A DNA stretch of 64,000 nt from Actinocorallia sp. API 0066 (GTDB taxonomy: Bacteria > Actinomycetota > Actinomycetes > Streptosporangiales > Streptosporangiaceae): contig NZ_JAJLQY010000002.1 in the NCBI RefSeq assembly GCF_020991275.1, forward strand, positions 496,001 through 560,000, read 5' to 3'. Positions 1-64,000 of the stretch are shown here, piece after piece. Made by a program: the position numbers and the translations under genes. The notes beneath the pieces were generated by a model. It saw only the letters and a list, made by a program, of their open reading frames with translations, was not told the DNA's origin and searched no databases. How positions within the stretch are numbered: position 1 is the stretch's first letter; each line of letters begins with the position of its first letter.

Positions 1-499
1 CGACCGCCAGCACGAACGCGGCGGCGATGATCCAGAGCGGGTCGGTGCGGTCGTGGTCGGACAGTTGGAACCGCTCGATGCCCTCCGCGCCCGGCGTCTC
101 GATCACCATGACGTCGTCGCCGCGCTCGTAGACGTGCGAACCGGGGCCGCTCGGCAGCGCCACCGTGGCGTACTGGCCCTCGCGCGGGCCGGAGGTGAAC
201 TTGAGCGTCGCGGTGCCGCAGCGGCGCGGATCCGGGGGCTGGGCGGCGGGGGAGTCGCCGAGGTCCAGTGGGGCCTCGGGCGCGGCGTTCTGGCACGGGC
301 CCAGCTTGACCGCGATCACGCTCGCCTGGACGCGGGTCAGCGAACCCGTCTCGGGGCCGTCGTCCGCCGCGCCGGACGGCCACAGCCACACCAGCGCCGC
401 GAGCGTCATCAGGGCGAGCGGGACGATCAGCGCCAGCGCCCACCGGACCGTGCCCGGCGCCTCCGGAACGGCCGTCCCGTGCCGGTGCCCTGCGCCCAT
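1..499 (-). CDS. YibE/F-like membrane protein, N-terminal part (runs off window)
   Basis: The gene reads leftwards out of the window, so only the first 166 codons are present. The start is ATG at 497-499. One hydrophobic segment lies near residues 18-40 (WALALIVPLALMTLAALVWL). An extracytoplasmic stretch follows with a conserved-looking segment ending DHDRTDPLWII, and a second membrane segment (AAAFVLAV) is cut by the window edge. This layout resembles the N-terminus of YibE/F family multi-pass proteins, whose function is unknown. The family call rests on resemblance of this short part and is moderate. The start codon lies inside a perfect 95-bp tandem duplication, so its upstream region is abnormal. 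Confidence 0.55.
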   Translation of the reverse strand, partial: MGAGHRHGTAVPEAPGTVRWALALIVPLALMTLAALVWLWPSGAADDGPETGSLTRVQASVIAVKLGPCQNAAPEAPLDLGDSPAAQPPDPRRCGTATLKFTSGPREGQYATVALPSGPGSHVYERGDDVMVIETPGAEGIERFQLSDHDRTDPLWIIAAAFVLAV

Positions 500-665
500 C
501 CGTGCTCCTCACCACGCCTGCCCGATCGCGTCACGGCAGGCTACCGCGCCTCGGGGCGCGTCATGTCGGCCCCGTGCCGGTGCCCTGCGCCCATCCGTGC
601 TCCTCACCACGCCTGCCCGATCGCGTCACGGCAGGCTACCGCGCCTCGGGGCGCGTCATGTCGGC
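476..665. repeat. perfect 95-bp tandem duplication
   Basis: Positions 476-570 and 571-665 are identical over 95 bp. The unit carries the first codons and start of the YibE/F-like gene and, at its right end, the stop codon of the AI-2E-type exporter. The second copy therefore leaves a vestigial start (ATG at 592-594) that is out of frame, because 95 is not a multiple of three; it would give only a 17-residue reading frame. The duplication may be recent or an assembly artefact. Confidence 0.95.
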
Positions 666-1711
666 TTCGGCGGCGGGGCGTCGGCCTCGCGGCGGTGGCG
701 GCGGATCAGCGCGACGGCCACCGAGGCGATCGGCGCGGCCAGGAACGCCCCGGCGATGCCCGCGAGGGTGCCGCCGAGCGCGATCACCAGGAGGATGACG
801 GCGCCGGGCAGCTCCAGCGCCCTGCCGTAGATCTGCGGGGCGAGGACATGGCCCTCCAGCTGCTGGACGGCGATCGTCACCGCGACGACGATCAGCGCGA
901 CCACCCAGCCCTTTGCGACAAAGGCGACGATCGCGGCGAGGAACCCCGCCAGGAACGCGCCGATGAGGGGGAGGAACGCGCCTATCCAGGTCAGAACCGC
1001 CAGGGGCACCGCGATCGGGACACCGAGGATCCACAGGGAGAGGCCGATGAAGAAGCCGTCGACGAAGCCGACGATCGCGACGCCACGGACATACCTCCCC
1101 ATGACGTCGAAGACGACCTCCGCGCCGTCATGGATGCGGGCCCGCACCGAAGGCGGCGCGAGCTCGGCGAACCAGCCGACGAGGCGTGTCCCGCCGTGCG
1201 TGAAGTAGATCGCCAGCACAAACGCCAGGACCGCGCCGACGATCACCTCGCCCGTCGCGATCACCCCGGTGAGGGCGCCGCCCGCGATGTTGCCCGAATG
1301 CCCGGCCACCCACTCGCGGGCCTGCCGGTTGAGATCGGCGATGCGCTGCGCGTCCAGGCCGAGGCGGCCGGCGAGATCCTGCAGGGTGGTGACGAACGCC
1401 TCGAAGCTGTCGGCGAGCTGCGCGAACCCGCTGACCGTCGGCGGCACGAGCAGCAGCACCAGGGTCGTCGCGGCGAGGATGAGCGCCAGCCAGACGACGG
1501 CCGTGGCCAGCGCCGGACTCATCCCCCGCTGGATCAGCCGGTTCGTCGGCGGGATCGTCACGGAGGCGATGAGCACGGCGATGACGACGGGGATCGCCAC
1601 CGTCTTGACCTGCCACACCGCCCAGACCGCCGCCCCGGCCAGCACCACCACAAGCACCCGGTACGCCACCCGCACCGTACGATCCCGCAACCGCGGATCA
1701 AGATCCCCCAC
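656..1711 (-). CDS. AI-2E family transporter (UPF0118-type permease)
   Basis: Predicted protein of 351 residues with the hydrophobic pattern of the AI-2E exporter/PerM family. A pair of N-terminal membrane segments (AYRVLVVVLAGAAVWAV and IPVVIAVLIASVTIPPTNRL) is followed by a long amphipathic, partly helical region and a C-terminal cluster of five or so membrane segments, including the family-like stretches GFVDGFFIGLSLWILGVP and WIGAFLPLIGAFLAG. I chose GTG at 1709-1711 because GGAGG lies 7 bases upstream; the open frame continues upstream only through low-complexity sequence overlapping the next gene. Family members export small molecules or sodium ions; the substrate here cannot be told. 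The stop lies in the duplicated 95-bp unit. Confidence 0.85.
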   Translation of the reverse strand: MGDLDPRLRDRTVRVAYRVLVVVLAGAAVWAVWQVKTVAIPVVIAVLIASVTIPPTNRLIQRGMSPALATAVVWLALILAATTLVLLLVPPTVSGFAQLADSFEAFVTTLQDLAGRLGLDAQRIADLNRQAREWVAGHSGNIAGGALTGVIATGEVIVGAVLAFVLAIYFTHGGTRLVGWFAELAPPSVRARIHDGAEVVFDVMGRYVRGVAIVGFVDGFFIGLSLWILGVPIAVPLAVLTWIGAFLPLIGAFLAGFLAAIVAFVAKGWVVALIVVAVTIAVQQLEGHVLAPQIYGRALELPGAVILLVIALGGTLAGIAGAFLAAPIASVAVALIRRHRREADAPPPKPT

Positions 1712-1782
1712 CCCCCGAACCTCCCCACCCCCCACCCCCACCCAAACCGGACCCGCGCGGACGTGGGGGCGGGGGCGCGGGG

Positions 1783-2403
1783 TCAGCTCGGGGATCGGCG
1801 GACGAGAACCGTCGAGTCGTGGCGGGTGCCTTTCCCGCCGTCCGGGCGGAACACCTCCTTCATGTGTTCCTCCGCGACGAGGACCTCCCACCCGTCGGAC
1901 AGGTGGAGCTCCTCCACCACCTGGGCGGGGGTGGGGAAGTCCACTTCGTGCTCGTGCCGCTCGCCCTCGTGCCAGCTCGGGTACCCCGCGTGGCCCACGA
2001 TGAGCAGCCTTCCGCCCGGCGCGACGGCCCCGGCCGCCTTCCGCAGGATCTCCTCCCGTGGGATGTCCACGAACGAGTGGAAGAACATCGCCGTCACCAG
2101 GTCGTACCGTCCCTCGGGGAACGACTCGGCGAGGTCGTGCCGCTGGAAGTCCACCTCGACCCCGGCCTCCCGCGCGTGCTGACCGGCCCTTTCCAGGGCC
2201 ACCGACGAGATGTCCGTCGCCGTCACCCGCCAGCCCTGCCGGGCCAACCAGACGGCGTCAGCCCCCTCGCCACACCCGAGCTCCAACGCCGTCCCGGCCT
2301 CGACCCCCGCGACCTCCTCGACCAGAACCCGATTCGGCTCGCCACTCCAGACCTTCTCCCGCTCCCGATACCTCTCATCCCAATGCCACTCACTAGATCC
2401 CAT
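1783..2403 (-). CDS. class I SAM-dependent methyltransferase
   Basis: 206 residues. The SAM-binding glycine loop is ELGCGEG at residues 41-47, followed by the acidic ribose-contacting strand (WRVTATDIS) and a later motif II-like stretch (YDLVTAMFFHSFV). The compact layout with an N-terminal WHWDERYRE segment resembles TehB-like or thiol/tellurite methyltransferases, but the methyl acceptor is unknown. The start is ATG at 2401-2403; further upstream the frame is open but low complexity. It lies 71 bp upstream of the AI-2E-type gene on the same strand and may be co-transcribed with it. The 171 bp before it are very C-rich on the plus strand. Confidence 0.85.
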   Translation of the reverse strand: MGSSEWHWDERYREREKVWSGEPNRVLVEEVAGVEAGTALELGCGEGADAVWLARQGWRVTATDISSVALERAGQHAREAGVEVDFQRHDLAESFPEGRYDLVTAMFFHSFVDIPREEILRKAAGAVAPGGRLLIVGHAGYPSWHEGERHEHEVDFPTPAQVVEELHLSDGWEVLVAEEHMKEVFRPDGGKGTRHDSTVLVRRSPS

Positions 2404-2574
2404 AACCACCACAACAACCCCTCCCTCTCTTCTCCGTCTCTCGGACCCCCCAAGGATCCCCACCCACCGCCAATCCGCCAAACCCCTTTGCCATCCCGGC
2501 AAACCCCGGATCGGCCGGGGCAGCCAGGTGCGGGAGCGTTCGCCCAGGTAGCCCTTGTGGGTTCTGCGGTTCCC

Positions 2575-3426
2575 TCAACCGCGCTCGACCGCACGGCGTC
2601 GCCGAGTCGCGGTGCGGAGCGCGGTCACGGCCTCGGCGCCCGCCGCCGCGTCGGCGACCCGGATCGCCCTCCGGCGCCCGTCCCGCAACGTGAGCACAAG
2701 GCGCTGACGCCCCCGCCGCGACGGCCCTTCAACGTGCGCCGCCGCGATCGCCTCCAGCCGGTACCGCCGCCACGGCACCCCCCACACCCCGTACGCGAAC
2801 ACCACACCGTCCCGCGAGGCCCGCACCCGCGCCGACCCCACCGCGAGCCCCACCACACCGAGCACCAGAAACCCCCACCTTTCCTCCCAGCCGGACTCCA
2901 CCCCGAGCCGCGCCCCCACCTCCAACACCACCAGCGCCAGCCCCACCACAAGAACCCCGCGCTCCTCCCGCCCGGAAGCCCACTCCGTCTCCGCCCGCTG
3001 ATGCCTCCCCACCCCACCGGCCCACCGGTCGCCGACAGCACCCGCGCCGCGCCGGGTTCCGGAGGCGGTGACGGCGGTGGCCAGGAGGAGGGCGCAGGCC
3101 AGGGAGGCCAGGCCGTGGGGGTTGGCGGCTTCGGGGCCGTGGTGGTTGGCGTGGAGGGTGAGCAGTTGGGCGGTCGGGACGAGGAGGGCCAGGGACCAGG
3201 TGGCGAGGGGGGAGTGGGCGTAGAGGGCCGGGGTGAGGCAGGCGGCCAGGGGGAGGGCCAGGAAGAGGGGGCGGGGGACGGTGTGGAGGGGGGAGCCCGA
3301 GGCGTCCCAGACGACGACGGGTTCGGCGGGCAGGCTCGGCCACCAGAGGAGGGTGAGGGTGAGGACGGCGGCGGCGGAGAGGAGGACGGCGGCGGTCGGG
3401 TGGGAGCGGGGGGCGGCCTGGCGCAA
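2575..3426 (-). CDS. DUF1648-like membrane protein with PH-like C-terminal region
   Basis: About 283 residues if the TTG at 3424-3426 is the start (AAGGA 5 bases upstream); an ATG at 3519 would overlap the divergent flavin enzyme and is less likely. The N-terminal half carries a membrane segment followed by LPAEPVVVWDASGSP, which resembles the LPDPVAVHWDASG signature of DUF1648 proteins, then further membrane helices. The C-terminal part (RASRDGVVFAYGVWGVPWRRY, then YRLEAIAAAHVEG) looks like the membrane-associated PH-like domain of the same protein class. A relative lies at 58495. Function is unknown. GC skew reverses inside the gene near 3050. Confidence 0.55.
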   Translation of the reverse strand: MRQAAPRSHPTAAVLLSAAAVLTLTLLWWPSLPAEPVVVWDASGSPLHTVPRPLFLALPLAACLTPALYAHSPLATWSLALLVPTAQLLTLHANHHGPEAANPHGLASLACALLLATAVTASGTRRGAGAVGDRWAGGVGRHQRAETEWASGREERGVLVVGLALVVLEVGARLGVESGWEERWGFLVLGVVGLAVGSARVRASRDGVVFAYGVWGVPWRRYRLEAIAAAHVEGPSRRGRQRLVLTLRDGRRRAIRVADAAAGAEAVTALRTATRRRRAVERG

Positions 3427-3517
3427 GGGGGTCCTTGGAGTGGGATGAACGGGGTGGGAAGTGATGTTGAGGGAAGAAGTATGCCGAAAGGTGGAGTGAT
3501 CTCTCTCGGGGGGATTC

Positions 3518-4414
3518 ATGGGCGACTATGGGCACGACCTGCTGTTCGGGGCGTTTCTGACGCCGGGGAACGAGGATCCGCGCGGTGTTGTCGAGCTCGC
3601 GGTGCATGCGGAGCGGGTGGGGCTTGACCTTGTGACGTTCCAGGATCATCCGTACCAGCCGGGCTTTCTCGACACGTGGACGCTGCTGTCGTATGTCGCG
3701 GCCCGGACGGAACGCGTCCATCTGTCGGGGAACGTGGTGAACCTTCCGCTACGTCCGCCTGCGGTGCTGGCCCGTGCCGCCGCCTCGCTCGACCTGCTGT
3801 CGGACGGCCGCTTTGAACTCGGCCTGGGCGCCGGAGGGTTCTGGGCGGCGATCGAGGCGATGGGCGGACCCGTCCGCGCGCCCAGGGAGGCCGTCACCGC
3901 GCTGTCGGAGGCGATCGACATCATCCGTGGCGTGTGGGACGCCTCCACGAAGGAGCGGCTGCGCGTCGAAGGCGAGCACTACAGGGTGGACGGCGTCCGT
4001 CGTGGTCCGGCGCCAGCGCACGACATCGGGATCTGGCTGGGCGCCTACAAGCCTCGGATGCTTCGCCTCATCGGGGAGAAGGCCGACGGTTGGCTTCCGT
4101 CGCTGCCCTACCTGACGAACGGCCTTGACGACCTGGAGGCGGGCAACGGCGTCATCGACGAGGCGGCCACTGTCGCGGGGCGTGATCCCCGAGCCGTTCG
4201 GCGGCTGCTGAACGTCACCGGGGAGTTCGCGGCGACCCCGTCCGGCCTGCTGTCCGGGCCGCCCGCCCACTGGGCCGAGCAGCTCGCCGCCATCACGCTC
4301 GACTACGGCGTCTCGGCTTACATCCTCATGTCCGACAGCCCCGCCACCCTGACGACCTTCGCCGAGGAGGTGGCCCCGGCGACCCGCGCCCTCGTCGCCC
4401 AGGAGCGCCCTTAG
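3518..4414 (+). CDS. LLM class flavin-dependent oxidoreductase
   Basis: 298 residues, a typical length for bacterial luciferase-like (LLM) TIM-barrel monooxygenases, which use F420 or FMN. Visible family features are the N-terminal GAFLTPG strand, the VELAVHAERVGLD helix, FQDHPYQPGFLDTWT, VHLSGNVVNLPLRPPAVLARAAASLD and GRFELGLGAGG. The ATG at 3518 is preceded by a G-rich ribosome site. It is divergent from the DUF1648-like gene, with 91 bp between them. Actinobacterial members often use F420, but neither the cofactor nor the substrate can be fixed from sequence. No operon partner is visible. Confidence 0.9.
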   Translation: MGDYGHDLLFGAFLTPGNEDPRGVVELAVHAERVGLDLVTFQDHPYQPGFLDTWTLLSYVAARTERVHLSGNVVNLPLRPPAVLARAAASLDLLSDGRFELGLGAGGFWAAIEAMGGPVRAPREAVTALSEAIDIIRGVWDASTKERLRVEGEHYRVDGVRRGPAPAHDIGIWLGAYKPRMLRLIGEKADGWLPSLPYLTNGLDDLEAGNGVIDEAATVAGRDPRAVRRLLNVTGEFAATPSGLLSGPPAHWAEQLAAITLDYGVSAYILMSDSPATLTTFAEEVAPATRALVAQERP

Positions 4415-4854
4415 ACAGTTTCGCGCCCGGCGGTTGTGACGTCTCAGCGTCCACACCTACCGGGCGTGGCCTCCACGATGCGCGCTTGAGGGTCTTCGGT
4501 GGCCCCCTCTTCGCGGTGGTATGTCCATAATATCGCTCCCTGCGGCGGCCTCATTAACCCCAATTCCCCAAGTCGGCAATAAAACCCCCAAATAGCTACA
4601 CTCTCCACTAATCTCCCCTTGTCGTCGTGTGGAGCCGAACTCGGCGTGCGTCGCGGCTCCGTGGCGCAAGGGGCTTTGGTGGGATTTCAGGGGAATGTTC
4701 GGTGGCTTTCTGGTGGGGTGAGGGGGTGCGATGCGGGGTTATGTAGCGGTTTGGTGAACCGGTGGGTGGGGGGCGGGAAGGGGGTTTACGCTCGGGCGCG
4801 AGTGGGTTTCGGGGGATTGTGCAGCTTCAGGGATTCGGCGAAGGGTGCGGTCTT
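4415..4854. other. 440-bp intergenic region, AT-richer patch and hairpin
   Basis: No convincing gene. A relatively AT-rich patch at about 4550-4615 contrasts with the surroundings and could hold a promoter. GGAGCCG (4631-4637) and CGGCTCC (4654-4660) form a 7-bp inverted repeat. From about 4660 the plus strand becomes strongly G-rich and C-poor up to the next coding region. A possible 70-codon minus-strand frame at 4457-4669 lacks a ribosome site and coding-like third-position composition. Confidence 0.5.
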
Positions 4855-6948
4855 TTGCTAGGTGACGAGAGGGTCGGGCTCGGCCCGGCCGAAGACGTGC
4901 GGGTCGAGGGCGCGGAGAGCACCGCCGACGGGGTGCTGGACATCCTGCGCGGGGTGCTGCCCGGGTCGGTCGAAGGGGCGCGGCGTGTCCTCGCCGCGCT
5001 GCAAGGCGGAGCCCGGCCTGACGATCCGGACCTCGCGTCGCTCTCCGACGTGGTCGCGGCCTTCGACGCCGCCGTGCGCGCGCTGCCCGGGACGTCGCCC
5101 ACGCTCGCCGACCTCGAAGCGGCCGCCAAGGCCGCGGCCGAGCGCCGCCGGGTGGCGGTCCTGACGACCCTCACCGGGCCGTCCCGCTACGCCGACCTGC
5201 TCGCGGAGATCGCCACCTCCGCCGCCGAAGGCCCCACCGAAGCCCTCCTCCTCCTGTGCGACCTCCTGGACGCCGCCGCCACCCCGCACCCCGACGAGGA
5301 CACCCTCGTCGCCCAGACCGAAACCACCTGGCCCACCTCCTGGCACCGCCTCCTCTGGCCCATCTCCCGCCAGACCATCACCCCCCAAAACCCCCCACAG
5401 CCCTCAGTCACGCCAACTCCGGCCGAGCCGACCCCCACAGAGCCCACCACCGCAGAGCCCACAGCCGCCGAGACGGCTCCCGCCGAGCCCGAGGAACCCG
5501 CCACTGCGGAGCCCTCCCCGGCCGAGCCCGCAGCCGATGAGACGGCTCCCGCCGAGCCCGAGCCGCTCGCCCCAGCGGAGCCCGCCCCGGCCGAGCCCGC
5601 AGCTGAGGAGACGGCTCCCGCTGAGCCCGAGGAACTTGCCCCGGCGGAGCCCGCCACGGCAGAGCCCACGGCCGACGAGCAGGCTCCTGCTGAGCCCGAG
5701 GTGCTCGCTGTGGCGGAGTCCGCCCCGGCGGAGCCCGAAGCTGACGAGACGGCCGAGTCCGAGTCGCGTGACGCGGCGGGTGGGGAAGCGGCTCCGGGTG
5801 AGCCCGAAAGCGCCGCTGTGCTCGCGGAAGGCGACGCGGCTGCTGAGGCTGAGCCGCAGGCTGCGGCTGAGGACCTTGGTCAGCCGAGTGGTGAAGATGG
5901 GCAGCCGGAAGGCGCGGATGAGGAGGCCGCGTCCGTGGCGCCGGTCGAGGGGGACGTGGCGCAGGGCGTCGCCGATGCCGTCGCCGACGCGGGTGAGGAC
6001 GTGCTTTCGTCGGAGCCAGGCGAGCCGGAGGGCGGGGAAGCGGAGGGGGTTGCTCGCGCGGCTGGTGAGGTTGTTGAGGTGGATGGGGTTGAGGGTGGCG
6101 TTGGGGCTGGGGCGTTGGGTGGGGTTGGGGAGATGGCGGGGGTGGTTGTGGTGCGGGGGTCGCGGGCGCTCGGGGTGGAGGCCGTGGCCGGGGAGTTGGA
6201 GGAGGAAGGGGCGCGGTCGGGGATCGTGGTGCGCAGGGTCGGGCATCGCGGCGTCGGGGAGGCGGTCGGGCTCGTCGGCGACGGCGGGATCGTCGTGGTG
6301 GACCTCGGGGACGTCAGGACGGTCGAGAAGGCACGTGCGGGCCTGGCGCGGGCCGTCGCGGCAGGACAGGACGGGAGCGGCGTCGTCGTGCTCGTGCCGC
6401 CCCGCCACGCGGCGCTGTGGCACGGCCTGCCGGAGGGCGTGCGGCGGCTCGCGCTGCGCCCCAGGGACGCCGCCGACGTGCGCGCCGAGTACCCGGTGCT
6501 GGTCGAACGGCCCGGCGCCGACGCCGCCGTCTGGCTCACCGGCGGGTGGCCGCCGCTGCTCGACGCGCTCGCCAGGGCCGTCACCGAGGGCACGGACGAA
6601 CTGGAGACCGTGTGCGCGCGGTACGTCCGTGAGGAGCCGCTGGAGTTCGTCGGCGCCGCTGGCCTGCTCGACGACCCGGTGATCACCGCCGCGTGGACGG
6701 TCCTCGCCCAGCAGGACGAGCGCGGCCCGGCCCCCGACCTCGTCGTCTGGCTGGAGGTCGCGGGCGAGTCCGACCACCCGGCCCTCGGGCGCACCGCCCT
6801 CGCCGACGCCGGATACGCCTCCCACGCCGACCTGGTGGAGGCACTCCGCCTCCTGGCCGCCCTACGCGCCGAGGACGACGACCCGAAGGCCGTCCTACGC
6901 TGCGACCCCTTCCTCACAGCCGCCTGGACAGCACTCAACACCCAGTAA
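4855..6948 (+). CDS. Repeat-rich acidic protein with ATPase-like C-terminal region, unknown function
   Basis: About 697 residues from TTG 4855 (GAAGGG upstream). ATG at 4762 is in frame, but codons before 4855 lack the high-GC third-position pattern of real coding sequence, so the start is uncertain. Three parts are seen. First, a helical N-terminal domain of about 190 residues (VLDILRGVLPGSVEGARRVL and following). Second, a long low-complexity Pro/Ala/Glu linker with four 23-residue repeats at 5440-5715 and a decayed fifth. Third, a folded C-terminal domain with VVVVRGSRALGVEAVAGEL, a hydrophobic strand ending in Asp (GIVVVDLGD) and LTGGWPPLLDALARA. The last two recall the Walker B and lid regions of AAA/STAND ATPases, but no Walker A motif is visible. 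I do not recognise the family. The stop is followed at once by a dispersed palindromic element. Confidence 0.7.
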   Translation: MLGDERVGLGPAEDVRVEGAESTADGVLDILRGVLPGSVEGARRVLAALQGGARPDDPDLASLSDVVAAFDAAVRALPGTSPTLADLEAAAKAAAERRRVAVLTTLTGPSRYADLLAEIATSAAEGPTEALLLLCDLLDAAATPHPDEDTLVAQTETTWPTSWHRLLWPISRQTITPQNPPQPSVTPTPAEPTPTEPTTAEPTAAETAPAEPEEPATAEPSPAEPAADETAPAEPEPLAPAEPAPAEPAAEETAPAEPEELAPAEPATAEPTADEQAPAEPEVLAVAESAPAEPEADETAESESRDAAGGEAAPGEPESAAVLAEGDAAAEAEPQAAAEDLGQPSGEDGQPEGADEEAASVAPVEGDVAQGVADAVADAGEDVLSSEPGEPEGGEAEGVARAAGEVVEVDGVEGGVGAGALGGVGEMAGVVVVRGSRALGVEAVAGELEEEGARSGIVVRRVGHRGVGEAVGLVGDGGIVVVDLGDVRTVEKARAGLARAVAAGQDGSGVVVLVPPRHAALWHGLPEGVRRLALRPRDAADVRAEYPVLVERPGADAAVWLTGGWPPLLDALARAVTEGTDELETVCARYVREEPLEFVGAAGLLDDPVITAAWTVLAQQDERGPAPDLVVWLEVAGESDHPALGRTALADAGYASHADLVEALRLLAALRAEDDDPKAVLRCDPFLTAAWTALNTQ
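5440..5784 (+). repeat. tandem 69-bp coding repeat (23-residue units)
   Basis: Four consecutive 23-codon units start at 5440, 5509, 5578 and 5647, each fitting the pattern EPxxAEPxAxExAPAEPExxAxA, followed by a degenerate fifth unit to 5784. The repeats form the extended linker of the surrounding protein. Their codons differ between units at many third positions, so they are diverged, not a fresh slippage product. Confidence 0.9.
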
Positions 6949-6950
6949 GC

Positions 6951-7059
6951 ACGTGTTTATTGGCCCGGGGGCCCGGGCGCTTTACAAGCCCGGCGCCGCC
7001 CCTTCGGCCCTGGGGGCCTACGGGGCGACCCCGGGAGCGCCCGACCCCCGGGCTGTGTC
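6951..7059. repeat. dispersed palindromic element, copy 1
   Basis: Begins ACGTGTTTATTGGCCCGGGG two bases after the preceding stop codon and ends CCCCCGGGCTGTGTC at the stop of the converging gene. The arms 6963-6981 and 7036-7053 pair almost completely (GCCCGGGGG at the base and GGGCGCT further in), with a second GC-rich hairpin between. It lies between two convergent genes and could act as a bidirectional transcription stop. It shares its left-end motif (TGTTTnATTGGCCCGGGGG) with the copy at 15352. Confidence 0.75.
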
Positions 7060-7720
7060 AGCGGGTTGTCTGGCGGCGGGAGTGGACCCAGGGGTCGGTC
7101 AGCAGGAGGTGGCGGGGGGCGACCGTGTTGAGTTCGTAGATGGCGTCCATCATCGCTTTGACCTGTGGTGGGGTCTCGCGGAGTTGGGCGTCGAAGACCG
7201 CGTCCTCGTCGGTGTGGTAGAGGATGTGCGTGTAGCCGTCGTCCGGGTGGAACGCGAGGGTGGAGCCCAGGAGGTCCGTCCGGTGGGCGTACATCTGCTT
7301 CTCCATGCTGCGGAGCAGCGTGCGCATGAGCGCGGCGTCCTTGACGCGTCCCTGGACGATCTCGATGTAACGCGCCGTGTCGATGGCCGACGGGTCAGGT
7401 GCGAAGACCTCGACCTCGCGGCAGTTGATGAACCGCGCCTCGCCCGCGAGCCCGCGTAGGGTCTCGGCCCACCAACGGCGGCGTCCGGGACGGCCGCTTT
7501 CGACCCACGCCTTCTGTTCGGATTCGAACCGCTCGGCGCTGATCCAGACGCCGTCCTCGGTGACGCCCGAGGTGCAGCCGAGCCATCCGACCGAGGTGGA
7601 GCCCAGCTTGTCGGCCCACCGGTAGGACGCCTCGCGCAGGGTGTCCGCGTCGGCCGCGGGGGCCTCGATGAGCTGTATGAACACCACGCCTCCGTCGTGC
7701 GCATGACCTGTCACCCCCAC
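7058..7720 (-). CDS. Hypothetical protein, dimeric alpha-beta barrel-like
   Basis: 220 residues from GTG 7718-7720; another GTG at 7712-7714 is equally possible, and neither has a strong ribosome site. The sequence starts with a strand (VVFIQLIEAPAAD) and a helix (ADTLREASYRWADKLG), and a second similar half begins at YIEIVQGRVKDAALMRTLLR. This two-fold layout is typical of duplicated ferredoxin-like/ABM-type domains. No catalytic motif is obvious and I assign no function. It converges on the repeat-rich gene, and its stop codon overlaps the end of palindromic element copy 1. Confidence 0.7.
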   Translation of the reverse strand: MGVTGHAHDGGVVFIQLIEAPAADADTLREASYRWADKLGSTSVGWLGCTSGVTEDGVWISAERFESEQKAWVESGRPGRRRWWAETLRGLAGEARFINCREVEVFAPDPSAIDTARYIEIVQGRVKDAALMRTLLRSMEKQMYAHRTDLLGSTLAFHPDDGYTHILYHTDEDAVFDAQLRETPPQVKAMMDAIYELNTVAPRHLLLTDPWVHSRRQTTR

Positions 7721-7946
7721 CGTATCGAGAACCCGTAAACCCCGTCATCTCCGGGGAAACCCGTCGTGCGACCGGCCCCGGCCGCGCCGCCCGTTCTGTG
7801 ACGCACGCCACCCGGATTCAAGGCCAAATCAGTATGGATTGTCGGTTGTGCCGGTGCTAGCCTCCCTCCTCACCAGCGATGATTTCATCCGAAGTCCGGT
7901 CTAATCCAACCAAGGCCGGATATGAGTGATTTGGGAGACGGGAACC

Positions 7947-9104
7947 ATGGCCGAGACCGAGCCGGGCGTCCTCGCGCGGGTGCGTCGCGGACACGAGGAG
8001 CGCGTGCTCGGCCTACTCCGTGAGCACGGCGCGCTCAGTAGGGCCGAACTCGGCACGCTGTCCGGGCTGTCACGGTCCACCCTGTCCGACATCGTCGCCG
8101 CCCTCATCGCGCGGGCCGCCGTCGTCGTCACGACGCCCGAGAGCGCGGGCCGCAAGCGCCCGCCCGGAAGGCCCGCCGAGCTGCTCGCGCTCAACCCCGA
8201 CACCGGCCAGACCCTCGGTCTCGACTTCGGCCACCGGCGCGTCCACGTGGCGATCGCCAACGCCGCCCAGGAGGTCATCGGGACGGCGGCGCTGGGCTAC
8301 GCCAGGTCCACGTCGTGGCAGCGCAGGCTGGAGATCGCCTGCGGCCTCGTGGACACCCTCCGCACCGGCCTCGGCCCGCTCCAGGGCGTCGGTGTGGGCG
8401 TCGCGGGGCCCGTCGGACGGCCCGGGGAGACCCCCAGGCGCACCGAGGTCCTCATCGACGGCCTGAGCGCCCGGTTCGGCGTGCCCGTCGTCACCGACAA
8501 CAACACACGGCTGGCGGCGCTCGCCGAGATGGTCAGGGGCGCGGGACGCGGCCACACCGACGTCGTCTACGCGCGCCTTTCCGACGGCGTAGGCGGCGGC
8601 ATCGTCGTCGGCGGAAGGCTGCTGCGCGGGGCGGGCGGCAGCGCGGGCGAGATAGGGCACGTGCCCGTCAACCCGTCCGGGCGGTCCTGCCCTTGTGGCG
8701 GCAGGGGGTGCCTGGAGACGTTCGCCTCCGTCCCCGCCGTGGTGGCCGCGTCCGGCAAGCCCGACCTACCGTCTGCCCTCGCCGCGCTGGAAGCGGGCGA
8801 CGCCGACGCGGCGGCCGCCTTCGACAGGGCGGGACGGGCGCTCGGCTTCGCGCTCGCCGCCGTCTGCAACACGGTGAGCCCGGCCCGGATCGTCATCGGC
8901 GGCGAGGTCGCCGTGCCGCGTGTGCTCGCCGCCGCCGAGGCGGCCCTGGCCACGCACCTGCCGCCCGCGCAGCGACTCCCGATCCATCCGGCCGCGCTCG
9001 GCGACGAGGTGGGCGCGCTCGGCGCCATCGCGCTCGTCACCCACGACTCGCCGCTCCTCATCGGCTACCCGCGCGGCGCCCACCGCAGAGAGGACGAAGC
9101 ATGA
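7947..9104 (+). CDS. ROK family transcriptional repressor
   Basis: 385 residues from ATG 7947, which follows GGGAGACGGGAACC; an upstream in-frame start at 7926 has no ribosome site. An N-terminal winged helix (LLREHGALSRAELGTLSGLS) is followed by the ROK sugar-kinase fold: LGLDFGHRRVHVA, the acidic VTDNNTRLAALAE stretch, GGSAGEIGHVPV and the zinc motif CPCGGRGCLE. This layout belongs to NagC/Mlc/XylR-type regulators whose inducer is usually a sugar or sugar phosphate. It is the first gene of a six-gene coupled operon; its stop overlaps the next start as ATGA. It probably represses the operon in response to the imported sugar derivative, which is inference from context. Confidence 0.9.
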   Translation: MAETEPGVLARVRRGHEERVLGLLREHGALSRAELGTLSGLSRSTLSDIVAALIARAAVVVTTPESAGRKRPPGRPAELLALNPDTGQTLGLDFGHRRVHVAIANAAQEVIGTAALGYARSTSWQRRLEIACGLVDTLRTGLGPLQGVGVGVAGPVGRPGETPRRTEVLIDGLSARFGVPVVTDNNTRLAALAEMVRGAGRGHTDVVYARLSDGVGGGIVVGGRLLRGAGGSAGEIGHVPVNPSGRSCPCGGRGCLETFASVPAVVAASGKPDLPSALAALEAGDADAAAAFDRAGRALGFALAAVCNTVSPARIVIGGEVAVPRVLAAAEAALATHLPPAQRLPIHPAALGDEVGALGAIALVTHDSPLLIGYPRGAHRREDEA

Positions 9105-10084
9105 CGGTCACCCCCGTCTCCGACATTCCCGTGTTCGACCCCGAGGCCGGGGTCACCGTGCTGGCCCCCGAGCGCGACGAACCGGGCTACTGGGTCGGCT
9201 GCGCCAGCGTGCTGCAAGACGAAGGCCGCTACCTCATGACGTACCGACGCCGCCGTCCGCGCGGTGAGGCGGGCACCGAAAGGGGCTGGCGCTGCGCTAT
9301 CGCGGCCAGCCACGACGGCGTCTCCTTCGACGACGTCTGGACGCTCGACAAGACAGCGTTGGGCACGCCGTCAATGGAACGTTTCAGCCTTCACCGGCGC
9401 ACGGACGGCCGCTACCAGCTCTATCTCAGCTATGTGGACCCCTCCGACAACCGCTGGCGGATCGACGTCGTGGAGGCCGACGCGCCCGAGGCGTTCGACG
9501 TGACGGAGCGCCGCCCGGTCTTCACCGCGGAGGGCACCGGCACCGAGGGCGTCAAGGACCCGCGTGTGGTGCGCACCTCCGACGGCCGCCTGGTGATGCT
9601 CGTCAGCGCCGCGCAGGGCACCTTCGCCGAAGGCGGCGCAGGTGAGGCCCACGCCACCGCCGACATCTACAACACCGGCCTCTCACTCTCCGTCAGCGCG
9701 CTGGCGGAGAGCGAGGACGACGGCACCACGTGGCAGTGGAAGGGCGTCGTGTTCGAGCCCGGTGAAGGCTGGGACCGCTGGGCGGCCCGCCTCAACACCC
9801 TCGTGGAGACGGACTCAGGGTTCTTCGCCTACTACGACGGCGAATCCCACCACTCCCGCAACTACGAGGAGAAGACCGGCCTGGCGTTCTCGTCCGACCT
9901 CGTCCACTGGAGCCGCCTGTCGGCCGACGCCCCCGCCGTCACCACGCCGCACGGGAGCGGCTCGGTCCGCTATGTCGACGCCGTCCCCGACGGCCCCGCG
10001 ACGCTCCGCCTCTACTACGAGGTGAGCCGCGCCGACGGCGCCCACGAGCTGCGCACCCTCACCCTGCCGAGGCCGACCCGATGA
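9101..10084 (+). CDS. Five-bladed propeller glycosidase-like protein
   Basis: 327 residues, start ATG 9101 overlapping the repressor stop. Repeated beta-blade signatures typical of the GH32/43/62/68/130 superfamily are visible: [93 protein letters not shown] and [14 protein letters not shown]. The Asp of KDPRV sits where the second catalytic or transition-state Asp of clan F/J enzymes lies, though which exact family it belongs to is unclear. There is no signal peptide, so it should be cytoplasmic and act after uptake. Its stop overlaps the permease start (ATGA). It probably cleaves or modifies a glycoside taken up by the neighbouring transporter. Confidence 0.75.
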
Positions 10085-10902
10085 GCGCCCCCGCCGAACC
10101 CGGAGCCGCCGGGACTGGCACCGCCAGGCGGCGGAGAGCGCCCGAGGGGCCGCGGAGCCGCGTCCCGGCGGCGGCGCTCAACGCCGTCTCCCTGGCCGCC
10201 GGGGTCGGCGTGTGGGCCGCGCTCGCGGGCGCGGGGGTGCAGGGGCTCCCCGGGCCGGTCGAGGTCGCGCAGCGCGGCTGGGAGCTCGGCGCGGACGGCA
10301 CGCTCGTCCAGGACGCCCTGGCGAGCCTCCGGCGGGTCTTCGTGGGGTTCGCGCTCGGCACCGCGCTCGCCGTCCCCGTGGGCTTCCTCATGGGCTGGTA
10401 CGGCACCGCGCGCGGCCTGCTCGAACCGTGGGTCCAGTTCTTCAGGACGATCCCGCCGCTGGCGATCATCCCCCTGGCGATCGTGCTGCTCGGCATCGGG
10501 GAGACGCCCAAGCTCGTCGTCATCGGCCTCGGCGCGTTCCTCTCGTGTGTGATCTCGACTTTTCAGGGCGTTATAGGGGTGGACAGCACCCTCATCAACG
10601 CGGCACGCGTGCTCGGCGCCAACGACAGGGTGATCTTCGCGCGGGTCGTGGTGCCCGCCTCGTCCCCGTTCATCATCGTCGGGATGCGCGTCGGCCTCGG
10701 CTCGGCGTGGGCGACGCTCGTGGCGGCCGAGCTGATCGCGGCACAGGAGGGCCTCGGCTTCCGGATGCAGCACGCGCAGATCTACTACGACCTGCCGACG
10801 ATCTTCGTTGGCCTCATCACGATCGGCGTCCTCGGCCTGCTCATGGACCGGCTGCTACTGGCCGCCGAGCGCCGCCTCACCGGATGGCAGGACCGCAGAT
10901 GA
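10081..10902 (+). CDS. NitT/TauT-type ABC transporter permease
   Basis: 273 residues with the fold of SsuC/TauC-type permeases. A basic N-terminal tail is followed by six or so membrane segments, and the coupling EAA-like loop is [37 protein letters not shown]. The segment [20 protein letters not shown] is highly typical of taurine, aliphatic sulfonate and nitrate permeases. It overlaps its neighbours on both sides (ATGA at 10081 and 10899), so it is translated together with the glycosidase-like protein and the ATPase. It forms the channel with the ATPase and lipoprotein that follow. The family imports small anions or sulfonates; the exact ligand is not visible. Confidence 0.92.
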
Positions 10903-11672
10903 ACAAGATCGAGTTCCGCGGTGTCGGCAAGGTCTACCCGCTCGGCGCCGACACCGTGACCGCGCTCAGCGCCGTCGACCTGGGCCTGGCGGACGGCGAG
11001 TTCGTGACGGTCGTCGGCCCGTCCGGCTGCGGCAAGAGTACGCTGCTCGGGATCGCGGCGGGCCTGGTGGAGCCGAGCAGCGGCAGCGTCACGGTGGACG
11101 GCGGCCCCGTCACCGGGCCCGGCCCGGACCGCGGCGTCATCTTCCAGCAGTACGCGCTGTTCCCGTGGCTGACCGTGCGCGGGAACGTCGAGTTCGGGCT
11201 GAAGGTCGCCGGGATGGGCAGGGCCGAGCGTCGCGCGCGCGCAGAGAGGTACATCGGTCTCGTCGGCCTCACCGACTTCGCTGACGCCCTCCCCAAGACC
11301 CTCTCGGGCGGGATGCGCCAACGCTGCGCGATAGCCCGCGCGTACGCCGCCGACCCCCGCGTCCTCCTGATGGACGAGCCCTTCGGCGCCCTGGACGCGC
11401 TCACCCGCGTCCGTATGCAGGACCAGTTGCTCGACACGTGGAGCAGGGAGCGCCGCACCGTCCTGTTCATCACGCACGACGTGGACGAGGCCGTCTATCT
11501 GGGCAACCGGGTCGTCGTGATGGCGGCGGGCCCCGGACGCGTCCAGGAGGTCATCGACGTGGACCTCCCCTACCCGCGCACCGAACAGACACGCCTTTCC
11601 CCTGAGTTCGCCGCCCTGCGTAACCGCGTATGGCGCGCCGTCTACCACCAGCCCCCCGCGAAAGAAGGATGA
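10899..11672 (+). CDS. NitT/TauT-type ABC transporter ATPase
   Basis: 257 residues with all ATPase motifs intact: Walker [10 protein letters not shown] (residues 40-48), Q-loop near FQQYALFPW (82-90), signature LSGGMRQR (135-142), Walker B VLLMDEP (155-161) and switch ITHD (191-194). [12 protein letters not shown] and [13 protein letters not shown] are characteristic of SsuB/TauB/NrtD proteins. The start ATG 10899 overlaps the permease stop, and the stop overlaps the region just before the binding-protein gene. It energises uptake with the permease at 10081 and the lipoprotein at 11678. Confidence 0.95.
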
Positions 11673-11677
11673 CCATC

Positions 11678-12664
11678 ATGAAGGCTCGCATCCTGCTGGC
11701 CGCGCTCACAGCCGCCGTCCTCGGCGTCTCCGCCACCGCCTGCGGCGGCGACGACAAGGGCGACGCCGGAGCACAGAAGCTCGACTTCGGTTACATCGCC
11801 GACTACAACGGCTCCGCCCTCCTCGCCATCGCCGACCAGGAGAAGCTCTGGGAGCGGAACGGGCTCGACCCCGAGCTGAAGGTCTTCACCAACGGACCGC
11901 TCCAGATCCAGGCGCTCGGTGCCGGAGACCTCGACTTCGGTTACATCGGCCCCGGCGCGCTGTGGCTGCCCGCCTCCGGCCAGGCCAAGGTCGTCACCGT
12001 GAACTCGCTCGGCCTCGCCGACCGCGTCATCGCCCAGCCCGGCATCACGTCCCTGGCCGACCTGAAGGGCAAGAAGGTCGGCGTCCCCGAGGGCACCTCA
12101 GGCGACATGATCCTGACGCTGGCGTTGGAGAAGGCCGGGCTTACGGCCAAAGACATCGAGCGCGTCCCGATGGACCCGGCGACGGTCGCCTCCGCGTTCG
12201 CGTCCGGCCAGATCGACGGCGCGGGCATCTGGTACCCGATGATCGACACGATCAAGAAGAGCGTCCCCGACCTGGTCGAGCTCGCCAAGAACGCCGACTT
12301 CGACCTGAGCTTCCCCAGCGCCTACGTCACCGGCGCCGACACCGCCCAGAAGGACCCTGAGCTGGTCGAGAAGGTCGTGAAGGTGCTCCAGGAGGCCAGC
12401 GACTACCGGTCGGCCCACCCGGCCGAGACGGTGCGGGCCACGGCCGCGTTCCTCAAGCTGCCCGAGGCGCAGGTGACCGCCGACCAGAAGAACAGCCAGC
12501 CGCTCAGCACCGCCGACGTCACCGCCAAGACGGCCGACGGCTCGGTGGACTCCTGGCTGAAGGGCATGTCCCAGCTCTTCGTCGGCGCGGGCAAGCTCAA
12601 GGAGGTCCCCGAACCCTCCACGTACTACCTGGGCGACGTCTACGGCAAGGTCGCAGGCAAGTGA
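11678..12664 (+). CDS. ABC transporter substrate-binding lipoprotein (NMT1/SsuA/TauA-like)
   Basis: 328 residues from ATG 11678, chosen because AAGGA lies about 8 bases upstream; ATG 11669 is also in frame. The N-terminus MKARILLAALTAAVLGVSATA then Cys-Gly-Gly is a lipoprotein signal with a weak lipobox. The mature part shows the type II periplasmic-binding fold of SsuA/TauA/ThiY-like proteins: DFGYIADYNGSALLAIADQ, LGAGDLDFGYIG, LKGKKVGVPEGTSGDMIL, VASAFASGQIDGAGIWYP. It captures the ligand outside the membrane and delivers it to the permease. Its stop overlaps the sulfatase start (GTGA at 12661). Confidence 0.93.
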   Translation: MKARILLAALTAAVLGVSATACGGDDKGDAGAQKLDFGYIADYNGSALLAIADQEKLWERNGLDPELKVFTNGPLQIQALGAGDLDFGYIGPGALWLPASGQAKVVTVNSLGLADRVIAQPGITSLADLKGKKVGVPEGTSGDMILTLALEKAGLTAKDIERVPMDPATVASAFASGQIDGAGIWYPMIDTIKKSVPDLVELAKNADFDLSFPSAYVTGADTAQKDPELVEKVVKVLQEASDYRSAHPAETVRATAAFLKLPEAQVTADQKNSQPLSTADVTAKTADGSVDSWLKGMSQLFVGAGKLKEVPEPSTYYLGDVYGKVAGK

Positions 12665-14181
12665 CCCAGCACGACACCCGGAGGCCGAGGAACATCCTGT
12701 TCCTCATGACCGACCAGCACCGGGTGGACACACTCGGCTGCCACAACCCGGCCGAGGTCTCCACCCCCCGTCTCGACGCGCTCGCCGCGTCAGGGACGAG
12801 GTTCGAGCGGGCGTACACGCCTACGGCGATCTGTACGCCCGCTCGGGCGAGCCTCCTCACCGGACGGCTGCCCTTCCGACACAAACTCCTCGCCAACTAC
12901 GAGCGCAACGTCGGGTACATCGAGGACCTGCCTTCCGGCGAGTTCACCTTCTCGGCGGCCCTGGCCGACGCGGGGTACCGGCTCGGCCTCTACGGCAAGT
13001 GGCACGTCGGGACGCACCGCAAGGCGGCGGACTTCGGGTTCGAGGGCCCCGACCTACCCGGATGGCACAACCCTGTGGACCACCCGGACTACCTGAAGTA
13101 CCTGGAGGAGAACGGGCTCCCGCCTTACGCGATCAGCGGGCACGTCCGGGGCACCCTGCCCAACGGCAACCCCGGCAACCTGCTGGCGGCGCGCCTCCAC
13201 CAGCCGGTGGAGGCGACGTTCGAGCACTACCTGGCGACCGGGACGATCGAGGCGCTGCACCGCCACGCCGACGAGTACCGAACGGGCCGCAGGCCGTTCT
13301 TCCTCGCGACGCACTTCTTCGGACCGCACCTGCCGTACCTGCTGCCGGAGGAGTACTACGACCTGTACGACCCGGAAGCGATCACGCTGCCCCCGTCCGT
13401 CGCGGAGACGTTCGAAGGCAAGCCGCCGGTACAGCGCAACTACAGCGCGCTGTGGACCTACGACACGCTCGCCGAGGACGTCTCGCGGAAGCTCATCGCC
13501 GTCTACCGGGGGTACGTCGCGCTGATCGACTTCGAGATCGGCCGGATCCTGGACACGCTGCGCGACCTCGGGCTCGACGACTCCACCGCGGTGTTCTTCA
13601 CCGCCGACCACGGGGAGTTCACCGGGGCGCACCGGCTGCACGACAAGGGCCCCGCGATGTACGAGGACATTTACCGGATTCCCGGCATCGTCCGCGTTCC
13701 GGGTCTTCCATCCGGGCAGGTGCGCCGGGAGTTCGTCGGCCTCACCGACTGCACCGCGACGATCCTGGACCTGGCCGGACTCGACCCGGCCCAGGCCGTC
13801 GACGGGTCGAGCCTGCTGCCGCTCCTCGCGGGCGAGGACGTCCCGTGGCGGGCGGAGCTGACGGCGGAGTTCCACGGCCACCACTTTCCCTACCCGCAGC
13901 GGATGATCCGGGACGACAGGTACAAACTCATCGTCAACCCCGAGTCGCGGAACGAGCTGTACGACCTGGAGACGGACCCGCACGAGCTCCACAACCGGCA
14001 CGACCACCCCGACCTCGCGGACGTCAGACGGCGGCTCACGGCCCGCCTGTACACCCTCCTGCGCGAGCGCGGCGACAACTTCCACCACTGGATGTCCGCC
14101 ATGTCCGACACGGGCCCACTCGACCACGACCCGTCCCTCGCCGCCTTCGAAACCGGCAGCGACGTCTACACCGCCCCCTGA
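12661..14181 (+). CDS. Sulfatase, cytoplasmic, formylglycine type
   Basis: 506 residues, start GTG 12661 overlapping the binding-protein stop. The sulfatase signature is CTPARASLLTGR with Cys58 (CxPxR), the residue oxidised to formylglycine. An N-terminal metal site with Asp18-Gln19 (LMTDQHRVDTLG) replaces the usual Asp-Asp, a variant known in choline-sulfatase-like and phosphonate/sulfate hydrolases. Further features are YGKWHVG, FFGPHLPY and a C-terminal metal site at TADHGEFTGAH. No signal peptide is seen, so it should act in the cytoplasm on an imported sulfate ester. It ends the operon that begins with the ROK repressor. Substrate identity is unknown. Confidence 0.93.
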   Translation: MTQHDTRRPRNILFLMTDQHRVDTLGCHNPAEVSTPRLDALAASGTRFERAYTPTAICTPARASLLTGRLPFRHKLLANYERNVGYIEDLPSGEFTFSAALADAGYRLGLYGKWHVGTHRKAADFGFEGPDLPGWHNPVDHPDYLKYLEENGLPPYAISGHVRGTLPNGNPGNLLAARLHQPVEATFEHYLATGTIEALHRHADEYRTGRRPFFLATHFFGPHLPYLLPEEYYDLYDPEAITLPPSVAETFEGKPPVQRNYSALWTYDTLAEDVSRKLIAVYRGYVALIDFEIGRILDTLRDLGLDDSTAVFFTADHGEFTGAHRLHDKGPAMYEDIYRIPGIVRVPGLPSGQVRREFVGLTDCTATILDLAGLDPAQAVDGSSLLPLLAGEDVPWRAELTAEFHGHHFPYPQRMIRDDRYKLIVNPESRNELYDLETDPHELHNRHDHPDLADVRRRLTARLYTLLRERGDNFHHWMSAMSDTGPLDHDPSLAAFETGSDVYTAP

Positions 14182-14385
14182 CCCAGGCCGCGCCCGCCGC
14201 CAGTCCGCCTCCACGCGCGGCGGCCGCGCGGCCCTGAGCCGCTTACCGGCCGTCGCGCGCCGGAAGCGGGACGAACCCGCTCGTCCGGCGCATGTCGTCG
14301 CGGTAGCCGGGTCTGTGGGCTGCCACCCGCCGTCGGCCCGGATACCCCTGAGCCGATGACAGCGACGTCGGGAGAGAGCGTCCTT

Positions 14386-15444
14386 TCAGAGGTGGTGACG
14401 TAGGGGGAGCGCGGTGGGGAACGGATCAAGGAACGTCTGTTCCGTCAGGTAGGTGAGGCCCTCGGCCTCGGCGTCGTGCCGCAGCAGCGCCACCGGGACG
14501 CTGAGCGGTGCCTGGCCCGCCTGGAACGCCTCGATCGCGGTGACGATCCCCGCCCGGCGCACCGGGCCGATCCGCCTGCTCAGCGGGCCCAGCACATGGT
14601 GCAGCGCGTTCACCTGACGGCCGCGCGCGGGCCGCACCGCGAGGGACGCGGCGAACACCCGGGCGTAGCGCGCGACGAGTGTCTCGGGCGGCTCGGCCCC
14701 GGCGAGGGCGACGATCCGCCCCGCCGACCGGTAACCGGCCGGGTCGTGCGCGAGGATCTGCAGCTTGTGCCTGCTGTGGAAGGCGACGAGGTCCCTGGGC
14801 CGCCATCCCGCCCCGAACAGGGCGCGCAGCCTGGCGCGCGCGAAGACGCGTTCCACGAAGTGCTCCCGTAGGAGAGGGTCGTTCAGGCGTCCCTCCTCCT
14901 CTACGGGCAGGTCCGGGTACGTCTCCAGGAGGGCGGCCGTGAACAGGCCCCTGCCCTTGCGGTCCACGGGCTGCCCGTCGGTGCGCTCTCCCGGCAGCCC
15001 GGACGCGTACCTGGGCACCCCGTACAGGGCGCACGAAGGGGAACGGGACTTCACCACAAAGCCGTCCAGGTCCACGAACTCGGGCATCGCCCGGCCGATC
15101 GCGTCACGGGCGGCTTCGGTGTGGTCGCTCTCGCCGTCGCGGGAGACGAGGTGGCCGTCCGTGCGCAGCCTCACCGTCGGCCGGGGCACCCCAAGACCGG
15201 CCTCGACCTCCGGGCACACCGTCACCCAGTCCACGAGCGGACCGAGCACCTCGGTGAGGAAACGCGCGCGGGCGTGGCCCCCGTTGTACCGCACCGGATC
15301 GCCGAGCAAACACGCCGACGCCCCCAACCGCGGCCGGACGGCCGCGGGCAGCCGGGCTGTGTTTGATTGGCCCGGGGGCTGGCCGCTTCGCGACCCCGAC
15401 TTCGTCGGGAGCGGCCACCCCCGGGCTGCGGTGCGGCCGGTCAC
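14386..15444 (-). CDS. DUF523/DUF1722 protein with in-frame repeat insertion
   Basis: 352 residues from GTG 15442-15444, which overlaps the stop of a short upstream frame (GTGA). The DUF523 domain shows RLGASACLLGDPVRYNGGH, VTVCPEVEAGLGVPRP and KSRSPSCALYGV; its conserved cysteines suggest metal or Fe-S binding. The DUF1722 domain follows with FHSRHKLQILAHDPAGY. Such proteins often neighbour photolyases, as here, where the photolyase is divergent. Residues 9-31 are encoded by a dispersed palindromic element, so the original N-terminus was probably VTGRTAAR joined directly to LPAAVRPRLG. The reading frame stays open across it. The extra 23 residues lie before the conserved core, so the protein may still work. 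Confidence 0.85.
   Translation of the reverse strand: MTGRTAARGWPLPTKSGSRSGQPPGQSNTARLPAAVRPRLGASACLLGDPVRYNGGHARARFLTEVLGPLVDWVTVCPEVEAGLGVPRPTVRLRTDGHLVSRDGESDHTEAARDAIGRAMPEFVDLDGFVVKSRSPSCALYGVPRYASGLPGERTDGQPVDRKGRGLFTAALLETYPDLPVEEEGRLNDPLLREHFVERVFARARLRALFGAGWRPRDLVAFHSRHKLQILAHDPAGYRSAGRIVALAGAEPPETLVARYARVFAASLAVRPARGRQVNALHHVLGPLSRRIGPVRRAGIVTAIEAFQAGQAPLSVPVALLRHDAEAEGLTYLTEQTFLDPFPTALPLRHHL
15352..15428 (-). repeat. dispersed palindromic element, copy 2 (inside coding sequence)
   Basis: A nested hairpin: outer arms of CCCGGGGG and CCCCCGGG, a middle stem of TGGCCGCT and AGCGGCCA, and an inner stem CCCGAC-TTC-GTCGGG. It is flanked by CCGGGCTG at 15352-15359 and again at 15421-15428, exactly 69 bp apart, as expected of a target duplication plus insert. 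It lies in frame within the DUF523/DUF1722 gene. Nearly the same sequence occurs at 17150-17226 in the opposite orientation. Confidence 0.85.
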
Positions 15445-15545
15445 AGCAGCTCCCCGAGTTGCCTGTACGCCTCGGCCAGGGCCGTCTCGTCGCCTTCCGC
15501 GAGCCGCGCGCCGACCCGGTCCAGCCCTTCGAGCGTTGTGATCAT
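15441..15545 (-). CDS. Short ORF resembling the N-terminus of an ECF sigma factor
   Basis: 34 residues from ATG 15543-15545, with GGAG 10 bases upstream. The sequence LDRVGARLAEGDETALAEAY resembles the first helix of sigma-70 region 2 in ECF factors, but the frame stops just after QLGELL, where a full factor would continue for about 130 residues. Its stop overlaps the GTG start of the DUF523/DUF1722 gene (GTGA), so it is translationally coupled to it. It may be a genuine small protein or the remnant of a longer one. Nothing more can be claimed. Confidence 0.4.
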   Translation of the reverse strand: MITTLEGLDRVGARLAEGDETALAEAYRQLGELL

Positions 15546-15753
15546 GAGTGGTCATCTCCGAGAACCTCTTCGAACTTCTTCCTAGCCGCCGCTCGGTGGC
15601 GGCCGCAACCAACGCACGGCAAAACAGGATCACGCGGCGGCGCGGCCGACCCGCCCACGCTCCCTCCGCCCCGCCGACGGGAGAGGCGGTGCGGCGGGTT
15701 TGGTTGGGGGGGAGGGGTGGAGGAGGATCCGGGGGACGGGGAGAGGGGGCGTT

Positions 15754-17034
15754 GTGGAGACGTCGATCGTTGTTTTGACTCGGGATTTGCGGGTACATGA
15801 CCAGCCGGGTTTGGTGGAGGGGTGTGCGCGGGGGCGGGTGGTGCCGTTGTTCGTGGTGGACGAGGAGATCGTCGGTGGGGTGATGGGGGTGCCCAATCGG
15901 TTGCGGTTTCTGGGGGAGGCGCTGGCGGATCTGCGGGAGGGGTTGCGGGGGTTGGGCGGGGAGTTGATCGTGCGGCGGGGCTCGCCCGCCCGCGAGGTGG
16001 CGCGGCTGGCGGAGCAGACGGGGGCGCGGGTGGTGCGGATCGCGGACGACAGGTCGCGGTTCGCGCTGCGGCGGCTTGACGCGCTGCGCGGCACCGGCCT
16101 TGACGTCCGGACATATCCGGGGGTCACCGTGGTGCCGCCGGGTGCGGTGACGCCCGCCGGAGGCGACCACTACAAGGTGTTCACGCCCTACTGGAAGGCG
16201 TGGGCGGCGGCGGAATGGCGGACGCCCTGCCCGGTTCCGGGCCGGGTGGACGTCCCGGAGGGGATCGACGCCGGGGTGATCCCCGATCTGGCGCCGAAGG
16301 GCGTGTCACCGGGCGTCGCGAAGGGCGGTGAGTCCGAGGCGCGGCGGTTGATGCGGGAGTGGCTCGCCAACGGTGTCGCCGCCTACGACGGCACTCGCGA
16401 CGACCTGGCGAACCCCGAGGGCACGTCACGGCTCAGCGCCCATCTCCGGTTCGGGTGCCTGTCGCCGCTGGAGCTGGCGTCGGCCGTCCGCGAGCACGAG
16501 CCGTTCCTACGCCAGCTCGCCTGGCGCGACTTCCACCACCAGGTCGCCGCCGCCTTCCCCGACCTGCCCCGCCGCGACTACCGGCCGCGCGGCCACCGCT
16601 GGCGTGACGACCCGGAGGCGCTCGCCGCGTGGCGTGAGGGCCGCACCGGCGTCCCGATCGTGGACGCGGGCATGCGCCAGCTCCGGCACGAGGGTTTCAT
16701 GCACAACCGCACCCGCATGATCACCGCCTCCTACCTGACCCGCGACCTCGGCATCGACTGGCGCCACGGCTACCGCCACTTCCGCGACCTGCTCACCGAC
16801 GCCGACCTCGCCAACAACCCGGGCAACTGGCAGTGGGTCGCCGGCACCGGCAACGACACCCGCCCCAACCGCACCCTCAACCCCGTCCGCCAGTCCCTCC
16901 GCCACGACCCCACCGCCACCTACCTCCACCACTGGCTCCCCGAACTAGCCCACCTCCCCACCCCCGCCACCCACCACCCCTGGACCCTGGAATCCCCCCC
17001 ACCCAACTACCCACCCCCACTCACCCACCCCTAA
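15754..17034 (+). CDS. phr: Deoxyribodipyrimidine photolyase (class I CPD family)
   Basis: 426 residues from GTG 15754, preceded by GGGGAGAGGGGG; the open frame extends upstream but only in G-rich non-conserved sequence. The N-terminal antenna-binding Rossmann domain starts VETSIVVLTRDLRVHDQP. The C-terminal FAD domain has KVFTPYWKAW, QLAWRDFHHQ, PIVDAGMRQL, GFMHNRTRM and DADLANNPGNWQWVAGTGND, the classic photolyase/cryptochrome flavin and lesion-binding stretch. It repairs UV-induced cyclobutane dimers using light. It is divergent from the DUF523/DUF1722 gene, a pairing often seen with light-induced photolyases. The 5' end is strongly G-rich and the 3' end strongly C-rich on the coding strand. 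Confidence 0.93.
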   Translation: METSIVVLTRDLRVHDQPGLVEGCARGRVVPLFVVDEEIVGGVMGVPNRLRFLGEALADLREGLRGLGGELIVRRGSPAREVARLAEQTGARVVRIADDRSRFALRRLDALRGTGLDVRTYPGVTVVPPGAVTPAGGDHYKVFTPYWKAWAAAEWRTPCPVPGRVDVPEGIDAGVIPDLAPKGVSPGVAKGGESEARRLMREWLANGVAAYDGTRDDLANPEGTSRLSAHLRFGCLSPLELASAVREHEPFLRQLAWRDFHHQVAAAFPDLPRRDYRPRGHRWRDDPEALAAWREGRTGVPIVDAGMRQLRHEGFMHNRTRMITASYLTRDLGIDWRHGYRHFRDLLTDADLANNPGNWQWVAGTGNDTRPNRTLNPVRQSLRHDPTATYLHHWLPELAHLPTPATHHPWTLESPPPNYPPPLTHP

Positions 17035-17149
17035 CCGCCCACCCCACCAACCCCTTCCCCCACCACGCCAAACCACCTCTGCCCGTCGCAACGCCAAAGG
17101 AACCTCCACCCACCCACACCACCAGCACGATCGCCCGACCCTCGTGTCA

Positions 17150-17226
17150 CACCGCCCGGGGGTGGCCGCTCCCGACGAAGTCGGGGTTGTGAAGCGGCCA
17201 GCCCCCGGGCCCACCGAACACCGCCC
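17150..17226 (+). repeat. dispersed palindromic element, copy 3
   Basis: Core GGGGGTGGCCGCTCCCGACG followed by the AAGTCGGGG inner arm and AAGCGGCCAGCCCCCGGGCC. It matches the reverse complement of copy 2 with only a few differences (loop TGT for CGC, and the terminal segment CACCGAACAC for AATCAAACAC). It is intergenic, between the convergent photolyase and Tat sulfatase genes. Confidence 0.85.
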
Positions 17227-17436
17227 ATGTTCACCGACCAGGCTCGCGCCGCGTCGTGTCGCCTCAACGCTGAGGGGATCGCTGGCCCGCATGGCTCGTG
17301 TCGGTTGTGATCGCTGGTGGGGTTCGGGGGTCGCGTCGGGTCGCCGTTGGGTGGTGGCGGTGCTGGAGGGGCGGCTGGGCCGCGTCACGGCGAGCCGGGT
17401 TCGTCGGTCGGGCCGGGTGGTGGAAGGGAAAGGGAA

Positions 17437-17464
17437 ACGGCCCCGGCACGGGGTGCGGGGCCGT
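17437..17464 (-). terminator. hairpin downstream of Tat sulfatase
   Basis: ACGGCCCCG (17437-17445) pairs perfectly with CGGGGCCGT (17456-17464), giving a 9-bp stem and 10-base loop about 55 bp after the sulfatase stop. There is no U-run, as is common for actinobacterial stem-only terminators. Confidence 0.55.
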
Positions 17465-17519
17465 TCGGGCGCGGGCGACGCTGGAAGGGCAGTCCGGCGG
17501 CGGCGCGCACGTGCGGGGG

Positions 17520-18929
17520 TCAGGTCCAGGAGGTGTCGGCCAGGCGGTGGAGGCGTTGGACGACCAAGGGGTGTTTGGCGGCCACGTTGCGGGACTCGCG
17601 GGGGTCGTTGCTCAGGTTGAAGAGCTCGACGCGCCAGCTTCGGCGGTCGTTGGGGCGGGTGCGGCCCGGGGCGTAGCGGATGAGCTTCCAGTCGTCCTGG
17701 CGGACGGCCTCGGCCAGGCGCGTCACGCTGCCGTTCTCGACGCGGTTGGCGCGCTTTGTCTGGGACTTCTCGTTCCGGTACCAGTAGAGGTGGTTCGGCG
17801 GGGACGCGTTGCTCTCGCCCTTCAGGGTGCCGAGGATCGAGACGCCGTCGAGCCGGCGAGGCAGCCCGGCGCGGGCGACGTCGGCGAACGTCGGGAACAG
17901 GTCGAGCTGCGAGGTGATCCGGCCCGTGGTGCCCTTGCGGACGAGGCCGGGGCCCCACGCGATGAGCGGCACCCGGATGCCGCCCTCGTACAGGTTGCGC
18001 TTGTAGCCGCGGTACCTGCCGTTGGCGTCGAACCTGTCGGGGTTGAACCCGCCCTCCTCGTGCGGCCCGTTGTCGCTGGTGACGAGCACGAGCGTCTGAC
18101 GGCCCTTGGGCAGCGCGTCCAGGAGCGCCCCGAGGTCGCGGTCGAGCCGGGTGACCTGGGCGGCGTGCGCGCGGTCGGCGCGCGGCCACGGCTTGCCCGC
18201 GTAGCGGCCGTGGTTGGGCAGCTCGCCTGGCGAGTGCGGCAGGTTCGTCGCGTACATGAGGAAGAACGGCTGATCGGAGCGCTGCTTGACGAACTCCACG
18301 GCCCGCTTGCGGAAGAGGTCGGGCGCGTAGCTGCCGCGCCGGTCGCCCCGGTTCCCGGCGAGCTTGACCTCGGTGGCGTTGCGCCACAGGTGGTCGGGGT
18401 AGTAGTCGTGCGCGGCCCGGTGGGTGAGGTAGCCGTAGAACTCGTCGAAGCCGCGCGCGTTCGGGTGTGACTGCCCGGCGCGCTGCGGCCCGAAGCCCCA
18501 CTTGCCGACGAGGCCCGTTCGGTAGCCGACGCTCTGGAGCACCTCGGCGAAGGTGGTGTCGCTGGGGCGCAGGTCGCCGGGGAAGCCCGCCTGCGGGTTC
18601 TGCCTCACCCGCGAGTGCCCGGTGTGCAGGCCGGTCAGGAGGGAGCAGCGGGAGGGCGCGCACACCGACGCGGCGGAGTACGCCTGGGTGAAGCGCAGGC
18701 CCTGCCGGGCGAGCCGGTCGAGCACCGGGGTCTTGATCTTGGTCTGGCCGTAGGAGCCGAGCTCGCCGTAGCCCAGGTCGTCGGCGACGACGAGGACGAT
18801 GTTCGGCCGCGGGTCGAGCGCGCGCCCGTCCGGGGCGGCGGCGGAAGCGGGGGAGTTCCCCGCCGTCGTCATGTGGCTCCCGACGCCGAGGACTACCGAA
18901 CCGCGCAGCAGTTGGCGGCGGGTGAGCAT
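17520..18929 (-). CDS. Exported arylsulfatase (Tat signal, formylglycine type)
   Basis: 469 residues. The N-terminus MLTRRQLLRGSVVLGVGS is a twin-arginine signal, so the enzyme is exported folded. Catalytic features are complete: metal ligands Asp50-Asp51 (LVVADDLGYGELG), CAPSRCSLLTG with Cys90 as the formylglycine precursor (CxPxR), LVGKWGFG, and DNGPHEEGGF as the C-terminal metal site. It cleaves sulfate esters outside the membrane, probably for sulfur scavenging. ATG 18929 has AAGGA two bases upstream. A dyad almost identical to one before the cysteine dioxygenase gene lies 71 bp upstream, suggesting joint sulfur control. It differs from the sulfatase at 12661, which has no signal. Confidence 0.95.
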   Translation of the reverse strand: MLTRRQLLRGSVVLGVGSHMTTAGNSPASAAAPDGRALDPRPNIVLVVADDLGYGELGSYGQTKIKTPVLDRLARQGLRFTQAYSAASVCAPSRCSLLTGLHTGHSRVRQNPQAGFPGDLRPSDTTFAEVLQSVGYRTGLVGKWGFGPQRAGQSHPNARGFDEFYGYLTHRAAHDYYPDHLWRNATEVKLAGNRGDRRGSYAPDLFRKRAVEFVKQRSDQPFFLMYATNLPHSPGELPNHGRYAGKPWPRADRAHAAQVTRLDRDLGALLDALPKGRQTLVLVTSDNGPHEEGGFNPDRFDANGRYRGYKRNLYEGGIRVPLIAWGPGLVRKGTTGRITSQLDLFPTFADVARAGLPRRLDGVSILGTLKGESNASPPNHLYWYRNEKSQTKRANRVENGSVTRLAEAVRQDDWKLIRYAPGRTRPNDRRSWRVELFNLSNDPRESRNVAAKHPLVVQRLHRLADTSWT

Positions 18930-19000
18930 CGTCCTTCACACTCCCGTGCGTTGTCGGTCGGTCACGTCCCGCAGGGACGCGGCACTTATGATTCCTCATG

Positions 19001-19025
19001 AAATCCTATCAAGTCAATAGGAAAT
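19001..19025 (-). promoter_or_regulatory. candidate sulfur-responsive promoter/operator dyad (sulfatase)
   Basis: On the minus strand the 25 bases read ATTTCCTATTGACT then TGATAGGATTT. The core CCTAT-N7-ATAGG (19005-19021) is a perfect inverted repeat with the imperfect flanks ATTT and ATTT. It contains a TTGACT -35-like hexamer and a TAGGAT -10-like hexamer. It matches the element at 30005-30029 at 22 of 25 positions. No regulator is assigned. Confidence 0.6.
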
Positions 19026-19075
19026 ATAGACAACCAGAGGGATCCGTCAAGGACCGACATCGCCTTTCGCCCATG

Positions 19076-19504
19076 TCAGCAGGACGCTGTAGTGCCCCCG
19101 CCCGGGTACCGGCAGGCGTCGACGGCGGCACGCGGTGTGCGCAGCGTGACGGTCGCCCCGCCCTCCGGCAGGACCGGCGAGCCGCGCCCCCAGTACACGT
19201 CGGTGCGCGAGTCGCTGCCGCTCCCGGTGTGCACCCGGACGGACTCGCCGGGGCGCAGCCGCAGCGGACCGAACTCGTAAGCCGAGCCGCCGCCCGCCTG
19301 AAGCCGCCACCCTCGCAGGTCGCGGGCGGTTTTGGCATGGTTGCGCAGTTCCACCCACGTGCCGCCGGAACCGCGCGGGGAGTGGTGGACGCGCTCGATG
19401 CGCACGGACGGCTCCGCCCCAGGGGAGTCTGATGGACGCGGGCCGAGGGACGGGTAGAACACGCCGACGATGAGGAAGACGGCGACCAGGTCACGTACTG
19501 CCAT
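19076..19504 (-). CDS. Lamin-tail-domain protein, exported or membrane anchored
   Basis: 142 residues. A hydrophobic N-terminal segment (LVAVFLIVGVFYPSLG) is followed by a short linker and an immunoglobulin-like lamin-tail (LTD) domain: VRIERVHHSPRG, TWVELRNHAKTARDLRGWRL, FGPLRLRPGESVRVHTG. LTD modules occur in bacterial surface or secreted proteins, often beside nucleases or cell-wall proteins, as binding domains. Two cysteines near the end (DACRYPG and the C-terminal Cys) may form a disulfide. The ATG at 19502-19504 fits the start of the signal segment. It is divergent from the FG-GAP gene and in tandem with the exported sulfatase. Ligand unknown. Confidence 0.8.
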   Translation of the reverse strand: MAVRDLVAVFLIVGVFYPSLGPRPSDSPGAEPSVRIERVHHSPRGSGGTWVELRNHAKTARDLRGWRLQAGGGSAYEFGPLRLRPGESVRVHTGSGSDSRTDVYWGRGSPVLPEGGATVTLRTPRAAVDACRYPGGGTTASC

Positions 19505-19669
19505 GACAGAAAGTAATCAGCGTCGCGAGCGCACAACCAGCCGCGCCGAAGACAGCACCCGTTCACCTCACGGACAGCTTTGCCTTCCTCACCCAGCGTT
19601 CAGCCCGCCGCCACCCGCCCGACCTGTACCGCTCCCCGACCTTTTGTCCCCGCCGGGGACCGTTCGACC

Positions 19670-20962
19670 ATGCGCCCCGCCCTCCCCGCCGCCCTGCTCA
19701 TCGCTCTTGCCCTCCCCCTCGCCCCGCCCGCCGCCGCGCCTGCCGTTGCCCAGGCCGCGCCGGGGTGCGGCGGGGCGCGGGACCTGGACGGCGACGGGCG
19801 GCCGGATCTGGCGGTGGGGGCGCCGTCGGCGACGGTCGGCGGGCAGGTGCGGGCGGGACAGGTCGCGGTGGCCTACGCCGACGGACGGACACGATGGTTC
19901 GCGCCCGCGACCGGACGGCCGCACGACGGGTTCGGCGCGGCGCTGGCCTCCGGCGACCTGGACGGCGACGGCTGCGCCGACCTCGCGGTGGGCGTGCCCG
20001 GCGCGGCGGCCGTCCGGATCTACCTGGGCGGTCAGCCCGAACTGAGGGAAGGCCCCCTGCTCAGGGGCGGCGCCGGGCTCGGAACCGCGCTGGCGGTGGC
20101 CGACCTGGACGGCGACCGCGACCTCGAACTCGTCGCGGGCGCGCCCGAGGCGCCGGGTGGAGGCCGGGTCGTCGTCTACGGGCTGCGCGCCAAGGGCGTC
20201 GGCGCGGCGAAGACGTTCCCGGCGCGGCTCGGCCGGGCCAAGGAGCGCCGCGCCGAGACCGACGCGCTCGGCTCGGCCCTCGCCGTCGGCGACTTCAACG
20301 GCGACGGGAGGCCCGAGATCGCGATCGGCATTCCGGGCGCGGGCCACCGTGGCCAGGGCGCCGTCACCGTGCTCGACCCGCTGCGCGGCAGGGCGCGGGT
20401 GCTGTCCCAGGCGGGCCCGGTGCGCGGCGGGCCCGAACGCGACGACGGCTTCGGCACCTCCCTCGCCGCCGCCGACTTCGACCGCGACGGCAAGGCCGAC
20501 CTCGCGATCGGCGTGCCGGGCGAGGCGTTCACCCACCGGGACAAGGGCGCCGCCGAGGGGGCCGTGCACGTGCTCTACGGGCCGTCCTTCCGGGAGCGCG
20601 GCCCCATGTGGAACCGGGGCACGAAGGGCGTCCCCGGGGAGTTGCGCCGCCGCGACTTCTTCGGCGCGGCCCTCGCCGCAGGCGACCTCACCGGCGACGG
20701 CCGCCCGGACCTCGCGATCGGGATCCCCGGCTCCAACGCCGTCCAGTTGCTTACGGCGACCCGCTCCGGCGCCCTCAAGCCCGGCCGTCTCCTGCGCCCC
20801 GGCCTCCCAGCCGCAGCCCACTACGGCCTCACCTTGCGCATCACCTCCGGCACCCTGTACGTGGGCGCCCCCGGCGCCGACTCCTTCACCGGCGCCCTCT
20901 ACCGCTCCACCACCCGCCTCCCCCTAGACGGCCGCGGCCTCACCGCCTTCTCCCTCTCCTAG
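19670..20962 (+). CDS. FG-GAP/integrin-like beta-propeller secreted protein
   Basis: 430 residues from ATG 19670, with a clear Sec signal (ALPAALLIALALPLAPPAAAP) ending near AQA. The mature part is built of repeated FG-GAP blades, each with a calcium-loop motif of the type DxDGDGxxDLAxGxPxA: DLDGDGRPDLAVGAPSA, DLDGDGCADLAVGVPGA, DFNGDGRPEIAIGIPGA, DFDRDGKADLAIGVPGE, DLTGDGRPDLAIGIPGS. Six or seven blades would close a propeller like the integrin alpha head. Related actinobacterial proteins are secreted and of unknown role, probably binding or adhesion. It converges on the phoD gene. No enzyme motif is seen. Confidence 0.9.
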   Translation: MRPALPAALLIALALPLAPPAAAPAVAQAAPGCGGARDLDGDGRPDLAVGAPSATVGGQVRAGQVAVAYADGRTRWFAPATGRPHDGFGAALASGDLDGDGCADLAVGVPGAAAVRIYLGGQPELREGPLLRGGAGLGTALAVADLDGDRDLELVAGAPEAPGGGRVVVYGLRAKGVGAAKTFPARLGRAKERRAETDALGSALAVGDFNGDGRPEIAIGIPGAGHRGQGAVTVLDPLRGRARVLSQAGPVRGGPERDDGFGTSLAAADFDRDGKADLAIGVPGEAFTHRDKGAAEGAVHVLYGPSFRERGPMWNRGTKGVPGELRRRDFFGAALAAGDLTGDGRPDLAIGIPGSNAVQLLTATRSGALKPGRLLRPGLPAAAHYGLTLRITSGTLYVGAPGADSFTGALYRSTTRLPLDGRGLTAFSLS

Positions 20963-20964
20963 GC

Positions 20965-20995
20965 ACCCGCCCCGCCGTGCGCGCGCGAGGCGGGT
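20965..20995. terminator. weak bidirectional hairpin between convergent genes
   Basis: ACCCGCC (20965-20971) pairs with GGCGGGT (20989-20995) in the 32-bp gap between the FG-GAP and phoD stops. The stem is short and without a U-run, so this is a weak call. Confidence 0.35.
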
Positions 20996-22548
20996 CAGCG
21001 GCTGAGGGTGCGGGAGAGGTCGGGGACGGTGAGGCGGATGGTGCGGGGCGCGGGGGCGCCACGGCGGGAGACACGTTCCAGGGTGTGGAAGTCGGCGGTG
21101 AGGGCCTCGGGGGTGAGGCGGCCGAGGAGGAAACCACGGCGCTGGTCGGCGTGCGCGAAGTGGGGGTTCTCGGCGCGGAGGGCGGCCATCATGGCGTGGT
21201 CGCGGTAGCCGTCGCCGTCGCTCGCGATGGACGTGGTGACGAGTTCGACGCCGACGCGCGCGGACGACGGGTCGGCGAAGTCGCGCAGCAGGTCGGCCGC
21301 GAACGCGGTGTGCACGTCGCCGGTGAGCACGACGGGGTTGCGCGCGCCGGAGTCCAGCAGGGTCGTGAACAGCCGGTCCCGGTCGGCGGTGTAGCCGTCC
21401 CAGGAGTCCATGCCGACCTTCAGCGCGGGCCCGAGCGCCATGTCGCGCTGGGCGAGGAAGATCTGCTGCCCCAGGACGTCCCAGCGGGCCCCGGAGGCGC
21501 GCAGGCTCCCCGCCAGCCAGGAGAGCTGCGCCGCGCCCAGCACCCGCCCCGACGGGTCGTTCCGGGCCGAGCAGCCGGTGCGCAGCCAGTCGTCGCACGG
21601 CTGGTCGGTCCGGTACTGGCGGGTGTCGAGCAGGTGGAAGGTGGCGAGCGCGCCCCACGGCAGCCGCCGGTAGAGCCGCATCCGCGTCCCGGAGGGCCGC
21701 GCGGCGACGCGCAAGGGCATGTTCTCGTAGTACGCCCGCATCGAAGCCCGCTTCCGGGCGGTGAAACCGGGGACGGACGAGCCGGGCACGCTGCCCGTCC
21801 AGTTGTCCTCAAGCTCGTGGTCGTCCCACACGACGGCCCAGGGCGCCGCCGCGTGCGCCGTCTGTAGGTCGGGGTCGGACTTGTACTGCGCGTGCCGCCG
21901 CCGGTAGTCGGTGAGGGTCTGGCACTTGCCTTCGGTGTGCGTACGTACCTTCCCGTTGGCGCCGCTGTAGGAGCCGGGCGCGTACTCGTACATGTAGTCA
22001 CCCAGATGGACGACGAGGTCAGGGCCGAGTTCGGCGAGCCGCCGGTAGGCCGTGAAGTACCCGTGCTCGTAGTGGGCGCAGGACGCGGCCGCGAACGTCA
22101 TCGGCGTCAGGGAACCCGGCGCGGGGGCCGTCAGCGTACGTCCGACGGGAGACAGGTGCCCGGAGGCACGGAACCGGTAGAAGTACTCACATCCCGGCCG
22201 CAGGCCCGTCGCCGTCACGTGCACCGCGAACCCGCCGGAGGCGCGCGCCGTCACCGTTCCTGAGCGGACGACGCGCCGGAACCGCGCGTCCTCGGCGACC
22301 TGCCACTCCACCGCGACGGCGCGGGAGCCGAGCCCGCCCAGGCCGTCCGGGGCGAGGGGACGGGGCGCGAGCCGCGTCCACAGCACCACCGAGCCCGCGT
22401 CGGGGTCGCCGGAGGCCACGCCGAGCCGGAACGGGTCGGGCCCGTCCGCCGCGCCGCCCCGGAGGAGCGCGGGGGAGGCCGAGGCGGGCGCGGCGCCGAG
22501 CACCGCGAGACCGCCGGCCGCGAGGACGTGCCGTCGTGTGAAAGCCAT
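20995..22548 (-). CDS. phoD: Alkaline phosphatase D family phosphodiesterase (Tat exported)
   Basis: 517 residues from ATG 22546-22548. The twin-arginine signal is MAFTRRHVLAAGGLAVLG. The PhoD N-terminal domain shows FRLGVASGDPDAGSVVLWTRL. The metallophosphoesterase core includes FAAASCAHYEHGYFTAYRRL, DLVVHLGDYMYEYA, VVWDDHELEDNW and VVLTGDVHTAF, which carry the Asp, Asn and His metal ligands of Ca/Fe PhoD enzymes. It releases phosphate from monoesters or diesters outside the cell. Actinobacterial phoD genes are usually induced by phosphate starvation, but no PHO box was identified. It lies in a cluster of four exported proteins. Confidence 0.93.
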   Translation of the reverse strand: MAFTRRHVLAAGGLAVLGAAPASASPALLRGGAADGPDPFRLGVASGDPDAGSVVLWTRLAPRPLAPDGLGGLGSRAVAVEWQVAEDARFRRVVRSGTVTARASGGFAVHVTATGLRPGCEYFYRFRASGHLSPVGRTLTAPAPGSLTPMTFAAASCAHYEHGYFTAYRRLAELGPDLVVHLGDYMYEYAPGSYSGANGKVRTHTEGKCQTLTDYRRRHAQYKSDPDLQTAHAAAPWAVVWDDHELEDNWTGSVPGSSVPGFTARKRASMRAYYENMPLRVAARPSGTRMRLYRRLPWGALATFHLLDTRQYRTDQPCDDWLRTGCSARNDPSGRVLGAAQLSWLAGSLRASGARWDVLGQQIFLAQRDMALGPALKVGMDSWDGYTADRDRLFTTLLDSGARNPVVLTGDVHTAFAADLLRDFADPSSARVGVELVTTSIASDGDGYRDHAMMAALRAENPHFAHADQRRGFLLGRLTPEALTADFHTLERVSRRGAPAPRTIRLTVPDLSRTLSR

Positions 22549-22754
22549 GCGCCCAGTGCAGACGCGGCACACGAACGCCGGGTGACGCGGGTGCGAGCGG
22601 CGCGCGGCACGGGGGAAACAGCCTGTCCCGAGCGATCATTCCGGCCTGTCATGATCCGCCGGAACACTACCGATCGGCCAGGATTCACTCCCTGACGTGT
22701 GCAAAAAGGCCCAACGTGGTTCGGCGCGCTCCGGCGGGGTGGTAGGCAAGGGCT

Positions 22755-23702
22755 GTGGAGCTGAATGAGGCGGCGGAGGAGCTGTACCGGGTGGCTCCGG
22801 GGGAGTTCGTGCAGACGCGGCGGCGGCTGGCGGAGGCGGCCAAGGCGGCGGGCGACGCGGCGACGGCCCAGCAGATCAAGGCGCTGCGGCGGCCGACGGT
22901 CTCGGCGTGGGCGGTCAACCTGCTCGTGCGGGAGCGGCCGCCGCTGGCGGGCGAGCTGCTGTCCCTCGGGGAGCGGTTGCGCGAGGCGTGGGCGAAGGGC
23001 GGTGACACCGCCGAGTTCGACCGCGCGCGCACGCCGCTCGTCGACAAGGCGGTGCGCGCGGCGGAGTCGCTGGTGGAGGAGGCGGGCCGGCCGCTGGGCG
23101 ACCAGGCGCGCCGTGAGGTCGAGGAGACCCTGTACGCGGCGGTGGCGGACGCGGACGTGGCGGCGGAGGTGGCCGCGGGCAGGCTCACCCACCCGCGCTC
23201 CTACGTCGGCTTCGGCCTCCCGCCACTCCCCGAGGACCCCACCGAACCCCCGAAGCCTGACGACCCGGGCGAATCACCCAAGAGAGATAAACGAGACAAA
23301 GGTGGAAAGCGAGACCAACGAGCCAGAGACGGTGTGGCGGTCGGCAAACCGCCCAAGGAACACCCAGAACCCCACCCCGACCAGGACCGCGCCGAAAAGG
23401 AACGTGCCGAACGCAAGGAGCACGAAGCACGCGAGGAACGCCGAAGAGCCGCCGAACGTGAGCGCTTCGAGGCCCGCCGCCGAGCCGCCCAGCTCCGCGC
23501 CAAAGCCGACGAGCTGGCCGCCGAGCGGGACAGGCTGCGCCGCGCCCTCCAGGACGTCGAGCAGGAGGAGGAAAGCCTCCGCCAGCGCCTGGACCAGGTA
23601 CGCGTCCACAGGTCCGCGGCCCGCAAGTCGTTCGAGGCAGCCGAACAGCAGGCCGCCGCAGCCGCCACCGCCGCCACCCGAGCCGAGTCCGGCCTGACGT
23701 AA
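22755..23702 (+). CDS. Conserved actinobacterial coiled-coil protein, unknown function
   Basis: 315 residues from GTG 22755. A helical N-terminal domain (NEAAEELYRVAPGEFVQTRR, then KALRRPTVSAWAVNLLVRER) recurs in hypothetical proteins of many actinobacteria. A central Pro/Lys/Asp-rich linker of about 70 residues follows, where base composition drops in GC (about 23270-23340). The C-terminus is a long charged coiled coil rich in Arg, Glu and Ala (RAKADELAAERDRLRRALQD). No membrane segment or catalytic motif is seen. The coiled coil suggests oligomerisation or scaffolding. Palindromic element copy 4 starts directly after the stop codon. Confidence 0.75.
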   Translation: MELNEAAEELYRVAPGEFVQTRRRLAEAAKAAGDAATAQQIKALRRPTVSAWAVNLLVRERPPLAGELLSLGERLREAWAKGGDTAEFDRARTPLVDKAVRAAESLVEEAGRPLGDQARREVEETLYAAVADADVAAEVAAGRLTHPRSYVGFGLPPLPEDPTEPPKPDDPGESPKRDKRDKGGKRDQRARDGVAVGKPPKEHPEPHPDQDRAEKERAERKEHEAREERRRAAERERFEARRRAAQLRAKADELAAERDRLRRALQDVEQEEESLRQRLDQVRVHRSAARKSFEAAEQQAAAAATAATRAESGLT

Positions 23703-23776
23703 GGCTGTGTTGAACCGAGCCCGGGGGGCGCTCTGGCGAGCCCGACTTCGCCGGGGGGCGCCCCCGGGCCGGGCGC
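23703..23776 (+). repeat. dispersed palindromic element, copy 4
   Basis: Begins GGCTGTGTTGAACCGAGCCC one base after the preceding stop and ends GGGGGGCGCCCCCGGGCC. GCCCGGGGGGCGC pairs with GGGGCGCCCCCGGGC, with an inner CCCGACTTCGCCGGG hairpin as in copies 2 and 3. It lies just before the GNAT gene. Confidence 0.7.
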
Positions 23777-23804
23777 GCCGCGCGGCGGTGGTTATCTTCT
23801 GGGC

Positions 23805-24302
23805 ATGACGACGGTACGCCGGGTCGCCTGGGACGACCCCGACGCGGTCGCGCTGCGCGCCGCGATGAACCAGGAGCTCACCCACCGCTACGCCGACCGG
23901 CTCGCCCAGGCCCAGGGGCCGGTCCTCGCCGCCCTGGAGGTCGACCCCGGCGAGATGGCCTTCGTGGGTGTCGCGGACACCGAGGAGGGCGGCCCGGTCG
24001 GGCACGCCGCGCTCCGCTGGCGCGGGCGCGACCTTGAGCTGAAGCGCATGTACGTCGCGCCGTCGAGTCGCGGCAAGGGCGTCTCGACGGCGCTGCTCGA
24101 CTGGTGTGAGGACGTGGCCCGCGAGGCGGGCGCCGACCGGGTCATCCTCCAGACCGGCGACCGCCAGCCCGACGCGATCCGCCTCTACGAGCGCGAGGGG
24201 TACGTCCGCATCCCTGACTTCCCGCCCTACGACGCCGTGCCCGAGCTCCATTCGACGTGTATGGCCAAGCCCGTCACGGCGGTCCAGAACGCCGAGGTCT
24301 AG
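23805..24302 (+). CDS. GNAT family N-acetyltransferase
   Basis: 165 residues with a single GNAT fold. The acetyl-CoA-binding motif is LKRMYVAPSSRGKGVSTALLDW, with the pyrophosphate loop SRGKGVS (a variant of Q/RxxGxG/A). Strand four is GHAALRWRGRDLELKRM and the C-terminal motif is QPDAIRLYEREGYVRIPDF. It transfers an acetyl group to an amine on an unknown small molecule or protein. ATG 23805 starts directly after a spacer following palindromic element copy 4. The gene converges on the tetR-like gene at 24316, with 13 bp between stops. Confidence 0.9.
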   Translation: MTTVRRVAWDDPDAVALRAAMNQELTHRYADRLAQAQGPVLAALEVDPGEMAFVGVADTEEGGPVGHAALRWRGRDLELKRMYVAPSSRGKGVSTALLDWCEDVAREAGADRVILQTGDRQPDAIRLYEREGYVRIPDFPPYDAVPELHSTCMAKPVTAVQNAEV

Positions 24303-24315
24303 GGACCGCCGCGAG

Positions 24316-24942
24316 TCAGGCGCGCGGGAGGTGTTCGCCTTCGCGGAGCCGTTCCATGCCGAGCCAGACGAAGTCGAGCGCGGTGGACTCGGCCCGTTCG
24401 CGCGGCACCTCGGGGTGTTCCAGCCACCAGGAGATGAGCGAGAACAGCGACCCGTAGATCAGCGGGACGAGCAGTTGGGCGCGCCGCTCGTACTTGGCGA
24501 GCTCCTCCGGGGCGACGACCTTGCGCCGCCGGGAGAGCAGCCTCCCGGCGGCGGCCTCGCCGAACCTGTCGCGCAGTTCGCGCAGTTCCAGGCCGACCTC
24601 GGGCTTGTCGAGGTGCCGGATGATGACCGCCCACGCGTCGGGCTCGGCCGTCGCGTAGTCGAACAGCGTGCTGATCATGCCGCTGATCCGCTGGAGCGAG
24701 GTGGCGCCGCTGACGTCCACCGCCGCGAGCCGTCCGGTCAGGTCGTCGATGATGGTCTGCGCGACCTCGGCGAACAGCTGTTCCTTGGACTCGAAGTGCT
24801 GGTACAGCAGGGCCTTCGACACGCCCGCCGCCGCCGCGACGTGTTCCATCTGGGTGAGGTGGAAGCCGCGCCTGCCGAACTCGGTCAGCGCGACCCCCAT
24901 CAGCTGCTCCCGCCGGATGGCGGCGGACAGTCTTCTGGCCAT
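24316..24942 (-). CDS. TetR family transcriptional regulator
   Basis: 208 residues. The N-terminal helix-turn-helix domain is typical: RREQLMGVALTEFGRRGFHL then VAAAAGVSKALLYQHFESKE. The C-terminal ligand domain (LTGRLAAVDVSGATSLQRIS onward) has no recognisable ligand signature. The start lies 4 bp after the acyl-CoA dehydrogenase stop, so the two form an operon. A perfect 20-bp palindrome in the promoter region between the dehydrogenase and the divergent SDR gene is the likely binding site. The regulator then controls both arms, probably in response to an acyl-CoA or related lipid. This is inference from context. Confidence 0.92.
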   Translation of the reverse strand: MARRLSAAIRREQLMGVALTEFGRRGFHLTQMEHVAAAAGVSKALLYQHFESKEQLFAEVAQTIIDDLTGRLAAVDVSGATSLQRISGMISTLFDYATAEPDAWAVIIRHLDKPEVGLELRELRDRFGEAAAGRLLSRRRKVVAPEELAKYERRAQLLVPLIYGSLFSLISWWLEHPEVPRERAESTALDFVWLGMERLREGEHLPRA

Positions 24943-24946
24943 TGCC

Positions 24947-26158
24947 CTACTTTCCCAGATAAGGGGCGAGTTCCGTGCGGGCCACCGAGCGGAGGTGGAC
25001 CTCGTCGGGGCCGTCGGCGAGGCGCAGGGAGCGGGCGCCCGCCCACATCGCGGCGAGCGGGAAGTCGTCGGAGACGCCGCCGCCTCCGTGCACCTGGATG
25101 GCCCGGTCGAGCACTTCGAGGGCGACGCGCGGGGCGACGACCTTGATGGCGGCGACTTCGGTGCGGGCGCCCTTCACGCCGACCGTGTCGATCAGCCACG
25201 CGGTCTTCAGGGTGAGCAGCCGGGCCTGCTCGATGGCGATGCGGGACTCGGCGATCTGCTGCTGGACGACGCCCTGCCGGGCCAGCGGCTTGCCGAACGC
25301 GACGCGGTTGACGGCCCTGTCGCACATGAGTTCCAGCGCGCGTTCGGCCATGCCGATGGCCCGCATGCTGTGGTGGATGCGGCCGGGTCCGAGCCGTGCC
25401 TGCGCGATGGCGAAGCCGCCGCCCTCCTCGCCGACGAGGCTCTCCAGAGGCACCCGCACGTCCTCGAAGAGGATCTCGCAGTGCCCCTGCTGGTCGTGCC
25501 TGCCGAAGACGGGAAGCGACCGCACGATCGTCACGCCGGGGGTGTCCAGCGGGACGAGGACCATGGACTGCTGGAGGTAGGGGTGCCCGTCGGGGTTGGT
25601 CTTCCCCATGAGGATCATGATCTTGCAGCGCGGGTCGGCGGCGCCGGTCGTCCACCACTTGCGGCCGTTGATGACGTAGTGGTCGCCGTCGCGCACGATG
25701 CTGGTGGAGATGTTGGTGGCGTCGGAGCTGGCCACGTCCGGCTCGGTCATGCCGAAGCAGGAGCGGATCTCGCCCGCCAGCAGCGGCTCCAGCCACTGCT
25801 TCTTCTGCTCGGGTGTGCCGAACAGGTGCAGCACCTCCATGTTGCCGGTGTCGGGCGCGGCGCAGTTGGTGGCCTCGGGCGCGAGGAGCGGGGAGCGGCC
25901 CATGACCTCGGCCAGCGTCGCGTACTCGGTGTTGGTGAGGCCGGACTCGTCGGGCAGGAACAGGTTCCAGAGGCCGGCCGCGCGGGCCTTGGCCTTGAGC
26001 TCCTCGACGACCGGGGGCAGCTCGTGCGGACGTCCGGCCGCCACCAGTTCGTGGTGCTGGGCGACGTAGACCGGCTCGGCCGGGTAGACATGCTCGTCCA
26101 TAAACGCCTGAAGCCGGGCAAGGTACTCGGTGGCCCGCTCGCTCAGTTGGAAGTCCAT
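24947..26158 (-). CDS. Acyl-CoA dehydrogenase family protein
   Basis: 403 residues with the full acyl-CoA dehydrogenase fold: helical N-terminal domain, beta domain with [19 protein letters not shown] and FAD-contacting [14 protein letters not shown], and C-terminal helical domain with YLVQ-like [12 protein letters not shown] and [12 protein letters not shown]. The long N-terminal part ([17 protein letters not shown]) places it near the ACAD10/11-like and FadE-type branch. It oxidises acyl-CoA at the alpha-beta bond using FAD. It is divergent from the SDR and quinone oxidoreductase genes and co-transcribed with the TetR regulator that follows. The chain-length preference cannot be told. Confidence 0.93.
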
Positions 26159-26167
26159 GCGAGTATC

Positions 26168-26187
26168 GTAACTGACCCGTCAGTTAC
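26168..26187. promoter_or_regulatory. perfect 20-bp palindromic operator (probable TetR site)
   Basis: GTAACTGACCCGTCAGTTAC is a perfect inverted repeat located in the 46-bp gap between the divergent acyl-CoA dehydrogenase and SDR genes. Its size and symmetry fit a TetR dimer site. The TetR gene at 24316 is the only local candidate. Confidence 0.8.
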
Positions 26188-26204
26188 TAGAAGGGAGGGG
26201 TCTT

Positions 26205-26939
26205 ATGGATCCGCAGGGCAAGGTCGCCTGGATCACCGGCGGGGCCAACGGCATCGGGGCCGCCGTGGCCCGCCGCCTGGCCGGGCTCGGCGCGCACGTC
26301 GTCGTCACCGACGTGGACGCCGAAGAGGGCGAGAAACTCGCTTACGAGCTCGACGGCTTGTTCGTCTCCTGCGACGTCAGGGTGCCGGAGGAGAACGTCA
26401 AGGCCGTCAAAGCCGCCGTCGCGCGGTTCGGCGGCCTCGACATCGCCTTCCTCAACGCGGGCGTGGCCACCGGCTCCGGCATGGGCGAGCACTTCGACGC
26501 CGAGCGCTACCGCCGCGCGATGGCCGTCAACCTCGACGGCGTCGTCTACGGCGTCAACGCGGCACTGCCCGCCCTGCGCGCGCGCGGCGGCGGCGCGATC
26601 ATCGCGACCGCCAGCATGGCCGGGCTCACCCCGATGCCGCTCGACCCGCTGTACGGGGCGAACAAGACGGCCGTCGTCGGCCTCGTCCGCTCGCTCGGGC
26701 CCACCTACCTGCCCGAGGGCATCCGGGTGAACGCGCTGTGCCCGTCGTTCGCCGAGACCGCCATCCTGGACGGCCTGCGCGAACTGCTCGGCGACTTCCC
26801 CATCCTCGACGTCGAGACCGTCGCGGACGCCTTCCTGCACATCCTGGCCTCGGACGAGGCGGGTCAGGCGTGGCCCGTCGTGCCGGGCCGCGAATTCGAA
26901 CCCTTCCGTTTCCGGGGCGTCCCCGGCCCGAGGAGATGA
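26205..26939 (+). CDS. Short-chain dehydrogenase/reductase
   Basis: 244 residues with a complete classical SDR pattern: nucleotide-binding GGANGIGAAVARRL near the N-terminus, acidic residue after the second strand (VVTDVDAEEG, suggesting NAD preference), FLNAGVAT as the NAG motif, catalytic Ser in IATASMAG and Tyr-x3-Lys in LYGANKTAVVG. ATG 26205 follows AGGGAGGGG. It oxidises or reduces an alcohol/ketone, plausibly the 3-hydroxyacyl or a terpenoid-like intermediate of the pathway shared with the divergent acyl-CoA dehydrogenase. It overlaps closely with the next gene. Confidence 0.94.
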   Translation: MDPQGKVAWITGGANGIGAAVARRLAGLGAHVVVTDVDAEEGEKLAYELDGLFVSCDVRVPEENVKAVKAAVARFGGLDIAFLNAGVATGSGMGEHFDAERYRRAMAVNLDGVVYGVNAALPALRARGGGAIIATASMAGLTPMPLDPLYGANKTAVVGLVRSLGPTYLPEGIRVNALCPSFAETAILDGLRELLGDFPILDVETVADAFLHILASDEAGQAWPVVPGREFEPFRFRGVPGPRR

Positions 26940-26941
26940 CC

Positions 26942-27910
26942 ATGCGCGCGATCCAGATCACCGAGTTCGGCGGACCCGAGGTCCTCACCCTGACCGAACT
27001 GCCCGACCCCGTCGCCGAGCCCGGCCTCGTCCTCGTGGACGTCACCCGGGCGGGCGTCAACTACGCCGACACCCACCAGGCCGACAACAGCTACCTGTCG
27101 GCGGCGGAACTGCCGCTCGTGCCCGGCGGCGAGATCGCCGGGACCGTCGACGGACGCCGGGTCGTGGCGCTCACCGCGGGCAGCGGCGGCTACGCCGAGA
27201 AGGCGCTCGCGCTGGCCGGGGCGATCTACGACATTCCGGACGGCGTTGACGACACGACGGCGCTCGGGCTCATCGTGCAGGGCGCGACGGCGTGGGTGAT
27301 GCTGCGCAAGAGCGTCCACCTGGAGCCGGGGGAGTCCGTCGTGGTGCACGCGGCGGCGGGCGGCGTAGGCACGCTCGCCGTGCAGCTCGCCAAGGCTCTC
27401 GGCGCAGGGCGCGTCATCGCTACGGCGTCCACCGAGGAGAAGCGCGAGCTGGCGCTCAGCCTCGGCGCCGACGTCGCGCTCGACCCGGCGGTGCCCGAGC
27501 TGCGCAAGGCGCTCATCGAGGCCAACGAGGGCCGCCGGGTGGACGTCGTGCTGGAGATGACCGGCGGCACCGTCACCGACCAGTCGCTCGCCGCCCTCGC
27601 GCCGTTCGGACGGCTCGCCTTCTACGGCATGGCCTCCCGCGAGCAGCCTTCACCGATCTCCGCGCCCTCACTCCTGCGCCACTCCACCGCCGTCATAGGC
27701 ATGTGGCTGCCCCACGTCTTCACCCTCCCGGGCGACGTCATGCGCGACGCCATGACCGAACTCTTCGACCTCGCCGCCTCCGGCCGCCTCAAGGTCATCG
27801 ACGGCGGCGCCTACCCCCTGGCCGAAGCCCGAGCCGCCCACGAAGCCCTCCGCTCCCGCCAAACCACCGGAAAGCTGTGTTTGATTGCCGCGGCTCCGCC
27901 GCGGCGGTGA
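26942..27910 (+). CDS. Quinone oxidoreductase-like MDR protein
   Basis: 322 residues from ATG 26942, chosen for AGGAG 6 bases upstream; ATG 26936 overlaps the SDR stop. A zeta-crystallin/QOR-type medium-chain reductase: N-terminal GroES-like domain (MRAIQITEFGGPEVLTLTEL, RAGVNYADTHQAD, VPGGEIAGTV), Rossmann domain with VVVHAAAGGVGTLAVQLAKALGAG and no zinc ligands. It would use NADPH to reduce a quinone or enone. The last residues (LCLIAAAPPRR) and the stop codon come from palindromic element copy 5, so the native C-terminus was probably replaced by a few residues. It is the second gene of the SDR operon. Confidence 0.9.
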   Translation: MRAIQITEFGGPEVLTLTELPDPVAEPGLVLVDVTRAGVNYADTHQADNSYLSAAELPLVPGGEIAGTVDGRRVVALTAGSGGYAEKALALAGAIYDIPDGVDDTTALGLIVQGATAWVMLRKSVHLEPGESVVVHAAAGGVGTLAVQLAKALGAGRVIATASTEEKRELALSLGADVALDPAVPELRKALIEANEGRRVDVVLEMTGGTVTDQSLAALAPFGRLAFYGMASREQPSPISAPSLLRHSTAVIGMWLPHVFTLPGDVMRDAMTELFDLAASGRLKVIDGGAYPLAEARAAHEALRSRQTTGKLCLIAAAPPRR

Positions 27911-27990
27911 TCGGGCGCTGACGAGCCCGGCGCCTGGCCCTTCGGCTTCGCCTCACGGGCCAGACGCCGGGGCGCCCGATCACGTCCGTG
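27875..27990 (+). repeat. dispersed palindromic element, copy 5
   Basis: Begins GCTGTGTTTGATTGCCGCGG, matching copy 2 at its left end. TGATCGGGCGC (27908-27918) pairs with GCGCCCGATCA (27972-27982). Inside, CCCGGCGCCTGGCCC pairs with GGGCCAGACGCCGGG almost fully. The quinone oxidoreductase stop codon lies in its left arm. It separates two convergent genes and may terminate both. Confidence 0.75.
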
Positions 27991-28032
27991 TGGCTCCACA
28001 CTGGAGTCTTGTCCCGCTATCCAGCTATGCCG

Positions 28033-28689
28033 TTATCCAGCTATTCCGTTCTCGTAGGCGAAGACGACGGCTTGGGTGCGGTCGCGGAGGCCGAGTTTGG
28101 TGAGGACGTGGCCCACGTGGGTCTTGACGGTCTGTTCGGCGAGGAAGAGTTCGGTGGCGATCTCGGCGTTGGACATGCCGCGTGAGATGAGGCGGAGCAC
28201 GTCGAGCTCGCGCGGGGTGAGGCCGTCGGCGGCGTCGGTGCGGGGGCGCTCGTGGCGGCGGCGGCGCGCGAAGTCCTGGATGAGGCGGCGGGTCACGGAC
28301 GGCGCGAGCAGCGCGTCCCCTGAGGCGACGACCTTCACCGCGTGGATGAGGTCCTGCGCGGACGCGTCCTTCAGCAGGAACCCGCTGGCACCGGCCCCGA
28401 GCGCCTCGTAGACGTACTCGTCAAGGTCGAACGTGGTGAGGATGAGGACACGAGGCCCGGTGTCGGAGGCGATCCGCGCGGTGGCGGCCAGGCCGTCCAT
28501 GCCGGGCATCCTGACGTCCATCACCACAACGTCGGGATCGAGCCGCCCGCACAGCGCGATCGCCTCGGCGCCGTCCCCCGCCTGCCCGACGACGGAGATG
28601 AGCGGGTCCGAGTCCAGGAGGGTGGCGAGACCGTCCCGGATCATCACCTGGTCGTCAGCGATCACCACCCGGATCATGTGCGCCATCAT
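28033..28689 (-). CDS. NarL/LuxR family response regulator
   Basis: 218 residues. Receiver domain: acidic pair in VIADDQVMIRDGL, phosphoacceptor Asp in DPDVVVMDVRMPGMDG, Thr in ILTTFD and Lys in GFLLKDASAQDL. The C-terminal LuxR helix-turn-helix is LTPRELDVLRLISRGMSNAE with LFLAEQTVKTHVGHVLTKLG. ATG 28689 has GGAG 7 bases upstream; a second ATG at 28677 is in frame. It overlaps the 3' end of the kinase gene by 35 bp, so the two are co-translated. It should be phosphorylated by that kinase and control an unknown regulon. Confidence 0.94.
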   Translation of the reverse strand: MMAHMIRVVIADDQVMIRDGLATLLDSDPLISVVGQAGDGAEAIALCGRLDPDVVVMDVRMPGMDGLAATARIASDTGPRVLILTTFDLDEYVYEALGAGASGFLLKDASAQDLIHAVKVVASGDALLAPSVTRRLIQDFARRRRHERPRTDAADGLTPRELDVLRLISRGMSNAEIATELFLAEQTVKTHVGHVLTKLGLRDRTQAVVFAYENGIAG

Positions 28690-29908
28690 AGGGAAGCTCC
28701 GCCAATACCGCCCAACCCCCGGCGGATTGGCATCCGGCGGACATCTTGCCGCCGAGCATCGCGACCCGCTCGCCCATCCCGATGAGCCCGTGCCCTCCGT
28801 TGGGCGGCTGCGGCGCGTCCTTGGGGCCGTCGTCCGTCACCGACAGAAGCAGCCCGTTCCGCTTGTAGGCCACCGCTACCTCCACCGACGAGCCCGGCGC
28901 GTACCGCGCTGCGTTGCTGAGCGCCTCCTGGACGATCCGGTACGCGGACAGGTCGACGCCTTCCGGCAGCGTGCGCCGCTCCCCGGTGACGGCCAGGGTG
29001 ATCCGCAGCCCGTCGTGCGCGTCGAGGAGCTCGCCGATCCGGTCCATGCCGGGCTGCGGCTTGCGTTCGGCGGCCTCGTCCCCGGCCCGCAGCAGCCCGA
29101 CGACGCGCCGGGTCTCGGTGAGCGCGGCGCGCGCCTCCTCCCGCAGCAGCGCGAACGTCTGGAGCGCGGGTTCGGGCAGGTCGGGGATCTTGTAGGGCGC
29201 GGCCTCGGCCTGGAGCGCGATCACCGACATGTGGTGCGCGACGACGTCGTGCAGCTCCCTGGCGATCCGCGACCGCTCGGCGAGCACCGCGTGCCGGGCG
29301 AGGTCCCGCTGGTGCCGCTCGGCCTGGACGGCGAGCCGCAGTTCGGCCAGGTACCGCCCGCCGACCGCGTCACCGAAGACGAGCGCCAGCCCTACCAACC
29401 CGATGAGGATGGACCCGAACCACGGCTCCATCCGGCCGAGCGCGACGGGCAGGCACACCAGCACGGCGACGGTCACCGCACCGGCGCCCAGCGACTTGCG
29501 CCGCTCCGATCCGGCGGCCAGCGAGAACATGACGACGAGCACGGCGAGCAGCGACGTCACCGGCCACGGCAGGAACGGGTGCCCCGCCACGGGCGTCAGG
29601 GCGCCCCACGCCAGCCCCGCCAGCGACACCTTCCACGCGGGCATGGGCCAGCGCGGCGCGAACAGCACGGGCAGGCACTGGAGGACGCCGAGCGCCCACG
29701 CCCGGTCGAGGGACACCTCGTAAGCGACGGCGTGGATGGCGATCGACCCGGCGGTGAACCCCACGGCCAGGGTGAACGCCGACGCGGCGATCGCGGTGCG
29801 GGGGAGTGCGCGGTCGGGCCAGCAGGTGGCCCGGTCGGGCCGGGAGGGGGCGCGGATCGCGGCATTGATCGCGCCCAGGGCGCTGCCGAGCGCCCGGTAC
29901 ACGCTCAT
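28655..29908 (-). CDS. Sensor histidine kinase (HisKA_3 type)
   Basis: 417 residues from ATG 29906-29908. About five or six membrane segments fill the first half (for example AIAASAFTLAVGFTAGSIAIHAVAY), with no large extracellular sensor domain, so the signal is probably sensed in or at the membrane. The dimerisation/phosphoacceptor motif is AERSRIARELHDVVAHHMSV with the phosphorylated His in ELHD. The ATPase domain shows RIVQEALSNAARYAPGS (N box), VTDDGPKDAP and GGHGLIGMGERVAMLGG (G box). This layout is that of DesK/NarX-type actinobacterial kinases, paired with the overlapping response regulator. Confidence 0.94.
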   Translation of the reverse strand: MSVYRALGSALGAINAAIRAPSRPDRATCWPDRALPRTAIAASAFTLAVGFTAGSIAIHAVAYEVSLDRAWALGVLQCLPVLFAPRWPMPAWKVSLAGLAWGALTPVAGHPFLPWPVTSLLAVLVVMFSLAAGSERRKSLGAGAVTVAVLVCLPVALGRMEPWFGSILIGLVGLALVFGDAVGGRYLAELRLAVQAERHQRDLARHAVLAERSRIARELHDVVAHHMSVIALQAEAAPYKIPDLPEPALQTFALLREEARAALTETRRVVGLLRAGDEAAERKPQPGMDRIGELLDAHDGLRITLAVTGERRTLPEGVDLSAYRIVQEALSNAARYAPGSSVEVAVAYKRNGLLLSVTDDGPKDAPQPPNGGHGLIGMGERVAMLGGKMSAGCQSAGGWAVLAELPYDGAHDPGGDR

Positions 29909-30004
29909 GGCCTTGAGGGTAGGGGTCCGGTTCCGCCCTGTCTTGCCCCTCCGGGGTGATCCGTCCACCGGAACCGGAGTATGAGATCAATCTCCTAACT
30001 CGAG

Positions 30005-30029
30005 ATTTCCGATTGACTAGATAGGAATT
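30005..30029 (+). promoter_or_regulatory. candidate sulfur-responsive promoter/operator dyad (cysteine dioxygenase)
   Basis: The 25 bases read ATTTCCGATTGACT then AGATAGGAATT. They match the dyad upstream of the Tat sulfatase at 22 of 25 positions, including TTGACT and the CC-n-AT...ATAGG half-sites. It lies about 20 bp before the chosen start codon. The shared site implies joint control of two sulfur-metabolism transcription units. Confidence 0.6.
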
Positions 30030-30048
30030 GCGGGCCAAGATGGTCGCC

Positions 30049-30504
30049 ATGACGTTGACCAGCAACGATGCCGGGACGACGACGCTCGCCGAGCGCGCCC
30101 GGCTCTTCGCCGAGACCAGTGACGAATGGCTGCACCGTGTGCGCCTCGACCCGCAGGGACGCTGGTACGAGCGCCTCGACGGGGACGAGGACTGTGAGGT
30201 GTGGATCATCAGCTGGCTCCCCGGCCAGAGCACCGGCTTCCACGACCACGGAGGCTCCGCGGGCGCCTTCGCCGTCGTGCTCGGCGAACTGGAGGAGGCC
30301 ACCACCCGCTCCGCCCAGATCTTCGACGGCGGCCGCGTCCGCCCCTTCGGCAGGCACCACATCCACGACGTGCGCAACACGTCGACGGCGCCGGCGGTCA
30401 GCGTCCACGTCTACTCGCCGCCGCTGTCCACCATGAACCGGTACGACCTGACGCCCGAGGGCGAACTGATCGTCCTCCAGACCGAGACGGCGGACGACTG
30501 GTGA
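30049..30504 (+). CDS. Cysteine dioxygenase (type I cupin)
   Basis: About 151 residues from ATG 30049; ATG 30040 is also in frame and would give a very short leader. The cupin core has the iron-ligand pattern GFHDHGGSAGAF (two His) and GRHHIHDVRN (third His), preceded by WIISWLPGQST. This matches bacterial cysteine dioxygenases, which convert cysteine to cysteine sulfinate in the cytoplasm. Its stop overlaps the rhodanese start (GTGA at 30501), so the two are translated together. A dyad shared with the exported sulfatase promoter lies just upstream, supporting a role in sulfur balance. Confidence 0.88.
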   Translation: MTLTSNDAGTTTLAERARLFAETSDEWLHRVRLDPQGRWYERLDGDEDCEVWIISWLPGQSTGFHDHGGSAGAFAVVLGELEEATTRSAQIFDGGRVRPFGRHHIHDVRNTSTAPAVSVHVYSPPLSTMNRYDLTPEGELIVLQTETADDW

Positions 30505-30941
30505 CCCGCCCCGCCGGAGCCCGCTCCGTCGACCAGATCCTCGACGACGCGCGCGCCCGCCTCGTCCGGCTGACGCCCGCGCAGGCGCACGCCGAGCCCG
30601 ACGCGCTCCTCATCGACATCAGGCCCGCCGCGCAGCGCGCCGCCGAGGGCGAGATCCCCGACGCGCTGATCATCGAGCGCAACGTCCTGGAATGGCGCCT
30701 CGACCCCGAGAGCGACGCCAGGATCCGCGAGGCGACCGGCTACGACGTCCGCGCCGTCGTCTTCTGTTCCGAGGGCTACACCTCCAGCCTCGCCGCCGCC
30801 GCGCTCCAGGACCTCGGTCTCGCCCGCGCCACCGACATCGACGGCGGCTTCGTCGCGTGGCGGGCCGCGAACCTGCCGACCGCCCGCACGGTCACCCCGC
30901 AGGCGCTGCCCGCCGACCCGGCCGTCCTGGGGCGTTCCTAG
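30501..30941 (+). CDS. Rhodanese-like domain protein
   Basis: 146 residues, start GTG 30501 overlapping the cysteine dioxygenase stop. A single rhodanese domain: DALLIDIRPAAQRAAEGEIP (helix A region), RNVLEWRLDPES, active-site loop VVFCSEGYTSSLAA with the catalytic Cys, and DIDGGFVAWRAANLP (the GG-x-x-AW motif). It transfers sulfane sulfur between acceptors. Coupling with cysteine dioxygenase suggests handling of sulfur released during cysteine breakdown. This pair is common in actinobacteria. Confidence 0.92.
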   Translation: MTRPAGARSVDQILDDARARLVRLTPAQAHAEPDALLIDIRPAAQRAAEGEIPDALIIERNVLEWRLDPESDARIREATGYDVRAVVFCSEGYTSSLAAAALQDLGLARATDIDGGFVAWRAANLPTARTVTPQALPADPAVLGRS

Positions 30942-30979
30942 CCGCCGGGAAATGCGGCGGCGCGGGGTGGGAAGGGCGC

Positions 30980-30985
30980 TAGACT
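30980..30985 (+). promoter_or_regulatory. -10 element of the thrS leader transcript
   Basis: TAGACT lies seven bases before the leader-peptide ATG at 30993, placing the predicted transcription start at or next to the A of that ATG. The leader peptide would then be translated from a leaderless transcript. No clear -35 element is visible. Confidence 0.55.
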
Positions 30986-30992
30986 GTCCGCC

Positions 30993-31079
30993 ATGGCAGT
31001 AGCGCACCGGCCCCGCTCGCGCAGGGAGCTGGAGACGACGACGCCGGGGCACTCCCGGCACTCGGAGCGCGCGCGCTGA
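30993..31079 (+). CDS. Predicted thrS leader peptide (three consecutive Thr codons)
   Basis: 28 residues: [14 protein letters not shown], then Thr-Thr-Thr (ACG codons at 31035-31043), then [11 protein letters not shown] and TGA. It lies immediately before a 15-bp perfect stem and the gene for threonyl-tRNA synthetase. The run of cognate codons, the position before competing hairpins and the promoter seven bases upstream fit a ribosome-stalling leader peptide that senses charged tRNA-Thr. The peptide itself need have no other function. This is inference from sequence. Confidence 0.65.
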
Positions 31080-31128
31080 CCTCCGAGACACCAGATGAGG
31101 CCCCGGGAGAACGCTCCCGGGGCCTCAT
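31043..31128 (+). promoter_or_regulatory. Candidate transcription attenuator of thrS
   Basis: Mutually exclusive pairings are visible. GCCGGG (31043-31048) pairs with CCCGGC (31054-31059). Alternatively CTCCCGG (31052-31058) pairs with CCGGGAG (31103-31109), which is part of the terminator's left arm. CTCGGAG (31061-31067) can pair with CTCCGAG (31081-31087). A ribosome stalled at the Thr codons (31035-31043) would cover GCCGGG, free CTCCCGG to pair downstream, and so block the terminator. This is the classic arrangement for amino-acid-dependent attenuation. Confidence 0.6.
31095..31128 (+). terminator. 15-bp perfect attenuator terminator stem before thrS
   Basis: ATGAGGCCCCGGGAG (31095-31109) and CTCCCGGGGCCTCAT (31114-31128) are perfectly complementary around the loop AACG. 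No long U-run follows (CGCTTCCCC), as is usual in high-GC actinobacteria. It lies between the leader peptide and thrS. Confidence 0.85.
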
Positions 31129-31165
31129 CGCTTCCCCAGACCTTCGCTGCGATCAAGGAGTTCCC

Positions 31166-33136
31166 GTGTCCGAACTGCGTGTCACCCTCGGCGGAGACGA
31201 GCGAGTGGTGGCCGCCGGCACCACGGCGGGCCGGGTGCTCGACGACGTCGGGCGCGGCGGTCCCAAGGTCGTCGCCGCCCGGGTCAACGGTGAGCTGCGC
31301 GACCTGGAGTACGCCGTCGCCGACGGGGACAAGATCGAGGGCGTCGAGATCGACTCCAAGGACGGCCGCGACATCCTGCGGCACTCCACCGCGCACGTGA
31401 TGGCCCAGGCCGTCCAGGAGATCTACCCGGACGCCAGGCTGGGCATCGGCCCGCCCGTCGAGAACGGCTTCTACTACGACTTCGACGTCGCCGAGCACTT
31501 CACCCCGGACGACCTGAAGAAGATCGAGCGCCGGATGCGTGAGATCGTCAAGCAGGGCCAGCGGTTCGAGCGCCGGGTCGTCTCCGACGCCGAGGCCCGC
31601 GCCGAACTCGCCGACGAGCCCTACAAGCTGGAGCTGATCGGCCTGAAGGGCGGCGGCGTCGAGGACGAGGAGTCGGTCGAGGTGGGCGGCGCGGAGCTGA
31701 CCATCTACGACAACATCGACGCCAAGACCGGCGACCTGTGCTGGAAGGACCTCTGCCGGGGCCCGCACCTGCCGACCACCCGGAACATCCCGGCGTTCAA
31801 GCTGATGCGCTCCGGCGGCGCGTACTGGCGCGGCAGCGAGAAGAACCCGCAGCTCCAGCGGATCTACGGCACCGCGTGGGAGTCCCGCGACAAGCAGGAC
31901 GAGTACCTGAAGCTGCTGGAGGAGGCCGAGAAGCGCGACCACCGCAAGCTGGGCGCCGAACTCGACCTGTTCTCCTTCCCGCCCGTCATCGGCTCCGGCC
32001 TACCGGTGTTCCACCCCAAGGGCGGCATCATCCGGCGCGAGCTGGAGAACTACTCGCGGATCCGGCACGAGCAGGCGGGCTACTCGTTCGTCAACACCCC
32101 GCACATCACCAAGGGCGGCCTGTACGAGACCTCGGGGCACCTCGGCTGGTACCGGGACGGCATGTTCCCGCCCATGGAGCTGGAGGGCGCCGAGTACTAC
32201 CTGAAGCCGATGAACTGCCCCATGCACAACCTGATCTTCGACGCGCGGGGCAGGTCGTACAAGGAGCTGCCGCTGCGGCTGTTCGAGTTCGGCACCGTCT
32301 ACCGGTACGAGAAGTCCGGCGTCGTGCACGGCCTCACCCGGGTGCGCGGCCTCACCCAGGACGACGCGCACATCTACTGCACCAGGGAGCAGATGCAGGA
32401 CGAGCTGCACTCTCTCCTGAAGTTCGTGCTTGACCTGCTGCGCGACTACGGCCTCGACGACTTCTACCTGGAGCTGTCCACCCGCGACCCGGAGAAGTCC
32501 GTCGGCTCGGACGAGGAGTGGGCGGAGGCGACCGAGATGCTGCGCGTCGCCGCCGAGAACTCCGGCCTCGCGCTGGTGCCCGACCCGGGCGGCGCGGCGT
32601 TCTACGGCCCGAAGATCTCGGTCCAGGCCCGCGACGCCATCGGCCGCACCTGGCAGATGTCCACCATCCAGGTGGACTTCCAGCTCCCGCGCCTGTTCAA
32701 CCTGGAGTACCAGGCGGCGGACGGCTCACGGCAGCGGCCGATCATGATCCACCGGGCGCTGTTCGGCTCGATCGAGCGGTTCTTCGGCGTCCTGCTGGAG
32801 CACTACGCGGGCGCGATGCCGCCGTGGCTGGCGCCGGTGCAGGTCGTCGGCATCCCGATCGCCGACGAGCACGTGCCGTACCTGGAGCAGGTCGTCGCGC
32901 GGCTCAGGGATCTCGGGGTGCGGGCCGAGGTGGACTCCTCCGGCGACCGGATGCAGAAGAAGATCCGCAACGCGCAGAAGCAGAAGATCCCCTTCATGCT
33001 GCTGGCCGGGGACGAGGACGTCGCCAAGGACGCGGTGTCGTTCCGGTACCGGTCGGGCGCGCAGAACAACGGGGTGCCCGTGGACGAGGCCGTCGCCGAG
33101 ATCCTCAAGGCGATCGCGGACCGCGTCCAGGTCTGA
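31166..33136 (+). CDS. thrS: Threonyl-tRNA synthetase
   Basis: 656 residues from GTG 31166 with AAGGAG upstream. Domains in order: TGS domain ([20 protein letters not shown]), second additional editing-type domain ([20 protein letters not shown]), class II catalytic core ([22 protein letters not shown] with the zinc Cys, [36 protein letters not shown]) and C-terminal anticodon-binding domain ([20 protein letters not shown]). It charges tRNA-Thr in the cytoplasm. Its leader holds a short frame with three Thr codons and a strong hairpin, suggesting attenuation. Synteny with HIT-pgsA-pimA genes downstream is conserved in actinobacteria. Confidence 0.97.
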
Positions 33137-33163
33137 CCCGTCGTGAGAGTTCCGTAATGGGAT

Positions 33164-33192
33164 CGGATCCGGGCGAAGATCGTCCGGATCCG
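33164..33192. promoter_or_regulatory. inverted repeat upstream of leaderless tetR
   Basis: CGGATCCGG (33164-33172) and CCGGATCCG (33184-33192) form a perfect 9-bp inverted repeat with an 11-base spacer, 24 bp before the regulator's start. A TACGAT -10 element lies at 33204-33209. The repeat could be an operator for autoregulation; it could also fold as a weak thrS terminator. Confidence 0.5.
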
Positions 33193-33215
33193 TCCCGGCT
33201 CGGTACGATGCGCGC

Positions 33216-33812
33216 GTGATGGGGACCACACGGCCGCGCACGCCGGCGCGGGAGAAGCTCTTGGACGCCGCCGGACGCCTCATCCTGACGTCGGGGTGGC
33301 AGCGCCTGCGCGTCTCGCACGTCGCCGCTGAGGCGGGCGTGAGCAGGCAGAGCGCCTACAACGAGTTCGGCTCCAAGGAGGCGCTCGGCGAGGCCCTGGT
33401 GATGCGCGAGTTCGAGCGGCACCTCGACGGGCTCACCGAGCCGCTCGTGGACCGGCGTGACGACGTGGGCGCGGCCGTCGAGGAGGCCGTGCTGTTCACG
33501 TTCCGGTCGGCGTCGGCGAACCCGGTGCTGAAGAGCCTGCTGACGAGCGCGCGGGCCGGGCTGCTGATGGGGGAGCTGGCCGAGGTCGTGCGCAACCGTG
33601 ACGTCCCGCCGCTGCCGCACGCGATCGCGGCGGTGTCCGCGCTGGTCGCCCGGCACCGGCCCGACCTGGACCAGGGCGACGTGAACCTGACCATCGACAT
33701 GGTGCTCCGGGTGACGGTCAGCTACCTCGTCACGCCCGAGGGGACGCACGAGGAGGCGGCCCGCCGGATCGCGATCATGGCGACCCGCGTCCTCGGTGTC
33801 CCGTTGCGGTAA
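33216..33812 (+). CDS. TetR family transcriptional regulator
   Basis: 198 residues from GTG 33216; the following codon is ATG. The helix-turn-helix domain is seen in AREKLLDAAGRLILTSGWQR and VSHVAAEAGVSRQSAYNEFG. The C-terminal domain starts around residue 60 and has no diagnostic ligand motif. The -10 element TACGAT ends seven bases before the GTG, so translation is probably leaderless. It follows thrS by 79 bp, and the operator-like inverted repeat before it suggests autoregulation. The target genes are unknown; the next gene is an exported or membrane protein of unknown function. Confidence 0.9.
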   Translation: MMGTTRPRTPAREKLLDAAGRLILTSGWQRLRVSHVAAEAGVSRQSAYNEFGSKEALGEALVMREFERHLDGLTEPLVDRRDDVGAAVEEAVLFTFRSASANPVLKSLLTSARAGLLMGELAEVVRNRDVPPLPHAIAAVSALVARHRPDLDQGDVNLTIDMVLRVTVSYLVTPEGTHEEAARRIAIMATRVLGVPLR

Positions 33813-33856
33813 TCTCCTTCCCTACCCCCCAGTAACAGGCATCAATGGGAGCACAC

Positions 33857-34348
33857 ATGTCGGAGACCCCCTTTCTCCACCGGGTCCTCCGCAAGTCCGG
33901 CTACGCGCTGACCGCGCTGCTGGTCATCGCCGCCGTCGGGGTCCTCGTCCTGCCGTTCCTGCCCGAGCCGGAGACGCCCGTGGCGGCCCCCGAGCCCCCG
34001 TCGGGCTCCACCGCGCCGTCGCCGCCGCCCGGGATCTTCCCCGACCTCTCCGGCGGCGGCCAGAGCACGCCGCCCCGGCAGCCGAAGGGCCCGTGCGGCA
34101 CCCAGAGGGCGTACTACGAGTTCGACGACGACGACCTCAAGGTGACCGTGGTCTTCCCCGGTGTGGGGGCCGTCCGCGCCGTCGTCGCGACCTCGGGCGA
34201 ACCGGCCATGCAGTCCTACACCACCGCCGGCGACCCGACGCCCCACACGTTCACGTTCCGCGACACGCCCAAGAAGAGCCTGAAGAAGGTCGGCCTGACC
34301 GTCACCACGGCCTCGGGCGCGCAGAACTGCGAGCTGGCCGCCCGTTAG
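33857..34348 (+). CDS. Membrane-anchored hypothetical protein
   Basis: 163 residues from ATG 33857 with GGGAG upstream; an ATG at 33845 is also in frame. One membrane segment (YALTALLVIAAVGVLVLPFLP) near the N-terminus is followed by a Pro/Ser-rich linker and a small extracytoplasmic domain with two cysteines (KGPCGTQRAYYEF and AQNCELAAR) that could form a disulfide. The domain has the look of MmpS-like or other small beta-sandwich proteins (DDLKVTVVFPGVGAVRAVVA). I do not assign a function. It lies between tetR and the minus-strand Asp23 gene. Confidence 0.7.
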   Translation: MSETPFLHRVLRKSGYALTALLVIAAVGVLVLPFLPEPETPVAAPEPPSGSTAPSPPPGIFPDLSGGGQSTPPRQPKGPCGTQRAYYEFDDDDLKVTVVFPGVGAVRAVVATSGEPAMQSYTTAGDPTPHTFTFRDTPKKSLKKVGLTVTTASGAQNCELAAR

Positions 34349-34394
34349 TTGACGGCCCGGAGCCGGGCGCGCGCCTTTGTGTCCGCCCGGTGGG

Positions 34395-35141
34395 TCAGGA
34401 GGCGGGGGACTGGCTGTCGGGCATCCGGACGTCCTCGATGGTGACGTTCACCGTGGCGACCCGCAGGCCGAGCATGAGGCCGACGATCCGTGCCACGTTG
34501 GTCTTGACGATGCGGGCGACGTCCATGACCACCGAGCCGTACTCGACGATGAGGGCGATGTCCACGCTGATCTCGTTGTCGAGGATGCGGGCGCGGACCC
34601 TCGGTTCACCCCGGTCGGTCATGCCGATGCGCTGGCGGACCGCCTCCATCGTCTCCGAGGTGCGGCTCTGCCCGCCCAGCGCGGCCACGCCGGTGACCTC
34701 AAGGGCGGCCAGGGCGGCGATCTTCTCGACGACCTCGTCCTCGATCTTGATCTGGCCCTGGACGGCGGAGCGGGAGTCCTCCGGCGGGGCCGGGGCCACC
34801 GGAGGCGGGGGAGGCGTGGGCTCGGGCTGGTAGGGCTCCGGCTGGTAGGACGACTCGGCGGGCGGCTGTTCCGGCTGGTAGGTGGGCTGCGGCGCGTAGG
34901 TCGGCTCGGGGATGCCCGCGTAGGACTCGGCGAAGGGGTCGGTGGCGCGGCGACGGCCGGTGGAGGCGAACTCGGCGGGCGGCTGGGCGGCCGCCGGGGG
35001 CAGCACGGAGCCGGGGCCCGACGGCGGGGCCGCCGGGGGCGCGGACGGCGCGGGGCCGCCGGACGGGCCGGGGAAGTAGGGCATGGGCGGACGGCCCTCA
35101 GCGCGGTGCTCGGCGCCGTAGGTGCGGTCGAGATCGGTCAT
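34395..35141 (-). CDS. Asp23/Gls24 family envelope stress response protein
   Basis: 248 residues from ATG 35139-35141, with GAGGAG upstream. A long Pro-rich, Tyr/Gln-containing N-terminal region of about 130 residues (YQPEQPPAESSYQPEPYQPE) precedes a single Asp23 domain (IKIEDEVVEKIAALAALEVT, NEISVDIALIVEYGSVVMDV, NVTIEDVRMPDS). In firmicutes such proteins lie under the membrane and respond to envelope stress; actinobacteria have several copies. No membrane segment is seen here, so the protein should be cytoplasmic or recruited to the membrane by partners. Confidence 0.88.
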   Translation of the reverse strand: MTDLDRTYGAEHRAEGRPPMPYFPGPSGGPAPSAPPAAPPSGPGSVLPPAAAQPPAEFASTGRRRATDPFAESYAGIPEPTYAPQPTYQPEQPPAESSYQPEPYQPEPTPPPPPVAPAPPEDSRSAVQGQIKIEDEVVEKIAALAALEVTGVAALGGQSRTSETMEAVRQRIGMTDRGEPRVRARILDNEISVDIALIVEYGSVVMDVARIVKTNVARIVGLMLGLRVATVNVTIEDVRMPDSQSPAS

Positions 35142-35275
35142 CCGGAGGGTCTCCTCACCTGGCCTGCCCAACGAGCCACCCCCGACGGGGACGCGCGGTC
35201 ACCCATCATGGCGGAGAGGACACAACACCTGCCAGCGAAGCCGATATTCGTGATGAATTGGTGCTAAACGGTATG

Positions 35276-35298
35276 CGGGCCTATCGAACACAGCCTGG
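35276..35298 (-). repeat. partial match to the left end of the palindromic family
   Basis: On the minus strand CTGTGTTCGATAGGCCCGC closely resembles the left end CTGTGTTTGATTGGCCCGG of copy 2. No matching GC-rich arms follow, so it may be a decayed or truncated copy. It lies between the Asp23 and HIT gene starts. Confidence 0.4.
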
Positions 35299-35354
35299 TT
35301 TCCGCCGGGGAAGCGGGCGCGCCTAAGCTGGGTTGGCCTAGGAAAGGGGTTGCG

Positions 35355-35912
35355 GTGGCACACGAGCCCTCTGAGATGGAGGAACAGGCGGGCGTCGGCT
35401 CGCCGGACGGCTTCCAGCGGCTGTGGACGCCGCACCGGATGGCCTACATCAAGGGCGAGAACAAGCCGACCGGGCCCGGCGCGGCCGACGGCTGCCCGTT
35501 CTGCGAGATCCCCCGGGGCCTCGACGAGGAGGGCCTCGTCGTGCGCAGGGGCGAGCGCGTGTACGCGGTCCTCAACCTGTACCCCTACACCTCGGGGCAC
35601 CTGCTCATCTGCCCCTACCGCCACGTCGCGGACTACACCGAGCTGGACGACGCCGAGGCGCTGGAGTTCGCGCGGTTCACCCAGGCCGGGCTGACCGCGC
35701 TGCGCCGTGGCACCGGCGCGCAGGGCGCGAACGTCGGCATGAACCTGGGCCTGGTGGCGGGCGCGGGCATCGCCGCGCACCTGCACCAGCACATCGTGCC
35801 GCGCTGGGGCGGCGACACCAACTTCATGCCGGTCGTCGGGCAGACCAAGGTGATGCCGCAGCTTCTGCGCGACACCCGCAAGGTGCTCGCGGAGTCCTGG
35901 CCGGACGCCTGA
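35355..35912 (+). CDS. HIT domain hydrolase/phosphorylase (Ap4A-phosphorylase-like)
   Basis: 185 residues from GTG 35355, with AGGAAAGGGG upstream and a TAAGCT -10 element at 35324. The HIT motif is HLHQHIVPRW, the zinc-type motif DGCPFCEIPR lies near residue 45, and the second conserved part is LYPYTSGHLLICPYRH. It corresponds by position and features to Rv2613c of M. tuberculosis, a diadenosine tetraphosphate phosphorylase. It acts on dinucleoside polyphosphates in the cytoplasm. In most actinobacteria it directly precedes pgsA; here a DUF393 gene and an EF-G-like gene lie between. Confidence 0.9.
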   Translation: MAHEPSEMEEQAGVGSPDGFQRLWTPHRMAYIKGENKPTGPGAADGCPFCEIPRGLDEEGLVVRRGERVYAVLNLYPYTSGHLLICPYRHVADYTELDDAEALEFARFTQAGLTALRRGTGAQGANVGMNLGLVAGAGIAAHLHQHIVPRWGGDTNFMPVVGQTKVMPQLLRDTRKVLAESWPDA

Positions 35913-35967
35913 CCGGCTCCGGCCCGCCCGTGGCGTCCGGGCCCCGCGCGCCCCGCCCGACGCCCGC

Positions 35968-36345
35968 TCAGGCCGCCTCACGCGGCGGCAGCGCGCACGC
36001 GGCGGTGCCGCCCGGCAGCCGGTACCGGTAGCGCGCCACGAGCCGGTACGCGGCGTGCGCGGCCCAGCTCAGCGGCGGCACGGCCAGCAGCACGCCGAGC
36101 GGCCGCCATCCGGGCCGTCCGGCCCGCAGCGCGGCGGCGACGGCCCGAGCCCCGCCGAGCACCCGCCCATCCCGCCGCACCCAGAGCACCTCGTGCGCGG
36201 CGCGCTCGGCGGTGACGCCCAGCGCCGCGAGGTCCCGGCCCTGGAAGGGCGCGATGTCGGCGTCGGGCCGGACCCGGCGTTCGGCGAACCGGACGCAGGT
36301 CGAGCAGAACCCGCAGTCTCCGTCGTAGATCAGCACATCGCGCAC
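35968..36345 (-). CDS. DUF393 thiol-disulfide oxidoreductase-like protein
   Basis: 125 residues. The family hallmark DGDCGFCSTCVRF near residues 9-21 carries a CxxC redox pair in a thioredoxin-like fold, followed by WVRRDGRVLGGARAVAAALRA. DUF393 proteins (DCC family) are small putative thiol-disulfide oxidoreductases with unknown partners. One hydrophobic stretch near residues 82-97 may contact the membrane. It follows the EF-G-like gene on the same strand, with 57 bp between. The ATG at 36343-36345 is the only sensible start. Confidence 0.88.
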   Translation of the reverse strand: MRDVLIYDGDCGFCSTCVRFAERRVRPDADIAPFQGRDLAALGVTAERAAHEVLWVRRDGRVLGGARAVAAALRAGRPGWRPLGVLLAVPPLSWAAHAAYRLVARYRYRLPGGTAACALPPREAA

Positions 36346-36402
36346 ACCCCGACGCTACGCCCGTGTTTGAACGCGTTCAAGGAAACCGGGGGGTGCGTCG
36401 CG

Positions 36403-38526
36403 TCACGCCACGGCGCCCTCCCGGTCCACCCGTTCGGCCAGGTGGCCCGGCATGGGCTCGTGCCGCAGGTACGTCCGGTGGAAGGTGCCCGTGCCGTGGG
36501 TGAGCGACCGGAGATCGACGGCGTAACGCACCAGCTCCAACTCGGGCACCTCCGCGCGCACAAGGGTGCGTCCCGTGGGCACCGGCTCGGAGCCGAGCAC
36601 CTTCCCACGCCGCGAGGACAGGTCCGACATGACCTGTCCGACGTGCTCGTCCGGCACCAGCACCGTCACCTCGTCCACCGGCTCCAGCACCGGGACGGGC
36701 ACCTTGGAGGCGGCGTCGCGCAGGGCGAGCGCCCCGGCCGTCTGGAAGGCGACGTCACTGGAGTCCACCGGGTGCGCCTTGCCGTCGTGCAGCGTGACGC
36801 GCAGGTCCACCAGCGGGTACCCGGAGGCGACGCCCTTGGCCATCTGCGCGCGCACGCCCTTCTCGACCGACGGGATGAACTGGCGGGGCACGACGCCGCC
36901 CACGATCCGGTCGACGAACGCGAAGCCGGAACCGGGAGGCAGCGGTTCGACCGTGATCCGGCAGATCCCGAACTGCCCGTGCCCGCCGCTCTGCTTGACG
37001 TGCCTGCCGAGCCCCTCGGCGCGGCCCCCGAACGTGGCCCGCAACGGCACCCGCAGGGCGGTCCGCTCGACTTCGACGCCGAACCTTGAGGAGAGCCGGT
37101 CCAGCACAACGTCGGCATGCGCCTCACCCAGGCACCACAGGACGAGCTGGCCCGTCTCCGGGTTGTTCTCCAGCCGGACCGTCGGGTCCTCCGCCGCGAG
37201 ACGGCCCAGCGCCTGCGCGAGCTTGTCGTCGTCGGCCTTGGAGCGCGGCCGGATGGCCACGGGCAGCAGCGCGTCAGGCTGCGCCCACGGCTCGACGACG
37301 AGGGGCCGCGCGGTGGCCGAGAGCGTGTCCCCGGTCTCGGCGTGCGAGAGCCGCGCGACCGCGCAGATGTCCCCGGCCACACACTGCGCCACCGTCCGCT
37401 GCCGCCGCCCCAGCGGCGACGTGAGCGCCCCGACCCGCTCGTCCCACGCGTGCGGCGACCCGTTGTGCCCCGCGACGTGCACGGTGACGTCAGGCCGCAG
37501 CGTTCCGGAGAACACCCGCACCAGCGACACCCGGCCCACGTAAGGGTCGGACACCGTCTTGATGACCTCGGCCGCGAGCGGCCCGTCGGGGTCGCAGCGC
37601 AGCGCGTCGGCGCGCCCGCCGTCCTCACGCGTCACCTCGGGCGGCGCGTGTTCCAGCGGCGACGGCAGCCCGCGCGTGATCACCTCAAGCAGTTCCGCCA
37701 TGCCCACCACGGGCCCCGGACGGTCCCCGTGCGGCACCGCCGTCGCCAGCACGGGGAACAGCCCGCCCCGCACGACCGCGCGCTCCAGATCGGCGATGAG
37801 GTCGTCCACCGGCAGGTCCTCGCCCGCGAGGTACCTGTCCATCAGGCCCTCGTCCTCGCTCTCCTCGATGATCGCCTCGATCAGCGCGGACCGCAGCGGC
37901 GCGTACTCGTCCGGCAGCCCCGTCCCGTCCTCCTCCCGGACGCCCGAGGAGTAGTCGAACCGGCGGCCGCTGAGCAGCCCCACGAGCGTCAGGCCGTCCG
38001 GGACGTACAGCGGCACCACGCCGGGCCCGAACGCGGCCCGCAGCGCCGCCACGGCCTCCTCGAAGTCGCCGCGCGCCTGGTCGGTCTTGGTGACCACGAG
38101 CGCCCTGGGCAGCGCCGCCGCCGCGCACTCCTCCCACAGGGCGCGCGCCTGCCCGTCCACGCCGTCCACCGCCGAGACGACGAACAGCACCGCGTCCGCG
38201 GCCCGCAGCCCCGCCCGCAGGTCGCCGACGAAGTCCGGGTAGCCGGGCGCGTCCAGCAGGTTGACCTTGACGCCGCCGTGCGCGAACGGCGCGAGCGCGA
38301 GGTTCACCGACCGGTGCTGGCGGGCCTCCACCTCGTCGTGGTCGGTGACGGTCGAGCCGTCCTCCACCCTGCCCGCCCTGGGGATCGTGCCGGACGCCGC
38401 GAGCAGCGCCTCGGCCAGTGTCGTCTTTCCCGCGCCCGAAGGGCCGACCAGCACCACGTTCCTGATCTCCGCGGGCCGCTCGGCCGCCGGCGCCCTTCCG
38501 TCAGGCGCCCCGTTCTTTCCGGACAT
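36403..38526 (-). CDS. Elongation factor G-like protein (EF-G2 type)
   Basis: 707 residues with EF-G domain order. GTP-binding motifs: VGPSGAGKTTL (P-loop), LLDAPGYPDF (G3) and VTKTD (G4, instead of the NKxD of true EF-G). Domains II to V follow, with RVFSGTLRPDVTVHVAGHNG, VERTALRVPLRATFGGRAEG and the C-terminal VLGSEPVPTGRTLVRAEVPE. This divergent paralogue is widespread in actinobacteria (FusA2-like) and the mycobacterial one is not the main translocase. Its role may be ribosome-related under stress. It lies on the minus strand, interrupting the HIT-pgsA order. Confidence 0.92.
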   Translation of the reverse strand: MSGKNGAPDGRAPAAERPAEIRNVVLVGPSGAGKTTLAEALLAASGTIPRAGRVEDGSTVTDHDEVEARQHRSVNLALAPFAHGGVKVNLLDAPGYPDFVGDLRAGLRAADAVLFVVSAVDGVDGQARALWEECAAAALPRALVVTKTDQARGDFEEAVAALRAAFGPGVVPLYVPDGLTLVGLLSGRRFDYSSGVREEDGTGLPDEYAPLRSALIEAIIEESEDEGLMDRYLAGEDLPVDDLIADLERAVVRGGLFPVLATAVPHGDRPGPVVGMAELLEVITRGLPSPLEHAPPEVTREDGGRADALRCDPDGPLAAEVIKTVSDPYVGRVSLVRVFSGTLRPDVTVHVAGHNGSPHAWDERVGALTSPLGRRQRTVAQCVAGDICAVARLSHAETGDTLSATARPLVVEPWAQPDALLPVAIRPRSKADDDKLAQALGRLAAEDPTVRLENNPETGQLVLWCLGEAHADVVLDRLSSRFGVEVERTALRVPLRATFGGRAEGLGRHVKQSGGHGQFGICRITVEPLPPGSGFAFVDRIVGGVVPRQFIPSVEKGVRAQMAKGVASGYPLVDLRVTLHDGKAHPVDSSDVAFQTAGALALRDAASKVPVPVLEPVDEVTVLVPDEHVGQVMSDLSSRRGKVLGSEPVPTGRTLVRAEVPELELVRYAVDLRSLTHGTGTFHRTYLRHEPMPGHLAERVDREGAVA

Positions 38527-38684
38527 GTCCGCTCACCTCCACGTTGAGGGAGGGTGTGGGCACGCCCTTCGCCGAGGGATCTGAGGTGACGGGCGTCACA
38601 CCCGTTCTTCCACCATTCACCCGTCGGGCCGAACAGGCAAGGGGGGCGCCCCCCACCTCGGGCACTACGATGGCGGAACTCCTG

Positions 38685-39326
38685 ATGTCGAGGGTTTGGA
38701 CGACGATGCTCAACCGCTTGCGCCCGGCGCTGGCCACGGTGGTGACCCCGGTGGGCAGGACGCTCGCCAGGACCGGCGTGACCCCCAACGTGATCACCGT
38801 GCTGGGAACGGCCGGAGTGGCGGCCGGGGCCCTCGCCTTCTACCCGCGCGGCGAGCTGTTCTGGGGCTCGGTGGTCATCACGGCGTTCGTCCTGTTCGAC
38901 ATGTTCGACGGCGCCGTCGCCCGGATCACCGGCAAGACCGGCCCGTGGGGCGCGTTCCTGGACTCCACGATGGACCGGGTCGCCGACGCCGCGATCTTCT
39001 CCGGCCTCATCCTGTGGTTCACCACCGGCGGCGACAACGCGCTCCTCACCTGGCTCGCCCTGTACTGCCTCGTCTCCGGCGTCGTGATCTCCTACGCCAA
39101 GGCACGCGCCGAAGGACTCGGCCTCAAGTGCGACGTCGGGATAGCCGAGCGCGCCGAACGCCTCATCATCAGCCTCACCGGCGCGGGACTGCACGGCCTC
39201 GGCGTCCCCTACGCGCTGCACGTCGCGCTCGTCGTCCTCGCGGTGCTCGGCACGATCACCGTGGCGCAGCGCTTCCACACCGTCTACGTCCAGACGAAGC
39301 AGCCCACGGAGCGGGTGGGCCAGTGA
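38685..39326 (+). CDS. pgsA: Phosphatidylinositol phosphate synthase (CDP-alcohol phosphatidyltransferase)
   Basis: 213 residues from ATG 38685; ATG 38706 is an alternative. The ATG at 38670 overlaps a TACGAT -10 element and is unlikely. The catalytic motif of the family, D-G-x2-A-R-x8-G-x3-D-x3-D, is seen in FDMFDGAVARITGKTGPWGA followed by FLDSTMDRVAD. Six or so membrane segments are present. By sequence and place it matches actinobacterial PgsA, which joins CDP-diacylglycerol to inositol phosphate in the inner leaflet, the first step to phosphatidylinositol and its mannosides. It overlaps the acyltransferase gene (GTGA) and starts a three-gene PIM operon. Confidence 0.93.
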   Translation: MSRVWTTMLNRLRPALATVVTPVGRTLARTGVTPNVITVLGTAGVAAGALAFYPRGELFWGSVVITAFVLFDMFDGAVARITGKTGPWGAFLDSTMDRVADAAIFSGLILWFTTGGDNALLTWLALYCLVSGVVISYAKARAEGLGLKCDVGIAERAERLIISLTGAGLHGLGVPYALHVALVVLAVLGTITVAQRFHTVYVQTKQPTERVGQ

Positions 39327-40216
39327 TCCAGATCAGGGAGGGGGCGGCCGACGCGGCCTACGCGCTCGGCTGGTCCGTGGTGAAGCGGATGCCCGAGCCG
39401 CTGGCCCGCCGCCTGTTCACCGCGATCGCCGACCGCACCTGGCGGGCGCGCGGCGGCGGCGTCCTCCAACTGGAGAAGAACCTCGGCAGGGTGCTCGGCG
39501 AGCCCGCCGACTCCCCGCGCGTCCGCGCCACGAGCAAGGCGGCCGTCCGCTCCTACATGCGCTACTGGCTGGAGAGCTTCCGGCTGCCCGTGATGAGCGC
39601 CGAGCGCATCGCCGGCGGCATGCGCGTCACCGGCGACGAGCAGATCTACGAGGCGCTCGGCAAGGGCCGCGGCGTCGTCGTCGCGCTGCCCCACATGGGC
39701 AACTACGACCACGCGGGCGCCTGGCTCGGCACCCGCGGCTACCCGCTCACCACGGTGATGGAGCGGCTCAAGCCCGAGTCGCTGTTCGACAGGTTCGTCG
39801 CCTACCGCGAGTCGCTCGGCTTCGAGATCCTGCCGCTCACCGGCGGCCCCTCCTCGTTCGGGGTCCTCGCCCGGCGGCTGCGCGAGCCCAAGACCATCTG
39901 CCTGGTCGCCGACCGCGACCTCAGCGACACCGGCATCGAGGTCCGGTTCTTCGGCTCGCCCGCCCGGATGCCGGGTGGACCCGCCGCCCTCGCCCTCCAG
40001 ACGGGCGCCGCTCTCCTTCCCGTCACCCTGTGGTTCGAGAGTGACGGGTGGGGCGCCCGCGTCCACGACGAGGTCCCCCAGCCCGTCGAGGGCACCCGCA
40101 GGGAGAAGACGAGGATCATGACCCAGGCCCTCGCCGACGCGTTCGCCGAGGGCATCGCCGCCCACCCCGCGGACTGGCACATGATGCAGAAGATCTGGGT
40201 GGAGGATCTCGCTTGA
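39323..40216 (+). CDS. patA: Phosphatidylinositol mannoside acyltransferase
   Basis: 297 residues from GTG 39323, overlapping the pgsA stop. It belongs to the HtrB/LpxL-like lysophospholipid acyltransferase family. The His-x4-Asp motif is VALPHMGNYDHAG, and further conserved stretches are VADRDLSDTGIEVRFFGSPA and PADWHMMQKIWVEDL. In actinobacteria this gene always follows pgsA and precedes pimA, and the product acylates the mannose of PIM1 or PIM2 on the cytoplasmic membrane face. Its stop overlaps the TTG start of pimA. Confidence 0.92.
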   Translation: MIQIREGAADAAYALGWSVVKRMPEPLARRLFTAIADRTWRARGGGVLQLEKNLGRVLGEPADSPRVRATSKAAVRSYMRYWLESFRLPVMSAERIAGGMRVTGDEQIYEALGKGRGVVVALPHMGNYDHAGAWLGTRGYPLTTVMERLKPESLFDRFVAYRESLGFEILPLTGGPSSFGVLARRLREPKTICLVADRDLSDTGIEVRFFGSPARMPGGPAALALQTGAALLPVTLWFESDGWGARVHDEVPQPVEGTRREKTRIMTQALADAFAEGIAAHPADWHMMQKIWVEDLA

Positions 40217-41367
40217 GGATAGGCATCGTCTGCCCCTACACCTGGAATGTGCCCGGAGGCGTCCAAGCGCACATCCGTGACCTGGCCGAAGCGCTCATCG
40301 CGGTCGGCCACCACGTCTCCGTCATCACTCCCGCCGACGACGACGCGGCGCTCCCGCCTTACGCCGTCTCCGCGGGCCGCGCGATCCCGGTGCCTTACAA
40401 CGGCTCGGTCGCGCGGCTCTCCTTCGGCTTCCTTTCGGCAGGGAGGGTGCGCCGCTGGATACGCGAGGGCGACTTCGACGTCCTGCACATCCACGAGCCC
40501 GCCGCGCCCAGCCTGGGCCTGCTGGCGTGCTGGGTGGCCGACGGCCCCCTCGTCGCCACGTTCCACGCCTCCTACGAGAAGTCGCGGGCGGTCAGCGTCT
40601 CCGCGCCGATCCTCCAGTCCGCGCTGGAGAAGATCACCGGCCGGATCGCCGTCTCCGAGGCCGCGCGCACCACGCTCGTGGAGCACCTGGGCGGCGACGC
40701 CGTCCTCATCCCCAACGGCATCGCCACCGCCCGGTACGAGCACGGCGAACCACTGCCCGGCTGGGCGGGCCGCACCGACGCCGAAGGCCCCGACGCCCCC
40801 CAGGCGCTCGGCTTCCTCGGCCGCCTGGACGAGCCGCGCAAGGGCCTCCCCGTGCTCCTGAAGGCGTTCGAGACGCTCGGCAGGGCACGTCCCGGGCTGC
40901 GCCTGCTCGTCGCGGGCCCCGGCGACGAGGAGGAGATCCTCGCCAAGGTCAGCCCCGAACTACGCGACCGCGTCGTGATGCTCGGCCTGGTCTCCGAGGA
41001 GGACAAGGTGCGCGCCTACCACTCGGTCGACGTGTTCGTCGCCCCCAACCTGGGCGGCGAGAGCTTCGGCATCGTGCTCACCGAGGCCATGTCGGCGGGC
41101 GCCCCGATCCTCGCCAGCGACATCGAGGCGTTCCGCAGGGTCCTGGACGACGGCCGCGCGGGCGCCCTGTTCCCCACCGGCGACCCCGCCGCGCTCGCCG
41201 AGCGGGCCGCGCTGCTCCTGGACGACGCCAAGTGCCGCGCCGACCTCTCCGAACAGGCGCGCACGGCCGTCAGGGTCTACGACTGGTCGACGGTCGCCCG
41301 TGACGTCCTGCGCGTCTACGAGACCGTCGTCGTCGGGGTGCCCGGCGCCGCGGTGACGGTCTCCTGA
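40213..41367 (+). CDS. pimA: Phosphatidyl-myo-inositol alpha-mannosyltransferase PimA
   Basis: 384 residues from TTG 40213 (TTGA overlap with patA). A GT4 (GT-B fold) glycosyltransferase: glycine-rich N-terminus RIGIVCPYTWNVPGGVQAHI, VPYNGSVARLSFG, DVLHIHEPAAPSLGLLA, and the donor-binding E-x7-E region NLGGESFGIVLTEAMSAG. Near-identical motifs are found in mycobacterial PimA, which transfers mannose from GDP-mannose to phosphatidylinositol on the inner membrane face. It is the third gene of the PIM operon and overlaps the next by one base. Confidence 0.95.
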   Translation: MRIGIVCPYTWNVPGGVQAHIRDLAEALIAVGHHVSVITPADDDAALPPYAVSAGRAIPVPYNGSVARLSFGFLSAGRVRRWIREGDFDVLHIHEPAAPSLGLLACWVADGPLVATFHASYEKSRAVSVSAPILQSALEKITGRIAVSEAARTTLVEHLGGDAVLIPNGIATARYEHGEPLPGWAGRTDAEGPDAPQALGFLGRLDEPRKGLPVLLKAFETLGRARPGLRLLVAGPGDEEEILAKVSPELRDRVVMLGLVSEEDKVRAYHSVDVFVAPNLGGESFGIVLTEAMSAGAPILASDIEAFRRVLDDGRAGALFPTGDPAALAERAALLLDDAKCRADLSEQARTAVRVYDWSTVARDVLRVYETVVVGVPGAAVTVS

Positions 41368-41894
41368 TGGACGGCCTGATCACGGCCCTGCTGTGGCTCG
41401 CCGCGCTGTTCCTGGTGTTCACCTACGTCTCGTGGCGCGCGGGCCGCCTGGACCGCCTGCACGCCCGCGTGGACCTCGCCAGGGCGGCCCTGGACGCCGC
41501 GCTCGTCCGCCGCGCCGCCGTCGCCCTGGAACTGGCCGCCTCGCAGCTGCTCGACCCCGCCACGAGCCTCCTGCTCGCGGCCGCCGCGCACGCCGCCCGC
41601 ACCGCCGACGCCGAGTCCCGCGAGTTCGCCGAGAGCGACCTGTCCCGGGCGCTGCGCGCCGCCGTCGACCAGCCGGGGCTGCGCGCCACCCTCGACGGCC
41701 GGGGCGCGCCGCTCTTCGAGGAGCTGGACGCCGCCGTCCAGAAGGTCATGTTCGCCCGCCGCTTCTCCAACGACGCCGTCTCGGCGACCCGCATCGCCAG
41801 GCGCCGGATCCTCGCCCGGCTGCTGCCGCTCGCCGGGCACGCACCGATGCCGGAATTCTTTGAGATCGACGACGTTCCTCCCATGCTGGACTAG
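41367..41894 (+). CDS. Membrane-anchored helical protein (Rv2609c N-terminal-like)
   Basis: 175 residues; ATG 41367 shares its A with the pimA stop. One N-terminal membrane segment (ALLWLAALFLVFTYVSWRAG) is followed by a helical, LemA-like domain (RLDRLHARVDLARAALDAAL). In mycobacteria the protein at this position has a similar N-terminal part fused to a NUDIX domain. No NUDIX box is seen here, so the NUDIX part is absent or located elsewhere. Its conserved place after pimA suggests a link with envelope lipids, but the function is unknown. Confidence 0.75.
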   Translation: MDGLITALLWLAALFLVFTYVSWRAGRLDRLHARVDLARAALDAALVRRAAVALELAASQLLDPATSLLLAAAAHAARTADAESREFAESDLSRALRAAVDQPGLRATLDGRGAPLFEELDAAVQKVMFARRFSNDAVSATRIARRRILARLLPLAGHAPMPEFFEIDDVPPMLD

Positions 41895-41941
41895 CTCGGG
41901 TATCTTCGAGCCGGTTCATTCGGCGGGGCGAAGGAGCGGGC

Positions 41942-42964
41942 GTGCGCGGTATCTCCAGACGCGGATTCACCGTCTCGCTGCTGGGGGTCGCCGTCGCGGC
42001 GTGCGGCGGCAAGCCCGAGAGCCCCGCCCCGACCACACCACCGACGCCGACCCCCGAACCCACCCCGACGCCGACGCCCACACCCACCGGCCTCGACTAC
42101 CACCCGTTCACGGGCGGCGGTAAGGGGTTGCGGAACCGCGTCCTCGCCGTCAAGATCGACAACACCGGGCCCGCGCTCCCGCAGCTCGGCCTGCGCTCGG
42201 CCGACATCGTCTACGTCGAACAGGTCGAAGGCGGCCAGACCCGCCTCATGGCCGTGTTCTGCTCGAAGTACCCCGAGCGGGTCGGGCCGATCCGCAGCGC
42301 CCGGATCTCCGACCTGCACCTCCTCAGCCAGTTCTCCAGGCCCGCCCTCGCCTTCTCCGGCGTCCAGGGCAAGATGAAGCCCGAGATCAGGGCCGCCTCC
42401 CTCATCGACGTCTCCGAGGACAACGGCCCGCGCGGCTACCTGCGGTACACCGGGCGGTACGCGCCCTACAACCTCTTCGGCGACGTGAAAGCGCTGCTCA
42501 GGCGGGCCCCCAAGGCGGGCCGCGCCAAGGACATCGGCTTCCGCTTCGGGCCCGCGCCCGCCGGAGGCCGCAAGCTCAAGCAGTTCACCGCGCGCTGGCC
42601 CGCCGCCACCCTCACCTTCCGCTGGTCCGCCCCGCACCGGCGCTGGCTCCTCTACCGCAACGGCGTCCCCAGCCGTGCGGCCGAAGGCGGCATCCAGGGC
42701 GGCAGGACGATCGTCATCCAGTACGTCAAGACCAGGCGCTCCCGCTACCACGACTTCCTCGGCGCCTACACGCCCTACCTACGCGTCACCGGCAACGGCC
42801 GCGCCCTCGTGCTGCGCGACGGCAAGGCTTACAAGTGCACGTGGTCACGTCCCACCGAACGCGAGGGCACCGTCTTCACCACCGCTGACGGCGAACGTAT
42901 GACGTTCGCGCGCGGCCAGGTCTGGGTCGTCCTCGTGAACGACGGGAAGCCCGTCATGCCGTAA
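41942..42964 (+). CDS. DUF3048 domain lipoprotein (YerB-like)
   Basis: 340 residues from GTG 41942. The N-terminus RGISRRGFTVSLLGVAVAAC is a lipoprotein signal with paired arginines, so Tat export is possible. A Thr/Pro-rich linker (TPTPEPTPTPTPTPT) links to the DUF3048 domain: LAVKIDNTGPALPQLGLRSA, VYVEQVEGGQTRLMAVF, RVGPIRSARISDL. The C-terminal DUF3048_C domain has GTVFTTADGERMTFARGQVW. Homologues are surface lipoproteins of unknown role in Gram-positive bacteria. It stands alone between the PIM operon and pdxS. Confidence 0.9.
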   Translation: MRGISRRGFTVSLLGVAVAACGGKPESPAPTTPPTPTPEPTPTPTPTPTGLDYHPFTGGGKGLRNRVLAVKIDNTGPALPQLGLRSADIVYVEQVEGGQTRLMAVFCSKYPERVGPIRSARISDLHLLSQFSRPALAFSGVQGKMKPEIRAASLIDVSEDNGPRGYLRYTGRYAPYNLFGDVKALLRRAPKAGRAKDIGFRFGPAPAGGRKLKQFTARWPAATLTFRWSAPHRRWLLYRNGVPSRAAEGGIQGGRTIVIQYVKTRRSRYHDFLGAYTPYLRVTGNGRALVLRDGKAYKCTWSRPTEREGTVFTTADGERMTFARGQVWVVLVNDGKPVMP

Positions 42965-43097
42965 GCCGATCGCGCCGGGCGCTGACACAGTGCCGGGTCG
43001 AAGACGTGTTTGATCAGGCAATATCATGGAGCATGACTGGTTTGTTGTCGGTCCAAGTTGAAGTTCGCCCTGTTTGTCGTCTGTGAGGAAAACACCC

Positions 43098-44003
<906 letters not shown>

Positions 44004-44102
44004 CCGGCCGCGTCCTCCCGTCCCCTCGCCGGACCGGCGTCCGGCACGTTAGCCTTGCGTGACGGCTTGTTCGCTCGGGCGGCGGGGAGGGGAGTGCTGG
44101 GC

Positions 44103-44720
44103 GTGGGATGGTCGGTGGCGCTGGCGTGCGCGAACAGCGGAGGCGACCCGGGCGCCGTGTTCCGGCCGGGGCTCGAACCCGACGCGCGGGCCGGGCTCGA
44201 CCTGGCCAGACGGCTCTACCCGGCCGCCGCGATCGAGCCGACCGGCGAGACGGTCCTCGACTTCGCGCTGTGGCCGTACGAGGACGAGGTCTTCATCGGC
44301 GCCTACCCCGGCGGCCTCGCCGTCTGCGACCGGCGGCTGTTCCAGCTCGACGACGGCGCCCGGCGCGTCGCCGACATGATCGCCACCGAGCTGCCCAACG
44401 CCGACTGCGGCGTCCTCGTCCTGCACGACAGGGTCTCGGCCTGCTGGTTCCGCTGGTACACCAAGGGCCACCTGGTGCGCGACGTGTACGTCACCGGCGA
44501 GGACGGCGTCGTCGTCGACCAGGGCGAACGGCTGCCCGCCGAAGCGCCCTTCTGGAAGACGATCGACCGGGGCGCCCCCGACGTCCCGCTTCCGTTCACG
44601 CCCGAGGAGTTCGGCCTCGAACTCGCCCGCGCCTGCCTGTTCGGCAGGGAGCTGACCGGCCGCGGCGACGACGGGTTCCTCCCCCTGGAACTGCCGCTGC
44701 GCCGCTTCCGGCTCGCCTGA
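44103..44720 (+). CDS. DUF6928-like protein
   Basis: 205 residues from GTG 44103, with GGGGAG 8 bases upstream; GTG 44094 is also possible. The protein has the pattern seen in DUF6928 family proteins of actinobacteria: LACANSGGDP near the start, DLARRLYPAAAIEPTGE, YPGGLAVCDRRLF, and RWYTKGHLVRDVYVTGEDGV with VVDQGERLPAEAPFW near the end. Function unknown. It sits between pdxS and pdxT, where mycobacteria have an acyl-CoA thioesterase, so it is probably transcribed with the PLP genes without being part of the synthase. Confidence 0.75.
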   Translation: MGWSVALACANSGGDPGAVFRPGLEPDARAGLDLARRLYPAAAIEPTGETVLDFALWPYEDEVFIGAYPGGLAVCDRRLFQLDDGARRVADMIATELPNADCGVLVLHDRVSACWFRWYTKGHLVRDVYVTGEDGVVVDQGERLPAEAPFWKTIDRGAPDVPLPFTPEEFGLELARACLFGRELTGRGDDGFLPLELPLRRFRLA

Positions 44721-44795
44721 CCGGCACCGCGCAGGGAAGATCACCGCGCCCCCCGCGCGTTCTACACTGGAAGTCCCACCCGGAAAGGCTCGGTC

Positions 44796-45413
44796 TTGTC
44801 TCTTGTCATCGGCGTGCTCGCCCTCCAGGGCGACGTGCGCGAGCACGCCCACGCGCTGGAGGCGTCCGGCGCCACCGCCGTCGGCGTCCGCAGGGCCGAG
44901 GAGCTCGACCGCTGCGACGGCCTGGTCATCCCCGGCGGGGAGTCCACCGCGATGTGGCGGCTCATGCGCGCCTTCGACCTGCTGGAGCCGCTGCGCAAGC
45001 GGATCGAAGCGGGGCTGCCCGCCTACGGCTCGTGCGCCGGCATGATCATGCTGGCGGACCGGATCGAGGACGGCGTCGAAGGCCAGGAGACCATCGGCGG
45101 CATCGACATGACCGTCCGCCGCAACGCCTTCGGTCGCCAAGTGGACTCGCACGAGTCTACGATTCAGTTCGACGGCCGCCCGCTGGAGGCGGTGTTCATC
45201 CGGGCCCCCTGGGTGGAGTCCGTCGGTGAGGGCGTGGAGATCCTGGGAAGCGTCGAGCGTCCCGTACACCCCGTTGAGGGGGCACCACGTAGGATCGTCG
45301 CGGTTCGGCAGGGGCGCCTCATGGCGACCGCCTTCCACCCCGAACTCACCGGCGACCCCACCGTGCACCGCTACTTCACCGAGCTGGTGCGTCAGTCGAA
45401 GAACGAGGAGTAA
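44796..45413 (+). CDS. pdxT: Pyridoxal 5'-phosphate synthase glutaminase subunit PdxT
   Basis: 205 residues from TTG 44796, with GGAAAGG about 7 bases upstream and a TACACT -10 element at 44763. A class I glutamine amidotransferase: LVIPGGEST, nucleophile Cys in [14 protein letters not shown] (GSCAG for the commoner GTCAG), and catalytic His-Glu in [10 protein letters not shown]. It hydrolyses glutamine and channels ammonia to PdxS in a 12+12 complex. A separate -10 element suggests it can be transcribed apart from pdxS, together with yebC. Confidence 0.96.
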
Positions 45414-45418
45414 AGAGC

Positions 45419-46177
45419 ATGTCCGGCCACTCCAAATGGGCGACGACCAAGCACAAGAAGGCGGCCCTGGACGCCAAGCGGGGCAAGCTCTTCGCCAAGC
45501 TGATCAAGAACATCGAGGTGGCGGCCCGCACCGGCGGCCCCGACCCCGACTCCAACCCGACGCTCTTCGACGCCATCTACAAGGCGAAGAAGAACTCGGT
45601 GCCCAACGACAACATCGAGCGGGCCCGCAAGCGCGGCGGCGGCCTCGAAGCCGGCGGCGCCGAATACCAGACGATCATGTACGAGGGCTACGCGCCCGGC
45701 GGCGTCGCGGTGCTCATCGAGTGCCTCACCGACAACCGCAACCGCGCCGCGTCCGAGGTCCGGGTCGCGCTGACCCGCAACGGCGGCTCCCTCGCCGACC
45801 CCGGCTCGGTCTCCTACATGTTCCACCGCAAGGGCGTCGTCGTCGTCCCCAAGTCCGGCACCACCGAGGACGACGTCATGATGGCGGCCCTCGAAGCCGG
45901 CGCCGAGGAGATCACCGACCTGGGCGAGAACTTCGAGGTCGTCTCCGAAGCCGGCGACCTCATCGGCGTCCGCAAGTCCATCCAGGACGCCGGCATCGAC
46001 TACGAGTCCGCCGAGTCGAGCTTCCTCCCGACCATGCAGGTCCCACTGGACGCGGACGGGGCCCGGAAGGTCATCAAACTGCTCGACGCCCTGGAAGACA
46101 GCGACGACGTCCAGAACGTCTGGTCCAACATGGACGTCCCCGACACCGTCCTCGCCGAACTGGAAGAGGACGAGTAG
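45419..46177 (+). CDS. yebC: YebC/PmpR family transcriptional regulator or translation factor
   Basis: 252 residues, beginning [20 protein letters not shown], the hallmark of YebC proteins. Three domains follow: helical N-terminal, then [20 protein letters not shown] and a C-terminal domain ending [19 protein letters not shown]. The family was described as transcriptional regulators, and some members act in translation of difficult sequences or mitochondrial translation. It lies 5 bp after pdxT and upstream of ruvC, an order conserved in actinobacteria. Confidence 0.96.
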
Positions 46178-46287
46178 GAGATCACACGCGTCTGTACCGT
46201 CGCCCCGCTGGTTTGTCAGCGGGGCGCGGTAGTTTGGGGCGTGTCGGATCGGCCGAACTGGTGTTCGCAGATTTTTTAGGGGTGTCG

Positions 46288-46824
46288 GTGCGGGTGCTTG
46301 GGGTGGATCCCGGATTGACTCGGTGTGGGGTTGGGGTGGTGGAGGGGGTGCCTGGGGGGGCTTTGGGGTTGGTTTATGTGGGGGTGGTGCGGACGGATGC
46401 GGAGCTTGATCAGGCTGAGCGGTTGTTGCGGATCGAGCGGGGGTTGGAGAAGGTGCTTGATGAGTATCGGCCGGAGGCGGTGGCGGTGGAGAGGGTGTTC
46501 GCGCAGCACAACGTGTCCACGGTGATCGGGACGGCGCAGGCGGCGGGGGTCGCGATGTTGTGCGCGGCTCGGCGGGGGCTGCCTGTGGGGTTGCACACGC
46601 CCAGTGAGGCGAAGGCGGCGATCACCGGGAGTGGGCGGGCTGACAAGGCTCAGGTGACGCTTATGGTGACGCGGCTGCTGCGGCTCTCGGAGGCGCCGAA
46701 GCCCGCCGACGCGGCTGACGCGTTGGCGTTGGCGATCTGTCACGTGTGGCGTGGGGGAGCGCAGGCGCGGCTGGCGGCGGCGCAGCGGGCGGCGCGCGGC
46801 CGGGGGATCGGAGGTGGGCGGTGA
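46288..46824 (+). CDS. ruvC: Holliday junction resolvase RuvC
   Basis: 178 residues from GTG 46288, with AGGGG 5 bases upstream. The RNase H-like core has [20 protein letters not shown] (first catalytic Asp), [20 protein letters not shown] (Glu) and [16 protein letters not shown] (two Asp). It cuts Holliday junctions symmetrically after RuvAB branch migration. Its stop overlaps ruvA (GTGA). The first 270 bp and the region before it are strongly G-rich and C-poor on the coding strand. Confidence 0.96.
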
Positions 46825-47426
46825 TCGCGTACGTGCGCGGGCAGGTCGCGGCGGCGGGGCCCGAGGGCGCCGTGCTGGACGTCGGCGGCATCGGGTTCGC
46901 GCTGGTGTGCGCCCCGGCGACGGCGGCGGCGCTCGTGCCAGGCCAGGAGGCCCGGCTCGCGGCGTCCCTCGTGGTCCGTGAGGACTCGCTCACCCTGTAC
47001 GGGTTCGCTGACGACGACGAGAAGCGGGTCTTCGAGCTCGTCCAGACGGCCAGCGGCGTCGGCCCCAGGGTCGCGCTCGCCATGCTGGCCACGCTGACGC
47101 CCGACGAGATCCGCAGGGCCGTCGCCACCGGCGACGCCCGCGCCCTCACCCGGGTGCCCGGCATCGGCCCCAAGGGCGCGCAGAAGATCATCCTGGAGCT
47201 CAAGGACAAGCTCGGCGCGCCCGTCGGCACCGGCGGCATCCCCGTCCCGGCGCCGCGCGTCCAGCCGTGGCGCGAACAGGTCGCGGCGGGCCTGCAGAGC
47301 CTCGGCTGGGGCGTCCGCGAGGCGGAGGCGGCCGTGGACGCCGTCGCGGCCGACCTCGACGGCGAGCAGGTGCCGCCGATCCCCGAACTGCTGAAGTCCG
47401 CGCTGAAGAAGCTGAGCCGCCCGTGA
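46821..47426 (+). CDS. ruvA: Holliday junction branch migration protein RuvA
   Basis: 201 residues from GTG 46821, overlapping ruvC. Domain I is an OB fold ([38 protein letters not shown]). Domain II has two helix-hairpin-helix motifs ([17 protein letters not shown] and [20 protein letters not shown]). Domain III, which binds RuvB, is the C-terminal [18 protein letters not shown]. It binds four-way junctions and recruits RuvB. Its stop overlaps the ruvB start. Confidence 0.97.
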
Positions 47427-48475
47427 GCGAGGAAAGGCTCGTCGGCGGGGAGCAGAGCGTCGAGGACCGCGCGATCGACGCGGCGCTGCGCCCCAAGAAG
47501 CTCGACGACTTCGTCGGCCAGCACCGGGTCCGCGAACAGCTCTCGCTGGTGCTGCAGAGCGCGATGCGGCGCGGCAGGGCCCCGGACCACGTGCTGCTGT
47601 CCGGCGGCCCCGGCCTCGGCAAGACGACCCTCGCCATGATCATCGCGGCCGAGCTGGGCAAGCCGCTGCGGATCACCAGCGGCCCGGCGATCGAGCGCGC
47701 GGGCGATCTCGCGGCGATCCTGTCCACCCTCACCGAGGGCGAGGTGCTGTTCCTGGACGAGATCCACCGGATGGCCCGCCCCGCCGAGGAGATGCTCTAC
47801 CTGGCGATGGAGGACTTCCGCGTCGACGTCGTCGTCGGCAAGGGTCCGGGCGCCACAGCGATCCCGCTGGACATCGCGCCCTTCACCCTCGTCGGCGCCA
47901 CCACCAGGGCGGGCATGCTGCCGGGCCCGCTGCGCGACAGGTTCGGGTTCGTCGCCCACATGGACTTCTACGAGCCGTCCGAGCTGGAGGAGATCGTCCG
48001 CCGCTCGGCCGGGCTGCTCGGCGTCCGGATCGAGGACGAGGCCGCCGCCGAGGTCGCGTTCCGCTCGCGCGGCACCCCGCGCATCGCCAACCGGCTGCTG
48101 CGCCGGGTCCGCGACTACGCCGAGGTGCGCGCGGACGGCCTCGTCACCCGCGATCTGGCGCACGCCGCCCTCGCCCTGTACGAGGTGGACGCCCAGGGCC
48201 TGGACCGGCTGGACCGCGCCGTCCTGCACGCGCTGCTCACCAAGTTCGGCGGCGGCCCCGTCGGCCTGTCCACGCTGGCCGTGAGCGTCGGGGAGGAGCC
48301 GGAGACGGTCGAGGTCGTCGCGGAGCCGTTCCTGGTCCGCCAGGGGCTGCTGGCCCGCACCCCGCGCGGCCGGATCGCGACCCCCGCCGCATGGGCCCAC
48401 CTGGGGCTGGCCCCGCCGCCCGTGCCGGGGCGGGCCGCGCCCACGTTGTTCGACGTGGACGGCGAACCCGACTAG
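47423..48475 (+). CDS. ruvB: Holliday junction branch migration ATPase RuvB
   Basis: 350 residues from GTG 47423 (GTGA overlap with ruvA). AAA+ motor: [18 protein letters not shown], Walker [14 protein letters not shown], Walker [11 protein letters not shown], sensor 1 [11 protein letters not shown], arginine finger PLRDRFGF, sensor 2 [20 protein letters not shown], and a C-terminal winged helix ([20 protein letters not shown]). It drives branch migration of Holliday junctions with RuvA. It ends the ruvCAB operon; a separate promoter-like region of 150 bp precedes yajC. Confidence 0.97.
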
Positions 48476-48625
48476 CCTGGCGCGCAGGGACCGGGAACTT
48501 CGCGGCGGGTTGGGTCGTCACGTCTTTGCCGGTGGGACTCCCGGATGTCTAGACTCCGGGACCACCCCGGGATCTGATCACCGGCGACCGGCCCCGACTC
48601 GACCTCACCAAGAAAACAGGACCTC

Positions 48626-49015
48626 ATGATTCTCGCAGCCCAGGAGGGCGGCAACGCGCTCGCCTCCTTCATCCCGCTGATCCTCATCGCTGTGGCGTTC
48701 TACTTCTTCCTGATCCGTCCGCAGAAGAAGCGGCAGCAGGAGCAGCAGAAGATGCAGTCGAGCCTGCACCCCGGCACGCGGGTCGTGACTTCGGCGGGCA
48801 TCTACGGCACGGTGCTGGACACCGACGAGGGCGACATCCTGCTGGAGATCGCCGAGGGCGTGGAGATCCGCGTCCTGGCCCAGGCCGTGCTGCGGGTGGT
48901 CGAGGACGTCGACTACGTGGTGGACGAGGAAGTGTCCACCGGTGCCGAGGACGGCGTCGAGCTGACCAAGGGCACGGACGGCAAGTCCGAGATCCAGGCC
49001 GGCGACAAGGGCTGA
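48626..49015 (+). CDS. yajC: Preprotein translocase subunit YajC
   Basis: 129 residues. A single N-terminal membrane helix (ASFIPLILIAVAFYFFLIRP) is followed by the family signature RPQKKRQQEQQKMQSSLHPG and the SH3-like domain TRVVTSAGIYGTVLDTDEGD. The acidic C-terminal tail is extended. It associates with SecDF at the cytoplasmic membrane. It lies 70 bp upstream of secD in the same direction. A TAGACT -10 element is visible around 48549. Confidence 0.95.
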   Translation: MILAAQEGGNALASFIPLILIAVAFYFFLIRPQKKRQQEQQKMQSSLHPGTRVVTSAGIYGTVLDTDEGDILLEIAEGVEIRVLAQAVLRVVEDVDYVVDEEVSTGAEDGVELTKGTDGKSEIQAGDKG

Positions 49016-49085
49016 TCCCCCACTTCCACCAGTGGCGGCGGCCCTACCGGGCCGCCGAGGGATCGAACAGGAAGAATCGACCACA

Positions 49086-50831
49086 GTGGCGTCCAGCAAC
49101 CGTAACGTCCCGAACCCGGTGCGCACCCTCGTCGCGTTCTTCGCGGTGCTCGGTGTGCTCACCGCGGTGATGTTCCTCCAGGGGTCACCGGTCCCCAAAC
49201 TCGGCCTCGACCTGGCCGGCGGCACCACGATCACGATGACCGCCCAGACGGAGAGCGGCAAGAACGCGCCGGCCGACCAGATGGACCAGGCCGTCAAGAT
49301 CATCCGTGAGCGCGTCAGCGGCAACGGACTGAACGACGCCGAGGTGACCAAGCAGGGCGACAACGTCATCGTCGTCTCCGTGCCGGGTGACCGGGAGGAC
49401 CAGCAGCAGATCATCGAGCTCGTCGGCACCACCGCGCAGCTCCAGTTCCGCCAGGTCCTGGTCTCCGGCTTCGGCGGCGGCGACGCCCCCGACGAGGAGC
49501 AGCCCGCCGTCACCCCGAGCGGGCCCGCGACCCCGGCGCCGACCGGCGCCCCGAGCGCGTCACCGACCGACAAGAACCGGGCGTTGTCCAGCGGGCTGGC
49601 CGCCGCCCCCACCGAGACCCCGGCGCCGACCGCCACCCCGGCCGGTGCCCCGTCTCCCGCGGTCACCGAGCCTGACCCGGCCGAGGCCGACGAGGACTTC
49701 TCCGCCGTCACGGACAAGGCGGTCATCCAGAAGTACCTGAAGACCGTCTGCCCGAAGAAGGGCGCGAAGGTCGACGGCGCCGACGACCCGAACGCCCAGT
49801 ACGTCGTGGCGTGCGAGGAGGACGGCAGCTACAAGTACATCCTCGGCCCGGTCGCCGTGCCCGGCACCGAGGTCAAGGAGGCCAACGTCTCCGCGCCCAA
49901 CGCGCAGACCGGCCAGACCGGCTGGGAGGTCGTCCTGACCTTCAAGAAGAACGGGACGACGGCGTTCGGCGAGCTGACCAAGAAGGCGAACGCCGCCTAC
50001 CTGACCAACCCGATGTCGCCCGAGGCGCAGATCGCGATCGTGCTGGACGGCCGTGTCGTGTCGGCCCCGCAGATCTCCAACGGCGCCATCCTGGGCGGCA
50101 CCGCGAGCATCTCCGGCGGCGCCGACTTCACCCAGGCGTACGCCGACAACCTCGCCGAGGTGCTGAAGTACGGCGCGCTGCCGCTCCAGTTCCCCGAGGA
50201 CAAGCAGACGGTCAGCCAGATCTCGTCTAACCTGGGCGCCGACCAGTTGCGCGGCGGCCTCATCGCCGGGGCGATCGGGCTCGGGCTCGTGGTGTTCTAC
50301 TGCCTCTGGTACTACCGGGCGCTGGGCTTCGTCGCGGTGGCGAGCCTCATCGTCGCGACGGCCGTCACCTACGTGCTCGTGGTGATCCTCGGGGAGAACG
50401 CCAACTTCCGGGTGTCGCTGCCGCACATCATCGGCCTGATCGTCTCGATCGGCATCACCGCCGACTCGTTCATCGTCTACTTCGAACGGCTCCGCGACGA
50501 GCTGCGGCTCGGCAGGCCGCTGCGCTCGTCGGTGGAGAACGCGTGGAGGCGGGCCCGCCGCACGATCATCGTCGCCGACGCGGTGACGATGCTGGCCGGT
50601 CTTGTGCTGTACTTCCTCGCGGTCGGCGGCGTCCGGGGCTTCGCGTTCGCGATGGCCCTCACCACGCTCATCGACCTCATCGTGGTGTTCTTCTTCACCA
50701 AGCCGCTGGTGGCGCTGCTCGCCCGGATGCCGTTCTTCAGCAAGGGCCACCCGTGGTCCGGGCTCGACACGAGCCAGCTCCACAAGCCCACTCCCACCGC
50801 ATTCCGTGCGGCGAAGCGCCTGGAGGCATGA
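49086..50831 (+). CDS. secD: Protein translocase subunit SecD
   Basis: 581 residues from GTG 49086. First membrane segment TLVAFFAVLGVLTAVMFLQG, then the large extracytoplasmic domain beginning LGLDLAGGTTITMTAQTESG, with a long Ala/Pro/Thr-rich insertion (about residues 145-215) and a domain with two cysteines (LKTVCPKKG and YVVACEEDG) that may form a disulfide, typical of actinobacteria. Five C-terminal helices follow with IIGLIVSIGITADSFIVYFE, the conserved RND proton path. With SecF it uses the proton gradient to complete Sec export. It overlaps the secF start. Confidence 0.96.
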   Translation: MASSNRNVPNPVRTLVAFFAVLGVLTAVMFLQGSPVPKLGLDLAGGTTITMTAQTESGKNAPADQMDQAVKIIRERVSGNGLNDAEVTKQGDNVIVVSVPGDREDQQQIIELVGTTAQLQFRQVLVSGFGGGDAPDEEQPAVTPSGPATPAPTGAPSASPTDKNRALSSGLAAAPTETPAPTATPAGAPSPAVTEPDPAEADEDFSAVTDKAVIQKYLKTVCPKKGAKVDGADDPNAQYVVACEEDGSYKYILGPVAVPGTEVKEANVSAPNAQTGQTGWEVVLTFKKNGTTAFGELTKKANAAYLTNPMSPEAQIAIVLDGRVVSAPQISNGAILGGTASISGGADFTQAYADNLAEVLKYGALPLQFPEDKQTVSQISSNLGADQLRGGLIAGAIGLGLVVFYCLWYYRALGFVAVASLIVATAVTYVLVVILGENANFRVSLPHIIGLIVSIGITADSFIVYFERLRDELRLGRPLRSSVENAWRRARRTIIVADAVTMLAGLVLYFLAVGGVRGFAFAMALTTLIDLIVVFFFTKPLVALLARMPFFSKGHPWSGLDTSQLHKPTPTAFRAAKRLEA

Positions 50832-51985
50832 TGGGTGTCATCGGACGGTTCATGCACGGCGAGCTGGCGACGAACATCGTCGGCCGCCCGAAGCTCTGGT
50901 ACGCCATCTCCGGGGCGCTGATCCTCTTCTCGATCCTCGGCCTGTTCGTGCGCGGCCTGCATCCGGGCGTGGAGTTCACCGGCGGTTCGGTGTTCACCAT
51001 CGAGGGCGCGAACCACGTCACGATCTCGGAGGTGCGCGAGTCCGTCGCCGAGACGGCGGGCGGCACCCCGATCGTGCAGGAGGCGGGCGGCAACTGGCGG
51101 GTCACCACGCACCCGCTGAGCGCCGCCGAGGTCGCGTCGGTGCAGAAGAACGTCGCGGCGGACTTCGGCATCCAGGTCACCCAGGTCAACGCCGAGAGCA
51201 TCGGCTCCACCTGGGGCGGCGACGTGACGAAGAAGGCGTGGCAGGCCCTCGTCGTCTTCATGATCCTGATCATCGCCTACCTGTCCGTCGCGTTCGAGTG
51301 GCGGATGGCGCTGGCGGCGGTCGTCGCGCTCTTCCACGACCTGGTCATCACGGCGGGCGTCTACGCCTGGTCCGGATTCGAGGTGACGCCCGCGACCCTG
51401 CTGGGCTTCCTCACGATCCTCGGATACTCGCTGTACGACGCGGTTGTGGTCTTCGACATGATCAAGGAAGTCACCAAACCGCTCAACGAGAACTCGAAGA
51501 TCTCCTACAGCCAGGCGGCGAACCAGGCGGTCAGCTCCACCCTGGTCCGGTCGCTCAACACCACGCTGGTGGCGATCCTGCCGGTCGCGGCGATCCTGTT
51601 CATCGGCACCACGGTGCTGGGCGCGGGCACCCTGAAGGACCTGTCCCTCGCCCTGTTCGTCGGCATGATCGTCGGCACCTACTCGTCGCTGTGCGTCGCG
51701 ACGCCGATGCTCGTCCAGCTCAAGGAGCGAGAACCGCTCTACAAGCAGCTGCGGGACAACATCGCGCGGCGTGAGGCGAGCCCGAAGCGGCAGGCCAAGG
51801 AGATCAGGCCCACCGACGAGGACGACGACGCGGAGGAAGACGCGTCCGCCGTCGACGGCGAGCCCGCCGGTGACACGACGGACGAGGAGGCCGCCGAGCA
51901 GGCGCGGCAGACCGTCGTCAAGGTCGTGCAGACCGGCCCCCGCAACCAGCCGCGCAAGGGCACCCGGAGCTCCCGCCGCCCCTAG
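50831..51985 (+). CDS. secF: Protein translocase subunit SecF
   Basis: 384 residues from ATG 50831 (GGAGG 4 bases upstream); ATG 50828 directly before is also in frame. First membrane segment (YAISGALILFSILGLFVRGL), periplasmic domain starting GVEFTGGSVFTI, then five helices including TLLGFLTILGYSLYDAVVVF and RSLNTTLVAILPVAAILFIG. The C-terminal cytoplasmic tail of about 75 residues is acidic, then basic, and varies between species. It pairs with SecD. A very strong terminator follows 22 bp after the stop. Confidence 0.96.
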   Translation: MGVIGRFMHGELATNIVGRPKLWYAISGALILFSILGLFVRGLHPGVEFTGGSVFTIEGANHVTISEVRESVAETAGGTPIVQEAGGNWRVTTHPLSAAEVASVQKNVAADFGIQVTQVNAESIGSTWGGDVTKKAWQALVVFMILIIAYLSVAFEWRMALAAVVALFHDLVITAGVYAWSGFEVTPATLLGFLTILGYSLYDAVVVFDMIKEVTKPLNENSKISYSQAANQAVSSTLVRSLNTTLVAILPVAAILFIGTTVLGAGTLKDLSLALFVGMIVGTYSSLCVATPMLVQLKEREPLYKQLRDNIARREASPKRQAKEIRPTDEDDDAEEDASAVDGEPAGDTTDEEAAEQARQTVVKVVQTGPRNQPRKGTRSSRRP

Positions 51986-52007
51986 CCCGCGCGCACCCCA
52001 GCACACC

Positions 52008-52057
52008 GATGTGCATGACCGGGTCGGACAGACCCGGTCATGCACATCTCTTTTGTC
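52008..52057 (+). terminator. Rho-independent terminator after secF
   Basis: GATGTGCATGACCGGGTC (52008-52025) pairs perfectly over 18 bp with GACCCGGTCATGCACATC (52031-52048) around the loop GGACA, followed by TCTTTTGT. It separates secDF from apt. Confidence 0.93.
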
Positions 52058-52072
52058 CAGGAAGGAACACCC

Positions 52073-52594
52073 ATGTCCGTGCAGCAGGAGATCCTCGCCC
52101 TGATCCGGGACGTGCCCGACTACCCCCAGCCCGGCGTCCTGTTCAAGGACATCACCCCGCTGCTCGACGACTCCGCCGCCTTCCACGCCGTGATCACCGC
52201 GATGGCCGCGGCCGCCCCCGACGGCGTCACGAAGGTCGCGGGCCTGGAGGCGCGCGGGTTCCTGCTGGCCGCGCCGATCGCGCTGGCGCTGGGCGTCGGC
52301 GTGGTGCCGGTGCGCAAATCCGGAAAGCTTCCGGCGGAGACGTACGCGCAGACCTATGATCTGGAGTACGGCACCGCGACGATCGAGATCCACCGGGACG
52401 CCCTGCGCCCCGAGGACCGTGTGCTGATCGTCGACGACGTGCTGGCCACCGGCGGCACCGCGCAGGCCGCCGCGTCGCTGGTGCACAAGGCGGGGGCCGA
52501 GGTGTCCGGGCTGAGCGTGCTCATGGAACTCGGGTTCCTCAAGGGCCGCGAGCGGCTCACCGATCTGAACATCCACTCCCTGGTTACGGTCTGA
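52073..52594 (+). CDS. apt: Adenine phosphoribosyltransferase
   Basis: 173 residues from ATG 52073, with AGGAAGGA upstream. The type I PRTase fold shows VPDYPQPGVLFKDITPLL (adenine-pocket region), GLEARGFLLAAPIALALGVG, the PRPP loop VLIVDDVLATGGTAQAA and RKSGKLPAETYAQTYDLEYG (flexible catalytic hood). It converts adenine and PRPP to AMP in purine salvage. Its place before rel is conserved in actinobacteria. An in-frame ATG at 52040 lies inside the terminator stem and is not used. Confidence 0.96.
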   Translation: MSVQQEILALIRDVPDYPQPGVLFKDITPLLDDSAAFHAVITAMAAAAPDGVTKVAGLEARGFLLAAPIALALGVGVVPVRKSGKLPAETYAQTYDLEYGTATIEIHRDALRPEDRVLIVDDVLATGGTAQAAASLVHKAGAEVSGLSVLMELGFLKGRERLTDLNIHSLVTV

Positions 52595-52683
52595 TCCGGA
52601 ATCGGGTTTCCGGGCAGGGCCTCGGAACCTGGCTATAGACTGGGCCTTTACCAGGGAATCGTTCCGGGAGACGAGGAGGCTGG

Positions 52684-55125
52684 GTGCCCGCTGAGACGGC
52701 AGCGACGCAGAGCACGGACACGCCCGCGGCCAAGGCCGGCGCGGGCGAGCCTCCGGTGCCCGCCGCCGACCCCGCCGCGTCCGCCCCCGCCGACCAGGCC
52801 GCGCGGCCCGCGCAGGCAGGTCGGGGCGAGTCCACGCCGAACGCACCGCGTCCGGCTGCCTCGGGGGCGGCGCCGTCCTCGATTCCACCGTCCGCCGCAC
52901 GGGTGCGCCGGCGGCTGGCAAGGCTGGGCGCCCAGCGCGGTCCCACCATGAACCCAGTGCTCGAACCCCTGATCAAGACGGTCCGGAACACCCATCCCAA
53001 GGCGGATGTGCGGCTGATCGAGCGGGCCTACGACGTCGCCGCCCACTACCACCGCGACCAGAAGCGCAAGAGCGGCGACCCCTACATCACCCACCCCCTC
53101 GCGGTGACGACGATCCTCGCCGAACTGGGCATGTCCACCGAGACGCTGTGCGCGGCGCTGCTCCACGACACCGTCGAGGACACCCCGTACACCCTGGAGG
53201 AGCTGCGCGCCGACTTCGGCGACGAGATCGCCGCGCTGGTCGACGGCGTCACCAAGCTCGACAAGGTCAAGTACGGCGAGGCCGCCGAGGCCGAGACCGT
53301 CCGCAAGATGGTCGTCGCGATGGCCCGCGACATCCGGGTGCTGGTGATCAAGCTCGCCGACCGGCTGCACAACATGCGGACCCTGCGCTACATGCCCCGG
53401 CACAAGCAGGAGAAGAAGGCGCGCGAAACGCTGGAGATCTTCGCCCCGCTGGCGCACCGGCTCGGCATGAACACGCTCAAGTGGGAGCTGGAGGACCTCG
53501 CGTTCGCCACGCTCTACCCCAAGCGGTTCGACGAGATCGCGCGGCTGGTCTCCGAGCGGGCGCCCCGGCGTGACGTGTTCCTCCAGGAGGTCATAGAGAA
53601 CGTCTCCACCGACCTGCGCGAGGCCCGGATCAAGGCGACCGTCACCGGACGGCCCAAGCACTACTACTCGATCTACCAGAAGATGATCGCCCGCGACTGC
53701 TCGTTCGAGGACATCTACGACCTCGTCGGCATCCGCGTCCTGGTGGACAGCGTCCGCGACTGCTACGCGGCGCTCGGCTCGATCCACGCGCGGTGGAACC
53801 CGGTGCCCGGCCGGTTCAAGGACTACATCGCGATGCCGAAGTTCAACATGTACCAGTCGCTGCACACCACGGTGATCGGGCCCGAGGGCAAGCCCGTCGA
53901 GCTGCAGATCCGCACGTGGGGGATGCACCGGCGGGCCGAGTACGGCGTCGCCGCGCACTGGAAGTACAAGGAGGAGAGCGTCGGCGGGCGCAAGGCCGCC
54001 GACATGCAGTGGCTCCGCCAGCTCCTGGACTGGCAGAAGGAGACGGCCGACCCTTCGGAGTTCCTGGAGTCGCTGCGCTTCGACCTCTCGGTCTCCGAGG
54101 TTTTTGTGTTCACCCCCAAGGGCGACGTGATCGCGCTGCCCCAGGGCGCCACCCCCGTGGACTTCGCCTACGCGGTGCACACCGAGGTGGGGCACCGGAC
54201 CATCGGGGCGCGGGTCAACGGCCGTCTTGTGCCGCTGGAGTCGTCGCTGGACAACGGCGACTCGGTGGAGATCTTCACCTCCAAGGCGATGGACGCCGGG
54301 CCGTCGCGGGACTGGCTGGGCTTCGTCAAGTCCGCGCGGGCCCGCAACAAGATCCGGCACTGGTTCTCCAAGGAGCGCAGGGACACCGCGATCGAGTCCG
54401 GCAAGGAGTCGATCGCGCGGGCCATGCGCAAGCAGAACCTGCCGCTCCAGCGGATGATGTCGGGGGAGGCGCTGCTCGCGCTCGCCCGTGACCTGCGCTA
54501 CCCGGACGTCTCGTCGCTGTACGCGGCGGTCGGCGAGGGGCATGTCGCGGCGCAGTCCGTCGTGCAGAAGCTGGTGCAGGCGCTCGGCGGGGTGGAGAGC
54601 GCCGAGGAGGACATCGCCGAGCTGGCGATCCCGACCCGGCGCCGGGCCCGGCGCGCGGTTCCGGCGGGGGATCCGGGGGTCGTCGTCGCGGGGGATCCGG
54701 ACGTGTGGGCGCGGCTGTCGCGGTGCTGCACGCCGGTGCCGGGCGACGACATCGTCGGGTTCGTCACGCGGGGCAGCGGGGTCTCGGTGCACCGGGGCAA
54801 CTGCGTGAACATCGAGCAGTTGAAGAGCCAGCCGGACCGGCTCGTGGACGTCTCCTGGTCGCCGCGCGAGGACTCGGTGTTCCTCGTGGCGATCCAGGTC
54901 GAGGCGCTGGATCGGCCCCGGCTGCTGTCGGACGTCACCCGTGTGCTGTCGGACCACCACGTGAACATCCTGTCGGCGACCGTCGCGACGACCCGGGACA
55001 GGGTGGCCACCAGCCGGTTCACCTTCGAGATGGGCGACCCCAAGCACCTGGGGCACGTGCTCAAGTCCGTCCGCTCGATCGACGGCGTCTACGACGTCTA
55101 CCGCGTCAACAACGGCACCAACTGA
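52684..55125 (+). CDS. relA: Bifunctional (p)ppGpp synthetase/hydrolase Rel
   Basis: 813 residues from GTG 52684 with GAGGAGG upstream; a TAGACT -10 element lies at 52636. A non-conserved Ala/Pro-rich N-terminus of about 80 residues is followed by the HD hydrolase ([29 protein letters not shown] near residue 160, [12 protein letters not shown]), the synthetase domain ([26 protein letters not shown]), the TGS domain ([20 protein letters not shown]), zinc-finger/helical part ([14 protein letters not shown]) and an ACT domain ([20 protein letters not shown]). It makes and degrades the stringent-response alarmone. The hydrolase HD pair is intact, so both activities are expected. Confidence 0.97.
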
Positions 55126-55126
55126 G

Positions 55127-55144
55127 CCGCCCCCGCCGGGGCGG
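55127..55144 (+). terminator. short GC hairpin after rel
   Basis: CCGCCCC (55127-55133) pairs with GGGGCGG (55138-55144) right after the rel stop codon. The stem is short and lacks a U-run, so efficiency is uncertain. Confidence 0.45.
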
Positions 55145-55179
55145 GACCGTGCGGGATCATCCGGTTCGGGACGGCTGGC

Positions 55180-55194
55180 ATACCCTGGGGGTAT
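55180..55194. promoter_or_regulatory. palindrome overlapping the marR promoter and start
   Basis: ATACCC-TGG-GGGTAT is a perfect palindrome that includes a TACCCT -10-like element (55181-55186) and reaches the ATG at 55193. Transcription may start at the ATG itself. The palindrome could be an autoregulatory site. Similar ATACCC repeats bind metal sensors of the CsoR type, but no such gene is visible. Confidence 0.35.
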
Positions 55195-55696
55195 GACTGC
55201 GATGGCGCCGACCCGTACCGTCCCCGACCTGTCGTTCCTGCTCGACCACACGAGCCATGTGCTGCGCACCCGGATGGCGGCGGCGCTCGCCGAGATCGGC
55301 CTCACCGCGCGGATGCACTGTGTCCTGGTGCACGCGCTGGAGGAGGAGCGGACCCAGATCCAGCTCGCGGAACTGGGCGACATGGACAAGACGACCATGG
55401 TCGTCACCGTGGACGCGCTGGAGAACGCCGGGCTCGCCGAACGCCGCCCGTCCGCGAAGGACCGCAGGGCCCGGATCATCGCCGTCACCGACCGGGGCGC
55501 CGAGGTGGCCCGGCGCAGCCAGGAGATCGTCGACGGCGTCCACTCGGAGGCCCTCGCCGCGCTCTCCGAGACCGAGCGCGCCACCATGCTCAGCGCCCTC
55601 GAAGCCCTCGCGACCGGGCATCTCGCCGCCCCCTCCGACCCTCCGGCCCCGTGTGGTGCGGCCCGCCGGGCCCGTGAACGCACCAGGACGCCCTGA
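55193..55696 (+). CDS. MarR family transcriptional regulator
   Basis: 167 residues from ATG 55193, probably leaderless. The winged helix-turn-helix shows QIQLAELGDMDKTTMVVTVD, ALENAGLAERRPSAKDRRAR and IIAVTDRGAEVARRS (the typical wing DRRxR). A C-terminal extension of about 25 residues is basic and Pro-rich. It lies 89 bp upstream of an MFS exporter in the same direction, with a perfect 8-bp inverted repeat in between. It probably represses the exporter until it binds a phenolic or lipophilic drug-like ligand. Confidence 0.92.
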   Translation: MTAMAPTRTVPDLSFLLDHTSHVLRTRMAAALAEIGLTARMHCVLVHALEEERTQIQLAELGDMDKTTMVVTVDALENAGLAERRPSAKDRRARIIAVTDRGAEVARRSQEIVDGVHSEALAALSETERATMLSALEALATGHLAAPSDPPAPCGAARRARERTRTP

Positions 55697-55717
55697 TCTA
55701 GCCCATCGGGCCGATAT

Positions 55718-55741
55718 AGATAGTCTGTAACGGGACTATCT
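55718..55741. promoter_or_regulatory. inverted repeat operator before MFS exporter (probable MarR site)
   Basis: AGATAGTC (55718-55725) and GACTATCT (55734-55741) form a perfect inverted repeat with an 8-base spacer. A TAGGGT -10-like element follows at 55744-55749, so a bound repressor would block the promoter. Confidence 0.7.
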
Positions 55742-55785
55742 GTTAGGGTCTCTCTCGTCGTACCCGCTACTTCGAGGGAGATCCC

Positions 55786-57207
55786 GTGACGTCTGTTGTT
55801 CCGCCCGAGGCAGCGCCTCGGGCCCGCCGAGGGCTCGCGCTCGGGGTGCTGTCGGCGACGGGGCTGATGACGATCCTCGACGGGAGCATCGTCACCGTCG
55901 CGATGCCGGTGATCAAGGCGGAGCTCGGGTTCTCCGCGGCCGGGCTGAGCTGGATCGTCAACGCCTACCTGATCGCGTTCGGCGGGCTGCTGCTGCTCGC
56001 CGGGAGGCTCGGCGACCTGCTCGGCCGCAGGCTGATGTTCCTGGCCGGGAACGCGGTGTTCACCGGGGCGTCGGTGCTGGCGGGGGCCGCCGACAGCCGG
56101 GCGCTGCTCGTGGCCGCGCGGTTCGGGCAGGGCATCGGCAGCGCGATGGCCTCCGCGGTGGTGCTCGGCATCCTCGTGACGCTGTTCACCGAGCCGAAGG
56201 AACGTGCCAAGGCCATCGCCGTGTTCGCCTTCACCGGCGCCACCGGCGCGTCGCTCGGGCAGGTGCTCGGCGGGGTGCTCACCGACCTGCTCGACTGGCA
56301 CTGGATCTTCCTCATCAACCTGCCGATCGGCCTGCTCACGATCGCGCTGGCGATTCCCGCGCTGCCGCGCGACCGCGGCCTCGGCCTCGCCGCGGGCGCC
56401 GACGTCGCGGGCGCGCTGCTGGTGACGTCCGGCCTGATGCTCGGCATCTACACGGTGGTCAGGGTCGAGGAGCACGGCTGGCTCGCCGCGCACACCCTCG
56501 GGCTCGGCGCCGTCTCCCTCGCCCTGATCGCCGGGTTCGTCGTACGGCAGGCCACCGCCGCGACCCCGCTGATGCCGCTGCGCGTCCTGCGGAACCGCGC
56601 CGTCGCGGGCGCCAACCTCGTCCAGATGCTCGCGCTGTCCGCGATGTTCGCCTTCCAGATCATCGTCGCGCTCTACATGCAGCAGATCCTCGGTTACGGC
56701 GCGCTGGAGACCGGGCTCGCGATGCTCCCGGCCGCCGTGACGCTCGGCCTCGTCTCCCTGTTCCTCTCCGCCCGGCTCATCACCCGCTTCGGCGCCCGCG
56801 CGGTGCTGCTGGCGGGCCTGGCCCTCCTGTTCGCCGCGATGCTGTGGCTCACCCGCATGCCCGTGGACGCCGCCTACACCACCGACCTCCTCCCCGTGAT
56901 GCTCCTCCTCGCCGGCGGCGGCCTCGTCATCCCCGCCCTCACCACCCTGGGCATGTCCAACGCGAGCGAGGCCGACGCCGGCCTGACCTCCGGCCTGTTC
57001 AACACCACCCAACAGATCGGCATGGCCCTGGGCGTAGCCGTCCTCTCCACCCTCGCCGCCTCCCGCACCACCACCCTCAGCACCACCGGCACCCCCGCCC
57101 GCGAGGCCCTCGCCTCCGGCTACCACCTCGCCTTCGCCACCTCCGCCGCCCTACTCCTCGCCGCCTTCACCCTCACCCTCCTCATCCTGCGCCGCCCCAC
57201 GCCCTGA
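55786..57207 (+). CDS. MFS multidrug transporter, DHA2 (14-TMS) family
   Basis: 473 residues from GTG 55786. Typical DHA2 features: motif D1-like TILDGSIVTVAMPVIKAELG, motif A GRLGDLLGRRLMFLAGNAVF, motif C GATGASLGQVLGGVLTD, and WHWIFLINLPIGLL, a common signature in EmrB/QacA proteins. About 14 membrane helices can be counted. It exports lipophilic drugs or endogenous metabolites using the proton gradient. It is probably controlled by the MarR gene upstream. The last 100 bp become C-rich and G-poor on the coding strand. Confidence 0.93.
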   Translation: MTSVVPPEAAPRARRGLALGVLSATGLMTILDGSIVTVAMPVIKAELGFSAAGLSWIVNAYLIAFGGLLLLAGRLGDLLGRRLMFLAGNAVFTGASVLAGAADSRALLVAARFGQGIGSAMASAVVLGILVTLFTEPKERAKAIAVFAFTGATGASLGQVLGGVLTDLLDWHWIFLINLPIGLLTIALAIPALPRDRGLGLAAGADVAGALLVTSGLMLGIYTVVRVEEHGWLAAHTLGLGAVSLALIAGFVVRQATAATPLMPLRVLRNRAVAGANLVQMLALSAMFAFQIIVALYMQQILGYGALETGLAMLPAAVTLGLVSLFLSARLITRFGARAVLLAGLALLFAAMLWLTRMPVDAAYTTDLLPVMLLLAGGGLVIPALTTLGMSNASEADAGLTSGLFNTTQQIGMALGVAVLSTLAASRTTTLSTTGTPAREALASGYHLAFATSAALLLAAFTLTLLILRRPTP

Positions 57208-57220
57208 CCTGCCCAACCCC

Positions 57221-57259
57221 GGCCGGGCCGATCCGTGTGAGCGACGGATCGACCCGGCC
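57221..57259. terminator. bidirectional terminator between MFS and Uma2 genes
   Basis: GGCCGGGCCGATCCGT (57221-57236) pairs with ACGGATCGACCCGGCC (57244-57259), one C-A mismatch in 16 bp, with a 7-base loop. It stands between two convergent genes, as expected of a shared terminator. Confidence 0.75.
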
Positions 57260-57304
57260 AAGCCCATTCTCGCGGTCCGTGCCCCGGCGGCGGGCGGGGA
57301 CCTG

Positions 57305-57898
57305 TCAGGCGCGCGGGACGAAGGTGCGGAAGCGGGTCGTGTCGAGTTCCACGGCCACGGGGGCGGGAAGGGCCACCGGCGCACCGAACGGAAAGGCGAT
57401 CTTGTCTTCGTACTGCCCTTCCCGCGGCTTCGCGTACAGGGTGCACTGCCCGCCGAAGGGGTCGACGATCAAGTACAGCGGGATGCCGAAGCGGGCGTAG
57501 AGCCGTGGCTTGGCCACCGTGTCGTTGGTGGAGTTGGAGTGGGAGAGGACCTCGACCGCGAGGAGGACCTCTTCCGCCGGCCACCAGGTGCCGTCCTCGG
57601 CGGCGTCGTCCGAGAAGGGCACGAGGGCGAGATCGGGTTGTGGCAGGTCCGGGAACTTGGGGTGCTCGATGGTCTGCTCCAGCGAGCACTCCCAGCCGTC
57701 GTGGCCGGCGAGCAGTTGTGCCTCGATCGCGCGGATGAGGCGGGCATGCAGCCTTGGGGGGGAAGGCGACAAGATGATCTCCCCGTCGATCAGTTCCGCC
57801 TTGAAGCCCTCGGGAACGGCGAGTTCCGCGATGGCCACGCGGGGGTCACGGACACTGCCCGCGGGGTCCTGCCGATGACGGGTCGCCATGACGGTCAC
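57305..57898 (-). CDS. Uma2 family endonuclease-like protein (copy 1)
   Basis: 197 residues from GTG 57896-57898, ten bases after GAGAGGGG; ATG 57887-57889 is in frame. The Uma2 (DUF820) PD-(D/E)xK-like domain shows VPEGFKAELIDGEIILSPSP, LPQPDLALVP (the catalytic-like Asp), AEEVLLAVEVLSHSNSTNDT (the ExK-like region lacking the usual Lys in ExVSxS) and KPRLYARFGIPLYLIVDP. Such proteins are abundant in actinobacteria and cyanobacteria with no proven role. A paralogue with the same promoter lies at 59548. Confidence 0.9.
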   Translation of the reverse strand: MTVMATRHRQDPAGSVRDPRVAIAELAVPEGFKAELIDGEIILSPSPPRLHARLIRAIEAQLLAGHDGWECSLEQTIEHPKFPDLPQPDLALVPFSDDAAEDGTWWPAEEVLLAVEVLSHSNSTNDTVAKPRLYARFGIPLYLIVDPFGGQCTLYAKPREGQYEDKIAFPFGAPVALPAPVAVELDTTRFRTFVPRA

Positions 57899-57938
57899 GG
57901 TAGCAACACCCCTCTCGCACGCCTACGGGCCGACGGCC

Positions 57939-57968
57939 ACATTACCGTTTGATGACTCTGGGTCGCAA
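57939..57968 (-). promoter_or_regulatory. conserved promoter of Uma2 copy 1
   Basis: On the minus strand, TTGCGA (57963-57968) and TAATGT (57939-57944) are separated by 18 bp. The same arrangement, within a broader conserved stretch of about 110 bp, stands before Uma2 copy 2. The predicted leader is about 33 bases. Confidence 0.65.
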
Positions 57969-58028
57969 ACCGATTGCGTATTGTCGCCAATGTCGGGGTT
58001 GTGGAAACGGGGATTGTGGAGGTTCATA

Positions 58029-58045
58029 GTCCTAGTTAGAATAGG
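58029..58045. promoter_or_regulatory. inverted repeat before gntR
   Basis: TCCTA (58029-58033) and TAGGA (58041-58045) flank a 7-base spacer within the AT-rich stretch TAGTTAGAATAGGATTAT, 28 bp before the regulator start. It is a candidate autoregulatory site of the GntR protein. Confidence 0.45.
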
Positions 58046-58072
58046 ATTATCGGGTTTGGGGGGAGGGTGTGG

Positions 58073-58498
58073 ATGTTGATCTCGATTGACGCGGCGGAGG
58101 AGACGCCGTTGTTCGAGCAGATCGCGGCTTCGGTGCGGGCGGGGATTCTTGACGGGTCCATCCGGGTGGGGGATCGGATACCGACGGCGAAGGTGTTGTG
58201 CGCGTCGCTGGGGGTCAACCGGAACACCGTCCTGCACGCCTACCAGATGCTGCGTGACGAGGGGCTGCTTGAGTTGCGGCGCGGGCGTGGGGCGACGATC
58301 ACCGGGCGGGCCGACACGCTGCGCGGGCTGTCGGACTCGGTGCGGGAGCTGGTCGAGCGGGCGCACGCCCTCGGGGTGTCTGCCGACACGCTCGCCCGGC
58401 TCGTCCGGGAATCAGCCCCCAGAGGCGACACCGCCGCCCCCGGGCGCGCTCCGGGCCCCGACACGGACGAAGACGTTGACGAAGGAGAACCGCGATGA
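58073..58498 (+). CDS. GntR family transcriptional regulator (YtrA subfamily)
   Basis: 141 residues from ATG 58073, with GGGAGGG 5 bases upstream; GTG 58067 is in frame. The N-terminal winged helix-turn-helix is typical: ETPLFEQIAASVRAGILDGS, GDRIPTAKVLCASLGVNRNT, VLHAYQMLRDEGLLELRRGR. The C-terminal part is short, with no effector domain, as in YtrA-type regulators that control adjacent membrane-protein genes. Its stop overlaps the DUF1648 gene (ATGA), so the two are co-expressed. Confidence 0.93.
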   Translation: MLISIDAAEETPLFEQIAASVRAGILDGSIRVGDRIPTAKVLCASLGVNRNTVLHAYQMLRDEGLLELRRGRGATITGRADTLRGLSDSVRELVERAHALGVSADTLARLVRESAPRGDTAAPGRAPGPDTDEDVDEGEPR

Positions 58499-59487
58499 CC
58501 GAGACCAGACCACCCTCGATCCGACTGTTCCTGCTGCTCGGGGGGCTGCTCCCGCTTCTGATCACGGTGATCGCGGTCGTCGTCCAGCTCTTTGTGCTGT
58601 CGCGGCTGCCCGACCCGGCGGCGAGCCAGTGGTCGGCCACCGGCGAGCCGACGAACTTCGGCCTGCCCTGGGTGGCGCCGCTGGTGACGGGCCTGGTGGG
58701 CCTCGGCCTGCCCGTCGTCCTCCTGGTGACGTCCGTCGCCGCGCTGCGACGCCCGGAGGGCGTCCTGGTGTCCCGGCTGATGGGGGCGCTGTCGTTGGGC
58801 ACCGCGGTGCTCATCGCGATCCTCGCGACGTGGAGCACCCTCGTCCAGGTCGACGTCGCGGACGCGGTGGACGCGCGGCTGCCCATCGCGGCGGCCCCTG
58901 TCGCGTTCGCGGCGGCCATCGCGGCGGGTCTGCTCGCCTGGTTGGTGCTGCCGCGCGAGGACACGGTGGCGCCGGGCACGCCCGCCGTCCCCCGCAGGCT
59001 CAGGGCGGGCGAGCGGGCCGTGTGGACCGGCACCGCCACCCTCCACCCGGGGGCCACCGCGCTGATCGTGCTGAGCTTCCTGGGCGTCGCCGTGGCCTCG
59101 ATCGGCACCTCCGGGGCCGCCGCGTGGATCATGGCGGCCACCGCGCTCGTGGTGCTCGTCGCGGTCGCGACGACCCTGATGTTCCGGGTCAAGGTGGACG
59201 GCTCCGGGCTCGCCGTGACGTCCGTCGTGGGCCTGCCGCGCTTCCGGGTGCCGCTCGCCGACATCGCGTCCGTCGAGGTCGTCTCGGTCCGCCCGATGGC
59301 CCAGTTCGGCGGCTGGGGCGTCCGCCGGGTACCCGGCGCGATGGGCGTGGTGCTACGCGGCGGCGAGGCCATCCAGGTCACCCGCACCTCCGGCCCCCGC
59401 TTTGTGGTCACGGTCAAGGACGCCCAGACCGCCGCCTCCCTCCTCCAGGGCGAGGTGGACAGAGCAGCCACCCGACGCCGCAAATAG
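58495..59487 (+). CDS. DUF1648 domain membrane protein
   Basis: 330 residues, ATG 58495 overlapping the gntR stop. The DUF1648 signature is LSRLPDPAASQWSATGEPTN after the first membrane helix. Five or six further helices follow. The C-terminal half has a PH-like domain (VDGSGLAVTSVVGLPRFRVP, then ASVEVVSVRPMAQFGGWGVR). Proteins of this kind are commonly paired with YtrA-type GntR regulators and are thought to sense or respond to envelope state. A relative is encoded at 2575-3426 without a regulator beside it. Confidence 0.88.
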   Translation: MTETRPPSIRLFLLLGGLLPLLITVIAVVVQLFVLSRLPDPAASQWSATGEPTNFGLPWVAPLVTGLVGLGLPVVLLVTSVAALRRPEGVLVSRLMGALSLGTAVLIAILATWSTLVQVDVADAVDARLPIAAAPVAFAAAIAAGLLAWLVLPREDTVAPGTPAVPRRLRAGERAVWTGTATLHPGATALIVLSFLGVAVASIGTSGAAAWIMAATALVVLVAVATTLMFRVKVDGSGLAVTSVVGLPRFRVPLADIASVEVVSVRPMAQFGGWGVRRVPGAMGVVLRGGEAIQVTRTSGPRFVVTVKDAQTAASLLQGEVDRAATRRRK

Positions 59488-59547
59488 CCGACACCAAGAC
59501 GAACGACCCTGGCTCGTGCCGTCGCGCGAGGACGCGGGCACACGTGC

Positions 59548-60117
59548 CTAGGCGGGCCCCGCATAGGTGTCGAAGGCCGTGGTGTCCAGGGTCAGGGCGA
59601 CGGGGTCGGGCAGGTCGATCGGGTCGCCGAAGGCCGTGGTGCGCTGCTCCCGGTAGCCGGACCCGCCGGGGGACAGGTGCAGGGTGCACTTGCCGGTGAA
59701 GGGGTCGACGACGAGGTAGAGCGGGATGCCGAATCGGGCGTAGAGACGCGGTTTTTTGATCACGTCGTTGTCGGCGTTGCGGCGGGACAGGATCTCGGCG
59801 ACGAAGGGGACCTGCTCGGCGCTCAGCGGAGCCTGGTAGGCGCTGCGGGGAATGGGGGCCGGATAGAGCAGGAAATCCGGTTCCGGCCGATCCTGGTGGC
59901 GCGGGTGGGCGAGGGTCTGTTCGGCGACGCACTGCCAGCGGTCGTCGCCGTCGAACTGCTTGATCAGCGCCCAGATGAGCAGCCAGTGCAGCGGCGTCCC
60001 CGAGGGTGCCACGATGATCTCCCCGTCGATCAGCTCCGCCTGGAGGCCCTCGGGAACGTCGAGCTCCTCGAAGAACCGCACGAGATCGGACGTCTGACGG
60101 GTTGCCATAACGGTCAC
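59548..60117 (-). CDS. Uma2 family endonuclease-like protein (copy 2)
   Basis: 189 residues from GTG 60115-60117 with GAGAGGGG ten bases upstream. It is a clear paralogue of the protein at 57305: VPEGLQAELIDGEIIVAPSG, DRPEPDFLLYPA, VPFVAEILSRRNADNDVIKK and KPRLYARFGIPLYLVVDPFT. The EILSRR region replaces the usual ExxS. The conserved match covers the whole length and the promoter region. Its stop faces the DUF1648 stop with 60 bp between. Function unknown. Confidence 0.9.
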   Translation of the reverse strand: MTVMATRQTSDLVRFFEELDVPEGLQAELIDGEIIVAPSGTPLHWLLIWALIKQFDGDDRWQCVAEQTLAHPRHQDRPEPDFLLYPAPIPRSAYQAPLSAEQVPFVAEILSRRNADNDVIKKPRLYARFGIPLYLVVDPFTGKCTLHLSPGGSGYREQRTTAFGDPIDLPDPVALTLDTTAFDTYAGPA

Positions 60118-60156
60118 GGTACCAACGCCCCTCTCGCGTGACTCAGGGCCAAGGGC

Positions 60157-60186
60157 ACATTACCGAATGTTGACTCACTGTGCCAA
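60157..60186 (-). promoter_or_regulatory. conserved promoter of Uma2 copy 2
   Basis: TTGGCA (60181-60186) and TAATGT (60157-60162) on the minus strand are 18 bp apart, as in copy 1. Flanking sequence (GGCCAAGGGCACATTACCG on the plus strand) also matches copy 1 closely. Confidence 0.65.
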
Positions 60187-60255
60187 GTCGATGGCGCAGC
60201 GTCGCTAATGTTGGGGTTTGGCCGTTTTGGTCGGGCGAGAGGGGCGGGGCCGGGA

Positions 60256-62013
60256 TCAGGCTTCGGGGGTGGGTTTGGTGGGGGTGTCGATGCCGGCTTC
60301 TCGGCGTTGTTGGGGGGTGATGGGGGTGGGGGCGCCGGTGAGGGGGTCGAGGCCGGAGGCGGCCTTGGGGAAGGCGATGACGTCGCGGATGGTCTCGGCG
60401 CCGACGAGGAGGGTGACGAGGCGGTCGAGGCCCAGGGCGATGCCGCCGTGGGGGGGTGGGCCGTAGTTGAAAGCTTCGAGTAGGAAGCCGAATTGCGACC
60501 TTGCCGTCTCTTCGGACAGGCCGATGGCGGCGAAGGCCCGCTCCTGGACGTCCTTGCGGTGGATGCGGATCGAGCCGCCGCCCAGTTCCGTGCCGTTGAG
60601 CACGAGGTCGTAGGCGTTGGACAGGGCGGGGCCCGGGTCCTTGTCGAACGTGTCGAGGTACTCGGCAGTGGGGGCGGTGAACGGGTGGTGCATGGCGTGC
60701 CAGCCGGTCCGCACGCCGTTCTCGTCCTCGATGGGCTCGTACATCGGGAAGTCCACGACCCACAGGAACTTCCACGCCGACTCGTCGATGAGGCCGCCGC
60801 GACGGCCGATCTCCAGCCGGGCGGCGCCCAGCAGCTCCAGGGACGAGTGGCGGCGGCCCGCGGCGAAGAAGATCGCGTCGCCCGGCCGCGCGCCCGTGGC
60901 GGCCGCCAGGCCCGCCAGGTGCTCCTCGGACAGGTTCTTGGCGACGGGCCCGCGCAGCGAGCCGTCGGCGTCCAGGAGGACGTAGGCGAGGCCGCGCGCG
61001 CCGCGCTGCTTGGCCCAGTCCTGCCAGGCGTCCAGCTCCTTGCGGGTCTGCGCGGCGCCGCCCGGCATGACGACCGCGCCGACGTGCTCGGCCTGGAACA
61101 CCCGGAAGGACGTCCCGGCGAAGTACCCGGTCAGGTCCACGAGCTCCTGGCCGAAGCGCACGTCCGGCTTGTCTGAGCCGTACTTGGCCATCGCGTCGGC
61201 GTAGGTCATCCGGGGCAGCGGGAGCGGCACGTCGTACCCGGCCAGCTCCTTCCACACCCGCGCCACCATCGCCTCGCCGACCGCGATGACGTCCTCCTGG
61301 TCGACGAACGACATCTCGACGTCCACCTGGGTGAACTCCGGCTGCCGGTCGGCGCGGAAGTCCTCGTCGCGGTAGCAGCGGGCGATCTGGTAATACCGCT
61401 CCAGGCCGCCGACCATGAGCAGCTGCTTGAACAGCTGCGGCGACTGCGGCAGCGCGTACCAGTGGCCCGGCTTCAACCGCGCGGGGACGAGGAAGTCACG
61501 CGCGCCCTCGGGGGTGGACGCCGTCAGGGTGGGCGTCTCCACGTCCACAAAACCACGTTCGCGCAGGACCTCGCGGATAAGGAACGTCGCCTCGGAGCGG
61601 GCCCTGAGCGCGCGCGCGGTGGCGTCGCGCCGGATGTCCAGGTACCGGTGGCGGAGGCGCACCTCCTCGTTGACGTTGACGTCGCCCTCGATCGGGAACG
61701 GCAGCGGCGCCGACTCCGACAGCACCTCGATGTCCTCGGCGACGACCTCGACCGCACCGGTCGGGATCTCCGGGTTCTCGTTGCCCTCGGGACGGACCCG
61801 CACGGCGCCCGTCACCTTCACGCAGAACTCCGAGCGCAGGTCGTGCGCGGTGTCCTCCTCGCGGAAGACGACCTGGACGGTGCCGGAGGCGTCCCGCAGG
61901 TCGATGAAGATCACGCCGCCGTGGTCGCGGCGGCGGGCCACCCAGCCGGCCAGCACGACAGTGGTGCCGGCGTCCTCCGCCCGGAGCGTGCCGGCCTCGT
62001 GCGTGCGAATCAT
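60256..62013 (-). CDS. aspS: Aspartyl-tRNA synthetase
   Basis: 585 residues, ATG 62011-62013 overlapping the hisS stop (ATGA). N-terminal OB anticodon-binding domain ([20 protein letters not shown]), class II motif 1 near [20 protein letters not shown], motif 2 [20 protein letters not shown], a bacterial insertion (GAD) domain in the middle, and motif 3 [20 protein letters not shown]. The length and GAD insertion show the bacterial type. It charges tRNA-Asp, and possibly tRNA-Asn too in organisms without AsnRS. The last 200 bp are C-rich on the coding strand. Confidence 0.97.
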
Positions 62014-63269
62014 GCGTACTTCCCCTTGAGAACTTCGATGACGTCGGTGAGCGGGATCTCGGTCTGCGTGCCGGTGGCCAGCTCCTTCAGCTGGACCGTC
62101 CCGGCGGCGAGATCTCGCTCGCCGAGGATGAGCGCCCAGTCGGCCCCGGACCGGTCGGCGCCCTTCATGCCCGCCTTCATGCTGCGCCCGCCGAACCCCT
62201 GGTCGGCCGGGATCCCGGCCCGGCGCAGCGCGGTGACCAGCCGGAAGACCTCGCGCGCGGCGGTGTCGCCCAGCGCCACCCCGTACACCTTGACGGCAGC
62301 CGCGGCGACGGCTGGGGCGTTCTCGGCCTCCATCGCCAGGACGATCCGGTCGAGGCCCAGGCCGAACCCGATGCCGGGCAGCGGGGGGCCGCCGATCGTC
62401 TCGGACAGGCCGTCGTAGCGGCCGCCGCCGCCGATGCCGGACTGGGCGCCCAGCAGTGGGTGATCGAACTCGAACAGGGTGCGGGTGTAATAGTCAAGGC
62501 CGCGCACGAGCCTGGGATTGTCCGTCCACGGGATCGACAGGTCGGCGAGGAGTTCGCGGACGCGGTCGTAGTGGGCCTTGCAGGCGGCGCACAGGTGGTC
62601 GGTGATGAGCGGCGCGTCAGCTAGTTGCGCCTTCACTTCGGGACGCTTGTCGTCCAGCACCCGCAGCGGGTTGATCTCGACCCGGGCGCGGGTCTCGGCG
62701 TCCAGGTCGAGGCCGCGCAGGAACGCCTGGAGCGCGGCCCGGTAGGCCGGACGGCATTCGGCGTCGCCGAGCGTGTTCAGGTGCAGCGTCACCTGGCGTA
62801 GGCCGAGGCCCTGGTAGTAGTCCCATGCCAGCGCGATCGTCTCGGCGTCGATAGCCGGGTCCTCGGAGCCGAGGGCCTCCAGGTCCACCTGGTAGAACTG
62901 CCGGTACCTGCCGGACTGCGGCTGCTCGTACCGGAACACCGGGCCCACCGCCCACACCTTCACCGGCAGCGCGCCCCGGTGCAGGTTGTGCTCCAGCACC
63001 GCGCGCAGCGCGCCCGCGGTGATCTCCGGGCGCAGCGTGACGGAGCGGCCGCCCTTGTCGTTGAAGGTGTACATCTCCTTCGTCACGACGTCGGTGGACT
63101 CGCCCACGCCGCGCGCGAACAGCTGCGTGTCCTCGAAGACCGGCAGCTCCAGGTAGGAGTAGCCGGCTCCGGCGGCGGCGGCGGCGAACGCGTCGCGGGC
63201 CGCCAGGAAGGCGGCGGAGCGCGGCGTGACGTATTCACTGACCCCCTTGGGGGCCTGGAAAGCACTCAT
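62010..63269 (-). CDS. hisS: Histidyl-tRNA synthetase
   Basis: 419 residues from ATG 63267-63269. Class II core: motif 1 near [20 protein letters not shown], motif 2 [20 protein letters not shown], the histidine A motif in [15 protein letters not shown], motif 3 [22 protein letters not shown]-terminal anticodon-binding domain starts near [20 protein letters not shown]. It charges tRNA-His. It overlaps aspS and follows the MBL gene by 5 bp, so the three probably form an operon. The order MBL-hisS-aspS is common in actinobacteria. Confidence 0.97.
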
Positions 63270-63274
63270 TCGGG

Positions 63275-63973
63275 TTACAAGCCTCGTTTGGGTCCTTCGG
63301 CGGGCGCGAGATCCGACAGGTACGGATTGGTCACGCGCTCGCGGCCGATGGTCGTCTGGGGTCCGTGTCCCGGCAGGACCACGGTGTCGTCCGCCAGCGG
63401 CAGGCACACCCGGGCCAGGCTGCGCAGGATCGCCGTGTGGTCGCCGCCCGGCAGGTCGGTGCGGCCGATGGAGCCGGCGAACAGCAGGTCGCCGGAGAAC
63501 ATCACCTGGGTGGCGGTGCCGTCGTGCTCGAACGGGGTGCGGAACGTCACCGAGCCGGGCGTGTGGCCCGGCGCGTGGTCCACGGTCAGCCTCATCCCGG
63601 CGAGTTCCAGCTCGGCGCCGTCCGTCAGCTCCCTGACGTCGTCGGGCTCGCTCAGTTCGAGGCCGCCGAAAAGCTGCGCGGACGTCACCCCGAAGCCCTT
63701 GGCCGGATCGCTGAGCAGGTCGCGGTCGTCGGGATGGATGAACGCGGGGACGCCGCTCGCCCCGCACACGGGCGCGACCGACCACACGTGGTCGATGTGG
63801 CCGTGCGTGAGGATCACCGCCACCGGCTTCAGCTTGTGCTGCCGCAGGATGTCCTGGACGCCTTCCGTGGCGTCCTGGCCGGGATCGATGATCACGCACT
63901 CCTCGCCGGCGGCGGGCGCCACGACGTAGCAGTTCGTGGCGAACGATCCAGCGGGGAATCCGGCGACGAGCAC
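63275..63973 (-). CDS. MBL fold metallo-hydrolase (glyoxalase II-like)
   Basis: 232 residues from GTG 63971-63973. Metal ligands: HxHxDH in ILTHGHIDHVWS, His in VDHAPGHTPGSVTF, Asp in MFSGDLLFAGSIGRTDLPGG and His in VVLPGHGPQTTIGRE. This order is that of glyoxalase II-like hydrolases, many of which cleave thioesters or related substrates, though the substrate is unproven. It corresponds to Rv2581c, which lies next to hisS in M. tuberculosis. It probably heads the operon with hisS and aspS; its promoter is outside the window. Confidence 0.93.
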   Translation of the reverse strand: MLVAGFPAGSFATNCYVVAPAAGEECVIIDPGQDATEGVQDILRQHKLKPVAVILTHGHIDHVWSVAPVCGASGVPAFIHPDDRDLLSDPAKGFGVTSAQLFGGLELSEPDDVRELTDGAELELAGMRLTVDHAPGHTPGSVTFRTPFEHDGTATQVMFSGDLLFAGSIGRTDLPGGDHTAILRSLARVCLPLADDTVVLPGHGPQTTIGRERVTNPYLSDLAPAEGPKRGL

Positions 63974-64000
63974 TGTCGGCCTCTCTGTACGCGGCCCTTA

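Follow-up and report, generated by a model that had tools for sequence, protein, structure and literature searches.

What controls thrS, the housekeeping threonyl-tRNA synthetase gene of Actinocorallia sp. API 0066? In the 64,000-nt stretch of this genome that we analyzed (the window), thrS is preceded by a short frame with a run of threonine codons and by a long hairpin. The original prediction read the two as a ribosome-mediated attenuator. We conclude that the element is a real attenuator-type leader, and very probably a ribosome-mediated attenuator of the housekeeping synthetase gene.

The features of the locus are collected in Table 1. The genes 5' of the leader encode a cysteine dioxygenase and a rhodanese and both point towards thrS, whose product has tRNA_SAD, catalytic and anticodon-binding domains (Pfam). 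The predicted parts are present in the sequence: TAGACT stands 7 nt before the ATG at 30993 of a 28-codon frame, three consecutive ACG codons lie at 31035-31043, and there are two mutually exclusive pairings, GCCGGG (31043-31048) with CCCGGC (31054-31059) and CTCCCGG (31052-31058) with its complement CCGGGAG (31103-31109). The hairpin at 31094-31129 reads GATGAGGCCCCGGGAG-AACG-CTCCCGGGGCCTCATC; its stem is perfect, as claimed, and has 16 bp instead of the predicted 15. Two more long perfect hairpins occur in the window, at 52008-52048 (18 bp) and 24524-24553 (12 bp).

Table 1. The thrS leader and adjoining features (window coordinates)
Feature	Position	Strand	Basis
TAGACT, -10 element (TANNNT), candidate leader promoter	30980..30985	+	sequence; box spacing in 60 leaders
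Leader frame, 28 codons + TGA, probably leaderless	30993..31079	+	core conserved in nine genera
Three ACG (Thr) codons, proposed sensor	31035..31043	+	176/180 codons Thr, 171 ACG (60 leaders)
Region 1, CGCCGGG, partner of region 2	31042..31048	+	each of seven positions paired in 57-60/60 leaders
Region 2, CTCCCGG, alternative partner of regions 1 and 3	31052..31058	+	pair counts, folds
Small hairpin CTCGGAG/CTCCGAG around leader stop codon, nested within antiterminator	31062..31087	+	fold of 31049-31109
Region 3, CCGGGAG, left arm of terminator hairpin; antiterminator partner of region 2	31103..31109	+	folds
Terminator-like hairpin 3:4, 16 bp, loop AACG, without U-run	31094..31129	+	fold z -7.7; stem of at least 11 pairs in 60/60 leaders
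AAGGAG, thrS ribosome-binding site	31155..31160	+	sequence
thrS, full-length threonyl-tRNA synthetase, 656 aa, GTG start	31166..33136	+	frame; Pfam domains

Several tests used the window or its genome. Over both strands of the window, the leader frame is the sole frame of 8-45 codons with a TANNNT box 6-7 nt before its ATG or GTG, and the - strand has none. Copies of the + strand resampled by dinucleotides held 1.43 such frames each on average, and none of 100 copies had one with three threonines in a row. For the hairpin, the folding energy is -35.9 kcal/mol (z -7.7). The core pattern ACGACGACGCCGG..CCCGGC has a single match in the 7.0-Mb genome, at this leader, and its reversed control has 0. 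It occurs in 209 of 341 family genomes against 8 reversed-control matches in all; the pattern matches listed include leaders of a second synthetase gene, thrS2 (described below), and some chance matches. Other results count against the leader. For the window sequence alone the 2:3 fold is not unusual: it reaches z -1.1, and 27 of 200 shuffles are equally good. No sigma-70 consensus promoter was found within 30900-31200; no U-run follows the hairpin, and a consensus scan gave no terminator-like site there. A T-box or other Rfam leader was considered and rejected: covariance models run over 28000-36000 at E up to 1 gave no match to one, and the scan's two chance-level matches both lie on the - strand inside thrS. 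It is comparative evidence that carries the case for the predicted leader.

We compared 194 thrS upstream regions, drawn from sets of 30, 80 (named), 24 and 60; the last 60 come from the best-scoring matches listed, which over-represents close relatives, and a few organisms are included twice. A uniform scan found the leader in 61 of the 194 regions. One of these, L032 (Actinomadura rudentiformis), has the same peptide as L162 and was not counted again, and L294 was added through the core-pattern search, giving 61 leader-bearing genomes. Among the genomes examined, presence is all-or-none within a genus: the leader precedes thrS in every genome of nine genera, with 43/43 in g71, 6/6 in g39, 3/3 in g1, 3/3 in g78, 2/2 in g42 and 1/1 each in g2, g20, g40 and g41. 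Conservation of the Thr run and the stems in relatives had been set beforehand as a test of the prediction, and it was found in every genome examined from these nine genera. Absence is weak evidence for L055 and L149, with thrS regions shorter than 300 nt. The leader of L157, in which the middle Thr codon is GCG, was read by eye and then found by a looser scan. By reading, 20 extra core-pattern loci comprise one thrS leader (L294), eight thrS2 leaders (L297-L303, L307) and eleven that look like chance. In a quick thrS tree of 60 proteins with 11 leader rows, g71 being represented by L032, the leader needs one change (support 72). In genus g6, a GTG-started frame with GTTPG lies 5' of thrS in L007, with no -10 box at leaderless distance; it is either chance or a decayed leader.

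Sixty leaders (L294 left out), with 59 distinct leader-to-gene sequences, were compared in detail. The Thr run precedes Pro in all 60, with three of three codons Thr in 56 and two of three in 4. Over the three positions before Pro, 176 of 180 codons are Thr, and 171 of these are ACG. The Thr codons of five thrS genes are 108 ACC and 6 ACG (n=114), and those of the window's long coding-like frames are 425 ACC and 224 ACG. ACG is near-exclusive in the leaders of both thrS and thrS2, although thrS genes use ACC. This bias may reflect isoacceptor choice or a constraint on the RNA; because the Thr codons show little synonymous drift (171/180 ACG), codon and RNA selection are inseparable there.

The stop codon follows the Pro codon at 33 nt in 59 of the 60 leaders, whereas the start-to-Pro distance ranges from 27 to 69 nt. 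Such a constant Pro-to-stop distance would be expected if region 2 has to be covered by a ribosome that has reached the stop codon. The TANNNT box ends 6 nt (45 leaders) or 7 nt (15) before the leader start; the scans required a box (one scan accepted it at up to 15 nt), so its presence is partly by construction, but the narrow spacing is not. The -10 box would place a leaderless transcript start at about 30992/30993.

We then have the stems. Alignment A1, which holds 58 distinct sequences of the 59, has a one-base shift in the right arm of six rows; we therefore counted pairs with scripts anchored on the arms. The 1:2 stem is paired in 57-60 of 60 leaders at every one of its seven positions, nearly all unchanged; two leaders have a G-C to A-T change on both sides. 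The neighbouring positions 5:9 (12/60 paired, permuted mean 15.1) and -3:17 (3/60) pair no more often than chance. When region 1 is masked and region 4 is still absent, 2:3 pairs in 59/59 folded leaders, with 5 or more pairs in 55/59 and a mean of 5.8 (letter shuffles, 1.1). In 20/60 leaders CGG is preceded by the codon CCC, and these mostly have only 5 pairs in 2:3, a point against the attenuator reading. Full-length folds are dominated by 1:2 and 3:4 (mean probability 0.97 and 0.99). The original prediction had proposed computing the competing folds; in computation, 2:3 and 3:4 are mutually exclusive in 59/59 leaders.

A hairpin of 11-19 pairs (G-U allowed) lies 6-26 nt after the leader stop in 60/60 leaders; in L139 the hairpin routine chose a longer alternative inverted repeat. 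Watson-Crick-only stems of at least 11 pairs occur at 56/60 leader loci versus 3/113 leaderless thrS loci, a comparison in which the scanned stretches differ between the two groups. The arm-anchored counts cover 59 of the 60 leaders, L206 falling outside them with a right arm that reads TTCCGG. All nine inner hairpin pairs are formed in 59/59 anchored leaders. At outer stem positions 9-12 of 36 distinct arm pairs, 121 of 144 cells are paired versus 87.5 after permutation of the right-arm letters (sd 4.0, maximum 102 in 2000; relatedness is ignored), and sliding the arm by 1 to 3 leaves 56-77 of 144 paired. The outer hairpin stem covaries and is under selection.

The conserved anatomy, the geometry, the covarying stem and the exclusive folds support the predicted reading of the element as a ribosome-mediated attenuator of thrS, and from them we infer translation, stalling, termination and a threonine response. 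The transcript would start leaderless at about 30992/30993. With Thr-tRNA plentiful, a ribosome would pass ACG ACG ACG to the stop codon and cover region 2, the 3:4 hairpin would form and transcription would end. With Thr-tRNA short, the ribosome would stall on the Thr codons and cover region 1; 2:3 would then pair before region 4 is made and block the hairpin, and thrS would be transcribed. The default state is expected to be off, since without translation 1:2 leaves 3:4 free. In Escherichia coli thrL, threonine codons likewise govern transcription through attenuation; unlike the leader proposed here, thrL controls biosynthesis genes and also senses isoleucine.

Judged by the parts of a classical attenuator, a cognate-codon run in a short leader frame is found in 60/60 leaders and mutually exclusive antiterminator and terminator folds are computed in 59/59 folded leaders; of an intrinsic terminator with U-run, the hairpin is present and the U-run is not. 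Termination is therefore the weakest link of the mechanism. The missing U-run lowers the claim of intrinsic termination, not that of attenuator-like working.

Translation-dependent Rho termination, polymerase pausing or RNA decay at the hairpin could take the place of intrinsic termination and leave threonine sensing unchanged. With no U-run after the hairpin and 0-3 T in the first 8 nt in 51/60 leaders, such an outcome deserves consideration, though we think it unlikely. According to the accessible part of one study, intrinsic terminators of Streptomyces carry 3-4 U within 10 nt and have exceptionally long and stable hairpins; the study also discusses Rho or processing, which may be more prominent there (PMC12207403). 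Rho alone, however, needs neither selection on the outer hairpin stem nor a 2:3 pairing that competes exactly with 3:4.

Similar leaders precede thrS2, which encodes a short threonyl-tRNA synthetase (410 aa in the query) with catalytic and anticodon-binding domains only, without tRNA_SAD. At E 1e-150 or better, thrS2 is present in 124 of 341 family genomes and, among these 341, in none of the nine leader-bearing genera; many genomes have neither a thrS leader nor thrS2. A leader on thrS and absence of thrS2 thus coincide, perhaps through a single event. A leaderless TTTP leader precedes thrS2 in 30/30 best loci, mostly M[KQM]RA..TTTPE[ST]VPAR. Ten earlier thrS2 loci have the leader, nine by scan and the tenth, L127 (STRTPD), by eye. 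The 22 thrS2 loci of named genomes, which overlap the other thrS2 sets in part, have TTTP in 19, TTTS in Kribbella, TTAP in one and none by that scan in one. At L298, L299, L301, L302 and L307, an intact leader and hairpin stand before a thrS2 that looks broken or shortened.

Many leaders of both genes share the arm RNA TCCCGGCGCG. Before thrS its codons are TCC-CGG-CGC; before thrS2 the frame is one nucleotide off and they are GTC-CCG-GCG-CGC. The arm is thus conserved as RNA across both leader types, whereas the Thr run is conserved in frame. The two leader types are apparently related, with shared ancestry as a candidate explanation.

At thrS2 loci (e.g. L121-L130, L223-L274), the terminator loop GCGAGTG is complementary to CACTCGC before the ribosome-binding site. 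Scored at the best site in about 67 nt, all 7 positions pair in 41/50 loci and 9/50 have a mismatch. Some loci have two-sided changes (GCAAGTG/CACTTGC, GCGAACG/CGTTCGC, GCGAGCG/CGCTCGC), and pairing with a locus's own or a foreign partner differs little (9.04 vs 8.78). No such loop-to-downstream pairing was seen in the window (best match 6 nt); a match of 8 nt is reached in 21/59 thrS leaders versus 3.6% of shuffles. We offer one broader scenario tentatively: a single threonine attenuator module may have served both thrS2 (in many Actinomycetes) and the sole housekeeping thrS (in an Actinomadura-type clade without thrS2), hearing almost only ACG and hence a subset of tRNA-Thr, and the thrS2 terminator loop would pair with a fifth segment before the ribosome-binding site as a possible second check, on translation.

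In Streptomyces coelicolor, thrS2 belongs to the antibiotic-induced WblC regulon, according to the accessible part of PMC7157823. In 7/53 thrS2 leader loci GAAAWY, the WblC box, begins 33 nt ahead of the -10 box, and a four-A/T run stands at 32 nt before it in 17/53. None of the 60 thrS leaders has GAAAWY within 60 nt before the -10 box; among the A/T runs of four before thrS leaders, 21 of 24 fall 28-34 nt upstream, and the window has AAAT at 30. Control by WblC may be superimposed on threonine attenuation.

The regulon membership of thrS2 (PMC7157823) would also suit a conserved peptide that acts as an arrest peptide or antibiotic sensor, not as a sensor of Thr-tRNA, and so would the conserved stretch that follows the Thr run (of 59 counted, P 59, G 57, R 58 and R 56). 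We consider this improbable: the 1:2 stem accounts for the conserved residues, thrS2 leaders read the same RNA in another frame as other residues, and the remainder of the peptide is variable among leaders. That the hairpin merely terminates the cysteine dioxygenase and rhodanese genes, which do point towards thrS, and that the short frame is chance, is scarcely credible, as about 150 nt separate the rhodanese stop from the hairpin, whose distance from the leader is nearly constant, leader and hairpin are retained together in 60 leaders, the upstream coding sequence of L157 looks different, and the leader-plus-hairpin unit also precedes thrS2 elsewhere.

The gap between hairpin and thrS holds a TANNNT element in 51 of 60 relatives compared; the window's own gap (31130-31165) has no TANNNT. 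A conserved TCGATAGCATC-like element, with TANNNT in a short inverted repeat, lies in this gap in L004, L013 and L137-L209 and is absent in the window's genus (L001-L003) and six other genera. It may be an internal promoter through which transcription skips the attenuator, or a site for a protein. A longer synthetase starting at an upstream in-frame ATG with a Shine-Dalgarno sequence was dropped as a candidate, being found at only 5/59 loci in a simple scan.

The attenuator that we prefer for thrS is of a known kind. The original prediction knew of no such attenuator for an actinobacterial thrS and allowed that one may be known; a threonine leader has been published for Streptomyces lividans, so the kind itself is not new. 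As far as the available text of that report goes, RNA-seq of strain TK24 revealed a leaderless threonine leader peptide before thrS, with one hairpin and no U-run (PMC8079986). In the open-licence literature searched, it is the only paper, in the parts accessible, that names a threonine leader peptide before thrS. The window has the same features, namely a probably leaderless leader (from the -10 spacing), a Thr run followed by Pro-Gly (LETTPG in S. lividans), a hairpin with no U-run and a position before a threonyl-tRNA synthetase gene, but three Thr where the S. lividans thrL has two (PMC8079986, same text). In that text the S. lividans leader comes with neither comparative nor structural analysis. 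The S. lividans peptide MKRVRPFLETTPGFVPAR (MKR...VPAR) resembles thrS2 leaders, and its thrL probably serves the second synthetase gene, judging by the published peptide. The window leader's target is the full-length thrS, whereas leaders like the S. lividans peptide precede thrS2.

Other actinobacterial attenuators are more distant. The accessible portion of PMC1262725 describes trpS and leuS attenuators in some Streptomyces and, for threonine operons, reports that no conserved regulatory RNA structure was found upstream; like the window's element, these are leader-peptide attenuators of tRNA synthetase genes, for other amino acids. The Mycobacterium tuberculosis ilvB1 leader, as presented in the accessible part of PMC13236596, is likewise a uORF attenuator from an actinobacterium in which terminator and antiterminator exclude each other, but its codons are for branched-chain amino acids, it has a U-tract, and experiments support it.

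Within the searched literature, four points are new: in one clade it is the housekeeping thrS that the leader serves; thrS2 is absent from every leader-bearing genus, and the tree allows a single switch; the leader Thr codons are almost only ACG; and the reading frame of the arm RNA differs by one nucleotide between thrS and thrS2 leaders. The element offers a candidate codon-specific sensor of Thr-tRNA for an essential enzyme in a large antibiotic-producing group. It also provides a natural comparison, with related control elements on the housekeeping enzyme in one clade and on the spare enzyme in others. Near-exclusive ACG leaders in genomes with ACC-using thrS genes make the theory of isoacceptor-sensitive codons directly testable.
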